This document shows positions 1 to 34,030 of a stretch of DNA of 34,030 nucleotides, piece after piece. Origin of the DNA: Granulicella sp. (GTDB lineage Bacteria > Acidobacteriota > Terriglobia > Terriglobales > Acidobacteriaceae); NCBI GenBank assembly GCA_003133205.1, contig PKWK01000336.1, positions 1-34,030 of the forward strand, given 5' to 3'. Each line of letters begins with the position of its first letter. Position 1 is the first letter of the stretch. The position numbers were made by a program, and so were the translations under genes. The notes under the pieces were generated by a model that saw nothing but the letters and a program-made list of their open reading frames with translations, had not been told where the DNA came from and ran no database searches.

Positions 1-1068
1 AACACCATGGCCATGGCCGGCGAGTTCCTCGGCATCTCGCCCATGCTCCTCACCGGAGTTCCCGCCATGGACGCACACAAGCACGAAGCCTCGCGCAAGG
101 CTGGAGCCATGGTCATGGACCTCGCCCGCGCCGGCCTCACCCCGCGCAAGATCCTCACCCGCCACGCACTCGAGAACGCCATTGCCGCAGTCTGCGCATC
201 CGGCGGCAGCACTAACGCCGTCCTCCACCTCATCGCCATTGCCCGCGAGCTGGAAATCCCGCTCGACATGGCCGACTTCGACCGCATCTCCGAGCACACG
301 CCCTTCATCTGCGACCTCTCCCCCGGCGGCAAGTACGTCGCCAGCGACTACCAGCACGCCGGCGGCTCCCGCGTCCTCGCGCAGCGCCTCATCGAGAAAG
401 GCCTGCTCCACGCCGACGCGCTCACCGTCTCCGGCAAGACGCTAGCCGAAGAGGCCGCACTCGCCGTCGAAACTCCCAATCAGCAAGTCATCCGCCCCTG
501 GTCGAACCCGCTCAAGGCCACCGGCGGCCTCGTCATCATGAAGGGCAACCTCGCCCCCGAAGGCGCCGTCATCAAGGTAGCCGGCCACGAGCGCCTGCAC
601 CACACCGGCACCGCCCGTGTCTTCGAGTCGGAAGACCTCTGCCACGCCGCCGTCGAAGCCGGCAAGATCAACCCCGGCGACGTCTGCGTCATCCGCTACG
701 AAGGCCCACGCGGAGGCCCCGGCATGCGCGAGATGCTCGCCGTAACCGCCGCCATCAAAGGCATCCCAGCCCTCTCCGACACCGTAGCCCTGCTAACCGA
801 CGGCCGCTTCAGCGGAGCCACCCGCGGCCTCATGGCCGGCCACGTCGCCCCCGAGGCCTTCCTCGGAGGCCCCATCGCCGCCGTCCACGAAGGCGACACC
901 ATCACCTTCGACGTCCCCGCGCGCACGCTAACCCTCAACGTCCCCAAAGCCGAGATCGCCGCACGCCTAGCCGCATGGCGCGCGCCCGAGCCGCGCTACA
1001 AACGCGGCGTCTTCGCCAAGTACGCCAACTCCGTCTCCTCCGCCAGCGAAGGAGCCATCACCACCTGA
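1..1068 (+). CDS. ilvD: Dihydroxy-acid dehydratase, C-terminal part (5' truncated)
   Basis: The reading frame is open from base 1, so the gene begins upstream of the window; about 355 codons remain of a family that is usually about 560-620 residues. IlvD is an iron-sulfur dehydratase that converts 2,3-dihydroxy-acids to 2-keto-acids in valine, leucine and isoleucine synthesis. Visible family signatures are the ASGGSTNAVLHL segment, the ICDLSPGGKY segment, the RGGPGMREML segment and the DGRFSGATRG segment, whose serine is the proposed catalytic base in this family. The C-terminal GHVAPEA..GGPIA stretch is also typical. The first cluster cysteines are off the window. Downstream, on the same strand, lie ilvB, ilvN and ilvC, so this heads a branched-chain amino acid cluster, although about 1.7 kb of inserted material separates it from ilvB. 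A poly-C repeat element starts only a few bases after the stop codon. Confidence 0.96.
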   Translation, partial: NTMAMAGEFLGISPMLLTGVPAMDAHKHEASRKAGAMVMDLARAGLTPRKILTRHALENAIAAVCASGGSTNAVLHLIAIARELEIPLDMADFDRISEHTPFICDLSPGGKYVASDYQHAGGSRVLAQRLIEKGLLHADALTVSGKTLAEEAALAVETPNQQVIRPWSNPLKATGGLVIMKGNLAPEGAVIKVAGHERLHHTGTARVFESEDLCHAAVEAGKINPGDVCVIRYEGPRGGPGMREMLAVTAAIKGIPALSDTVALLTDGRFSGATRGLMAGHVAPEAFLGGPIAAVHEGDTITFDVPARTLTLNVPKAEIAARLAAWRAPEPRYKRGVFAKYANSVSSASEGAITT

Positions 1069-1071
1069 CGA

Positions 1072-1198
1072 GGGGGGGTACCCCCCCCCCGCTTTGGGCC
1101 AAAATCTTGAAAGGAAATGACTTAGGTTCTGGCCTCGAAGCTAAGATATTGAAAACAAAGGGTCGTGTGTGTGCAAAATCTTCATTACAAAGGAGATA
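1072..1198 (+). repeat. Poly-C plus tandem AT-rich unit element, copy 1
   Basis: A run of seven G, TA and ten C (1072-1090) is followed by three AT-rich units starting near 1100, 1142 and 1174. Each unit begins CAAAATCTT or a close variant, continues with an A-rich AAACAAAG-like core and ends near GACTTAG or GAGATAG. The same architecture is found at 25690-25812 (minus orientation) and 33966-34030, with a looser copy at 30015-30067. The element lies directly behind the ilvD stop. I see no open reading frame that it would encode and do not recognise a named family. Confidence 0.75.
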
Positions 1199-1252
1199 GC
1201 CTCATCATGGAATGCACTCGCAATTCGACGTCGGGAATCGAGAATCCGAAAA

Positions 1253-1342
1253 GCGCCAAAGGCGCGACAACATACCAGCCTAGGCCGAAGGCCTAGGACA
1301 CCGGCGATTAAAAGGTACGGAGGGCTGAAAGCCCGACACATA
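1253..1342 (+). repeat. Composite REP element A, left of the transposase
   Basis: Three short hairpins follow one another: GCGCC-AAA-GGCGC (1253-1265), CCTAGGCC-GAA-GGCCTAGG (1279-1297) and GGGCT-GAA-AGCCC (1322-1334). They are joined by conserved linkers such as CATACCAG and CCGACACA. The same order recurs in the same orientation at 2021-2110 and in inverted orientation at 1810-1898. With the adjacent RAYT-type transposase this forms a REP/BIME-like unit. Confidence 0.85.
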
Positions 1343-1350
1343 GCCGCCCA

Positions 1351-1797
1351 TCAATCCCAAACGTACCGCTCATCGAACCCAACATGATACTTCTCGAAAA
1401 ACGCGCGCATCTCGTCCTGGAAACTCCGTTTCGCATGATGCATCTTCTGCGCGTCGATGTAATGGATCAGCGCGCCAACATCCGCGGGGCTGACGGAAAA
1501 CAGACCGTAACCACGTTGCCATGCGAAGTTGGCTACCCCTTGCTGTTTCATCCAGACGGAAGATCCAGTTTTGATCTCGGATACGAATTTCGCTGCCGTT
1601 CGCGTCGACGCCAGTCTCACCGCAAGATGAACGTGGTCGGCAACTCCACCCACTCGAAAGCACTCGCAATCCAATCTGCGCGCGGTTCCGGCGAGATACG
1701 CATGAAGATCCGGAACCATGTCATCGCTGATGAGCGGAGCCCGATGTTTCGTGCTGAAAATGATATGCACCAGATTGAAGCTCAACGTCTGCGGCAT
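1351..1797 (-). CDS. REP-associated tyrosine transposase (IS200/IS605 TnpA-like)
   Basis: The 148-residue product matches the small single-strand Y1 transposase (HUH) family by eye. It begins MPQTLSFNLVHIIFSTKHR, has the metal-binding HUH histidines in GGVADHVHLAV (around residues 50-57), a likely catalytic tyrosine in the HYIDAQKMHH segment near residue 115, and the family-typical ending DERYVWD. Its length is normal, so the gene looks intact. It is flanked by composite REP hairpins in opposite orientations (1253-1342 and 1810-1898), the hallmark of RAYT proteins that act on REP sequences rather than ordinary insertion-sequence ends. A TATAAT hexamer lies seven bases before the ATG and no ribosome-binding site is visible, so initiation may be leaderless. 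It lies antisense to the flanking ilv genes. No IS605-type TnpB partner is present. Confidence 0.9.
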   Translation of the reverse strand: MPQTLSFNLVHIIFSTKHRAPLISDDMVPDLHAYLAGTARRLDCECFRVGGVADHVHLAVRLASTRTAAKFVSEIKTGSSVWMKQQGVANFAWQRGYGLFSVSPADVGALIHYIDAQKMHHAKRSFQDEMRAFFEKYHVGFDERYVWD

Positions 1798-1809
1798 TTG
1801 ACGGATTAT

Positions 1810-1898
1810 ATGTCGGGCCTTCAGCCCTCTGCGGTGTTGGCCGACACGTACCTAGGCCTTCGGCCTAGGCTGGTATGTCGTCGGGCCTTCGGCCCTTA
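1810..1898 (-). repeat. Composite REP element B, inverted, right of the transposase
   Basis: Read on the minus strand, this contains GGGCC-GAA-GGCCC (1883-1895), then CATACCAG, then CCTAGGCC-GAA-GGCCTAGG (1851-1869), then GGGCT-GAA-GGCCC (1815-1827). It is the same layout as element A but reversed, so the transposase gene sits between an inverted pair. The TATAAT that may drive the transposase lies at its edge (1805-1810). Confidence 0.82.
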
Positions 1899-1953
1899 CC
1901 GTCTCTCGATCCAGCCGGCCGGCAACCAGCCAAGAACGCAGCAACCTACCAGC

Positions 1954-2163
1954 CCAGGCCAATGGCCTTGGAATCAAGCCGCTCGAACCCGCCCAGGAAC
2001 GAAACCTCGACATATCCTAAGCGCCAAAGGCGCGAAACATACCAGCCTAGGCCAAAGGCCTAGGTACGCGGGGACAGACAACCAAAGAGGGCTGAAGGCC
2101 CGACACATCGCAAGCCCCTTCGGCCGTGCCACAACCACCACCGCAGCAAAAGGGCTTTAGCCC
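1954..2163 (+). repeat. Composite REP element C with a degenerate copy and an extra hairpin
   Basis: The complete copy spans 2021-2110 with GCGCC-AAA-GGCGC (2021-2033), CCTAGGCC-AAA-GGCCTAGG (2046-2064) and GGGCT-GAA-GGCCC (2089-2101), in the same order and orientation as element A. To its left, CCAGGCC-AAT-GGCCTTGG (1954-1971) is a decayed version of the middle hairpin. To its right, GGGCT-TT-AGCCC (2152-2163) forms a separate hairpin that ends just before the ribosome-binding site of the next gene. The array gives long spurious open frames but no convincing protein. Confidence 0.78.
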
Positions 2164-2178
2164 CTGAGGTACGCAAAT

Positions 2179-2403
2179 ATGTCGCAGGGAATCATCATCA
2201 GAAACCGTCTCGTAGAACCGAAAGAGATGGAGGTTCTTAAGCACACCTACACATGCCCGTGCGGTGACGAATTCTCTATCTATCTTCACAAGGCTCATCC
2301 CGAAAATGTGGATCAGATAGTCGATTGGCTCAAAGAAATCCTGGACGCAGAACACAGTCGCAAGCGCTCCGGACACGACAACTCGTACCACTGTCCTTTT
2401 TGA
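2179..2403 (+). CDS. Small hypothetical protein with CPC motif
   Basis: A 74-residue product with no family I recognise. It contains a CPCG motif near residue 26 and a final YHCPF, so three cysteines plus several histidines could form a small metal site; this is inference only. The start is supported by GAGG at 2166-2169, nine bases before the ATG. Composition is visibly less GC-rich than the ilv genes on both sides, which suits acquired DNA. It is followed 17 bases later by another small gene in the same direction, so the two may be co-transcribed. It begins right after a REP hairpin. Confidence 0.6.
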   Translation: MSQGIIIRNRLVEPKEMEVLKHTYTCPCGDEFSIYLHKAHPENVDQIVDWLKEILDAEHSRKRSGHDNSYHCPF

Positions 2404-2420
2404 TCGCCGAGGTAAAACCG

Positions 2421-2780
2421 ATGGGTATCGTTGAGTTCGCAGCATACGTCATTGTCGGTAAGACAGCCGGAAAATATATATACGTGTGGCGTAAGGAAAA
2501 ACGTGAACGGATCGAACAAATTGCCGTCGCCTCAGAACACAACGATGAAAAAACATCCGACTATCGACGACAGAGGCTTGAATTACGGTACCCGCAATAC
2601 TTCGTTCCAGCGCCCGACGCGCGGTACTTTCATGAAGCTGCGGAACAACTGAAGCCGATCCCGCTGACGGGAAAAGAACGGCTCAAAGATTGGGGACTCA
2701 GGCTGGGCGGATTGACGCTAGGGCTCATCGTAGCTGGGATTATTTGGTTGGTTGTCCAGCTCATCAAGTCACTGTTTTAG
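2421..2780 (+). CDS. Small hypothetical protein with C-terminal membrane helix
   Basis: I chose the ATG at 2421 because GAGGT lies about eight bases upstream; the longer frame from 2325 would overlap the preceding gene. The 119-residue product has a mildly hydrophobic N-terminus, a charged middle (WRKEKRERIEQ), and a clear C-terminal membrane segment (LGGLTLGLIVAGIIWLVVQLI, roughly residues 95-116) with a very short tail, as in a tail-anchored protein. I do not recognise a family. Like its upstream neighbour it is AT-richer than the ilv genes and sits inside the ilvD-ilvB gap. The stop lies 46 bases before ilvB. Confidence 0.6.
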   Translation: MGIVEFAAYVIVGKTAGKYIYVWRKEKRERIEQIAVASEHNDEKTSDYRRQRLELRYPQYFVPAPDARYFHEAAEQLKPIPLTGKERLKDWGLRLGGLTLGLIVAGIIWLVVQLIKSLF

Positions 2781-2826
2781 GTAAGGTTTTGAAGGAATAT
2801 GCAGAAGCAAAGAATGAGGTTGTCCA

Positions 2827-4578
2827 ATGAATAAATCGAACACAAACCCCACCCTAACCGGAGCAGAAATCCTCTGGGCCACCCTCGTTGGCGAGGGCAT
2901 CACCACCGTCTTCGGCTATCCCGGCGGAGCCATCCTGCCCGCGTACGACGCGCTGCGCAAGTTTCCCATCCACCACGTCCTCGTGCGCCACGAGCAGTGC
3001 GCCGCCCACATGGCCGACGGCTACGCCCGAGCCTCGGGCAAGGTAGGCGTGTGCATTGCCACGTCCGGCCCCGGCGCCACCAACCTCGTCACCGGCATCG
3101 CCACGGCCATGCTCGACTCGATCCCCATCGTCTGCATCACCGGCCAGGTCTCCTCCAAAGTCCTCGGCACCGACGCATTTCAGGAAATCGATATCACCGG
3201 CATCACCCTGCCCATCACCAAGCACAACTACCTCGTCACCCGAGCCGAGGACATCGCCCCCATCCTGCGTGAGGCCTTCGAGATCGCGCGCACCGGCCGC
3301 CCCGGCCCCGTCCTCATCGACATCACGAAAGACGCGCAGCAGGCCACCGCGCCCTTCGACTTCGCCGCCGCCGCGCCCGCGCCGCACCGCCCGCACCCCA
3401 TGCTGCGCGCCGAATCCAGTTCCATGCAGGAAGCTGTCGCGCTCATCGCCGCCGCCAAGAAACCCATCATCCTCGCCGGCCACGGCATCATCCACTCCGG
3501 CGCGCGCGACCAGGTCATCGCCTTCGCCGAGAGCCGCAAGATCCCCGTCGCCAGCACCCTGCTCGGCCTCGGGGCCTTCCCCACCGACCACCCGCTCTCC
3601 CTCGGCATGATGGGCATGCACGGCGAAAGCTGGGTCAACCACGCCATCCAGCAGGCCGACCTCCTGCTCGCCTTCGGCATGCGCTTCGACGATCGCGTCA
3701 CCGGCAACCTCGCCAGCTACGCGCCCAACGCCAAGAAGATCCACGTCGAGATCGACCCCGCCGAGATCAACAAGAACGTTCGCGCCGACGTCGCCCTCAT
3801 CGGCGATCTCGCCAAGGTGCTCGACACGCTGCTCCCGCTCGTCCCCAAGAAGTCCGACGCAAGCTGGATCGCCGAAGTCAACAAGATGAAAGGTGACGCC
3901 AGCGTCCGCGACATCATCAACCTGCCCGACAGTGGCCACCTCTACGCCGCGCACGTCATCCACGACATCTGGCGCGAAGCCCAGGCCGCCGGCCGCCTCG
4001 CCGAAACCATCATCGTCACCGACGTAGGCCAGCACCAGATGTGGGAGGCCCAGTACTTCCGCCACGACACGCTGCGCTCGCTCATCACCTCCGGCGGCCT
4101 TGGCACCATGGGCTTCGCGCTCCCCGCCGCCATCGGCGCCAAGTTCGCCTGCCCCGAAAAAGACGTCTGGGTCATCGCCGGCGACGGCGGCTTCCAGATG
4201 ACCGCCGCCGAACTCTCCACCATCCAGCAGGAAAAACTCGCCATCAACATCGCCGTCATCAACAACGGCTTCCTCGGCATGGTCCGCCAGTGGCAGGAGG
4301 CCTTCTACGAGAAGAACTACGCCGAGTCGCCCATTCTCTCGCCGGACTTCGTAGCCCTCGCCGCCGCCCACGGCATCGCCGGAGCCCACGTCCGAACACG
4401 GTCAGAAGTAACTCCGACCGTAACGCGCGCCCGCACCAGCGGCAAGACCTTCCTCATCAACTTCCAGGTCGAAAAGGAAGACGGCGTCTACCCCATGATC
4501 GCTCCCGGCGCCGCCCTCCACGAGATGACCCGCCGCCCCACCAAAAACCCCCTCCTCGAACTCCCCGAGGACGCATAG
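2827..4578 (+). CDS. ilvB: Acetolactate synthase large (catalytic) subunit
   Basis: The 583-residue product is full length for the acetohydroxyacid synthase catalytic subunit, which joins two pyruvates, or pyruvate and 2-ketobutyrate, using thiamine diphosphate, FAD and magnesium. The N-terminal domain has GYPGGAILP and the catalytic glutamate in VRHEQCAAHMADGYAR (Glu56). The cysteine at position 58 replaces the glycine usual at this point. The thiamine-binding GDGGFQM begins near residue 452, with INNGFLGMVRQWQ after it. GAGG lies seven bases before the ATG. The regulatory subunit ilvN lies about 3 kb downstream with three foreign genes between, rather than next door as usual. The stop codon is directly followed by the start of the ankyrin gene. 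Confidence 0.98.
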   Translation: MNKSNTNPTLTGAEILWATLVGEGITTVFGYPGGAILPAYDALRKFPIHHVLVRHEQCAAHMADGYARASGKVGVCIATSGPGATNLVTGIATAMLDSIPIVCITGQVSSKVLGTDAFQEIDITGITLPITKHNYLVTRAEDIAPILREAFEIARTGRPGPVLIDITKDAQQATAPFDFAAAAPAPHRPHPMLRAESSSMQEAVALIAAAKKPIILAGHGIIHSGARDQVIAFAESRKIPVASTLLGLGAFPTDHPLSLGMMGMHGESWVNHAIQQADLLLAFGMRFDDRVTGNLASYAPNAKKIHVEIDPAEINKNVRADVALIGDLAKVLDTLLPLVPKKSDASWIAEVNKMKGDASVRDIINLPDSGHLYAAHVIHDIWREAQAAGRLAETIIVTDVGQHQMWEAQYFRHDTLRSLITSGGLGTMGFALPAAIGAKFACPEKDVWVIAGDGGFQMTAAELSTIQQEKLAINIAVINNGFLGMVRQWQEAFYEKNYAESPILSPDFVALAAAHGIAGAHVRTRSEVTPTVTRARTSGKTFLINFQVEKEDGVYPMIAPGAALHEMTRRPTKNPLLELPEDA

Positions 4579-5061
4579 ATGATGAAAACCACCGCGATCG
4601 ATGCAGTTCACAGGGCTGTCATGCGACATAGTCTGGAGGAAATCAGACACGCAATAGCAAAAGGAGATCCTGTCGACGCGAAAGACAATTACCGACGTAC
4701 GCCCTTGTTTTACGCCTGCATGGACGGCGATCTGTCGATAGTGCTCGAGTTAATTGAACACGGTGCGGATACCAATTCTCAGGATCGCGATAAGAGGACG
4801 CCGCTGCATTTTGCGGCACAATCTTACCAAGCGGAGATCGCCAAGTTGCTCCTTAGGAGCGGTGCTAACGTAGACACCCAAGACGTGCATGGAAACACTC
4901 CTTTGGCCGTCGCCGTGTTTGATTCTCCCGGGCGACGTGACTTGATTGAGGTGCTTTTGTCTGCAGGCGCAAACAAGAGTGTAGAGAATCTACACGGCGT
5001 TACTCCGGAAGGGCTTGCCAAGTCCATCGCCAATTTCGACGTGCACAAGTTTCTGCAATAA
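4579..5061 (+). CDS. Ankyrin-repeat protein
   Basis: The 160-residue product is made almost entirely of about four ankyrin repeats. Signatures include RTPLFYACMDGDL, LIEHGADTNSQD, RTPLHFAAQ, LLLRSGANVDTQDVHGNTPLAVAV, VLLSAGANKSVENLHGVTPE. There is no signal peptide or membrane segment, so it is probably a cytoplasmic protein-binding scaffold; its partner is unknown. The ATG immediately follows the ilvB stop codon with no gap, implying translation coupled to ilvB. Base composition is clearly more AT-rich than ilvB or the downstream genes, which suggests that it was inserted into the ilv cluster by transfer. The family is certain, the function is not. Confidence 0.9.
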   Translation: MMKTTAIDAVHRAVMRHSLEEIRHAIAKGDPVDAKDNYRRTPLFYACMDGDLSIVLELIEHGADTNSQDRDKRTPLHFAAQSYQAEIAKLLLRSGANVDTQDVHGNTPLAVAVFDSPGRRDLIEVLLSAGANKSVENLHGVTPEGLAKSIANFDVHKFLQ

Positions 5062-5080
5062 CTGCCAGATCACTTCTCAC

Positions 5081-5611
5081 ATGACCACTCGCCCATCCAT
5101 CCCGCTGCTGCTCCTCCTGCCGCTCCTCCTGATCGGCTGCAAGTCCGCCCCACCCGCGCCCGCCACCCCAGCCGCCGAAACAACTCCCGCCGTAACCTAC
5201 CCACCCCGCCCCACGACCCCACCCGCGCCCTTCCAACTCTTCCACCACGGCAACAACAGCTTCACTCTCGTGGTCAAAGAAACCGCCACCGACGACGAAA
5301 TCTCCGCCCTCGTCTGGCAGCTCCACGACGCGGCCCACGCCCGCTCCTTCGACAAGCTCCACATCTCCCAGAAGCAGGTCGACGCCTACGGCCCCACCGT
5401 CTCGATCCACATCTACCGCGGCACCAAATGCGCGCCCGAAAAATACGCCCCCGGCGAGCCACCCTGCGGAGGCAGCTACCACGCCTCCGGCGACTACACC
5501 CTGGACACGCACACCAACCCACCGTGGGAAAACGGCGTGCTCCTCCACGGCGAGGACCACCGTACGAACCTCTGGGACGCCGACGCCACCTCCACCACTC
5601 CCAGCCACTAA
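5081..5611 (+). CDS. Predicted lipoprotein of unknown function
   Basis: The frame is open from 5015, but the ATG at 5081 starts a textbook lipoprotein signal: MTTRPSIPLLLLLPLLL followed by the lipobox LIGC, giving a product of 176 residues with the lipid-modified cysteine near residue 20. A proline/alanine-rich linker (about residues 22-50) precedes a globular domain with two cysteines in the KCAPEKY...PPCGGSY region. I do not recognise the domain. The first dozen codons closely match, in DNA and protein, the signal peptide of the next gene three bases downstream, so the two probably share a duplicated signal sequence. It is likely co-transcribed with the GH13 gene and located in the outer envelope. 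Confidence 0.75.
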   Translation: MTTRPSIPLLLLLPLLLIGCKSAPPAPATPAAETTPAVTYPPRPTTPPAPFQLFHHGNNSFTLVVKETATDDEISALVWQLHDAAHARSFDKLHISQKQVDAYGPTVSIHIYRGTKCAPEKYAPGEPPCGGSYHASGDYTLDTHTNPPWENGVLLHGEDHRTNLWDADATSTTPSH

Positions 5612-5614
5612 CCC

Positions 5615-7465
5615 ATGACCTTCCGCCCCTCCATCCCGCTGCTCCTCCTCACCCTGCTCCTCTCCCCAGCAGCCTTAACCCAATCCCCGCCCGCCTACAC
5701 CCCACCCACCCCCACCGAAATCCGCGCCGCCGCAACTCCCACCCACGATGAAACATGGTGGAGGCACGCCGTCGTCTACGAGATCTATCCCCGCAGCTTC
5801 CAGGACAGTAACGGCGACGGCATCGGCGACCTCAACGGCATCACCCAGCGCCTCGACTACCTCCAATCCCTCGGCGTCGACGCAATCTGGATCGCCCCCA
5901 TGTACCCCTCGCCCCAGGTCGACTTCGGCTACGACATCGCCAACTACACCGCCGTCGACCCACAATACGGCACCCTCGCCGACTTCGACCGCCTCCTCGC
6001 CGCCGCTCGCGCCCACCACATCCAGATCCTGCTCGACATGGTGCTCAACCACACCTCCGACAAGCACCCCTGGTTCCTCGACTCCGCCAGCTCCCGCACC
6101 AACCCCCACGCCGACTGGTACATCTGGAACGACGGCAAGCCCACCACCGATCCGCACGCCATCAACGCCCACCAAGGCCCGCACGGCTGGGTCGTCCCAC
6201 CCAACAACTGGTCCTCGCTCTTCCAGGGCTCCGCGTGGGAGTGGGTCCCCGCCCGCGGCCAGTTCTACTATCACTTCTTCTACAAGCAGCAGCCCGACCT
6301 CAACTGGCGCAACCCCGCCGTCGAAAAGGCCATGTTCGACGCCATGCGCTTCTGGCTCGACCGCGGCGTCGCCGGCTTCCGTCTCGACGCCATCACCACC
6401 CTCTTCGAGGACCCCACCCTCCACGACGAGCCCCTCACCGGCAAGCTCGACGCCAGCGGCTTCCCCGAGTCCAACCACACCCTCACCAGCGGTCTGCCCC
6501 AGGTCCACGACGTCCTCCGCCGCCTCCGCACCCTCATCGACTCCTACCCCGACCAGCGCCTCCTCGTCGGCGAAATCTACGTCCCCGCCACATCCGAACT
6601 CCTGCAGTGGTACGGCACTCCCGCCCAACCCGAACTCGAGCTCCCCATGGACACGCTAGTCGGCTTCCATGTGGAAGGCGGCGGCGTCACCGGCGCCCCC
6701 AACGTCCAGCTCAACCTCGCCCACTTCCGCCAATCCATCTCCGACATGGAGACCGCCCTCGACGCCCACCAACCCCTCCTCGTCTTCGACAATCACGACA
6801 ACACGCGTAGTTGGGACCGCTTCGGCGACGGCGGCCCGCACAATCCGCAGATCGCCCGTATCATCGCCACTATCCTCTTCACCACGCGCTCCACCGCGCT
6901 GATGTACTACGGCGAAGAGCTCGGCATGTCCACCCACACGCCCGCCCACAAGGAAGACGTCCGCGACCCCATCGGCATCACCGGCTGGCCCAAGGAAAAA
7001 GGTCGCGACGGCGAGCGCACCCCCATGCAGTGGACGACCGACCCACCCGCCGCCGGCTTCAGCACCACCGCCCACACCTGGCTCCCCGTCGGCGACGACT
7101 ACCCCAACGTCAACGTCGCCACCGAGACCGCCGGCCCCAACTCCCTCCTCAACTGGTACCGCACCCTCACCACCATCCGCCGCGCCAACCCCACGGTCCA
7201 TGACGGCGGCATCGTCATGCTCGACACCGCCAACCCCAACGTCCTCAGCTACGCCCGCACCGCTCCCGCAGGCGGCCACCCCATCGTCGTCTCCCTCAAC
7301 TTCACCGCCCAACCCCAAACCGTCCACCTCGACCTAACCGCCGCCGGCATCACCTCCACCGCCGCCAAAGCCCTTCTCTTCGACGCCGCCCCGCTCAACT
7401 CCCTAACCACCCTAACCACCTTCACCCTGCCCCCATACGCCTCACTGGTAGCTGAGGTGCAGTAG
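5615..7465 (+). CDS. Secreted GH13 alpha-glucosidase / oligo-1,6-glucosidase-like enzyme
   Basis: The 616-residue product starts with a signal peptide (MTFRPSIPLLLLTLLL...ALTQ, cleavage near residue 23) and continues as a GH13 alpha-amylase-family barrel. Conserved regions are all intact: DMVLNHTSD (residues 141-149), GVAGFRLDAI with nucleophile Asp258, LLVGEIY with acid/base Glu320, and FDNHDN with Asp395. The later RTPMQW motif and ALMYYGEELGM resemble alpha-glucosidases and oligo-1,6-glucosidases that cut short alpha-glucans. It should act in the periplasm or outside the cell. The start lies three bases after the lipoprotein stop. Its position between ilvB and ilvN has no metabolic logic and looks like insertion. 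Exact substrate cannot be read from sequence. Confidence 0.93.
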   Translation: MTFRPSIPLLLLTLLLSPAALTQSPPAYTPPTPTEIRAAATPTHDETWWRHAVVYEIYPRSFQDSNGDGIGDLNGITQRLDYLQSLGVDAIWIAPMYPSPQVDFGYDIANYTAVDPQYGTLADFDRLLAAARAHHIQILLDMVLNHTSDKHPWFLDSASSRTNPHADWYIWNDGKPTTDPHAINAHQGPHGWVVPPNNWSSLFQGSAWEWVPARGQFYYHFFYKQQPDLNWRNPAVEKAMFDAMRFWLDRGVAGFRLDAITTLFEDPTLHDEPLTGKLDASGFPESNHTLTSGLPQVHDVLRRLRTLIDSYPDQRLLVGEIYVPATSELLQWYGTPAQPELELPMDTLVGFHVEGGGVTGAPNVQLNLAHFRQSISDMETALDAHQPLLVFDNHDNTRSWDRFGDGGPHNPQIARIIATILFTTRSTALMYYGEELGMSTHTPAHKEDVRDPIGITGWPKEKGRDGERTPMQWTTDPPAAGFSTTAHTWLPVGDDYPNVNVATETAGPNSLLNWYRTLTTIRRANPTVHDGGIVMLDTANPNVLSYARTAPAGGHPIVVSLNFTAQPQTVHLDLTAAGITSTAAKALLFDAAPLNSLTTLTTFTLPPYASLVAEVQ

Positions 7466-7473
7466 CCTTATTG

Positions 7474-7502
7474 TTTGTCATTCCCGAAGGGAATCTGCTT
7501 TT
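7474..7502 (+). repeat. Dispersed GTCATTCCCGAAGGGAAT repeat, copy 1
   Basis: A 29-base stretch containing TTCCC-GA-AGGGAA-like dyad symmetry lies just after the GH13 stop codon. An almost identical stretch, with one base changed in the core, follows the pectinesterase gene at 27051-27080. Both sit a short distance after a stop codon, so a role in 3'-end formation is possible, but there is no clear T-run. Confidence 0.7.
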
Positions 7503-7535
7503 CGTTCTTGCTGATCGATCTAGAAAGGCCACAAC

Positions 7536-8168
7536 ATGCTCCACACCTTCGTAGCCCTGGTCCAAGACAAACCCGGCGTCCTCACTCGAGTCGCCTCGCT
7601 GTTCCGCCGCCTCAACATCAACATCGTCTCCCTCACCGTAGGCGAGTCCGAGCGCGCCGACACCTCGCGCATGACCATCGTCTGCGAGGCGCCCGACACC
7701 GCCGCCCACCGCATCCGAGCCTCCCTCTACAAGCTCGAAATCACCGTCGACGTCGACGAGGTCGGCCGCAGCGAAGGCGTCATCCGCGAGCTCTGCCTCA
7801 TCAAGGTCGCCGCCGGCCCCAACGATCCCAACGGCCTCCACTCCCGCTCGCATATCTTCGAACTCGCCAACGTCTTCCGCGCCCGCGTCGTCGACCTCGC
7901 GACCGAGTCCATCATGCTGGAGATGACCGCATCTTCCAGCAAAATTGAAGGCCTCATCCAGGTCCTCCGCGAGTCAGGCTATACCATCCTCGAGGTCTCC
8001 CGAACCGGCCGCATGGCCATGCGCCGCGGCGTCCACACCAGCGCCGTCCTCAAAGCCCTCGGCACCCCCAACGGCAGCGCCACCGCCAGTCCAGCCCCGC
8101 GCCCCAAACTCTCCAAAGACGAAATCATCCCCAACCAGTTCCCCGGCCTAGAGGAAGAAGAGGAATAA
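7536..8168 (+). CDS. ilvN: Acetolactate synthase small (regulatory) subunit
   Basis: The 210-residue product has an N-terminal ACT domain (HTFVALVQDKPGVLTRVASLF, about residues 3-75) followed by the conserved IlvN/IlvH C-terminal domain (RELCLIKV, then FRARVVDL and ...IEGLIQVLRESGYTILEVSRTGRMAMRRG). It binds and activates the IlvB catalytic subunit and gives valine feedback control in known systems. A tail of about 35 residues rich in proline and ending in a glutamate run extends beyond the usual 160-175-residue family length. AGAAAGG lies about eight bases before the ATG. It precedes ilvC but a small membrane-protein gene sits between them. Confidence 0.96.
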   Translation: MLHTFVALVQDKPGVLTRVASLFRRLNINIVSLTVGESERADTSRMTIVCEAPDTAAHRIRASLYKLEITVDVDEVGRSEGVIRELCLIKVAAGPNDPNGLHSRSHIFELANVFRARVVDLATESIMLEMTASSSKIEGLIQVLRESGYTILEVSRTGRMAMRRGVHTSAVLKALGTPNGSATASPAPRPKLSKDEIIPNQFPGLEEEEE

Positions 8169-8186
8169 GCTCGGTAAGAGAGAATC

Positions 8187-8570
8187 ATGCTCACCAAAGC
8201 CGCAAAAGTTTGCCTGATGGTTGCGACGCCCATATTACTGGTGTTCAGTCTCTGGGGAGCCATAATGATGCTTGGGATAGGCTTCGGCTCAGTGAAAGAC
8301 GTTATCCTTGATCTATGCCTCGTCGCGCCTTTCCCGCTCTATCTGCTTGCGCTCAGATCCCAGCGAGCAGCAATATTTTCTTTGGCGGCGTGGTTCATTT
8401 TTCAATGGCTCTTCCGCAGTTTCTATCTCAGTCAGGCCCGGACCTTGATCAACCCGTTTGGCAACGGCTGGGATTTTGGACTGCTCGTAATTTTCGCAAT
8501 TCCGGTCTGGGCGCTTTGGATTAATTCGCGCTCACCTCATCAAGTTCACCAAGATTCTCCCAACCCTTAA
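8187..8570 (+). CDS. Small multi-spanning membrane protein, unknown
   Basis: The 127-residue product has about four hydrophobic segments: near residues 7-32 (VCLMVATPILLVFSLWGAI), 38-56, 62-78 (AIFSLAAWFIFQWLF) and 94-112 (GLLVIFAIPVWALWI). No family is recognised. A purine-rich GAGAG stretch sits about five bases before the ATG. It fits snugly between ilvN (18 bases upstream) and ilvC (21 bases downstream) on the same strand, so it is surely transcribed with them, yet its AT-richer composition marks it as a likely insertion. No transporter motif is visible, and a role in branched-chain amino acid handling cannot be claimed. Confidence 0.72.
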   Translation: MLTKAAKVCLMVATPILLVFSLWGAIMMLGIGFGSVKDVILDLCLVAPFPLYLLALRSQRAAIFSLAAWFIFQWLFRSFYLSQARTLINPFGNGWDFGLLVIFAIPVWALWINSRSPHQVHQDSPNP

Positions 8571-8591
8571 TCCCTGAAGAAAGAAGACATC

Positions 8592-9617
8592 ATGGCAAAG
8601 ACCTACCACGACGCAGACGCAGACCTCTCACTGATCCAGGCGAAAAAAGTCGCCATCATCGGCTACGGCTCGCAGGGCCACGCCCACGCCCTCAACCTCA
8701 AGGATTCCGGCGTCGACGTCCGCGTCGGCCTCCGCCCCGACTCCGCCAACGTGGACCGCGCCCGCAAGGCTGGCCTCGTCGTCGGCACGGTCGCCGAAGT
8801 CTCCAAGTGGGCCGACGTCATCATGAACCTCACACCCGACCAGACCGCCGCCAAGGTCTACCACACTGAGATTGCCCCCAACATGAAGCCCAACTGCACC
8901 CTCATGTTCGCCCACGGCTTCAACATCCGCTTCCGCACCATCACCCCGCCCAAAGGCGTCGATGTCTCTCTCGTCGCTCCCAAGGCCCCCGGCCATCGTG
9001 TCCGCGAGGTCTTCACCGAAGGCGGAGGCGTGCCCGCCCTGGTCGCGGTTGAGCAGGATGCCAGCGGCACCGCGCTCGCGCTCGCCCTCAGCTACGCCAA
9101 GGGCATCGGCACCACCCGCGCAGGCGTTCTCCAGACCACCTTCACCGAGGAGACCGAAACCGACCTCTTCGGCGAGCAAGCCGTGCTCTGCGGTGGCACC
9201 TCAGCCCTGGTCAAGGCAGGCTTCGAGACCCTGGTCGAGGCCGGCTACCAGCCCGAACTCGCCTACTTCGAAGTCCTCCACGAACTCAAGCTCATCGTCG
9301 ACCTGATGTACCGCGGCGGCCTCGCCTACATGCGCCACTCCATCTCCGACACCGCCGAGTGGGGTGACTACGTCGCCGGCCCGCGCATCGTCACGCCCGA
9401 CGTGAAGAAGGCCATGCGCAAGTTGCTCGACGAGATCCAGGACGGCAGCTTCGCCAAGCGTTTCATCGAAGAGAACGAGACCGGCCGCAAGGAATTCACT
9501 CGCATCCGCGCCGCCGAAGCAGCCCACCCAATCGAGATCGTCGGCGCCGGCCTGCGCGCCGCCATGCCCTTCCTCGACCCCGTCAAGGTCGTCGACGGCG
9601 CCGTACAGAAAGCGTAG
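8592..9617 (+). CDS. ilvC: Ketol-acid reductoisomerase (NADP+), class I
   Basis: The 341-residue product is the normal length for class I KARI, which isomerises and reduces acetolactate or acetohydroxybutyrate with NADPH and magnesium. The N-terminal Rossmann fold shows [13 protein letters not shown] (from residue 24), and Arg48/Ser52 in GLRPDSAN fit NADPH phosphate binding. The C-terminal knotted helical domain contains [32 protein letters not shown] and [11 protein letters not shown], which carry the metal ligands. A purine-rich AAGAAAGAAG precedes the ATG. It is the last gene of the ilv cluster and is followed by a strong terminator. Confidence 0.98.
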
Positions 9618-9633
9618 CGGTCACCCTCCGAAT

Positions 9634-9677
9634 ACCCCATCTTCGCCGCAACTCTCCGCGGCAGGATGGGGTGTTTT
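9634..9677 (+). terminator. Rho-independent terminator after ilvC
   Basis: ACCCCATC...GCCGC and GCGGC...GATGGGGT form a two-part stem with a short internal bulge and an eight-base loop, followed by GTTTTGCTT. It starts 17 bases after the ilvC stop codon and closes the ilv transcription unit. Confidence 0.82.
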
Positions 9678-9728
9678 GCTTCAGAATCAGCACCTTTACT
9701 GATCAAATGACGGGGGTGGCATCACACT

Positions 9729-9745
9729 CGATACATGATGTATCG
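9729..9745. promoter_or_regulatory. Perfect palindrome, candidate operator
   Basis: CGATACAT-G-ATGTATCG is a perfect inverted repeat with eight-base arms around one base, in the AT-richer stretch between the ilvC terminator and the DUF4174 gene. Its size and symmetry fit a dimeric helix-turn-helix repressor site. No regulator gene is adjacent, so the binding protein is unknown. Confidence 0.4.
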
Positions 9746-9920
9746 CACACGCGGGCTGTTATCTATTTGTAAAATAACTGGTTACCAATTACCAAAGATT
9801 CGGCGAAGCACACTATTTTTCCGCATGGTAAGTTCAGAACGCATGCTAGCCTCAGACCAAGTCAAAAATAACCCATTCGTGTTATTCCGTATAAGTCCGT
9901 ACCACTTAAGGAGCAACCCT

Positions 9921-10349
9921 ATGCTGAAGCTGCCCCTTGTGCTCTTGGTTCTGCTGGGAACTTGCACCGCCCAGGATCAGCATTCCCTCGCTCAACTCCA
10001 GAACAATGCGCGCATGCTGATCGTCTTCGCGCCCGACGCCAACAGCCCTGATTTCAAGAGGCAACTGGAACTCATCCAGCGTCATAGCTTCGAGCTCTCC
10101 ATCCGAAATACGGTGGTTGTCCCGGTCTCTACCGCCTCCAAATTTGGCGAGGAAAAGTTTAGCTTCGAGAATCTTCCCCTCTTCACTCCCAGCGAGCAGG
10201 CCGAGGCGCGCAGCCGGTTTCACGTCCAGCCCGGCGATTTTCTGGTCATCCTGCTCGATCAGGACGGCACCGTGCGGATTCGCTCGGCCGCCCCAGTGGA
10301 CATCCACGAAGTGACCGCAAGCCTCGACTCCTTGCCGCCCAGACACTAG
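9921..10349 (+). CDS. Secreted DUF4174-domain protein
   Basis: The ATG at 9921 is preferred over the frame's upstream start because AAGGAG lies seven bases before it and because it begins a signal peptide (MLKLPLVLLVLLGTCTAQ). The mature part (about 125 residues) matches DUF4174 by eye: RMLIVFAPDANSPDFKRQLELI near the N-terminus, then PGDFLVILLDQDGTVRIRSAAPVDIHEV and a terminal SLDSLPPRH. The fold is thought to be thioredoxin-like, but no CxxC pair is present, so redox activity is unlikely. It appears to be a single-gene unit after the ilv terminator, with a palindrome 175 bases upstream as a possible control site. Confidence 0.85.
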   Translation: MLKLPLVLLVLLGTCTAQDQHSLAQLQNNARMLIVFAPDANSPDFKRQLELIQRHSFELSIRNTVVVPVSTASKFGEEKFSFENLPLFTPSEQAEARSRFHVQPGDFLVILLDQDGTVRIRSAAPVDIHEVTASLDSLPPRH

Positions 10350-10452
10350 GCCAACAATCCCATTCACAGCCCTGGGCGTGTGCGCAGCTTCCTCACAAAA
10401 AGGAGCTCCGCACACGCCCTTCACCGTGCCCGGCGCGATACACTCGAAATCC

Positions 10453-11925
10453 ATGGAGACTTCCACCGAACTTGATCTTGAGCTGGGAACCCTCCCCCCG
10501 GAAAAGCGCACGCCCCCCGCCGAGATCGTCGCGGCCCTGCGCGGGATCCCGGCCCTCGATGGCATGTCCGACCAGGACTATCTGTGGCTCGCCGAACACG
10601 GAATCGAGCGCAAGCTCGGTCCCGGTGTCATGATCTTCCGCGAGGGAGACGCGCCCATCGGCATGAACATCATGCTTCGCGGCGAGGTCCACATCCGCCG
10701 AGCCCAGAGCGGCAACGTATCCTTCTTTATTGCCCGCATGGGCCAGATGTCCGGCATTCTGCCCTTCTCCCGAATGAAGGGCTACGGCGGGTCCGGCTAC
10801 ACCGTCGGCGATGTCTGGACGCTCGACATCCTCAAAGAGCGGTTCCCGGAGATGCTCGCCGCCATCCCGTCCATGGCGCAGCGCTGCGTCTCCGTCCTGC
10901 TCAATCGCGTCCGCGAGGTCACTCGCATCGAGATGCAGGCCGAAAAGCTCACAGCCCTGGGCAAACTCGCAGCCAACCTTGCTCACGAACTCAACAACCC
11001 CGCCTCGGCGGCCCAGCGCTCCGCCGCCAGCCTCTTTGGCGAGCTCCGCCGCTTTGGCGACCAGAAGCAGCAGCTAGGTGCCACACTCGCCGAAGCCGAA
11101 CAATTCGAGCTGTATCAGGACTGGGCGGCGCGGACCCGCGAAAAGATGGCTGGGTACACCAGCCGCGCGATTCTCCCGGACAATGCGCTCGATCTCAGCG
11201 ATCGCGAGGAGATGTTCCGCGTCTGGCTTGAAGCCCACGGCATCTCCGAACCATGGGCCATCGCCTCGATCATCGCCGAGTCTCCCATGACCCTGGCGCA
11301 TCTGGAAGAGCTCGCCGCCATGCTCTCGCCCCAGGCTCTGGCCGTCTCTGCCGCCGCCTTTTCCAGCTCTCTCCGCGTCGAGCGCATGGCCGAAACCGTC
11401 GTCAACTCAACCGTTCGTATCTTCGACCTGATCTCCGCCATCAAGGACTACTCCTACATGGACCAGGCGCCCATCCAGGAGATCGATCTGGCGCAGTCCC
11501 TCGACACCACCCTCACCATGTTCAACTCGCGCCTCGAGCACGTCGTCGTCGAGCGTCTCTACGATCCCAAGCTGCCCCACATCAGCGCCTACGGGAGCGA
11601 ACTGAACCAGGTCTGGACCGAACTGATCGCAAACGCCCTCGACGCCATGCACGACTCCGGGACTCTGCGTCTCAAGACCCGCGCGCTCGGCGAGATGGTC
11701 GCGGTCGAAATCTGGAACGACGGCCCCGGAATTCCGCCTGAGATCGTCTCACGCATCTTCGAGCCGTTCTACACAACCAAGCCGCCGGGCCAGGGTCTGG
11801 GCCTCGGTCTGGACTCCGTCAACCGCATCGTCTCCAAACACAACGGATCCGTCACCGTCGAATCCAAGCCAGGCGCCACCTGCTTCCAGGTCCGCCTCCC
11901 CGTCGAGCGGGCCCAGGCCTACTGA
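10453..11925 (+). CDS. Sensor histidine kinase with N-terminal cyclic-nucleotide-binding-like domain
   Basis: From the ATG at 10453 the product has 490 residues. The frame also offers upstream GTG starts (10378, 10426), but the ATG has a TACACT hexamer eight bases before it and no ribosome-binding site, which fits leaderless initiation. An N-terminal CRP-like beta-barrel (about residues 35-140; PGVMIFREGDAPIGMNIMLRGEVHI) precedes the H-box KLAANLAHELNNPASAAQ with phospho-acceptor His178. The N-box ELIANALDAM lies near residue 390 and the ATPase motifs NDGPGIPPE and GQGLGLGLDSV near 435-450. There is no membrane segment, so it is a soluble kinase sensing a small ligand or redox state. No response regulator is adjacent, so it is an orphan kinase here. 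Confidence 0.9.
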   Translation: METSTELDLELGTLPPEKRTPPAEIVAALRGIPALDGMSDQDYLWLAEHGIERKLGPGVMIFREGDAPIGMNIMLRGEVHIRRAQSGNVSFFIARMGQMSGILPFSRMKGYGGSGYTVGDVWTLDILKERFPEMLAAIPSMAQRCVSVLLNRVREVTRIEMQAEKLTALGKLAANLAHELNNPASAAQRSAASLFGELRRFGDQKQQLGATLAEAEQFELYQDWAARTREKMAGYTSRAILPDNALDLSDREEMFRVWLEAHGISEPWAIASIIAESPMTLAHLEELAAMLSPQALAVSAAAFSSSLRVERMAETVVNSTVRIFDLISAIKDYSYMDQAPIQEIDLAQSLDTTLTMFNSRLEHVVVERLYDPKLPHISAYGSELNQVWTELIANALDAMHDSGTLRLKTRALGEMVAVEIWNDGPGIPPEIVSRIFEPFYTTKPPGQGLGLGLDSVNRIVSKHNGSVTVESKPGATCFQVRLPVERAQAY

Positions 11926-12001
11926 CCAGCGGATCGCCACAAAGTTGGGTGCCCCATTCATCGCAGTCTCACCGCGCTGAGTGGATTCTTGCTGTAGGGG
12001 A

Positions 12002-12286
12002 TTACGTCGTTACTTCCACGCCACGCCAGAATGCCACATGGTGCTTCACATTCCGTGCCGCTGGCTTCGGATCGGGGTAATACCAAGCCGCGTCCGGATT
12101 CTCCTGGCCATCCACCACCAGGGTGTAATACCGAGCCTGGCCCTTCCAGGTGCAACTCGAAGTCGTCGAACTCGCCCGGAAATATTCCCGCTTCACCGAC
12201 TCATCCGGGAAGTAAATATTCCCCTCAACTGTCTCGTAGGTCTCGCTTTCCGCGAGGGTCTGACCGTTCCACACTGCCTTTGCCAT
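12002..12286 (-). CDS. DUF427-family protein
   Basis: The 94-residue product starts at MAKAVWNGQTLAES, chosen over an ATG 15 bases upstream because AGGA sits about eight bases before it. DUF427 signatures include the WNG..LAES opening, VEGNIYFPDESV, the SCTWKGQARYY motif and the D..WYYPDPKPAA..VK..VAFW ending. These are small beta-barrel proteins of unknown function, common in soil bacteria. It points towards the histidine kinase gene (convergent, 76 bases between stops) and seems to be a single-gene unit. Confidence 0.92.
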   Translation of the reverse strand: MAKAVWNGQTLAESETYETVEGNIYFPDESVKREYFRASSTTSSCTWKGQARYYTLVVDGQENPDAAWYYPDPKPAARNVKHHVAFWRGVEVTT

Positions 12287-12301
12287 AGATAAATCCTGCA
12301 T

Positions 12302-12490
12302 TCTTTCAACAAGTTACCGGCGCCACACGCGCAGGCGGGGCGGCGACGCGAGATCCATGACCCCGGACGTCACCTCGCATTTGTAGCAGAAATGTAGCAT
12401 TAAAGGAAAGGGCACTTCCGTGTTACGGGTCGCCCAAGACCCTACCAATCGGCTGCATCCGTCCTCTTATCAAGCACCTCGGAGGCGGGC
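12302..12490. other. Intergenic region, no gene seen
   Basis: This stretch lies between the start of the DUF427 gene and the end of the hypothetical gene downstream of topA. GGGTC-TTGGGC-GACCC (minus strand, about 12427-12442) is a weak hairpin without a T-run. It probably contains the DUF427 promoter, but I cannot place it. Confidence 0.4.
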
Positions 12491-12916
12491 TTAGCTGGCG
12501 ATTCTGGCCGGTCCGAACATCTTCAGAAACATCTCGTGGAGGGCGTTCGCCGCCGGGTACTTAGCGATCAGGGCGCCTGTGTGCCTCATGAACGGACTGC
12601 CGGACTCCTTCTCCGTCTCGGCATGAAAATGATGAAACTTGGCATAGAGCAGGATCCCCTCGCCATTGGAGTCCAGGAACAGGTCCGGGTCGACCGCACC
12701 CTGCAGCACAAAGGAGGCTGCCATCTCCCAGTAGCTCATCGCCTGCCGCCAGTACACGTTCTCCTTCGCGTTGACGTCCCGCGAGACCGCCCGTAACTGC
12801 TCCAGCGTCTTTGGATTAAACTCGAAGATCAAAAAGCGGCGGGCCTTCCGCAGCGTCTCTTCGCGCCGCAACTCGTAAAGCCGCATCACTACCTCTGCAT
12901 CTGCAGTCGTCGCCAT
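12491..12916 (-). CDS. Conserved hypothetical protein downstream of topA
   Basis: The 141-residue soluble product (MATTADAEVVMRLYELRREETLRKAR...) is rich in charged and aromatic residues and predicted helical, with YWRQAMSYWEMAASFV and ILLYAKFHHFHAETEKESGSPF as the most distinctive segments. I do not recognise a characterised family. AGAGGA is about eight bases before the ATG, and the gene starts 29 bases after the topA stop on the same strand, so it is probably co-transcribed with topA. There is no signal peptide or membrane helix. A function cannot be assigned. Confidence 0.8.
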   Translation of the reverse strand: MATTADAEVVMRLYELRREETLRKARRFLIFEFNPKTLEQLRAVSRDVNAKENVYWRQAMSYWEMAASFVLQGAVDPDLFLDSNGEGILLYAKFHHFHAETEKESGSPFMRHTGALIAKYPAANALHEMFLKMFGPARIAS

Positions 12917-12945
12917 TCAGTTCCTCTCCTCTCGCAGGTAGCCGG

Positions 12946-15744
12946 TCAGGCCACGCTTTGCACCACCGGACGCGTCGTCTCTGGATCAGGAATCTCCAGC
13001 ACCGGGACCGGTGCGGCGGCCTGCGGCGGCCCAACCTTCTTCTGGTAGCTGCACTCCGGCGTTGTGGGTGCCTCAACCGTTGCGCCCTTCCTCGGACGCC
13101 TCTTCGGCAGCGCCTCACGGTTGTTCGGGCACACCAGGTACGTCCCCTTGGCGTTCGCCACCTCAACCAGATAGGCGCTGTCGCACTTCGGACAAACCTG
13201 GTTCACCAGCTTCAGGTTGCTGGCAAAATCGCACTTGGGATAGTTCACGCAACCGTAGAACGTGTCGCCGCGCTTGGTCTTCCGCACGGCGATGTCCCCG
13301 CCGTCTTTCGGGCACGACACCTCCAGCAACTCCTGCTTCACATACTTGCACTTCGGGTAGCCGCTGCACGCGATGAACTCGCCATACTGGCCGTCGCGCT
13401 GCAGCAGCGGCTTGCCGCACTTCGGGCACGCCTCATCGAGTTGCACCGGCGGCTTCGTCTGCACCTTGTGGGTCAGCTTCCGGATCGTCCGGCACGGCGG
13501 GTCGGCCGAGTAGTCCGGGCAACTCATGAACGGTCCCCACGGCCCGTTCTTCAGCACCATCTCCTTGCCGCAGTTGTCGCAGAACTCCTGCTCCGGAACA
13601 TCGTCCGCGCCCGGAGCGCTCAGGTCCGGTTTGGCCGCAAAGTTTTCCTTAGTGAAGTCGCAGCTCACCTGCTCGACCGTCACTTTTTTGCCCGCGCGCT
13701 GCGCCAGTTCGATCGCCGCCACCATCTCCTTCGCATCCGCAACCTCTTGCGAGAACTCGGTCATATCCTCGACCATGGCCTTCACCGTCATCGGGAAGCT
13801 CAGAGCTTTGGTGATCTTCTTCGTCACCGCCTTCGCGTCTTTCTTCCACGGGCCGGCCGCTACCGTAATCGGCTTCAACTTCGTGAAGTTCGAGCACGAG
13901 TAGAAGCTGCCGAACTTGCCCCACTTCAGAATCAGCCGGCTCCCGCATTTATCGCAGATCTCGTTGGTCGGCTCCTCCATGCGCTTGATGTCTTCCATGT
14001 GTTCGCCGGCGACCACAAGCTCCTGCTCGAAGTGGTCGTAAAAGCCGTTCAGCAGGTCCGTCCAGCGCTCTTCCCCATCCTCAACTGCGTCCAGTTCGCT
14101 CTCCAGCTTCGCGGTGTATTGCGTGTCGAAGATGTATGGAAAATTCTTCACCAGCAGCTTCGTCACCACGGTCCCAATCTCCGTCGGCACGAACTTCGCC
14201 TGAATCTTCTTCACGTAATCGCGATCCTGAATTGTATTAATGATGGAGGCATACGTCGAAGGCCGCCCAATCCCCCGCTCCTCCAGCACCTTCACCAGGC
14301 TCGCTTCATTGAAACGCGGTGGCGGCTGCGTAAACTTCTGTTCCGGATCAACCGAAATCTTCTGCAGCGGTTGAGCCGCACTCAACTCCGGCAGAATCGA
14401 GTCCTCCGAGCCGCCGTCCCAAACCTTCAGGAAGCCATCGAACTTCAAGATGCTTCCAGTTACGCGGAAGTCATACGTCCGGTCAGCCTTCGCGGCAATA
14501 TCCACGGTCGTCTGATCGAACACAGCGGGCACCATCTGCGACGAGACAAACCGCTGCCAGATCATCTTGTACAGCTTGTACTGCTCATCGCTCAGACTCG
14601 CACGGATGGAATCCGGTGTGTGGTCCACGATGGTCGGACGGATCGCCTCGTGCGCATCCTGCGCATCCTTCTTGCCCTTGTACTCAACCGGATTCTCCGG
14701 CAGGTACTTCGCGCCCAGGTTCTTCTTGACGTAGTCCCGCGCCTCGACAATTGCATCCGGAGCGACGCGGATCGAGTCGGTTCTCATATACGTAATCAGG
14801 CCGACCGTTTCATCCTTGCCAATCTGCACGCCCTCATACAAACGCTGTGCCACGCCCATCGTGCGCCGTACGTTGAAGCCCAGCCGGCTCGAAGCGTCCT
14901 GCTGTAGTTTGCTCGTCGTATATGGAGCCACAGGATTGCGCCTGCGTTCCTTGCGGTCGACATTCGCAACCGACCACGCAGCCTTCTCCAACTGCGCAAC
15001 CACTTCCCCGGTGCGTTCGCCGTTCTCCAGCGCGCCAGCGAGGAACTGCTCCTTGCCTTCCTCATCCACGCCATTCGCAACCCGCGCCGGCACGCCATCG
15101 ATGCCGGTAAACTTCGCAACGAACTCCTGTTGCTTGGCCTTTAGCTTTGCATCAATCGTCCAGTACTCCACCGGCTTGAAGTCGTTGATCTCCTGCTCGC
15201 GTTCCACAATCAACCGCAGCGCCACCGTCTGCACGCGCCCGGCACTCAATCCGCGCCGCACCTTATCCCACAGCAGCGGCGATACCTGGTACCCCACCAG
15301 CCGATCGAGCACACGCCGCGTCTGCTGCGCGTCCACCAGGTTCTCATCCACGTCCCGTGCATGGGCGAACGCGGCCTTCACGGCCTTCTGCGTAATCTCA
15401 TTAAAGGTCACGCGCCGCAGCTTCGACTTGTCCTTCATCATCGGCAGAAGCTGCATCGAGAGATGCGCCGCAATCGCCTCGCCTTCGCGATCAGGATCGG
15501 ACGCCAGATACACAAACTCCGCCTTCGCCGCCAGCTTCTTTAATCGGTCTACAACCTTCTCTTTACCCGGAGACACGATGAGCGTCGGCTCAAACGTCCG
15601 GTTCACAAGCTCCACACCAATGTCGTTCTTCGGCAGGTCCATAATGTGCCCAATTGAGGCCTCCACCTGGTACTCCCCGCCGAGATATTTCTCGATCGTC
15701 TTCGCCTTCGCAGGCGATTCCACGATCACAAGTGACTTTGCCAT
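12946..15744 (-). CDS. topA: DNA topoisomerase I
   Basis: The 932-residue product is a type IA topoisomerase, which relaxes negative supercoils through a 5'-phosphotyrosine intermediate. The Toprim domain has LVIVESPAKAKTIEKYLG at the N-terminus and the metal-binding DPDREGEA (residues 83-90). The catalytic tyrosine is Tyr319 in GLITYMRTDS. The C-terminal third carries about five zinc-ribbon units: CDKCGSRLILKWGKFG, CDNCGKEMVLKNGPWG, CPKCGKPLLQRDGQYG, CPKDGGDIAVRKTKRG (first pair has one cysteine replaced) and CPKCDSAYLVEV. It is followed by a proline-rich tail. It lies downstream of dprA on the same strand, an order seen in many bacteria, with a 370-base gap. Confidence 0.98.
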   Translation of the reverse strand: MAKSLVIVESPAKAKTIEKYLGGEYQVEASIGHIMDLPKNDIGVELVNRTFEPTLIVSPGKEKVVDRLKKLAAKAEFVYLASDPDREGEAIAAHLSMQLLPMMKDKSKLRRVTFNEITQKAVKAAFAHARDVDENLVDAQQTRRVLDRLVGYQVSPLLWDKVRRGLSAGRVQTVALRLIVEREQEINDFKPVEYWTIDAKLKAKQQEFVAKFTGIDGVPARVANGVDEEGKEQFLAGALENGERTGEVVAQLEKAAWSVANVDRKERRRNPVAPYTTSKLQQDASSRLGFNVRRTMGVAQRLYEGVQIGKDETVGLITYMRTDSIRVAPDAIVEARDYVKKNLGAKYLPENPVEYKGKKDAQDAHEAIRPTIVDHTPDSIRASLSDEQYKLYKMIWQRFVSSQMVPAVFDQTTVDIAAKADRTYDFRVTGSILKFDGFLKVWDGGSEDSILPELSAAQPLQKISVDPEQKFTQPPPRFNEASLVKVLEERGIGRPSTYASIINTIQDRDYVKKIQAKFVPTEIGTVVTKLLVKNFPYIFDTQYTAKLESELDAVEDGEERWTDLLNGFYDHFEQELVVAGEHMEDIKRMEEPTNEICDKCGSRLILKWGKFGSFYSCSNFTKLKPITVAAGPWKKDAKAVTKKITKALSFPMTVKAMVEDMTEFSQEVADAKEMVAAIELAQRAGKKVTVEQVSCDFTKENFAAKPDLSAPGADDVPEQEFCDNCGKEMVLKNGPWGPFMSCPDYSADPPCRTIRKLTHKVQTKPPVQLDEACPKCGKPLLQRDGQYGEFIACSGYPKCKYVKQELLEVSCPKDGGDIAVRKTKRGDTFYGCVNYPKCDFASNLKLVNQVCPKCDSAYLVEVANAKGTYLVCPNNREALPKRRPRKGATVEAPTTPECSYQKKVGPPQAAAPVPVLEIPDPETTRPVVQSVA

Positions 15745-16113
15745 TCTTTCCCTTCACGTACTGAATCCCGATTGCCAAAAGACAATCTTCGTCTTACACG
15801 TTTCAAATGCGAACCTAACACGGAACCGCCAAACATGCGAACCCACCGCCCTGGCAAAAACTCCAGCGCCAGTCGAGAATCTACACCCATAGACTGCTTT
15901 TCTTCAATTCCGTTTCATCGCGAAAAGGAAAATGTGACCAGTTGAACCGCTGCTCAAATCGCATCGCAGAGCGCGATCTTATCGCCTTGAACTCATAACG
16001 GAGATCGCGGCCTAAGCCTTGTCCACGCAACCTTTAGCGACGAGCCATCCAATGCGAATAGCCATTCGCGCAACATGCCCCGCACCGCTTCGCTCTTCAC
16101 ATATCACATAGCA
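15745..16113. other. Gap between dprA and topA, no gene recognised
   Basis: This 369-base stretch should hold the topA promoter on the minus strand. A purine-rich AAGGGAAAGA just before the topA ATG is a plausible ribosome-binding site. I see no convincing open frame, stable hairpin, tRNA or repeat in it. Confidence 0.4.
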
Positions 16114-17314
16114 TCAGAAGCACCGCACATAATTCTTGCCCGGCAACTGCTTCACGCGTCCGCCCAACTCCAGTTCAAACAGTGCGGTAAATATCTCTGC
16201 CGAACCCAACTGCGCCTCCAGCCCCTCAATCAACTCATCGAGTTGCATCGACTCATCGCGTCGCAGCCGATCCAGCACCACACGCTCATGCTCCGGAAGA
16301 GGCTTGTCGTCTGAGCTGCTAAATAGAGATGCAGCCCCGCCCTCTTTGGATTCAATCTGCCCCGCAACCCCCATCTCCTCTTCGAGTTCGCGCTTCAACT
16401 GCGGCGGCAGATCCTCCCACACATCCTCCCACGTCGCCGTCAGTTTAGCGCCCTGCTTGATCAGCGTGTTAGGCCCCCATAGCATTCTTGTTGGTCACGT
16501 TCCCCGGCACCGCGTACACATCGCGATTCTGTTCCATCGCGCAGCGCGCCGTAATCCGCGTCCCCGAATACTCACCCGCCTCCACCACCAGCACGCCGAT
16601 GCTCATCCCGCTCAGGATCCGATTGCGCAAAGGAAAGTTCTGCGGCGCAGGAAACGTCCCCAGCGGAAACTCGCTCACAATCGTCCCGCCCGATTCCACA
16701 ATTCTCTCCGCCAGCTTCTTGTTCTCCTTCGGATACACCACGTCGATGCCCGTCCCCCACACCGCGACCGTCTTGCCTCCCGCATCGAGCGCGCCTTTAT
16801 GCGCCGCCGTATCCACGCCGCGCGCCATGCCGCTGATGATCGTCAGCCGCCGGTTCGCCAGATCGCGCGACAACATCTCCGCCATCCCAGACCCGTACGG
16901 CGAAGGCTGCCGTGTCCCCACCACTGCAATCCCGGGCCGCGCAAGCAACGCCGCGTTCCCGCGAATCCAAAGCACTGCGGGCGGATCGTAGATCTCGAGC
17001 AGCCGCTCCGGATACGCCTCATCCTCGCGCGTCAAAAAGAATCCGCCCGCCTCCGCAACGCGCTTCGCCTCATCCTCCGCCGCAGTAAACGCGCGGCCCT
17101 CAAACACAAACTGCGCCGCCCGCGCCGGCAACCCCGCACCCTCAAGCTCTGTCAGCGAAGCCTCGAATACGCGCTCAGTCGCGCCTAGCCGAGCCATTGC
17201 CTTCGCGATCCGCGTCGGCCCCATCTCCGGCGTCAGCGCCAACGCCATCCATCCCAATCTTGCTGTCTCTCGTGTGTTCAGCGCGTACTGCTCTGCGTCG
17301 CTGCTCGTCGTCAT
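16114..17314 (-). pseudogene. dprA: DNA processing protein DprA, split by a one-base frameshift
   Basis: Two adjacent minus-strand frames together make one normal DprA. The first (17314 down to 16469) contains the Rossmann-like core with GIAVVGTRQPSPYG, IISGMARGVDTAAHKGAL, FPLRNRILSGMS and VYAVPGNVTNKNA, then ends three codons later. The second frame (to 16114) resumes exactly with GPNTLIKQGAKL, followed by the winged-helix domain. Deleting one base of the C5 tract at 16474-16478 (G5 on the coding strand) restores ...NKNAMGPNTLIKQG. DprA loads RecA onto incoming single-stranded DNA during transformation. The break could be a real mutation, slippage at the short homopolymer, or a sequencing error; the second half shows no decay, which favours error or recent change. 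GGAG precedes the ATG. Confidence 0.88.
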
Positions 17315-17364
17315 ATCACTCCATCACACCCATCCGCGCACAAGATATTGCCCGCGCGCGAACC

Positions 17365-18291
17365 TTACTTCGCCGGCTGCAGCCCGGCCTTCCCCAGCAT
17401 CGAAAAAAACTGGCGCTGCGTACACATGTCGATGGACTCCCCAACCAGTTTCCCTTCGCGATCGAAGACAAAGGTCCGCGGCAGCCCCTCGGGATGAAGC
17501 TCATCCACGTGAAAGTCTCTGCCAACCTTGCCGCCGTCGTCGAACAACACCGGCGGATGATATCCCTTCCCGGATAAATACTTGTTCGTGGCGAATGGGT
17601 TATCGCCGGTAATCGACAGGATCACCAATCCCTGTGGCTCATAGTGCGTGTAGATCAGATCGAGGTCCTGCATCTCCTTCTTACAGGAAATGCACTGCGT
17701 CACCCAGAAGTTGAGCAGCACAATCTTGCCCCGCAGCGCCGAAAGCGTGTACTTCTTCCCATTCAGATCCTTCAGGGTAAAGTCGGCCTTGGCCACATCT
17801 GCGTCGTTCGCCGCCAGGATCTCGCCCGCCTTGGTCAGCAGCGGATCCTTCAGGCTCGTCGTAATCTGCGCAAATCGCGCAAGCCTGGCCAACTCCATAT
17901 AAGGCAGCGGTGGCAGACCATCTTTCCCCGGCTGCTGCGGAGTCTGGGACAGCGCCTGGGCCAGCGTATCCGCAGACGCCTGAAGCGCCTCCAGCCCGGT
18001 CTCACCCGCCGTGGCGATTTGGGTAAGCGCAGTCGCGAGCTTCAGCTTGGGAGCCCCCGCTGGAAGAGTGCTGATATCCTTCGCGAGTTGAAGAATCATG
18101 GCCGGTCGTTGCGCATCGGGAACTCCCATTGACTTCTGATCGTCAGGGGAAGCCCCCGGCATCGGAGGACCGGCAACGAAGCGAAGACTCTGCAGCTGTT
18201 TATTGATGGAAGACTCGGTCGCCTGACCCTGCAGCGCAGGAGAAGCGAGTAAAACGAGGGCGATCAGAAGCGTACATTTTGGATTCGTCAT
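17365..18291 (-). CDS. TlpA-like secreted thioredoxin-family protein
   Basis: The start at 18291 is chosen because it begins a signal peptide (MTNPKCTLLIALVLLASPALQGQ); the longer frame from 18429 has an unlikely N-terminus. The 308-residue product has a helical N-terminal region (about 25-165) of unknown role, then a TlpA/AhpC-type thioredoxin domain: FTLKDLNGKKYTLSALRGKIVLLNFWVTQCISCKKEM with redox cysteines Cys200 and Cys203. The active-site context WVTQC differs from the usual WATWC. It probably acts in the periplasm as a thiol-disulfide reductase. Its stop is 50 bases before the dprA start on the same strand. No Shine-Dalgarno sequence is obvious; the bases before the ATG read CCTCCT. 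Confidence 0.87.
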   Translation of the reverse strand: MTNPKCTLLIALVLLASPALQGQATESSINKQLQSLRFVAGPPMPGASPDDQKSMGVPDAQRPAMILQLAKDISTLPAGAPKLKLATALTQIATAGETGLEALQASADTLAQALSQTPQQPGKDGLPPLPYMELARLARFAQITTSLKDPLLTKAGEILAANDADVAKADFTLKDLNGKKYTLSALRGKIVLLNFWVTQCISCKKEMQDLDLIYTHYEPQGLVILSITGDNPFATNKYLSGKGYHPPVLFDDGGKVGRDFHVDELHPEGLPRTFVFDREGKLVGESIDMCTQRQFFSMLGKAGLQPAK

Positions 18292-18382
18292 AGGAGGCTC
18301 ACAAGCTATTGATTTGCGACACAATTGTAGCGGGTGCCGCTCTCGTTGAATACGTAATTTCGGATCATCTGCGCCGGACTCC

Positions 18383-18604
18383 CTAACTATCCCGGCTAAC
18401 CGATTCGCGTTGTCGATCGCACTCGTCACACAGCTTACACTCCATCCGGGTTCCCAGCCGTGCCGTCCGGCCCGCCTCCGTCACTACCCACTCCCGCACC
18501 GTCCACGGAGGATCGTGCCGCACGTGCTGACCATGCCCGCACTCCAGCGACGCCACCCAGTGTCCTTCCTCATCCTGCTCGAACCCCACCACCGCACGCT
18601 GCAT
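18383..18604 (-). CDS. DUF3565-family small protein
   Basis: The 73-residue product matches DUF3565 closely by eye: MQRAVVGFEQDEEGHWVASLECGHGQHVRHDPPWTVREWV at the start and ECKLCDECD near the end. The conserved cysteines and histidines (CGHGQHVRH, CKLCDEC) suggest metal binding, but the function is unknown. GGAGGGGTGA lies immediately before the ATG, a strong ribosome-binding site. It is divergent from mqnA with only 30 bases between the two starts, so the two share a promoter region. Confidence 0.92.
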   Translation of the reverse strand: MQRAVVGFEQDEEGHWVASLECGHGQHVRHDPPWTVREWVVTEAGRTARLGTRMECKLCDECDRQRESVSRDS

Positions 18605-18634
18605 TCACCCCTCCGCATCCCATAAACTAATCTC

Positions 18635-19522
18635 TTGGGCCTGCACACCTCAAATCGCCTCCGCGTCGCCGCCATCGACTTCCTCAACCCCGCCCCGCTC
18701 ATGTGGGACTTCGAACACCCGCCCCGCAACGCCGCACTCGCCGAGCGATATCAGATCCACTACACCCAGCCCTCCCTGTGCGCCGACGACCTCCTGGCCA
18801 ACCGCGCCGACCTCGGCCTCATCCCCATCGCCTCTCTCACGCCATCGCTCGCCATCGCTCCCGGCTGCACCATCGCCTCACTCGACCGCGTCCGCTCCAT
18901 CCAACTCATCGTCAAACAGAGAAGCGGCAGCACCGAAGACTTCGATCACACCCTCGCGCAAGTCCGTACCATCGCCGCCGACACTGCCTCACGCAGCTCC
19001 CTCGCCTACGCACAAATTCTCTTCCGAAAGTTCATCGGCACCGACCCGGAATTCCTCGCCGCACCGGCCGACCCCATCGCCATGCTCTCCCACGCCGACG
19101 CTGCTCTCCTCATCGGCGACCCCGCGCTCCTCGCCCTCGAAGCCCGCGAGCGCATCGAGCAAGCATCCGGCCCGTGCCTCTGGATCGACATGGCCCATGA
19201 ATGGCGCGCACGCACCAACCTGCCCTGGGTCGCCGCCGTCTGGGCCGTCCGCCCAGAAGCCCTCACCGCATCGACGATCACCCCGGCCCAACTCATCGCG
19301 GACCTCCAACAATCCCGCGACCACGGCCTCGCCCACATCGACTCACTCGTAGAAGAGTGGACGCCGCGCATCGCTATCCCACCCACCACCATCCGAAACT
19401 ATCTCACCGGCAACATCCACTACACGCTCGACCCGGACTGCATCGCTACCATCGAACTCTTCCGCCGCTACGCCGCCGAAGCCGGAATCCTGCCTCCACT
19501 TCCCGGTCTGCGCTTCCTCTAA
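18635..19522 (+). CDS. mqnA: Chorismate dehydratase MqnA (futalosine pathway of menaquinone synthesis)
   Basis: The 295-residue product matches MqnA, which removes water from chorismate as the first committed step of the futalosine route to menaquinone. The opening LRVAAIDFLNPAPLMWDFEH, the LADLGLIPIASL-like segment, SIQLIVKQ and the LPWVAAVWAVRPEAL segment are characteristic, and the length is usual. A stop codon (18623-18625) lies in frame just upstream, so translation must begin at the TTG at 18635 or another non-ATG codon; no ribosome-binding site precedes it. TAAACT lies six bases upstream, so a leaderless message is possible. Other mqn genes are not in the window. Confidence 0.9.
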   Translation: MGLHTSNRLRVAAIDFLNPAPLMWDFEHPPRNAALAERYQIHYTQPSLCADDLLANRADLGLIPIASLTPSLAIAPGCTIASLDRVRSIQLIVKQRSGSTEDFDHTLAQVRTIAADTASRSSLAYAQILFRKFIGTDPEFLAAPADPIAMLSHADAALLIGDPALLALEARERIEQASGPCLWIDMAHEWRARTNLPWVAAVWAVRPEALTASTITPAQLIADLQQSRDHGLAHIDSLVEEWTPRIAIPPTTIRNYLTGNIHYTLDPDCIATIELFRRYAAEAGILPPLPGLRFL

Positions 19523-19540
19523 CAACCTGTTTGCTTTGAG

Positions 19541-19589
19541 TTGTCATTCTGACCCTGAGCGCAGTCGAAGGATCAGAATCCCCGTATTT
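19541..19589 (+). repeat. Dispersed GTCATTCTGA-type repeat, copy 1
   Basis: TTGTCATTCTGACCCT and AGGATCAGAA can pair as an imperfect ten-base stem, followed by CCCCGTATTTG. The same start and end (GTCATTCTGA ... CCCCGTATTT) occur at 29771-29805 with a shorter middle. It lies 18 bases after the mqnA stop codon. Confidence 0.7.
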
Positions 19590-19662
19590 GTCGTTTGCTT
19601 CATAAATCCACCAAATCGAAACATATCGCGACTTCCTCTCCTCCCCGCGCGTCTTATCCTGC

Positions 19663-20388
19663 ATGATGCTAATGGCGACAGCCTTGATGACCGCGTCCCA
19701 TCCCATCATCGAAGCGCTGGCCGCTGCGGTGCCCGCCGCCGCCCGTCACCAAAGCCCGCTCATCCACCTACTGCTCTCGTTCGGCCTGGTCGGTGTGTTT
19801 CTCGTCTCCATCGTCGATTCGTCTTTCGTCCCGCTGCCCATCCCCGGCATCACGGACCTCATGATCGTGGTGCTCGCCGCGCAGCACGCCAACCTCTTCC
19901 TGCTGATCGGCGCGGCCACCGTCGGCTCGTTTCTCGGCGGCTACTTCAGCTACAAAGTCGGCCAGTCGGGCGGCATGGCCTTCCTCGAAAAACATGTCCC
20001 AGCGCGCATCTTCAAGCCGGTCTGCCACTGGATGGAGACGCACGCCATCCTCTCTGTCGCGCTGCCCGCCATCCTGCCTCCGCCCATGCCGCTCTCGCCG
20101 TTTGTGCTGGCCGCGGGCGCGCTCAAGATGTCGCGCAACAAGTTCCTCATCACCTTCACCGTCAGCCGCTTCCTCCGCCACGCCGCTGCCGCCGGCCTCG
20201 GCATCTACTTCGGCCCGCACGTCCTGCGCATGTGGAACAGGTTCACCCGCAAGTGGGCGACCCCCATCCTGGTCACCATCTGGACCATCATCCTCACCAG
20301 CGTCGGCTTCGCCTTCTGGAAGATCTACAAAACCTCACGCGAAGTCACCGGCCACAGAGATCTTCAACCCGCGGAAAAGAGCGCCTGA
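19663..20388 (+). CDS. DedA-family (VTT domain) membrane protein
   Basis: The 241-residue product has the VTT/SNARE-associated architecture: hydrophobic segments near residues 34-52 (LLLSFGLVGVFLVSIVDSS), 62-90 and 175-225, with the re-entrant-loop signatures FVPLPIPGITDLMIVVLAA and GSFLGGYFSYKVGQSGG. PAILPPPMPLSPFVLAAGALKMSRNKFL carries the conserved proline motif, and a short charged tail follows. DedA-type proteins are inner-membrane lipid or ion carriers needed for envelope integrity; undecaprenyl phosphate flipping has been shown for some. Three ATG codons lie close together at the start, so the exact start is uncertain. It appears to be transcribed alone. Confidence 0.88.
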   Translation: MMLMATALMTASHPIIEALAAAVPAAARHQSPLIHLLLSFGLVGVFLVSIVDSSFVPLPIPGITDLMIVVLAAQHANLFLLIGAATVGSFLGGYFSYKVGQSGGMAFLEKHVPARIFKPVCHWMETHAILSVALPAILPPPMPLSPFVLAAGALKMSRNKFLITFTVSRFLRHAAAAGLGIYFGPHVLRMWNRFTRKWATPILVTIWTIILTSVGFAFWKIYKTSREVTGHRDLQPAEKSA

Positions 20389-20417
20389 CCCTCTGCTCGC
20401 ATCGGCGATCGCTTACG

Positions 20418-20534
20418 TCACACCCACTGCTTCGCCGCCCAGTCCTCCAGCGCCGCCGCCACCGCCAACCTCTCGCACTGCGCGCTCAACAGCCCCGACA
20501 GCGCCTCGAAAGCAGCCTCGAAGTCCCCACCCAT
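20418..20534 (-). CDS. Possible small protein (38 codons) downstream of fabH
   Basis: On the minus strand an ATG at 20534 opens a 38-codon frame (MGGDFEAAFEALSGLLSAQ...WAAKQWV) ending in TGA at 20418. The product would be an amphipathic, acidic helix with the high-GC third-position bias of real genes here. It lies 56 bases after the fabH stop on the same strand. TAGAAT is seven bases before the ATG, as for several other genes in this window. No family is recognised and it may be chance. Confidence 0.35.
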   Translation of the reverse strand: MGGDFEAAFEALSGLLSAQCERLAVAAALEDWAAKQWV

Positions 20535-20590
20535 GCCGCGGATTCTACTACGCCCGCCGCGCTTTCACTGACCACTTACCACTGTCTTCT

Positions 20591-21607
20591 TCACATCTCC
20601 CACTGCAACAGCGTCGTCCCAACGGTAAACCCAGCGCCCACACTAGCCAGCAGCACCAGGTCGCCTTTCTTCAACTTGCCCTCTTCCAGCGCCGTCTGCA
20701 TCGCCATGGGAATCGTCGCCGCCGTCGTGTTACCGAAGCGGTCGATGTTGATGATCACATTCTCCAGCGGCAGCCCCAGCCGGTCAGCCGTCGACAGAAT
20801 GATCCGCTTGTTCGCCTGGTGCGGGATGAAGCACGCCAAATCCTTGCCCGTCACACCGTTGCGCGAGAGCACGATCTCCGCCGCCTCCGCCATCTTGCGC
20901 ACCGCGAACTTGTACACTGCCTGCCCGTCCTGGTGGACGACATGCATGTTCGCCGCCACTGTCTCCGCCGTCGGAGGATGCAGGCTCCCGCCGCCCGGCA
21001 TATTCAATGCCGTTGCGCCCGACCCATCGATCTCGTGGAAGTAGTCGAGCATGCCAATCTCGCCCTCTTCACACGGCTCCAGCAGCACCGCGCCTGCGCC
21101 ATCGCCGAAGATCACGCACGTCGAACGGTCCTTGTAGTCGATGATCGAGCTCATCACATCCGCTCCAATCACCATCACCTTCTTGTGTACGCCGCTCTCC
21201 ACCAGCTTCGCGCCCACCTGCAGCGCATACGGAAACCCCGAGCACGCCGCCGACAGATCGAATCCCCACGCGCCCTTCGCGCCAATCTTGTCCTGCACCA
21301 GGCACGCCGTCGCCGGAAAGAACATGTCCGGAGTCACCGTCGCCACGATGATCACCTCGAGGTCGGTCGCCGCAATCCCACGCTTCGCCAGGCACACGCG
21401 CGCGGCCTCCGCAGCCAGGTCGCTGGTCGCAACACCCTTGTCCACAATGTGCCGTTCGTGGATCCCCGTCCGCTCCGTGATCCATTGATCAGTGGTCGCG
21501 ACCATCCTCTCAAAGTCAGCGTTGGTAAGCACTCGCGGCGGAACATACGTTCCCACAGAACTGATCTTCGCCCGCACCGGATGTTGCGGCTTCAACGTCA
21601 GACTCAA
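20591..21607 (-). CDS. fabH: 3-oxoacyl-ACP synthase III (beta-ketoacyl-ACP synthase III)
   Basis: The 338-residue product is a full-length KAS III, which condenses acetyl-CoA (or a branched acyl-CoA) with malonyl-ACP to start fatty acid synthesis. The catalytic triad is visible: Cys122 in DLSAACSGF, His263 in PHQANKR and Asn293 in [11 protein letters not shown]. The glycine-rich [14 protein letters not shown] end is typical. The start is a TTG at 21607, decided by the strong ribosome-binding site GAGGTGAT just before it; a later in-frame GTG (residue 11) would match the usual family N-terminus but has no such site. It may supply branched-chain fatty acids using precursors from the ilv pathway, which is inference. 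It stands apart from other fab genes. Confidence 0.96.
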
Positions 21608-21902
21608 ACCATCACCTCATTGCCTTTCACACCACTCCATCGCGATCCGTCGGAGAATCACATCCAAGTCCCAGCCAGTTGCCATATGGCCCGGGGATCA
21701 TTCTCGCTGACCAGCGCCCCAAGAACAAGTCCAGACCATCACGAGTATTTCACGACACTCCAATCCCATTCGAAGGAAAGGACGAGCAGCCGTGATCGCT
21801 GGACGCAAATTAGTCTCAAATTATCAGGGGGGCAATACCGAACAGACACCATCAAATCGCCAACTGACCACTGTCAACTGACCACCTACCACTGCATTAA
21901 AA
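21608..21902. other. Intergenic region between fabH and the SRP RNA gene
   Basis: No gene is seen in these 295 bases. At 21861-21894 a short tandem repeat is present, with CAACTGACCAC occurring twice 14 bases apart, followed by CTACCACTG; a related CTGACCACTTACCACTG lies at 20571-20587. The fabH promoter must be here on the minus strand but is not obvious. The 3' end of the SRP RNA lies at its right edge, where TTTT follows the stem on the minus strand. Confidence 0.5.
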
Positions 21903-22000
21903 GTACCGGGCGACCTACTGCGCCCATAATTACCCGTTACCGTTGCTTCCTTCCGGACCTGGCGGGGTTGGCGGGATTACGTCGCGTAGGACCCGGCACT
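21903..22000 (-). ncRNA. ffs: Signal recognition particle RNA, small bacterial (4.5S) type
   Basis: The minus strand carries the universal SRP RNA core: CAGGTCCGGAAGGAAGCA, which forms the GGAA tetraloop hairpin bound by Ffh. The ends pair as expected for the long hairpin: GTGCCGGG near the 5' end with CCCGGTAC at the 3' end, and CCTAC with GTAGG inside. The RNA would be about 98 bases, the length of the compact bacterial form without an Alu domain. TTTT follows the 3' stem. It runs divergently from the MutS-like gene, which starts about 40 bases away. Exact ends are uncertain by a few bases. Confidence 0.95.
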
Positions 22001-22038
22001 ACCTAAGTCTACCATCTAGGAATGGATACTCCCAGTCG

Positions 22039-23877
22039 ATGACCGCGACGGCCCTCGCTCCCATCACCACGGCCGAGGTTCGGGCCCGCTACAAAGAACT
22101 TCGCGACCTCCATCAGCAGCGCCACAATGCCCTCGCAGGCCGCCACAGCGGCGCGCTCAAAGGAATCGCCGCAGCGGTCGCCATCCTCCTTTACACGGTA
22201 TTCCGCGCCCCCCACAGCAGCCTCGCCCCGTGGCTAATCCCCACCGCCATCGCCGCCATCATCGGGCTGATCTGGTATTCGCTCCGCCAGCAGGCGAAGC
22301 TCGCTCGTGAACAGCGCCTGCTGGTCCTCTATGACAGCAACCTCCGCCGCGCCGACGGCACCGAAACCCAATCCGGCCGCACCGGCACCGAACTCGGGCA
22401 GGAGTTGCGCGCTCCCGGCCACATCTACGAGCGCGACCTCGACATCCTCGGACCCAACTCGCTCTTCGGCCTGCTCGCCACCACCCGCACAGGCCCCGGC
22501 GAGCGCGGCCTCGCCCGCTATCTCCTCGACTCCGCCACGTACGAAGAGACACTACTCCGCCAGCAAGCAGTCAAAGAACTCCTGCCGCAAACCGAACTCC
22601 GCGAAAAAATCGCGCTCCTCGGCGCATCCAGCTTCCAGCAGATCACCGCCAGCTTCTTCGATGACTGGCTGGCCGACGCTCCGCCTTCCTTCCATCCCGG
22701 CTTCCGCATCGCCATTCTCATCACGACAATCCTCAACATCGCACTGCTGCTCACCGGCTTCACCCACCTCTTCACCTGGAGCACCATCTTTCCCAACCTT
22801 GCTCTCACACTCTGCGTACAGGCCGCGACATGCCTCGTCCTGCGCTCGCGAGTGATGCCGCTGCTCACTACCAGTGCCCGCCTCCAGCAGAACGTCCGCC
22901 TCATCGCCGACGGCCTCGCCCTCATGCAGACCACCACGTTCGATTCTGCCAAGCTCAACCATCTCCAACGCGCCTCCCTCGAACCCGTCGGCGGCGTCAA
23001 ACTTCTCAAGAGCCTCGAAGGCCACCTCACCCTCGTCGAACAGCGCAACAAGGAGTGGTACTTCGCCCTCTCCCTCTTTCTTGCCGCCGGCACTCAGACC
23101 GCCATCTCCATCGCCGCATGGAAGCGCAAACACAGCGACGCCATGCGCTCCTGGCTCGCGGCCTGGGCCGAGTTCGAAGCACTCAATGCCCTCGCCACCT
23201 ACGCCTTCGAACATCCCACCGGAGACCCCGAAAACACCTGGCCGGAGTTACTCCCTTTCACGCACGCGCCCATGTACGAAGCTCGTCAACTCGGCCACCC
23301 ACTCCTCGCCAACGCAGTCACCAACGACGTCTCGCTCGGACTCGAGGCCCGCTTTTATCTCGTCAGCGGCTCCAACATGTCCGGCAAGTCCACACTGCTC
23401 CGCTCAATCGGCATCAACGCCGTGCTCGCCTATGCCGGAGCGCCCGTGCGAGCCCAATCCCTGCGCATCACCCCTCTCGCCCTCGGTGCCTCCATCGCTC
23501 TCACCGACTCGCTCGCCGAGGGCCGCTCCAAGTTTCTCACCGAGGTCGAGCGTCTCTCCGCCATCCTCAATGCCAGTTCCGCAGCACCTGTGCTCTTTCT
23601 CGTCGACGAGATATTCAGCGGCACCAACTCGGAAGATCGCCGCGCTGCCGCCCGCTCCGTCCTCGAAAAACTCCTCGCCCACGCAGCCATCGGCGCGCTC
23701 TCCACCCACGACCTCGCCCTCACCGACCTTGCAACCCCAACCACCGCCGGACTCAACGTCCACATGGCCAGCCCGGACCCTCAAGACCCCCTCGCATTCG
23801 ACTACAAACTCAAGCCCGGAATCAACACCGCAAGCAGCGCCCACGCCATCCTCCGCCTCATCGGGATCGACACCTGA
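22039..23877 (+). CDS. Membrane-anchored MutS-family ATPase
   Basis: The start at 22039 is chosen because the longer frame would run through the SRP RNA gene. The 612-residue product has two pairs of hydrophobic segments (about residues 35-80 and 215-265) separated by a soluble stretch, then a lever-like region and a MutS ATPase: Walker A GSNMSGKSTLLRS from residue 444, Walker B LFLVDEIFSGTNS with Asp523-Glu524, and the STHD histidine motif. It lacks the mismatch-recognition domain with its Phe-x-Glu motif, so it is not MutS1, and has no Smr domain, so it is not MutS2. Such MutS-related membrane proteins are widespread but uncharacterised. A GATACT hexamer eight bases upstream and no ribosome-binding site suggest leaderless initiation. 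Confidence 0.9.
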   Translation: MTATALAPITTAEVRARYKELRDLHQQRHNALAGRHSGALKGIAAAVAILLYTVFRAPHSSLAPWLIPTAIAAIIGLIWYSLRQQAKLAREQRLLVLYDSNLRRADGTETQSGRTGTELGQELRAPGHIYERDLDILGPNSLFGLLATTRTGPGERGLARYLLDSATYEETLLRQQAVKELLPQTELREKIALLGASSFQQITASFFDDWLADAPPSFHPGFRIAILITTILNIALLLTGFTHLFTWSTIFPNLALTLCVQAATCLVLRSRVMPLLTTSARLQQNVRLIADGLALMQTTTFDSAKLNHLQRASLEPVGGVKLLKSLEGHLTLVEQRNKEWYFALSLFLAAGTQTAISIAAWKRKHSDAMRSWLAAWAEFEALNALATYAFEHPTGDPENTWPELLPFTHAPMYEARQLGHPLLANAVTNDVSLGLEARFYLVSGSNMSGKSTLLRSIGINAVLAYAGAPVRAQSLRITPLALGASIALTDSLAEGRSKFLTEVERLSAILNASSAAPVLFLVDEIFSGTNSEDRRAAARSVLEKLLAHAAIGALSTHDLALTDLATPTTAGLNVHMASPDPQDPLAFDYKLKPGINTASSAHAILRLIGIDT

Positions 23878-23955
23878 CCCGGTTCCCTCTTCAGCGGCCA
23901 ATGGGACGATTTCAAGCAGTTTCCGGTAGTGATCTGTTTGAATACCACGGCGAAG

Positions 23956-23968
23956 GAACTTGCTCAAA
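23956..23968 (+). repeat. GAACTTGCTCAAA 13-base repeat, copy 1
   Basis: The exact 13-mer GAACTTGCTCAAA occurs here, at 24846-24858, and inverted at 25422-25434. It is located in the non-coding gap after the MutS-like gene. Confidence 0.6.
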
Positions 23969-24030
23969 ATCAGACTTCACAGGCAACTGCTACCGAACCA
24001 ATACGACAGTCTTCCACTTGTCCATGTTGT

Positions 24031-24050
24031 GACGCCAAGTCCTTGGCGTC
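24031..24050. terminator. Perfect hairpin between convergent genes
   Basis: GACGCCAAG-TC-CTTGGCGTC is a perfect nine-base stem with a two-base loop. It lies between the MutS-like gene (+) and the small membrane-protein gene (minus) that converge here, so it could end transcription in both directions. It lacks a clear T-run. Confidence 0.5.
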
Positions 24051-24058
24051 TCTCGAAG

Positions 24059-24361
24059 TCACTCCTGGTTCGCTACCTGTTCATTGGATTCTTCTCGGGG
24101 CTTGAAATAGAGCCAGCGCAACAGAATGTATCCCAGCAGAAAAAGCGACGGTGAGGCGACCAAATAAGGCAGGGAATCCCGCAGAAGCAAGCCCGTCGGT
24201 TCGGGGATCAACATCGTGCGAGCCACGCCTCGCATAGACCAAGCTGTAATCGGTGCGGTAAAAATGCTGACGAAGTCGAGGATCGCATACGCAAAGATCC
24301 ACCCCAGAGCCAGCGCTCCCACATAACTCTCCACCAGGCTGTGTTTCAGACGGCTAAACAT
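24059..24361 (-). CDS. Small membrane protein, paralogue of the upstream gene
   Basis: The 100-residue product has three or so hydrophobic segments (VGALALGWIFAYAILDFVSIF near residues 14-34, and LPYLVASPSLFLLGYILLRWLYF near 64-86) and a charged tail. No family is recognised. Its ATG overlaps the stop of the preceding minus-strand gene by eight bases (ATGTTTAG), so translation is coupled. Its segments VESYVG and LLRWLYF align with AESHVS and LSRWIYG of that neighbour, suggesting an old tandem duplication. The pair probably forms a hetero-oligomeric membrane complex, which is inference. Confidence 0.7.
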   Translation of the reverse strand: MFSRLKHSLVESYVGALALGWIFAYAILDFVSIFTAPITAWSMRGVARTMLIPEPTGLLLRDSLPYLVASPSLFLLGYILLRWLYFKPREESNEQVANQE

Positions 24362-24809
24362 GGTTGCTCCTTCTCAGTCTCTTGCAGCTCACGCTCAGGC
24401 TGCGAATTGGCCCCACGCCATATATCCACCGTGAGAGAACCCACGCGGATGTGACAGCGCTCAAGGCAGAAATGAAGTTTCCAGACAATTCCGTCAACTG
24501 CATGCGATCGACCGCATTGAGCGTGCGCGAATAATAGGGAACATCGAGGATCGCAATCGCCGTGAATATGAAGGTGGCTGCACGGGCAATTGGAAGCAGA
24601 AGAGCCAAGAACGCCGAATTGAGGGAATGAAGGAGTAGAGCCGCGATTGCGACGTCGGACACGTGAGACTCGGCAAGCACGGTGCGAAAAGAGGATTTCA
24701 AGGAGATCTCCGGTTCGTTGAAATTGTCGCAGCTTTCTTGCACAGCGAACGATATTTCGATCCGGCTAAGTCGAAAATTCCAAACAAGTCTCGAAATACG
24801 GCGTTTCAT
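24354..24809 (-). CDS. Small membrane protein, partner of the overlapping gene
   Basis: The frame is open up to a TTG at 24857, but the ATG at 24809 gives a more ordinary start and a 151-residue product. Hydrophobic segments lie near residues 53-83 (VAIAALLLHSLNSAFLALLLPI and AATFIFTAIAIL) and 118-136 (ISALSAVTSAWVLSRWIYG). The N-terminal 45 residues are polar with a basic start (MKRRISRL). No family is recognised. The start codon lies inside one of the short direct repeats at 24793-24821, so the repeat may have changed the gene's 5' end. It is divergent from the + strand membrane-protein gene at 24951. Confidence 0.6.
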   Translation of the reverse strand: MKRRISRLVWNFRLSRIEISFAVQESCDNFNEPEISLKSSFRTVLAESHVSDVAIAALLLHSLNSAFLALLLPIARAATFIFTAIAILDVPYYSRTLNAVDRMQLTELSGNFISALSAVTSAWVLSRWIYGVGPIRSLSVSCKRLRRSNHV

Positions 24810-24821
24810 GCAAGTTCGACC
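24793..24821 (+). repeat. 29-base direct repeat, left copy
   Basis: The stretch ending GCAAGTTCGACC matches 25410-25438 at 23 of 29 positions by my count, in the same orientation. Both contain AATACGGCG. The pair brackets the start of the minus-strand membrane pair and the whole + strand membrane-protein gene. Confidence 0.6.
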
Positions 24822-24845
24822 GGGCTGCCGGACGGAGCAGAAAAC

Positions 24846-24858
24846 GAACTTGCTCAAA
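24846..24858 (+). repeat. GAACTTGCTCAAA 13-base repeat, copy 2
   Basis: This is an exact copy of the 13-mer found at 23956-23968 and, inverted, at 25422-25434. It lies between the divergent membrane-protein genes. Confidence 0.6.
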
Positions 24859-24950
24859 TCCGGAACATCACGGGCAGTTCGAGGATTACAAGGTTCGAGC
24901 GACCGGCCCAGTGGTACGCTGAGGTGCAGAATCCTCTCGGAGCATTGAAG

Positions 24951-25382
24951 GTGAATGAGCTAAAGCCAAGTTTGAATAGACTGCGACTTTTTCAGTTCGC
25001 AATGATCGCCGCGATACCAATGTTTGGGTGGGTGGCGGAGATGGCCCGTCATCCCGGCAACAACAGTAGAACCTTATGGCACTGGGTTGTTGCCTTTGTT
25101 GCTCTCTACATCGCTTTCGCGGGGTCAAGGTTTCGCCGTCGAATGCTGGCCCGTGCTGCGACGTCGCTGGCGCAAGACGCTTCCGATCCGAGGGCCCTCA
25201 AGCAGTGGGAGGGAGCGCATATCGTCCCAATGGCGTTTGCCGAGAATATCGCACTGTGGGGCCTGCTTGTCCGCGTGCTTCTTGGTGGTACGTTTTGGGA
25301 AGCATCTTTGTTCTACTCGGTTAGCCTGATTCTGCTGCTGTATTGGACACCCCGGTTGCCGACTGCAACTAGCGTAGGTTGA
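24951..25382 (+). CDS. Small membrane protein, unknown
   Basis: The frame is open from 24663, but that upstream part runs antisense to the divergent membrane gene and looks non-coding. The GTG at 24951 has GGAG eight bases before it and gives a 143-residue protein. Hydrophobic segments lie near residues 12-26 (LFQFAMIAAIPMFGW), 42-56 (WVVAFVALYIAFAG), 95-110 (ENIALWGLLVRVLLGG) and 117-132 (LFYSVSLILLLYW), separated by basic loops such as RFRRRMLARAA. No family is recognised. It stands alone on the + strand, bracketed by short repeats, and may be mobile or horizontally acquired. Confidence 0.65.
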   Translation: MNELKPSLNRLRLFQFAMIAAIPMFGWVAEMARHPGNNSRTLWHWVVAFVALYIAFAGSRFRRRMLARAATSLAQDASDPRALKQWEGAHIVPMAFAENIALWGLLVRVLLGGTFWEASLFYSVSLILLLYWTPRLPTATSVG

Positions 25383-25689
25383 GGACCGCCAAAGTTGCGC
25401 GAACTTCCTTGAATACGGCGATTTGAGCAAGTTCGACCCTTCAAGTCAAACTGACCTACCCAAGTATCCGCCTCTGCGGTGCGCCCTTGACACCAGGGTG
25501 TATAATTGACCTTAGGTTGAGACAGAATCCACTGGCCTGGGCTTGTGTCTCCCCGATGCTCCAAAGAAACCATTGAGCAAGTCTCCTGTAGGTGTAGAGC
25601 GAAACCACGACCGTTATGTCCGTTTTTTCCCAATAAAAACGGTACTGCACGCCCGGTTCACGCTCGCAGTGACAGGAAGCTTGCTCTAA
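25383..25689. other. Repeat-bearing non-coding region before pectinesterase
   Basis: No gene is supported. It holds the right copy of the 29-base direct repeat (25410-25438), the inverted 13-mer at 25422-25434, TTGACA-N8-TATAAT at 25487-25506 (spacing too short for a normal promoter but shared with 29875-29893), and a hairpin CCGTTTTT-N7-AAAAACGG at 25620-25642. The region reads as an accumulation of small repeats. Confidence 0.5.
25410..25438 (+). repeat. 29-base direct repeat, right copy
   Basis: This is the partner of 24793-24821, sharing AATACGGCG and GCAAGTTCGACC. In this copy the centre reads ATTTGA, which creates the inverted copy of the GAACTTGCTCAAA 13-mer at 25422-25434. Confidence 0.6.
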
Positions 25690-25812
25690 GTCCAGCGTTT
25701 AGAATATCTTGCAAATTATCTCCTTTGTTTAGAAGATCTTGCAAAATTGATGTTCGCTAAGTGCTTTGTTTGGAAGATTATGCAGAATTGATATAGGGGG
25801 GAGGGGGGTACG
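25690..25812 (-). repeat. Poly-C plus tandem AT-rich unit element, copy 2
   Basis: Read on the minus strand, TACCCCCCTCCCCCC is followed by units starting at 25782 (CATAATCTTCCAAACAAAG, then ACTTAG), 25741 (CAAGATCTTC..AAACAAAGGAGATAA) and 25711 (CAAGATATTC...). The first two units are exactly 41 bases apart, as in copy 3. The poly-C end abuts the reading frame containing pectinesterase, so on the gene strand it reads as a G-run before an ATG at 25813. Confidence 0.8.
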
Positions 25813-25941
25813 ATGCCGCAACCAATTCCAGACTTGACTCGCCACCGAACTCGCCGCCGCTCCCACGGCCCAACCGGCCAGCGCCATGGCTCGCCAGCCC
25901 TTAAAGGCGAATACTACTGCCAGCATAGTAACCTCATCCCC

Positions 25942-27024
25942 ATGCCTCGCCTCGCCTTTGCCGCCCTGCTCCTGCTGACCGTCCCACTCTACGCCACCGA
26001 CGTCCACGTACGCGTCGACCCCAACGCCCCGCACGCCAATCCCGGCAGCGAGAACCTCACCACCTTCCCCACCATCGTCAACGCGCTCGACCACCACCCC
26101 TTCGCCACGCCCAATCCCGACGGCACACCCGGCCGCGTCTTCATCGAGATCGTCCCCGGCACCTACCACGAGCGCGTCATCGTCACGCAGAATCACAACA
26201 ACATCACCCTCATCGGCCTCGGCAAGTCTCCCAGCGAAGTCGTCATCACCAACTCGCTCAACTCCAAGACCGCCGGCGGCACCTTCTTCACGCAAACCGT
26301 CGAGATCAACGGCACCGGTTTCGAGGCCGACAACATCACCTTCGAGAACACCGCCGGCAACACCGGACAGGCCGTTGCCGTGGCCGACCGCGGCGACCGC
26401 TCCATCTTCAAGCACTGCCGCTTCCTCGGCCATCAGGACACGCTCTTCGCCGACTACGGCCGCCAATACTACGTCGACTCCTACGTCGAAGGCGGCGTCG
26501 ACTACATCTTCGGCAACGCCACCGCCGTCTTCGACCACACCGAACTCCACTCCAACGGCCCCGGCTTCATCACCGCGCAGTCGCGCACCTCGCCCGATCA
26601 AACCACCGGCTACGTCATCCTCAACAGCAAGGTCACCGCCGACCTCAACGCCCCGCCCCTGTCTTCCCCTGAGCCAGACCCCAACGCTCCCGGAGCCCGA
26701 TCCACCGCCTCCGCCCGCCGCATGATCGGCCTCGGCCGCCCCTGGCGCACCTACTCCCGTGTCATCTACATCAACACCTCGCTCCCCGCCGAGTTGAACC
26801 CCGTCGGCTGGAACAACTGGGGCCAGGTCGCCAACGAGTCCACCGCCTACTACGCCGAATCAGGATCGACCGGCCCCGGCGCCTCGCCCTCCACGCGCGT
26901 CCCCTGGTCGCACCAACTCACCCCCGCCGAAGCCAAGCAGTACCTCCCGCAAACGTTCCTCGCCGGCCCCAAATCCGGCCCCGACCACTGGGATCCCATC
27001 GCCGAAGCAGCCAAACTCCCCTGA
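25942..27024 (+). CDS. Secreted pectinesterase (carbohydrate esterase family 8)
   Basis: I start the gene at 25942 because MPRLAFAALLLLTVPLYA is a good signal peptide; the frame also has an ATG at 25813 directly behind the G-run of the repeat element, which would give a 403-residue form with an odd basic N-terminus. The 360-residue product is a right-handed beta-helix pectin methylesterase that removes methyl groups from homogalacturonan. Active-site motifs are complete: GTYHERV, GQAVAV, GHQDTLF with catalytic Asp, DYIFGNATAVF with the second Asp, and GLGRPWR with the arginine. It suits growth on plant debris. No other pectin genes are adjacent. Confidence 0.95.
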   Translation: MPRLAFAALLLLTVPLYATDVHVRVDPNAPHANPGSENLTTFPTIVNALDHHPFATPNPDGTPGRVFIEIVPGTYHERVIVTQNHNNITLIGLGKSPSEVVITNSLNSKTAGGTFFTQTVEINGTGFEADNITFENTAGNTGQAVAVADRGDRSIFKHCRFLGHQDTLFADYGRQYYVDSYVEGGVDYIFGNATAVFDHTELHSNGPGFITAQSRTSPDQTTGYVILNSKVTADLNAPPLSSPEPDPNAPGARSTASARRMIGLGRPWRTYSRVIYINTSLPAELNPVGWNNWGQVANESTAYYAESGSTGPGASPSTRVPWSHQLTPAEAKQYLPQTFLAGPKSGPDHWDPIAEAAKLP

Positions 27025-27050
27025 TCTCCTTCATGGCTATCGCCCCTTTG

Positions 27051-27080
27051 ATTTGTCATTTCCGAAGGGAATCTGCTTTT
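27051..27080 (+). repeat. Dispersed GTCATTTCCGAAGGGAAT repeat, copy 2
   Basis: It matches 7474-7502 almost base for base, including the ATCTGCTTTT end, and again lies a short distance after a stop codon (pectinesterase). Confidence 0.7.
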
Positions 27081-27228
27081 GCACTTGTGGTTTTCGACTA
27101 ACCGCTCGGAGCTCCACTCAACGCAACGAATCTTTCCCAGCGCGCCTCTTGCCTCCCACACAATCCGCATCCAACCAGCAGGCCCTGTTTTATCGCTGCG
27201 CAAATCCTGCTTCAACGGAGTGTGTTTC

Positions 27229-27366
27229 ATGCTTATCCTTCTCATCATCCTCATCCTTGTCTTCGGCTTTGGCGGTTACCGCATGGGACCCGGAATGGGC
27301 TACTACGGCGGCGGGGGCATCTCGCTCATCCTCGTCATCGTTCTCATCGTCCTGCTCCTCCGCTGA
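27229..27366 (+). CDS. Very small DUF3309-like hydrophobic protein
   Basis: The 45-residue product has an N-terminal hydrophobic segment (MLILLIILILVFGFGG), a glycine/tyrosine-rich middle (YRMGPGMGYYGGGG) and a second hydrophobic segment (ISLILVIVLIVLLLR). This layout matches the DUF3309 family of roughly 50-residue membrane peptides of unknown function. CGGAG lies eight bases before the ATG, which decides this start over an upstream in-frame ATG at 27079. It is a single-gene unit between pectinesterase and the TIGR03435 pair. Confidence 0.78.
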   Translation: MLILLIILILVFGFGGYRMGPGMGYYGGGGISLILVIVLIVLLLR

Positions 27367-27562
27367 CGCCGGTCGCGCCACAGCCGCTCACAGCTTCATC
27401 GTGAGCGGCGCAGCGGGCCTATCCTGTCCCAAAGCCTCTGCCCTGCCCCAAAAAATAATCTGAGCACTTTCCCGCCGCGAACGTCTTATCATGGACTCCC
27501 AATTGTTCCTGCCGCCTCCTGCCATATCCAGGCGCATCTTCCATGAAAAGAGTTCGCGCACG

Positions 27563-28474
27563 ATGACCGGGCATTTCGTCCTCCGACGTAGCCTCACCAG
27601 AATCGGCGCCGCACTCTTCGCCCTCGCTACGCCCGCCCTCCTCGGCCAGCCCCCCGCTCCGCCCGCCGCAGACGCATCCCCGGTCGCCCTCCTCAGCGCT
27701 CCCACCAAGCCCGTCGAGTTCGACGTCGCCGTCTTCAAACTCAACAAAGGCGGCGGAGAGATGCCGTATGTCAGAATTCCCGTCGGCGGCGACGGCTTTT
27801 CCGCGCAGAACCGACCCCTTCACGACATCATCCGCTACGCATTCGCGAAGGGTAGAGGTGGATCGTTTCGCATCTCCGGACAACCCGCCTGGGTCGACGA
27901 TGACCGCTACGACATGCAGGCCAAAATCGCCGTAGAAGATCTGCCTGAGTGGAAAAAACTCAATGGCCAAGGTCAGAAAATCGTCCTCCAGAACTTCCTC
28001 ATCGAGTACCTCAAACTCAAGTTTCACCCCGACCCGACACCTTACCCCTACTACGCCCTCGTGGTCGGCAAGAACGGCCCAAAGGTCAAGCCAACCAAAC
28101 CCGGCGATACCTTCAAAACTTCCGACGGCCACACTGTCTCCGGTAGAGCGCTCATCTTCACCGGGCCAAATGAAGTCACAGCCCAGGCCGCCCCCATCGA
28201 GCAGTTCGCCGACCTGCTCTCCGGTCACGCCGATCGCCCCGTCCTCGACAAAACCGGCCTCGACGACTTCTACAACTTCGTCGTCCAGTTCGACTCGACC
28301 CCCGATCCCCGCATGCCCGAAGGCTCCGGAACGCCATTCTTCGCCCTCCCGCCCGATGTGGCTACCCCTTCCATGTTCTCCGCAGTCAAGCAACTCGGTC
28401 TCCAACTCGTGCTCACCAAAGGTCCCATCGACGCAATCATCATCGACCACGTCGAGCGCCCGCCAGACAACTAA
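27563..28474 (+). CDS. TIGR03435-family soil-associated protein, first copy
   Basis: The product (303 residues from the ATG at 27563, or 327 from 27491) has a signal peptide at the later start (LRRSLTRIGAALFALATPALLGQ), which is why I prefer it. The mature protein fits TIGR03435: EFDVAVFKLNKG, ISGQPAWVDDDRYDMQAK, LKFHPDPTPYPYYALVVGKNGPKVK, LDKTGLDDFYNF and the end LGLQLVLTKGPIDAIIIDHVERPPDN. The family is expanded in Acidobacteria and some other soil bacteria; its function is unknown. It is exported and probably periplasmic. A related gene follows 54 bases downstream, so the two form a tandem pair. Confidence 0.9.
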   Translation: MTGHFVLRRSLTRIGAALFALATPALLGQPPAPPAADASPVALLSAPTKPVEFDVAVFKLNKGGGEMPYVRIPVGGDGFSAQNRPLHDIIRYAFAKGRGGSFRISGQPAWVDDDRYDMQAKIAVEDLPEWKKLNGQGQKIVLQNFLIEYLKLKFHPDPTPYPYYALVVGKNGPKVKPTKPGDTFKTSDGHTVSGRALIFTGPNEVTAQAAPIEQFADLLSGHADRPVLDKTGLDDFYNFVVQFDSTPDPRMPEGSGTPFFALPPDVATPSMFSAVKQLGLQLVLTKGPIDAIIIDHVERPPDN

Positions 28475-28528
28475 CCCAGCCAACAATCGCGGATAAACTA
28501 ATCCCGATAAACGCGTAGGATTCTCCGC

Positions 28529-29422
28529 ATGACCGCGTTGCACTTTGTCAGCAACCCGAGTCGCAGCAGGCCCCTATTCCTTCTAGCCGCCGCATGGATG
28601 GTTCTCGCCCTCCCACTTGCATTCGGCCAGGCCACCGCACCCACACCCTCAACTCCGCCACAGGCCGAAGACGTACCCGCCAAGCCCCTCGCTTTTGACG
28701 CAGTCTCCATCCGTCTGAACAAGTCCGTGGGCCAGGGCGGTTGGGCACAATCGACACCCGACGGATTCACAAGTGTCAACTTCCCCTTAATGGGGCAAAT
28801 AGGACCGGCCTACGGAGTGGAGCCGGACCAGGTATACGGTCTGCCCGGCTGGGCCGAGTCCAACCGATACGATATCCAGGCCAAGGTCGCAGGCGAGGAC
28901 GTTGAAGCCTATCGCAAACTCGGGCGCGAGCAAAAGCAGCTCATGTTGCGGGCCGTCTTCGAGGACCGCCTCAAGCTCAAAGTCCACCTCGGCACCAAAG
29001 AAGTCCCCATGTACCAGATGGTCATCGCCAGGAACGGTCCTAAGCTCCACGAAGCCAAACCCGGCGACACCTATCCAGACGGCCTCAAAGCCGCCGACGG
29101 AACGCCCATAGCCGGTCCGGGCTACGCCATGCGCCCCGGCCAGTTCACCAGCCAGCAAATACCTGTCTCTGCGCTCCTGAACTCTCTAAAAGCTGAGACC
29201 GGACGCACCGTCATCGACAAGACGGGACTCACGGGCAAATACGACATTACCCTCCTTTGGACGCCCGACCATGGCCGGGCCTCCGGAGATGTCCCGCCTG
29301 CCGACACCGGTCCCTCTATCTTCAGCGCTCTCGAAGAACAACTCGGCCTCAAGCTCGAACTCACGAAGGGCTCGATAAAAACGCTCACCATCGACCACAT
29401 CGACCCACCCTCAGAGAACTAG
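28529..29422 (+). CDS. TIGR03435-family soil-associated protein, second copy
   Basis: The 297-residue product has a signal peptide (hydrophobic LFLLAAAWMVLALPLAFGQ, residues 16-34) and the same family landmarks as the upstream gene: AFDAVSIRLNKS, LPGWAESNRYDIQAK, LKLKVHLGTKEVPMYQMVIARNGPKL, IDKTGLTGKYDITLLWTPD and LGLKLELTKGSIKTLTIDHIDPPSEN. The two proteins are clearly homologous but well diverged. TAGGAT lies seven bases before the ATG and there is no ribosome-binding site, so initiation may be leaderless. The role is unknown. Confidence 0.92.
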   Translation: MTALHFVSNPSRSRPLFLLAAAWMVLALPLAFGQATAPTPSTPPQAEDVPAKPLAFDAVSIRLNKSVGQGGWAQSTPDGFTSVNFPLMGQIGPAYGVEPDQVYGLPGWAESNRYDIQAKVAGEDVEAYRKLGREQKQLMLRAVFEDRLKLKVHLGTKEVPMYQMVIARNGPKLHEAKPGDTYPDGLKAADGTPIAGPGYAMRPGQFTSQQIPVSALLNSLKAETGRTVIDKTGLTGKYDITLLWTPDHGRASGDVPPADTGPSIFSALEEQLGLKLELTKGSIKTLTIDHIDPPSEN

Positions 29423-29433
29423 CCGCGTTCCAC

Positions 29434-29729
29434 ATGGAGAAAACTGTCGCCGTGTCGACAAACCGATTTCTTCTCAAAATGAATCACCATCGGAAACGGC
29501 TGCTTCTTGCGCTTGGATCCATGGCCATCGCTACATCAACTTCTGCGCTACTGTGTCTGCCGGCACTTTCCGCACGCGCGCCAGCGCCTCCTCAGCCACA
29601 GTTCCTGCGTCCGCACCCGCCGCTTTCTATATCGGTCAGACCCTCGACGCCACAGGCAAACTCGACCACTCTACCCATACACTGACCGCCGCCCGAATCG
29701 CATCGACGCAGGGCAACGCCCGCCAGTAG
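29434..29729 (+). pseudogene. Possible frameshifted remnant of a small exported protein
   Basis: One frame from 29434 (or 29479) encodes a plausible signal peptide (MNHHRKRLLLALGSMAIATS...ALSARA) and stops at 29685. The neighbouring frame, ending in TAG at 29727-29729, encodes a more protein-like stretch (FYIGQTLDATGKLDH...LTAARIASTQG). A frameshift near 29550-29600 would join them into a short exported protein of about 95 residues. I recognise no family. It may equally be non-coding DNA. Confidence 0.3.
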
Positions 29730-29770
29730 CCACCCCGAAAAACTAGCCGCGCCAATAATACCTATTGAAC

Positions 29771-29805
29771 TGTCATTCTGAGCGAAGCGAAGAACCCCCG
29801 TATTT
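29771..29805 (+). repeat. Dispersed GTCATTCTGA-type repeat, copy 2
   Basis: GTCATTCTGAGCGAAGCGAA followed by GAACCCCCGTATTT matches the ends of the repeat at 19541-19589, but with a shorter middle. It lies in the gene-poor stretch after the TIGR03435 pair. Confidence 0.7.
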
Positions 29806-29874
29806 CGCCCGGAGCGCCACAAGCTTTATGTGGCTACTCGCCGCCTTGGAGAGCCCGAGATTCAGCTGAAATGC

Positions 29875-29940
29875 TTGACACGCCTTGTATAATTAAGAGA
29901 GTGGATTTTGCAGGGGTGGACCTGCAATTCTCGCTCCGGG
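29875..29940 (+). other. TTGACA-N7-TATAAT motif followed by a hairpin
   Basis: TTGACA (29875-29880) and TATAAT (29888-29893) are only seven bases apart, too close for a normal sigma-70 promoter. About 15 bases later TTGCAGG-GGTGGA-CCTGCAA (29908-29927) makes a perfect seven-base stem, extended by GAGA/TCTC. A similar TTGACA-N8-TATAAT is at 25487-25506. It could be the start of a small RNA or leader for the gene at 30068, or a repeat remnant. Confidence 0.35.
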
Positions 29941-29996
29941 TGGGGGCCCCAATATCATGCAAGATTACGAATCAGCATGCAGAGTCATCGGAACCA

Positions 29997-30012
29997 ATTG
30001 GTATATACCAAT
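29997..30012. promoter_or_regulatory. GntR-type operator-like palindrome, site 1
   Basis: ATTGGTATATACCAAT is a perfect 16-base palindrome containing GTATATAC, which fits the GT-N-TA-N-AC pattern of GntR/HutC-class operators. A second site with the same core is centred 43 bases downstream, about four helical turns. Confidence 0.5.
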
Positions 30013-30014
30013 CT

Positions 30015-30067
30015 GTAAGCCATTTGTTTTGAGCAAATATTCGGTATATACCGGGGGAGGGGGTACC
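30015..30067 (-). repeat. Poly-C element, copy 4 (divergent)
   Basis: Read on the minus strand, GGTACCCCCTCCCCC and a TATATACC stretch are followed by AATATTTGCTCAAAACAAA and TGGCTTAC, a looser version of the first unit of the other copies. The later units are not recognisable. On the gene strand the G-run ends four bases before the ATG of the ATP-PP-loop gene and supplies a GGAGG-like ribosome-binding site. Confidence 0.6.
30042..30053. promoter_or_regulatory. GntR-type operator-like palindrome, site 2
   Basis: CGGTATATACCG is a perfect 12-base palindrome with the same GGTATATACC core as site 1. It lies 14 bases before the ATG of the ATP-PP-loop gene, partly inside the poly-C element. Confidence 0.5.
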
Positions 30068-30928
30068 ATGCAAATGAAGATGGAAGATACTGCGCCGCAG
30101 CCCGCCCCGAAGCGTATTTTGCTAAGTTGGAGCGGAGGCAAAGATAGCGCTTGGGCGCTCCATCTTCTGCGTCAGCAGCCCCAGTACGAGGTCGTCGCCC
30201 TCCTCACCACCATCAACGAGAAATTCCGCCGCGTCGCCATCCACGGCTTCCGCGAAGAACTCCTCGACCAGCAAGCCGAATCGATCGGATTACCCCTCTG
30301 GAAGGTCGACCTGCCCTTCCCCTGCTCGAACGCCGACTACGAATCGCGCATGGCCCAAGTCTGCGCCCGCGCCGTCGCCGAGGGCCTCCACGGCATCGCC
30401 TTCGGCGACCTCTTCCTCGAGGACATCCGCGCCTATCGCATCGAGAAACTCGCCGGCACCGGCCTCGAACCCATCTTCCCCGTCTGGACGCCCGACCTCG
30501 GCATCTCTACCGCAGACCTCGCCCGCCAGATGATCGCCGCAGGCCTCCGCGCGCATCTCACCTGCATTGACCCGCGCCACCTCAGCCCGTCCTTTGCCGG
30601 CCGCACCTTCGACGCCCAACTCCTCGCCGACCTGCCCGCCGGCGTCGATCCCTGCGGCGAACGAGGCGAGTTCCACACCTTCGCCTTCGCCGGCCCAATC
30701 TTCTCGCGTACCGTTTCCGTACTTCCCGCCGAGACCGTGGAGCGCGACAATTTCATCTATGCCGATCTCCTCCCCACCCTTGGATCTGAACCGCCCAGAC
30801 CGACCCCACCCGAAGCATCGCATCCCCAGGCTGCGGCTCTGGATGCAAGCCTGCCTGCTGCTCGTAGCGGCCTCCACCGCCTCCGCCCAGATGATGGCCA
30901 AACCGGGCCATATCGGATCGGGCCTTAG
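30068..30928 (+). CDS. ATP-PP-loop (DUF71) protein, diphthine-ammonia-ligase-like
   Basis: The 286-residue product has a PP-loop ATP-binding motif SGGKDS (residues 22-27) in LLSWSGGKDSAWALHLL. Family features follow: RRVAIHGFREELLDQQAESIGLPL, GIAFGDLFLEDIRAYR, and DPCGERGEFHTFAFAGP. These belong to the DUF71/Dph6 group of adenylating amidoligases; bacteria lack diphthamide, so the bacterial substrate is unknown. The start at 30068 follows GGGGGAGGGGG, a strong ribosome-binding site supplied by a repeat element; the longer frame from 29957 runs through operators and repeats. The last 45 or so residues after FIYADLLP look like an extension caused by a missing stop, and overlap the next gene by 170 bases in another frame. 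Two GTATATAC palindromes upstream suggest repression by a GntR-type regulator. Confidence 0.85.
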   Translation: MQMKMEDTAPQPAPKRILLSWSGGKDSAWALHLLRQQPQYEVVALLTTINEKFRRVAIHGFREELLDQQAESIGLPLWKVDLPFPCSNADYESRMAQVCARAVAEGLHGIAFGDLFLEDIRAYRIEKLAGTGLEPIFPVWTPDLGISTADLARQMIAAGLRAHLTCIDPRHLSPSFAGRTFDAQLLADLPAGVDPCGERGEFHTFAFAGPIFSRTVSVLPAETVERDNFIYADLLPTLGSEPPRPTPPEASHPQAAALDASLPAARSGLHRLRPDDGQTGPYRIGP

Positions 30929-32117
30929 CAATGCCGCATGGTGGCAGCACGCAGTCTTCTACCAAATCCAAGGAGGGTTCAAAACCGACGATTCAGACTT
31001 CAAAGCGATCACCGCAAGACTCGACGCACTGAAATCGCTCGGCGTCGACGCGCTGCTTCTCCCCGCGCCGGATCTCCCGGCGCCAGGAACGAACGGCAAC
31101 ATGCCAAACTTCGACGACCTCGACAATCTCCTCCGTCGAGCCAGCGCTCACGGCATTCGCGTCCTGCTGACGATCCACGCAACCAGCGCTTCGCAGGATC
31201 TTTCCGGAATCGCCCGCTTCTGGCTCAGCCGCGGCGTCGCCGGTCTCTACATCGCCGCCGCGCCCGGAACCAGTTCTGAAGACGCGCAAGCCACAGCCCA
31301 GAAGCTGCGCAAGCTAGCCTCCACTGTCGCCGGCCAACGCATCATCATCTCGGACCTCGGCACCGCGAACGTCGCCCAGTCGCCACGCAGCCGAGCCTCA
31401 AGAACCTCCGACGCCTCAGCCGCGCAGTTGCAGATCGACTCCCGCGCAGATCGCCTCCCAACGCTCGACGCCGCCAGTCTCCGCCCGCTGCTGGCGCAAA
31501 CCCAACAAAACCTGCTCCTCAAACTTCACGCACCCAACTCGCTCGCTGAAGCGGTTGCCGCCATCGCAGTGATCGCGCACCCCACCGCGCTGATCGACTC
31601 CAGTGCAAATCTCGTCCTCGAGCCCACACCCGATCACCCCGAAGCAGCCGAGCAACCTGCCCAACCCGCGCCGCCAATGCCACCCGCCCCGCCGCCCGGA
31701 ACTTACTTGCCGTACGTGCCTTACACACCGTCGCCGAAGCCGCGCGTAGCTGTCGCGCCGAAGCCGGCGCCAATCGATCCGCTCACGTCGTGGTATCGGC
31801 AGTTGGTCGGACTCAACCACGACAACGCGGTGCTCCGCTACGGCAGCAAGACACTCCTCGACTTCGATGCGCAGAACGCGTTGGTGTGGGTGAATCGTCC
31901 AGCTTCGGAGTCCGTTCACACTCCGCCCGTCGTCGTGGTCTGCAATCTGTCGTCGTCGCCGTTGCAGTTCTCGCTCGCGGAGGCAATCAAGAGCCTCAAC
32001 CTGCGCGGATTTTTCCTGCGAACGTTGCTGCGCTCCGATCAAGGGATGGGCGCGCAGGACATCAACGCTGTGACTTTGCCGCCGTTTGGCGTTTACATCG
32101 GCGAGTTGCGGCGCTGA
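30759..32117 (+). CDS. Secreted GH13-like protein lacking catalytic residues
   Basis: The 452-residue product (from ATG 30759; a shorter start at 30843 is possible) has an export signal (RLRLWMQACLLLVAASTASAQ) and then aligns by eye with the GH13 protein at 5615: AAWWQHAVFYQIQGG, LDALKSLGVDALLLPAP, ARFWLSRGVAGLYIAA, RIIISDL and LTSWYRQLVGL. The nucleophile aspartate of GVAGFRLDA is Ala166 here, the acid/base Glu is Asp199, the DMVLNH region is gone, and the third Asp region (FDNHDN) is KLHAPN. A proline-rich insert (PAQPAPPMPPAPPPGTYLPY) precedes the C-terminal beta domain. The gene shows no frameshift, so it is probably a maintained non-catalytic protein, perhaps glycan-binding; that is inference. 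It overlaps the 3' end of the ATP-PP-loop gene. Confidence 0.8.
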   Translation: MPISSPPLDLNRPDRPHPKHRIPRLRLWMQACLLLVAASTASAQMMAKPGHIGSGLSNAAWWQHAVFYQIQGGFKTDDSDFKAITARLDALKSLGVDALLLPAPDLPAPGTNGNMPNFDDLDNLLRRASAHGIRVLLTIHATSASQDLSGIARFWLSRGVAGLYIAAAPGTSSEDAQATAQKLRKLASTVAGQRIIISDLGTANVAQSPRSRASRTSDASAAQLQIDSRADRLPTLDAASLRPLLAQTQQNLLLKLHAPNSLAEAVAAIAVIAHPTALIDSSANLVLEPTPDHPEAAEQPAQPAPPMPPAPPPGTYLPYVPYTPSPKPRVAVAPKPAPIDPLTSWYRQLVGLNHDNAVLRYGSKTLLDFDAQNALVWVNRPASESVHTPPVVVVCNLSSSPLQFSLAEAIKSLNLRGFFLRTLLRSDQGMGAQDINAVTLPPFGVYIGELRR

Positions 32118-32126
32118 GCGGCATTG

Positions 32127-32744
32127 CTATTTTTGCGATGATTTCTCAAGCCGGTTGATCTGATCGGCGTCCATCTCTTTGCGGAGTTGGAGCAGCAGGT
32201 GAGTGTTTGCCTTCTCCAACTCTGCGCGAGCCTGTGCGACGCGGTCGATCTGGGCAAACAGCGCGGCTTCGTCGGGCGATGGCGACCTGGAGAGCGTTTC
32301 CAACTGCATCTGTGCCTGCTGCACACCCTCAAAGCGCGAGAGCAGCGCGCCGCGATTCTGCTCGAAGATCGTGTCCATGCGCGTCTGCTGTTCCGGACGC
32401 AGCTTTAGATTCTTGGCGAAGCCGTGGTCGTCCCACCAGCGTCCCGGCGGGCCAAGCTGCAGGCCAGGTCTGCTTTCCGTGGTCGGGTTTCGCTGCACAG
32501 GCTGGGAAGGCACATTTCGGCCGGGCTCGACACCGCCGGGGCGAGAACCGCCAGATGGGAACCCGGGGCCGCCCATGCCGCCGCCGTTCATTCCACCGCC
32601 GCCCGGACCTCCACCGCCGGGGCCGCCGCCTGGTGGCGGACCGCCTCCGCCACGTCCCTGCGCGAGGGAAGTGGAGGCCACGCCCATCGCGAGGCAGACC
32701 CCGATCGCTATTTCACGCGCGAGTGCGCCTCTTCCGCGTTTCAT
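32127..32744 (-). CDS. CpxP/Spy-like exported protein with glycine-rich linker
   Basis: The 205-residue product has a signal peptide (REIAIGVCLAMGVASTSLAQ), a long Gly/Pro-rich low-complexity stretch (about residues 30-75), then a helical domain with two LTxxQ-like motifs: LKLRPEQQTRMDTIF and LRKEMDADQINRLE. This is the layout of periplasmic stress chaperones and metal-resistance sensors of the CpxP/Spy/CnrX kind. Its ATG shares one base with the stop of the anti-sigma gene (TAATG), so its translation is coupled. In related systems such proteins sense envelope stress or metals for an ECF sigma factor, which fits here but is inference. Confidence 0.82.
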   Translation of the reverse strand: MKRGRGALAREIAIGVCLAMGVASTSLAQGRGGGGPPPGGGPGGGGPGGGGMNGGGMGGPGFPSGGSRPGGVEPGRNVPSQPVQRNPTTESRPGLQLGPPGRWWDDHGFAKNLKLRPEQQTRMDTIFEQNRGALLSRFEGVQQAQMQLETLSRSPSPDEAALFAQIDRVAQARAELEKANTHLLLQLRKEMDADQINRLEKSSQK

Positions 32745-33280
32745 TAGTCTGAAGTCCTCTTCGATGCTCTGGGCCGAGCGCCGTGCGAGTTGGGGTCCAG
32801 ACCGTATGCGCTGGCGGACGTGGACTCATCCGCGCGCAGTTCCCCATCGATGGCGGACAGCAGCTCATTGTCTGCCTTGATGGTTGCTGGGGAGACTTGC
32901 GGAGCTGCTGGCTGCGAGTGCACGATTGCGACTTGAGGTTGCGCGGGTTGCTGATGGCTGTTGCGGACGGAGACGCCGATGCCTGCTGCGAGTGCGATGG
33001 CGAGGGATGCGGCCGTCCATGCGCGTGGGCGGTGCAGCCACTCGAAGACCGGCCGGCGCTGGGGCGCAAGGACGGGTTGGGAGGCTGCGCGGCGCTCTGC
33101 CCAGAGGCGAGTCTGCTGCTCGAAGCTGCCGATGGCTCCGGACACGCGCTCCGCCTCCTCGGCGCATTTCGGGCATGCTTTCAGGTGGGCCTGAACGGAG
33201 GAGGGATTCGCCCCGAGCAACAGGTCGGCGAACTGCTCGTCGGTGAGATGGGTTGGTTGGGCTTCGAGATAGTGTTCCAT
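32744..33280 (-). CDS. Anti-sigma factor with zinc-finger (ZAS) motif
   Basis: The start at 33280 (MEHYLEAQPTHLTDEQ) overlaps the sigma factor stop by one base (TGATG), which decides it over a longer frame. The 178-residue product carries HLKACPKC in its N-terminal domain, the H-x3-C-x2-C zinc anti-sigma signature (about residues 32-40). A single membrane helix follows (TAASLAIALAAGIGVSV, about residues 88-105), then a periplasmic tail of about 75 residues. It should hold the ECF sigma factor at the membrane until an envelope signal arrives. Confidence 0.9.
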   Translation of the reverse strand: MEHYLEAQPTHLTDEQFADLLLGANPSSVQAHLKACPKCAEEAERVSGAIGSFEQQTRLWAERRAASQPVLAPQRRPVFEWLHRPRAWTAASLAIALAAGIGVSVRNSHQQPAQPQVAIVHSQPAAPQVSPATIKADNELLSAIDGELRADESTSASAYGLDPNSHGARPRASKRTSD

Positions 33281-33861
33281 CAGATTCTTCCTCCCAGCTT
33301 CAGCCTGACCGCTTTGACTGCGCGGTGGAGATGGGTCTTTACCGTGCTGATCTGCATTCCGGTGGCTTCGCATATCTCCTGCAACTCCATCTCTTCGATG
33401 AAGCGTAGCAGAAAGATGGTGCGTTGATTGACTGACAATGATTCGAGCGCGGCCGATACCTGCTGCGCTCTCTCCCGGGCCAGGATTTGCGACTCGGGCG
33501 AACTTTCGGAGCTTGGCAAGAGCGACGACATCTCACTCAGGTCCGGCCTAGTTTTCTGGACCGTGCGCCAGAACTGAAACTTGCGCGATCGCTGATGATC
33601 CCGCACCAGGTTGGTCGCGATATGGGCGAGCCAGGTGTAGACAGCGCAGTCGCCGCGGAAAGAATCCCTGGCGTTGTAAGCCTTCAGCAGGCAGTCCTGG
33701 ACAATGGTCTCGGCGAGGTCCTGATCTCCGGTGGAGTAGGCGACGAACCGCAGCAGGCGCGATCGATAGACACGATCCAGCGCCTCGATGTCGTTCAGCT
33801 CGGTAAGGGTGGGCGCACCCGTCACGCAGCAGATCATATCGGGATCGAGAGCAAGCTGCAT
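33280..33861 (-). CDS. ECF-subfamily RNA polymerase sigma factor
   Basis: The 193-residue product has a sigma-2 region (DRVYRSRLLRFVAYSTGDQDLAETIVQDCLLKAYNARDSF...VYTWLAHIATNLVRD, about residues 30-90) that binds core polymerase and the -10 element. It also has a sigma-4 region (ALESLSVNQRTIFLLRFIEEMELQEICEATGMQISTVKTHLHRAVKAVR, about 138-187) with a helix-turn-helix for the -35 element. It is the first gene of a three-gene, one-base-overlapping operon with its anti-sigma factor and a CpxP-like protein. No ribosome-binding site is clear; TACAGT lies five bases before the ATG. A poly-C repeat element sits about 105 bases upstream. Confidence 0.93.
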   Translation of the reverse strand: MQLALDPDMICCVTGAPTLTELNDIEALDRVYRSRLLRFVAYSTGDQDLAETIVQDCLLKAYNARDSFRGDCAVYTWLAHIATNLVRDHQRSRKFQFWRTVQKTRPDLSEMSSLLPSSESSPESQILARERAQQVSAALESLSVNQRTIFLLRFIEEMELQEICEATGMQISTVKTHLHRAVKAVRLKLGGRI

Positions 33862-33965
33862 ATCAAACTGTAGACGCCTACCTTTCCCGGTGCGATTACA
33901 TGGGCCGAAAAGATTACTTGACGACGATGCGCGGGGTTCGGAGGTAACTCCTGAACTCGCCTATT

Positions 33966-34030
33966 GCCCCCCCGGTATCGATTGGTGCATAATCTTCCAA
34001 ACAAACCACTTACCGGCTATTGAATTTGCA
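33966..34030 (+). repeat. Poly-C plus tandem AT-rich unit element, copy 3 (cut by window end)
   Basis: GCCCCCCCGGTATCG is followed by a unit at 33988, CATAATCTTCCAAACAAA then CCACTTACC, nearly identical to the first unit of copy 2. Exactly 41 bases later (34029) the next unit begins with CA before the window ends. It lies upstream of the ECF sigma operon with its poly-C end towards that gene. Confidence 0.75.

Follow-up and report, generated by a model that had tools for sequence, protein, structure and literature searches.

A clade-specific, dispersed intergenic element with helically spaced units and a skew-following direction in Acidobacteriota

The window analysed here, a whole stretch of 34,030 nucleotides, carries at three places (sites A, B and C) an element made of a pyrimidine run, 7-12 bases and then a unit of the form YNCAAAGTCTTC-N9-GNNTTAGGTCTGGAC, with further units in about half of the copies known from related genomes. 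Units were scored with a weight matrix derived from 61 copies in one of these genomes, G031. Site A lies behind ilvD (assigned by Pfam; stop codon at 1066-1068). A C-run search located a G7-TA-C10 stretch on the + strand at 1072..1090, its C-run beginning 12 bases past that stop codon. On the same strand follow unit 1 (1098..1126, 31.1 bits), a degenerate unit 2 (GCTAAGATATTGAAAACAAAGGG, 1140..1168), which was found by anchor search and falls below the 4-bit matrix cut-off, and unit 3 (1172..1200, 24.1 bits). Site B is read on the - strand. Its pyrimidine run (25796..25812), which is GGGGGGAGGGGGGTACG on the + strand, abuts the ATG at 25813 of a pectinesterase gene (25813-27024, + strand, Pfam), and its units 1, 2 and 3 lie at 25756..25784 (15.8 bits), 25715..25743 (8.8 bits) and 25685..25713 (6.4 bits). 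Site C starts with a run of seven C on the + strand (33967..33973, C-run search). The run is 105 bases upstream of where a divergent gene of the sigma-70 family (33280-33861, - strand, regions 2 and 4 by Pfam) begins, and is followed by unit 1 at 33986..34014 on the + strand (7.0 bits). With unit starts as defined here, the gap between the end of the C-run and unit 1 is 7, 11 and 12 bases in sites A, B and C, respectively.

Scoring the window at a threshold of at least 4 bits yielded six unit matches, found only in 1098-1200, 25685-25784 and 33986-34014, while the reversed window used as control yielded none. With up to 3 mismatches, TGCAAAATCTTCNAAACAAAG matched the window four times, always within sites A, B or C, against a mean of 0.00 in 100 shuffles. 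C-runs alone are ordinary in this DNA (6 CCCCCCC matches against 12.8 expected); it is the C-run together with the units that is unusual. The initial annotation had proposed four copies. Sites A, B and C stand, and the fourth, at 30015-30067, was rejected, since it holds no unit reaching 4 bits with the G031 matrix and its G-rich stretch before a start codon has a counterpart in the nearest of the genomes compared (G010, 91% identical by ilvD). That segment is GGGGGAGGGGGTACC ahead of an in-frame ATG at 30068, and the equivalent position of G010 reads GGGGGAGGGGGCCATG, again without a unit. The G-rich stretch itself (GGGGGAGGGGGTACCATG, 30053..30070, + strand) precedes a gene with a Diphthami_syn_2 domain. 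The regions of G010 matching sites A and B differ from the window, so that they offer no orthologous copy for comparison there. A segment of about 3.9 kb including site B (22017-25918), from the SRP RNA region to the pectinesterase gene, has no counterpart in G010.

The units within a site are regularly spaced. Unit starts fall at 1098, 1140 and 1172 in site A (steps of 42 and 32, unit 3 being 74 bases from unit 1) and, on the - strand, at 25784, 25743 and 25713 in site B (steps of 41 and 30). The proposed succession of a 41-42-base and a 30-32-base step thus holds in both sites. In site C, the TGCA of a likely next unit lies at 34027, 41 bases on and at the window end, which agrees with the proposed first step; a third unit would fall past the end of the window.

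To assess the distribution of the element, 396 sampled Acidobacteriota genomes were scanned for CAAAGTMTTC-N9-GNNTTAGGTCNGGAC with up to 2 mismatches, the backward pattern serving as control. The initial annotation had named the finding of no further copies as a result that would count against a dispersed element. The pattern was present in 17 of the 396 genomes, and the control in none of them. The unit is present in a Granulicella MAG (L001) and in the genus group assigned to that genome, where 16 of the 21 sampled genomes matched; among the remaining 375 genomes only one did (G186). Counts reached 84 matches in G031, and G012 had 29. The element is therefore a clade-specific dispersed family. 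Looser patterns, applied to 6 genomes that had matched earlier or were the starting genome and to 12 picked by ilvD likeness, matched in 18/18, with 0 to 8 control matches per genome, so that only a large excess is meaningful: G031 shows one, with 96 against 5, and 7 against 3 in G010 is weak. In 400 kb of G031, the matrix found 16 matches of at least 12 bits, some of them at sites in its training set, against none in the reversed control. An exact scan of genome contigs returned three stretches, one in Granulicella and the others, possibly by chance, in Gastranaerophilales and Nitrosopumilus contigs (L002, L003). A plasmid collection compared with site B gave seven records, with weak matches in Priestia, Bacteroides and Parabacteroides. 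Viral contigs gave no match to one strict pattern, a result of little weight since this pattern would be rare even in carriers. Among the titles and abstract openings surveyed, none was found to describe such an element in Acidobacteria.

Alignment of the 61 G031 copies showed that CAAAGTCTTCA, an A at position 17, TTAGGT and GGAC are near-fixed. The run preceding the unit is less constant, as in G012 a T-rich run replaces the C-run in 8/9 sites (T-rich loci include L075, L156, L167, L173 and L182) and the ninth (L177) has no run. At four places in G012, pairs of units lie 166-211 bases apart. At three pairs of adjacent positions there is a preference for AA or TT, irrespective of which of the two. 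Among G031 copies with A or T at both positions, AA or TT is found at -5/-4 in 49/55, at 13/14 in 49/56 and at 18/19 in 36/42, compared with 733 of 1222 A/T pairs in the flanks. In 70 copies from other genomes the corresponding counts are 48/58, 42/61 and 24/33, with 820/1330 in the flanks; outside G031 the rule is thus clear at -5/-4 and weak at 13/14 and 18/19. The -5/-4 state seems independent of that at 13/14 (15, 10, 8 and 7 for the four combinations), and the states at 13/14 and 18/19 tend to match (19 versus 7), an agreement that could stem from shared ancestry. This AA/TT preference is a rule at the level of the duplex.

The initial annotation had offered two readings of the regular phasing: protein binding to a single face of the DNA, or a structured RNA. 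Over positions -30..44 of the 61 G031 copies, no distant pair of Watson-Crick columns stands out by covariation, and the strongest mutual information links neighbouring columns. An RNA hairpin within the unit (AAGTC with GACTT) was rejected because a G at position 23 faces the near-fixed G at position 6 in 26 of the 61 copies. Rfam searches of 13 element loci gave eight matches up to E=5, all under the gathering score. In the window, Rfam recognised only two RNAs, both outside the element sites: Acido-Lenti-1 RNA (2020-2064, - strand) and bacterial small SRP RNA (21901-21998, - strand). The structured RNA thus found no support. The absence of pairing, taken together with the helical spacing described below and the AA/TT preference, favours a protein on one DNA face, a reading that gains computational support from this preference and from spacings in whole helical turns outside the window.

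We measured the distance from the first to each later unit in 62 G031 sites, 31 of which hold two or more units of at least 8 bits and gave 35 distances, and in 70 sites of other genomes (28 distances). Later units lie mostly near 42, 53, 72, 83 and 94 bases from the first. Random spacing, also named in the initial annotation as a result that would speak against the element, is not what was found: R is highest at a period of 10.5 bp, both for the G031 spacings (R=0.66, p about 2e-7, n=35) and for those of the other genomes (29, 41-42, 53, 71-72, 83-84 and 93-95 bases; R=0.84, p about 3e-9, n=28). These p values are too small, because subfamilies of copies share ancestry and the spacings are not independent; when each of the 19 distinct G031 spacings is counted once, R drops to 0.46. 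Spacings of 44-52, 54-63, 77-81 and 85-92 bases are missing from both sets, and G031 has a few off-turn values (68, 69, 70 and 76). Periods of 13-14 bp also score high in the other genomes (R 0.65-0.70, compared with 0.32-0.36 in G031), because few values dominate there. Within these limits, unit spacing follows multiples of about 10.5 bp, and the steps in the window (42 and 32; 41 and 30; 41) agree with it. Phasing cannot matter at the 31 of 62 G031 sites that have a single unit of at least 8 bits.

Analysis of the gene environment, with genes called by our own hexamer-based caller, gave clues about the kind of gap that the element occupies. Among 61 G031 sites with two neighbouring genes, 23 are convergent, 28 tandem (21 and 7 in the two orientations) and 10 divergent, compared with 38 convergent, 127 tandem (83 and 44) and 45 divergent among 210 background gaps, taken from the skewed stretches of one 400-kb block. 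The sites thus favour gaps between convergent genes, often right after a stop codon. At 30 G031 sites, the C-run side holds a gene with its end facing the element; in 14 of these the run begins 2-8 bases past the stop, and in 23 it lies at most 40 bases past it (in two sites the unit was counted, as no run was detected). A terminator-like hairpin with a T-run, recognised by a simple rule and oriented like the element, follows the units at 24/62 sites, against 30/300 random windows, most of them coding DNA; for hairpins oriented the other way the numbers are 3/62 and 9/300. The unit itself is not an intrinsic terminator.

These observations raise the possibility that the element works at the RNA level, as a terminator or 3' UTR signal of G-rich transcripts: the C-run, on an otherwise C-poor RNA, would act as an entry site for Rho or break an RNA-DNA hybrid while the hairpins end transcription. 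The position of the run just past stop codons and the hairpins in the same direction are what this signal would produce, and in 400 kb of G031, five of the seven C-runs on the G-rich strand of gaps belong to the element. We nevertheless regard it as quite unlikely. It leaves the helical spacing and the AA/TT rule unexplained, and gene starts rather than ends lie on the C-run side at 32/62 G031 sites; the run, moreover, is T-rich in eight of the nine G012 sites and missing from the ninth. Read the opposite way, the element could be a 5' leader or promoter whose G-run before an ATG serves as a ribosome-binding stretch. The G-run does abut the ATG at 25813 in site B, lies close to a likely ATG by eye in some relatives (L001, L014, L030), and is accompanied by a promoter-like block in some G031 copies (see below). 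A start codon is found 0-8 bases from the run, by our own caller, in only 2 of the 32 G031 sites with a gene start on that side, and the 23 of 61 sites between convergent genes have no downstream start, which leaves this leader or promoter very improbable.

The direction of the element is related to base composition rather than to genes. Read along the element, the locus skew (GC skew) is positive at 60/62 G031 sites; two of the 60 loci hold one element each way. It is positive in 58/62 left flanks and in 61/61 right flanks, whichever strand the right gene is on (17/17 and 44/44), so that gene strand was rejected as what sets the skew near the elements. When three 400-kb blocks of G031 (1.2 Mb) were segmented by skew state independently of the elements, 33 of 39 sites, many of them also among the 62, ran with the local skew, none against it and 6 lay in near-zero stretches. 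In the 70 sites of other genomes, which include a few neighbouring or orthologous ones, the mean skew of the two flanks is positive in 66, that of the left flank alone in 64 and that of the right alone in 63. Element direction is thus nearly always locked to local GC skew, irrespective of gene strand, with exceptions: counting against the lock, site A of the window and 4/70 sites of other genomes fail. Site A opposes the rule (-0.24 and -0.08), site B agrees on one flank (0.33 left, -0.03 right) and site C agrees weakly, on the left flank only (0.05). The + strand of the window is C-rich over most of its first 32 kb irrespective of gene strand, has a skew near zero at 24-26 kb and is slightly G-rich from about 32 kb. 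This skew-following direction, the frequent position of the C-run just past a stop codon and the T-rich run of G012 go beyond the initial annotation.

Local skew is very strong (about 0.3) on contig C5 of G031, in the blocks at 900-1300, 1560-1960 and 3860-4260 kb (L183-L202, L252-L291). At third codon positions it reaches 0.77 in genes of either strand, and its sign flips every few to about 80 kb, with near-zero stretches between. Within a skew stretch, sites lie nearer to its start than expected by chance (mean relative position 0.35, n=26, KS p=0.03). At three places, chosen for close and opposite elements, the skew changes between the elements, from C-rich to G-rich, and they point away from the turn. 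At one of these turns (C5 1029.8-1030.6 kb, L189, about 1.031 Mb), matches to the relatives G046 and G050 change in order and direction from one side of the gap with an element to the other, a break of synteny such as an inversion would leave, in a single case judged from match coordinates. The element as the cause of the skew is unsupported, since skewed stretches (mean |skew| 0.13) also occur in G055 and G013, which have no match in the phylum scan and no 18-bit unit in the 80 and 60 kb sampled.

Several observations bear on the history of the copies. Four related genomes (G015, G062, G032 and G025) share one location of the element, following the same gene and including its run, unit and terminator-like hairpin; a second conserved place is common to G003 and G048, and a third to G015 and G062. 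Within G031 there are two kinds of copies that share more than the unit. One is about 110 bases long, and its 12 copies, picked by eye and lined up, showed no clear ends or target duplications by eye. The other, longer kind has a block in 32 copies; of the 30 copies with both this block and GGGGGCTTGACA, 27 have the block 73-75 bases ahead of GGGGGCTTGACA. In about half of the G031 copies (e.g., L139, L097, L118) the succession is TTGGGGTAAATACCCCAACTATTTTT and then GGGGGCTTGACA, which may correspond to a terminator followed by part of a promoter. In the direction of the element, the GGGGTAAATACCCC block of the long kind is a hairpin with T's after it, and in the opposite direction it is promoter-like. 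Because the two kinds share more than the unit, copying within the genome probably occurred, and the copies were then kept.

The main rival to a protein-binding site is a non-autonomous mobile repeat with strand-preferring insertion at replication forks, as in the IS200/IS605 elements, now decaying or domesticated, the direction of which would record the lagging-template strand at insertion. The dozens of copies, the two kinds (12 copies of about 110 bases and 32 long ones), the lock to skew, the adjoining hairpins and stop codons and the correlated AA/TT states at 13/14 and 18/19 can all be read in this way. Neutral copies would not be expected to keep helical-turn spacing or to switch between AA and TT, however, and the orthologous copies stay in place. 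We also searched for Y1_Tnp, the sole protein family searched, with RAYT subtypes pooled in the count. It was found in 12/13 genomes, including 5/5 without a match in the phylum scan, and was not found in the element-rich G012; it therefore does not track the element. No clean ends or target duplications were noticed by eye in the 12 copies. We consider a strand-biased mobile repeat possible and rather unlikely.

We favour instead a polar DNA array bound by protein, to which we give a probability of about 0.5. A putative sequence-specific protein would bind each unit of 29-40 bp. Where two or three units are present, their whole-turn spacing would place the bound copies on one face of the helix. 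The array would be polar, with the pyrimidine run first and the units next, and would follow the G-rich strand of the local segment, not the genes. Protein binding and its purpose are what we infer from these computed regularities, and any function is put forward with more reserve. Our best guess is that the array serves as a polar boundary where genes end. Together with the pyrimidine run before it, the bound array might stop or mark traffic along the G-rich (leading-type) strand, for instance RNA polymerase that leaves a gene or transcribes antisense, and the terminator-like hairpins behind the array might take part in some copies. A boundary at gene ends makes less sense for the 10 of 61 divergent sites, and at 38 of 62 sites the simple rule finds no hairpin. 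A more tentative idea, and a doubtful one, is that the arrays are strand tags, in which the protein-binding array labels one strand as the G-rich (leading-type) one. If so, they would belong to a polar chromosome-organising system, with a direction that survives inversions and could record them.

Comparison with known systems shows likenesses and differences in each case. It resembles REP, BIME and REPIN repeats in having dozens of intergenic copies per genome and arrays of units, and REP repeats favour 3' ends and convergent gaps, as the present element does. Its consensus (61 copies) is non-palindromic and without the GTAG/CGTC tag given for REP sequences in the title of PMC3733652, and its units are direct and spaced in helical turns. 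Membership in this group was rejected on the palindrome and tag and on a cognate RAYT (Y1_Tnp). Phased iterons and DNA-bending arrays have repeats spaced in whole helical turns. The present element differs from these in being dispersed over the chromosome, strand-locked and made of one to three units. KOPS is an 8-base motif, GGGNAGGG, oriented by replication-type GC skew. The direction of the element follows skew as well, but its G-run, which can read GGGGAGGG, lies on the C-rich strand and thus has the opposite polarity, and the element has longer, phased units and a T-rich variant. A KOPS-type motif, GGGNAGGG on the G-rich strand, was rejected on this ground. The human mitochondrial CSB II is a single site without a unit array, unlike the element, which has unit arrays and, in G012, mostly a T-rich run. 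The complementary strand of the element has a G6AG6-type run, a likeness to CSB II that is a resemblance only. An excerpt of PMC5027508 links the G-tract of CSB II to transcription termination. The near-fixed sequence of about 30 bases in the element is a handle with which to fish out a candidate protein, and the element makes the GC-skew patchwork of these chromosomes testable. The best-known intergenic repeats of bacteria are palindromic and indifferent to strand; a non-palindromic repeat in helical register, with a direction given by strand composition, points to a novel DNA-binding system in this common group of soil bacteria.
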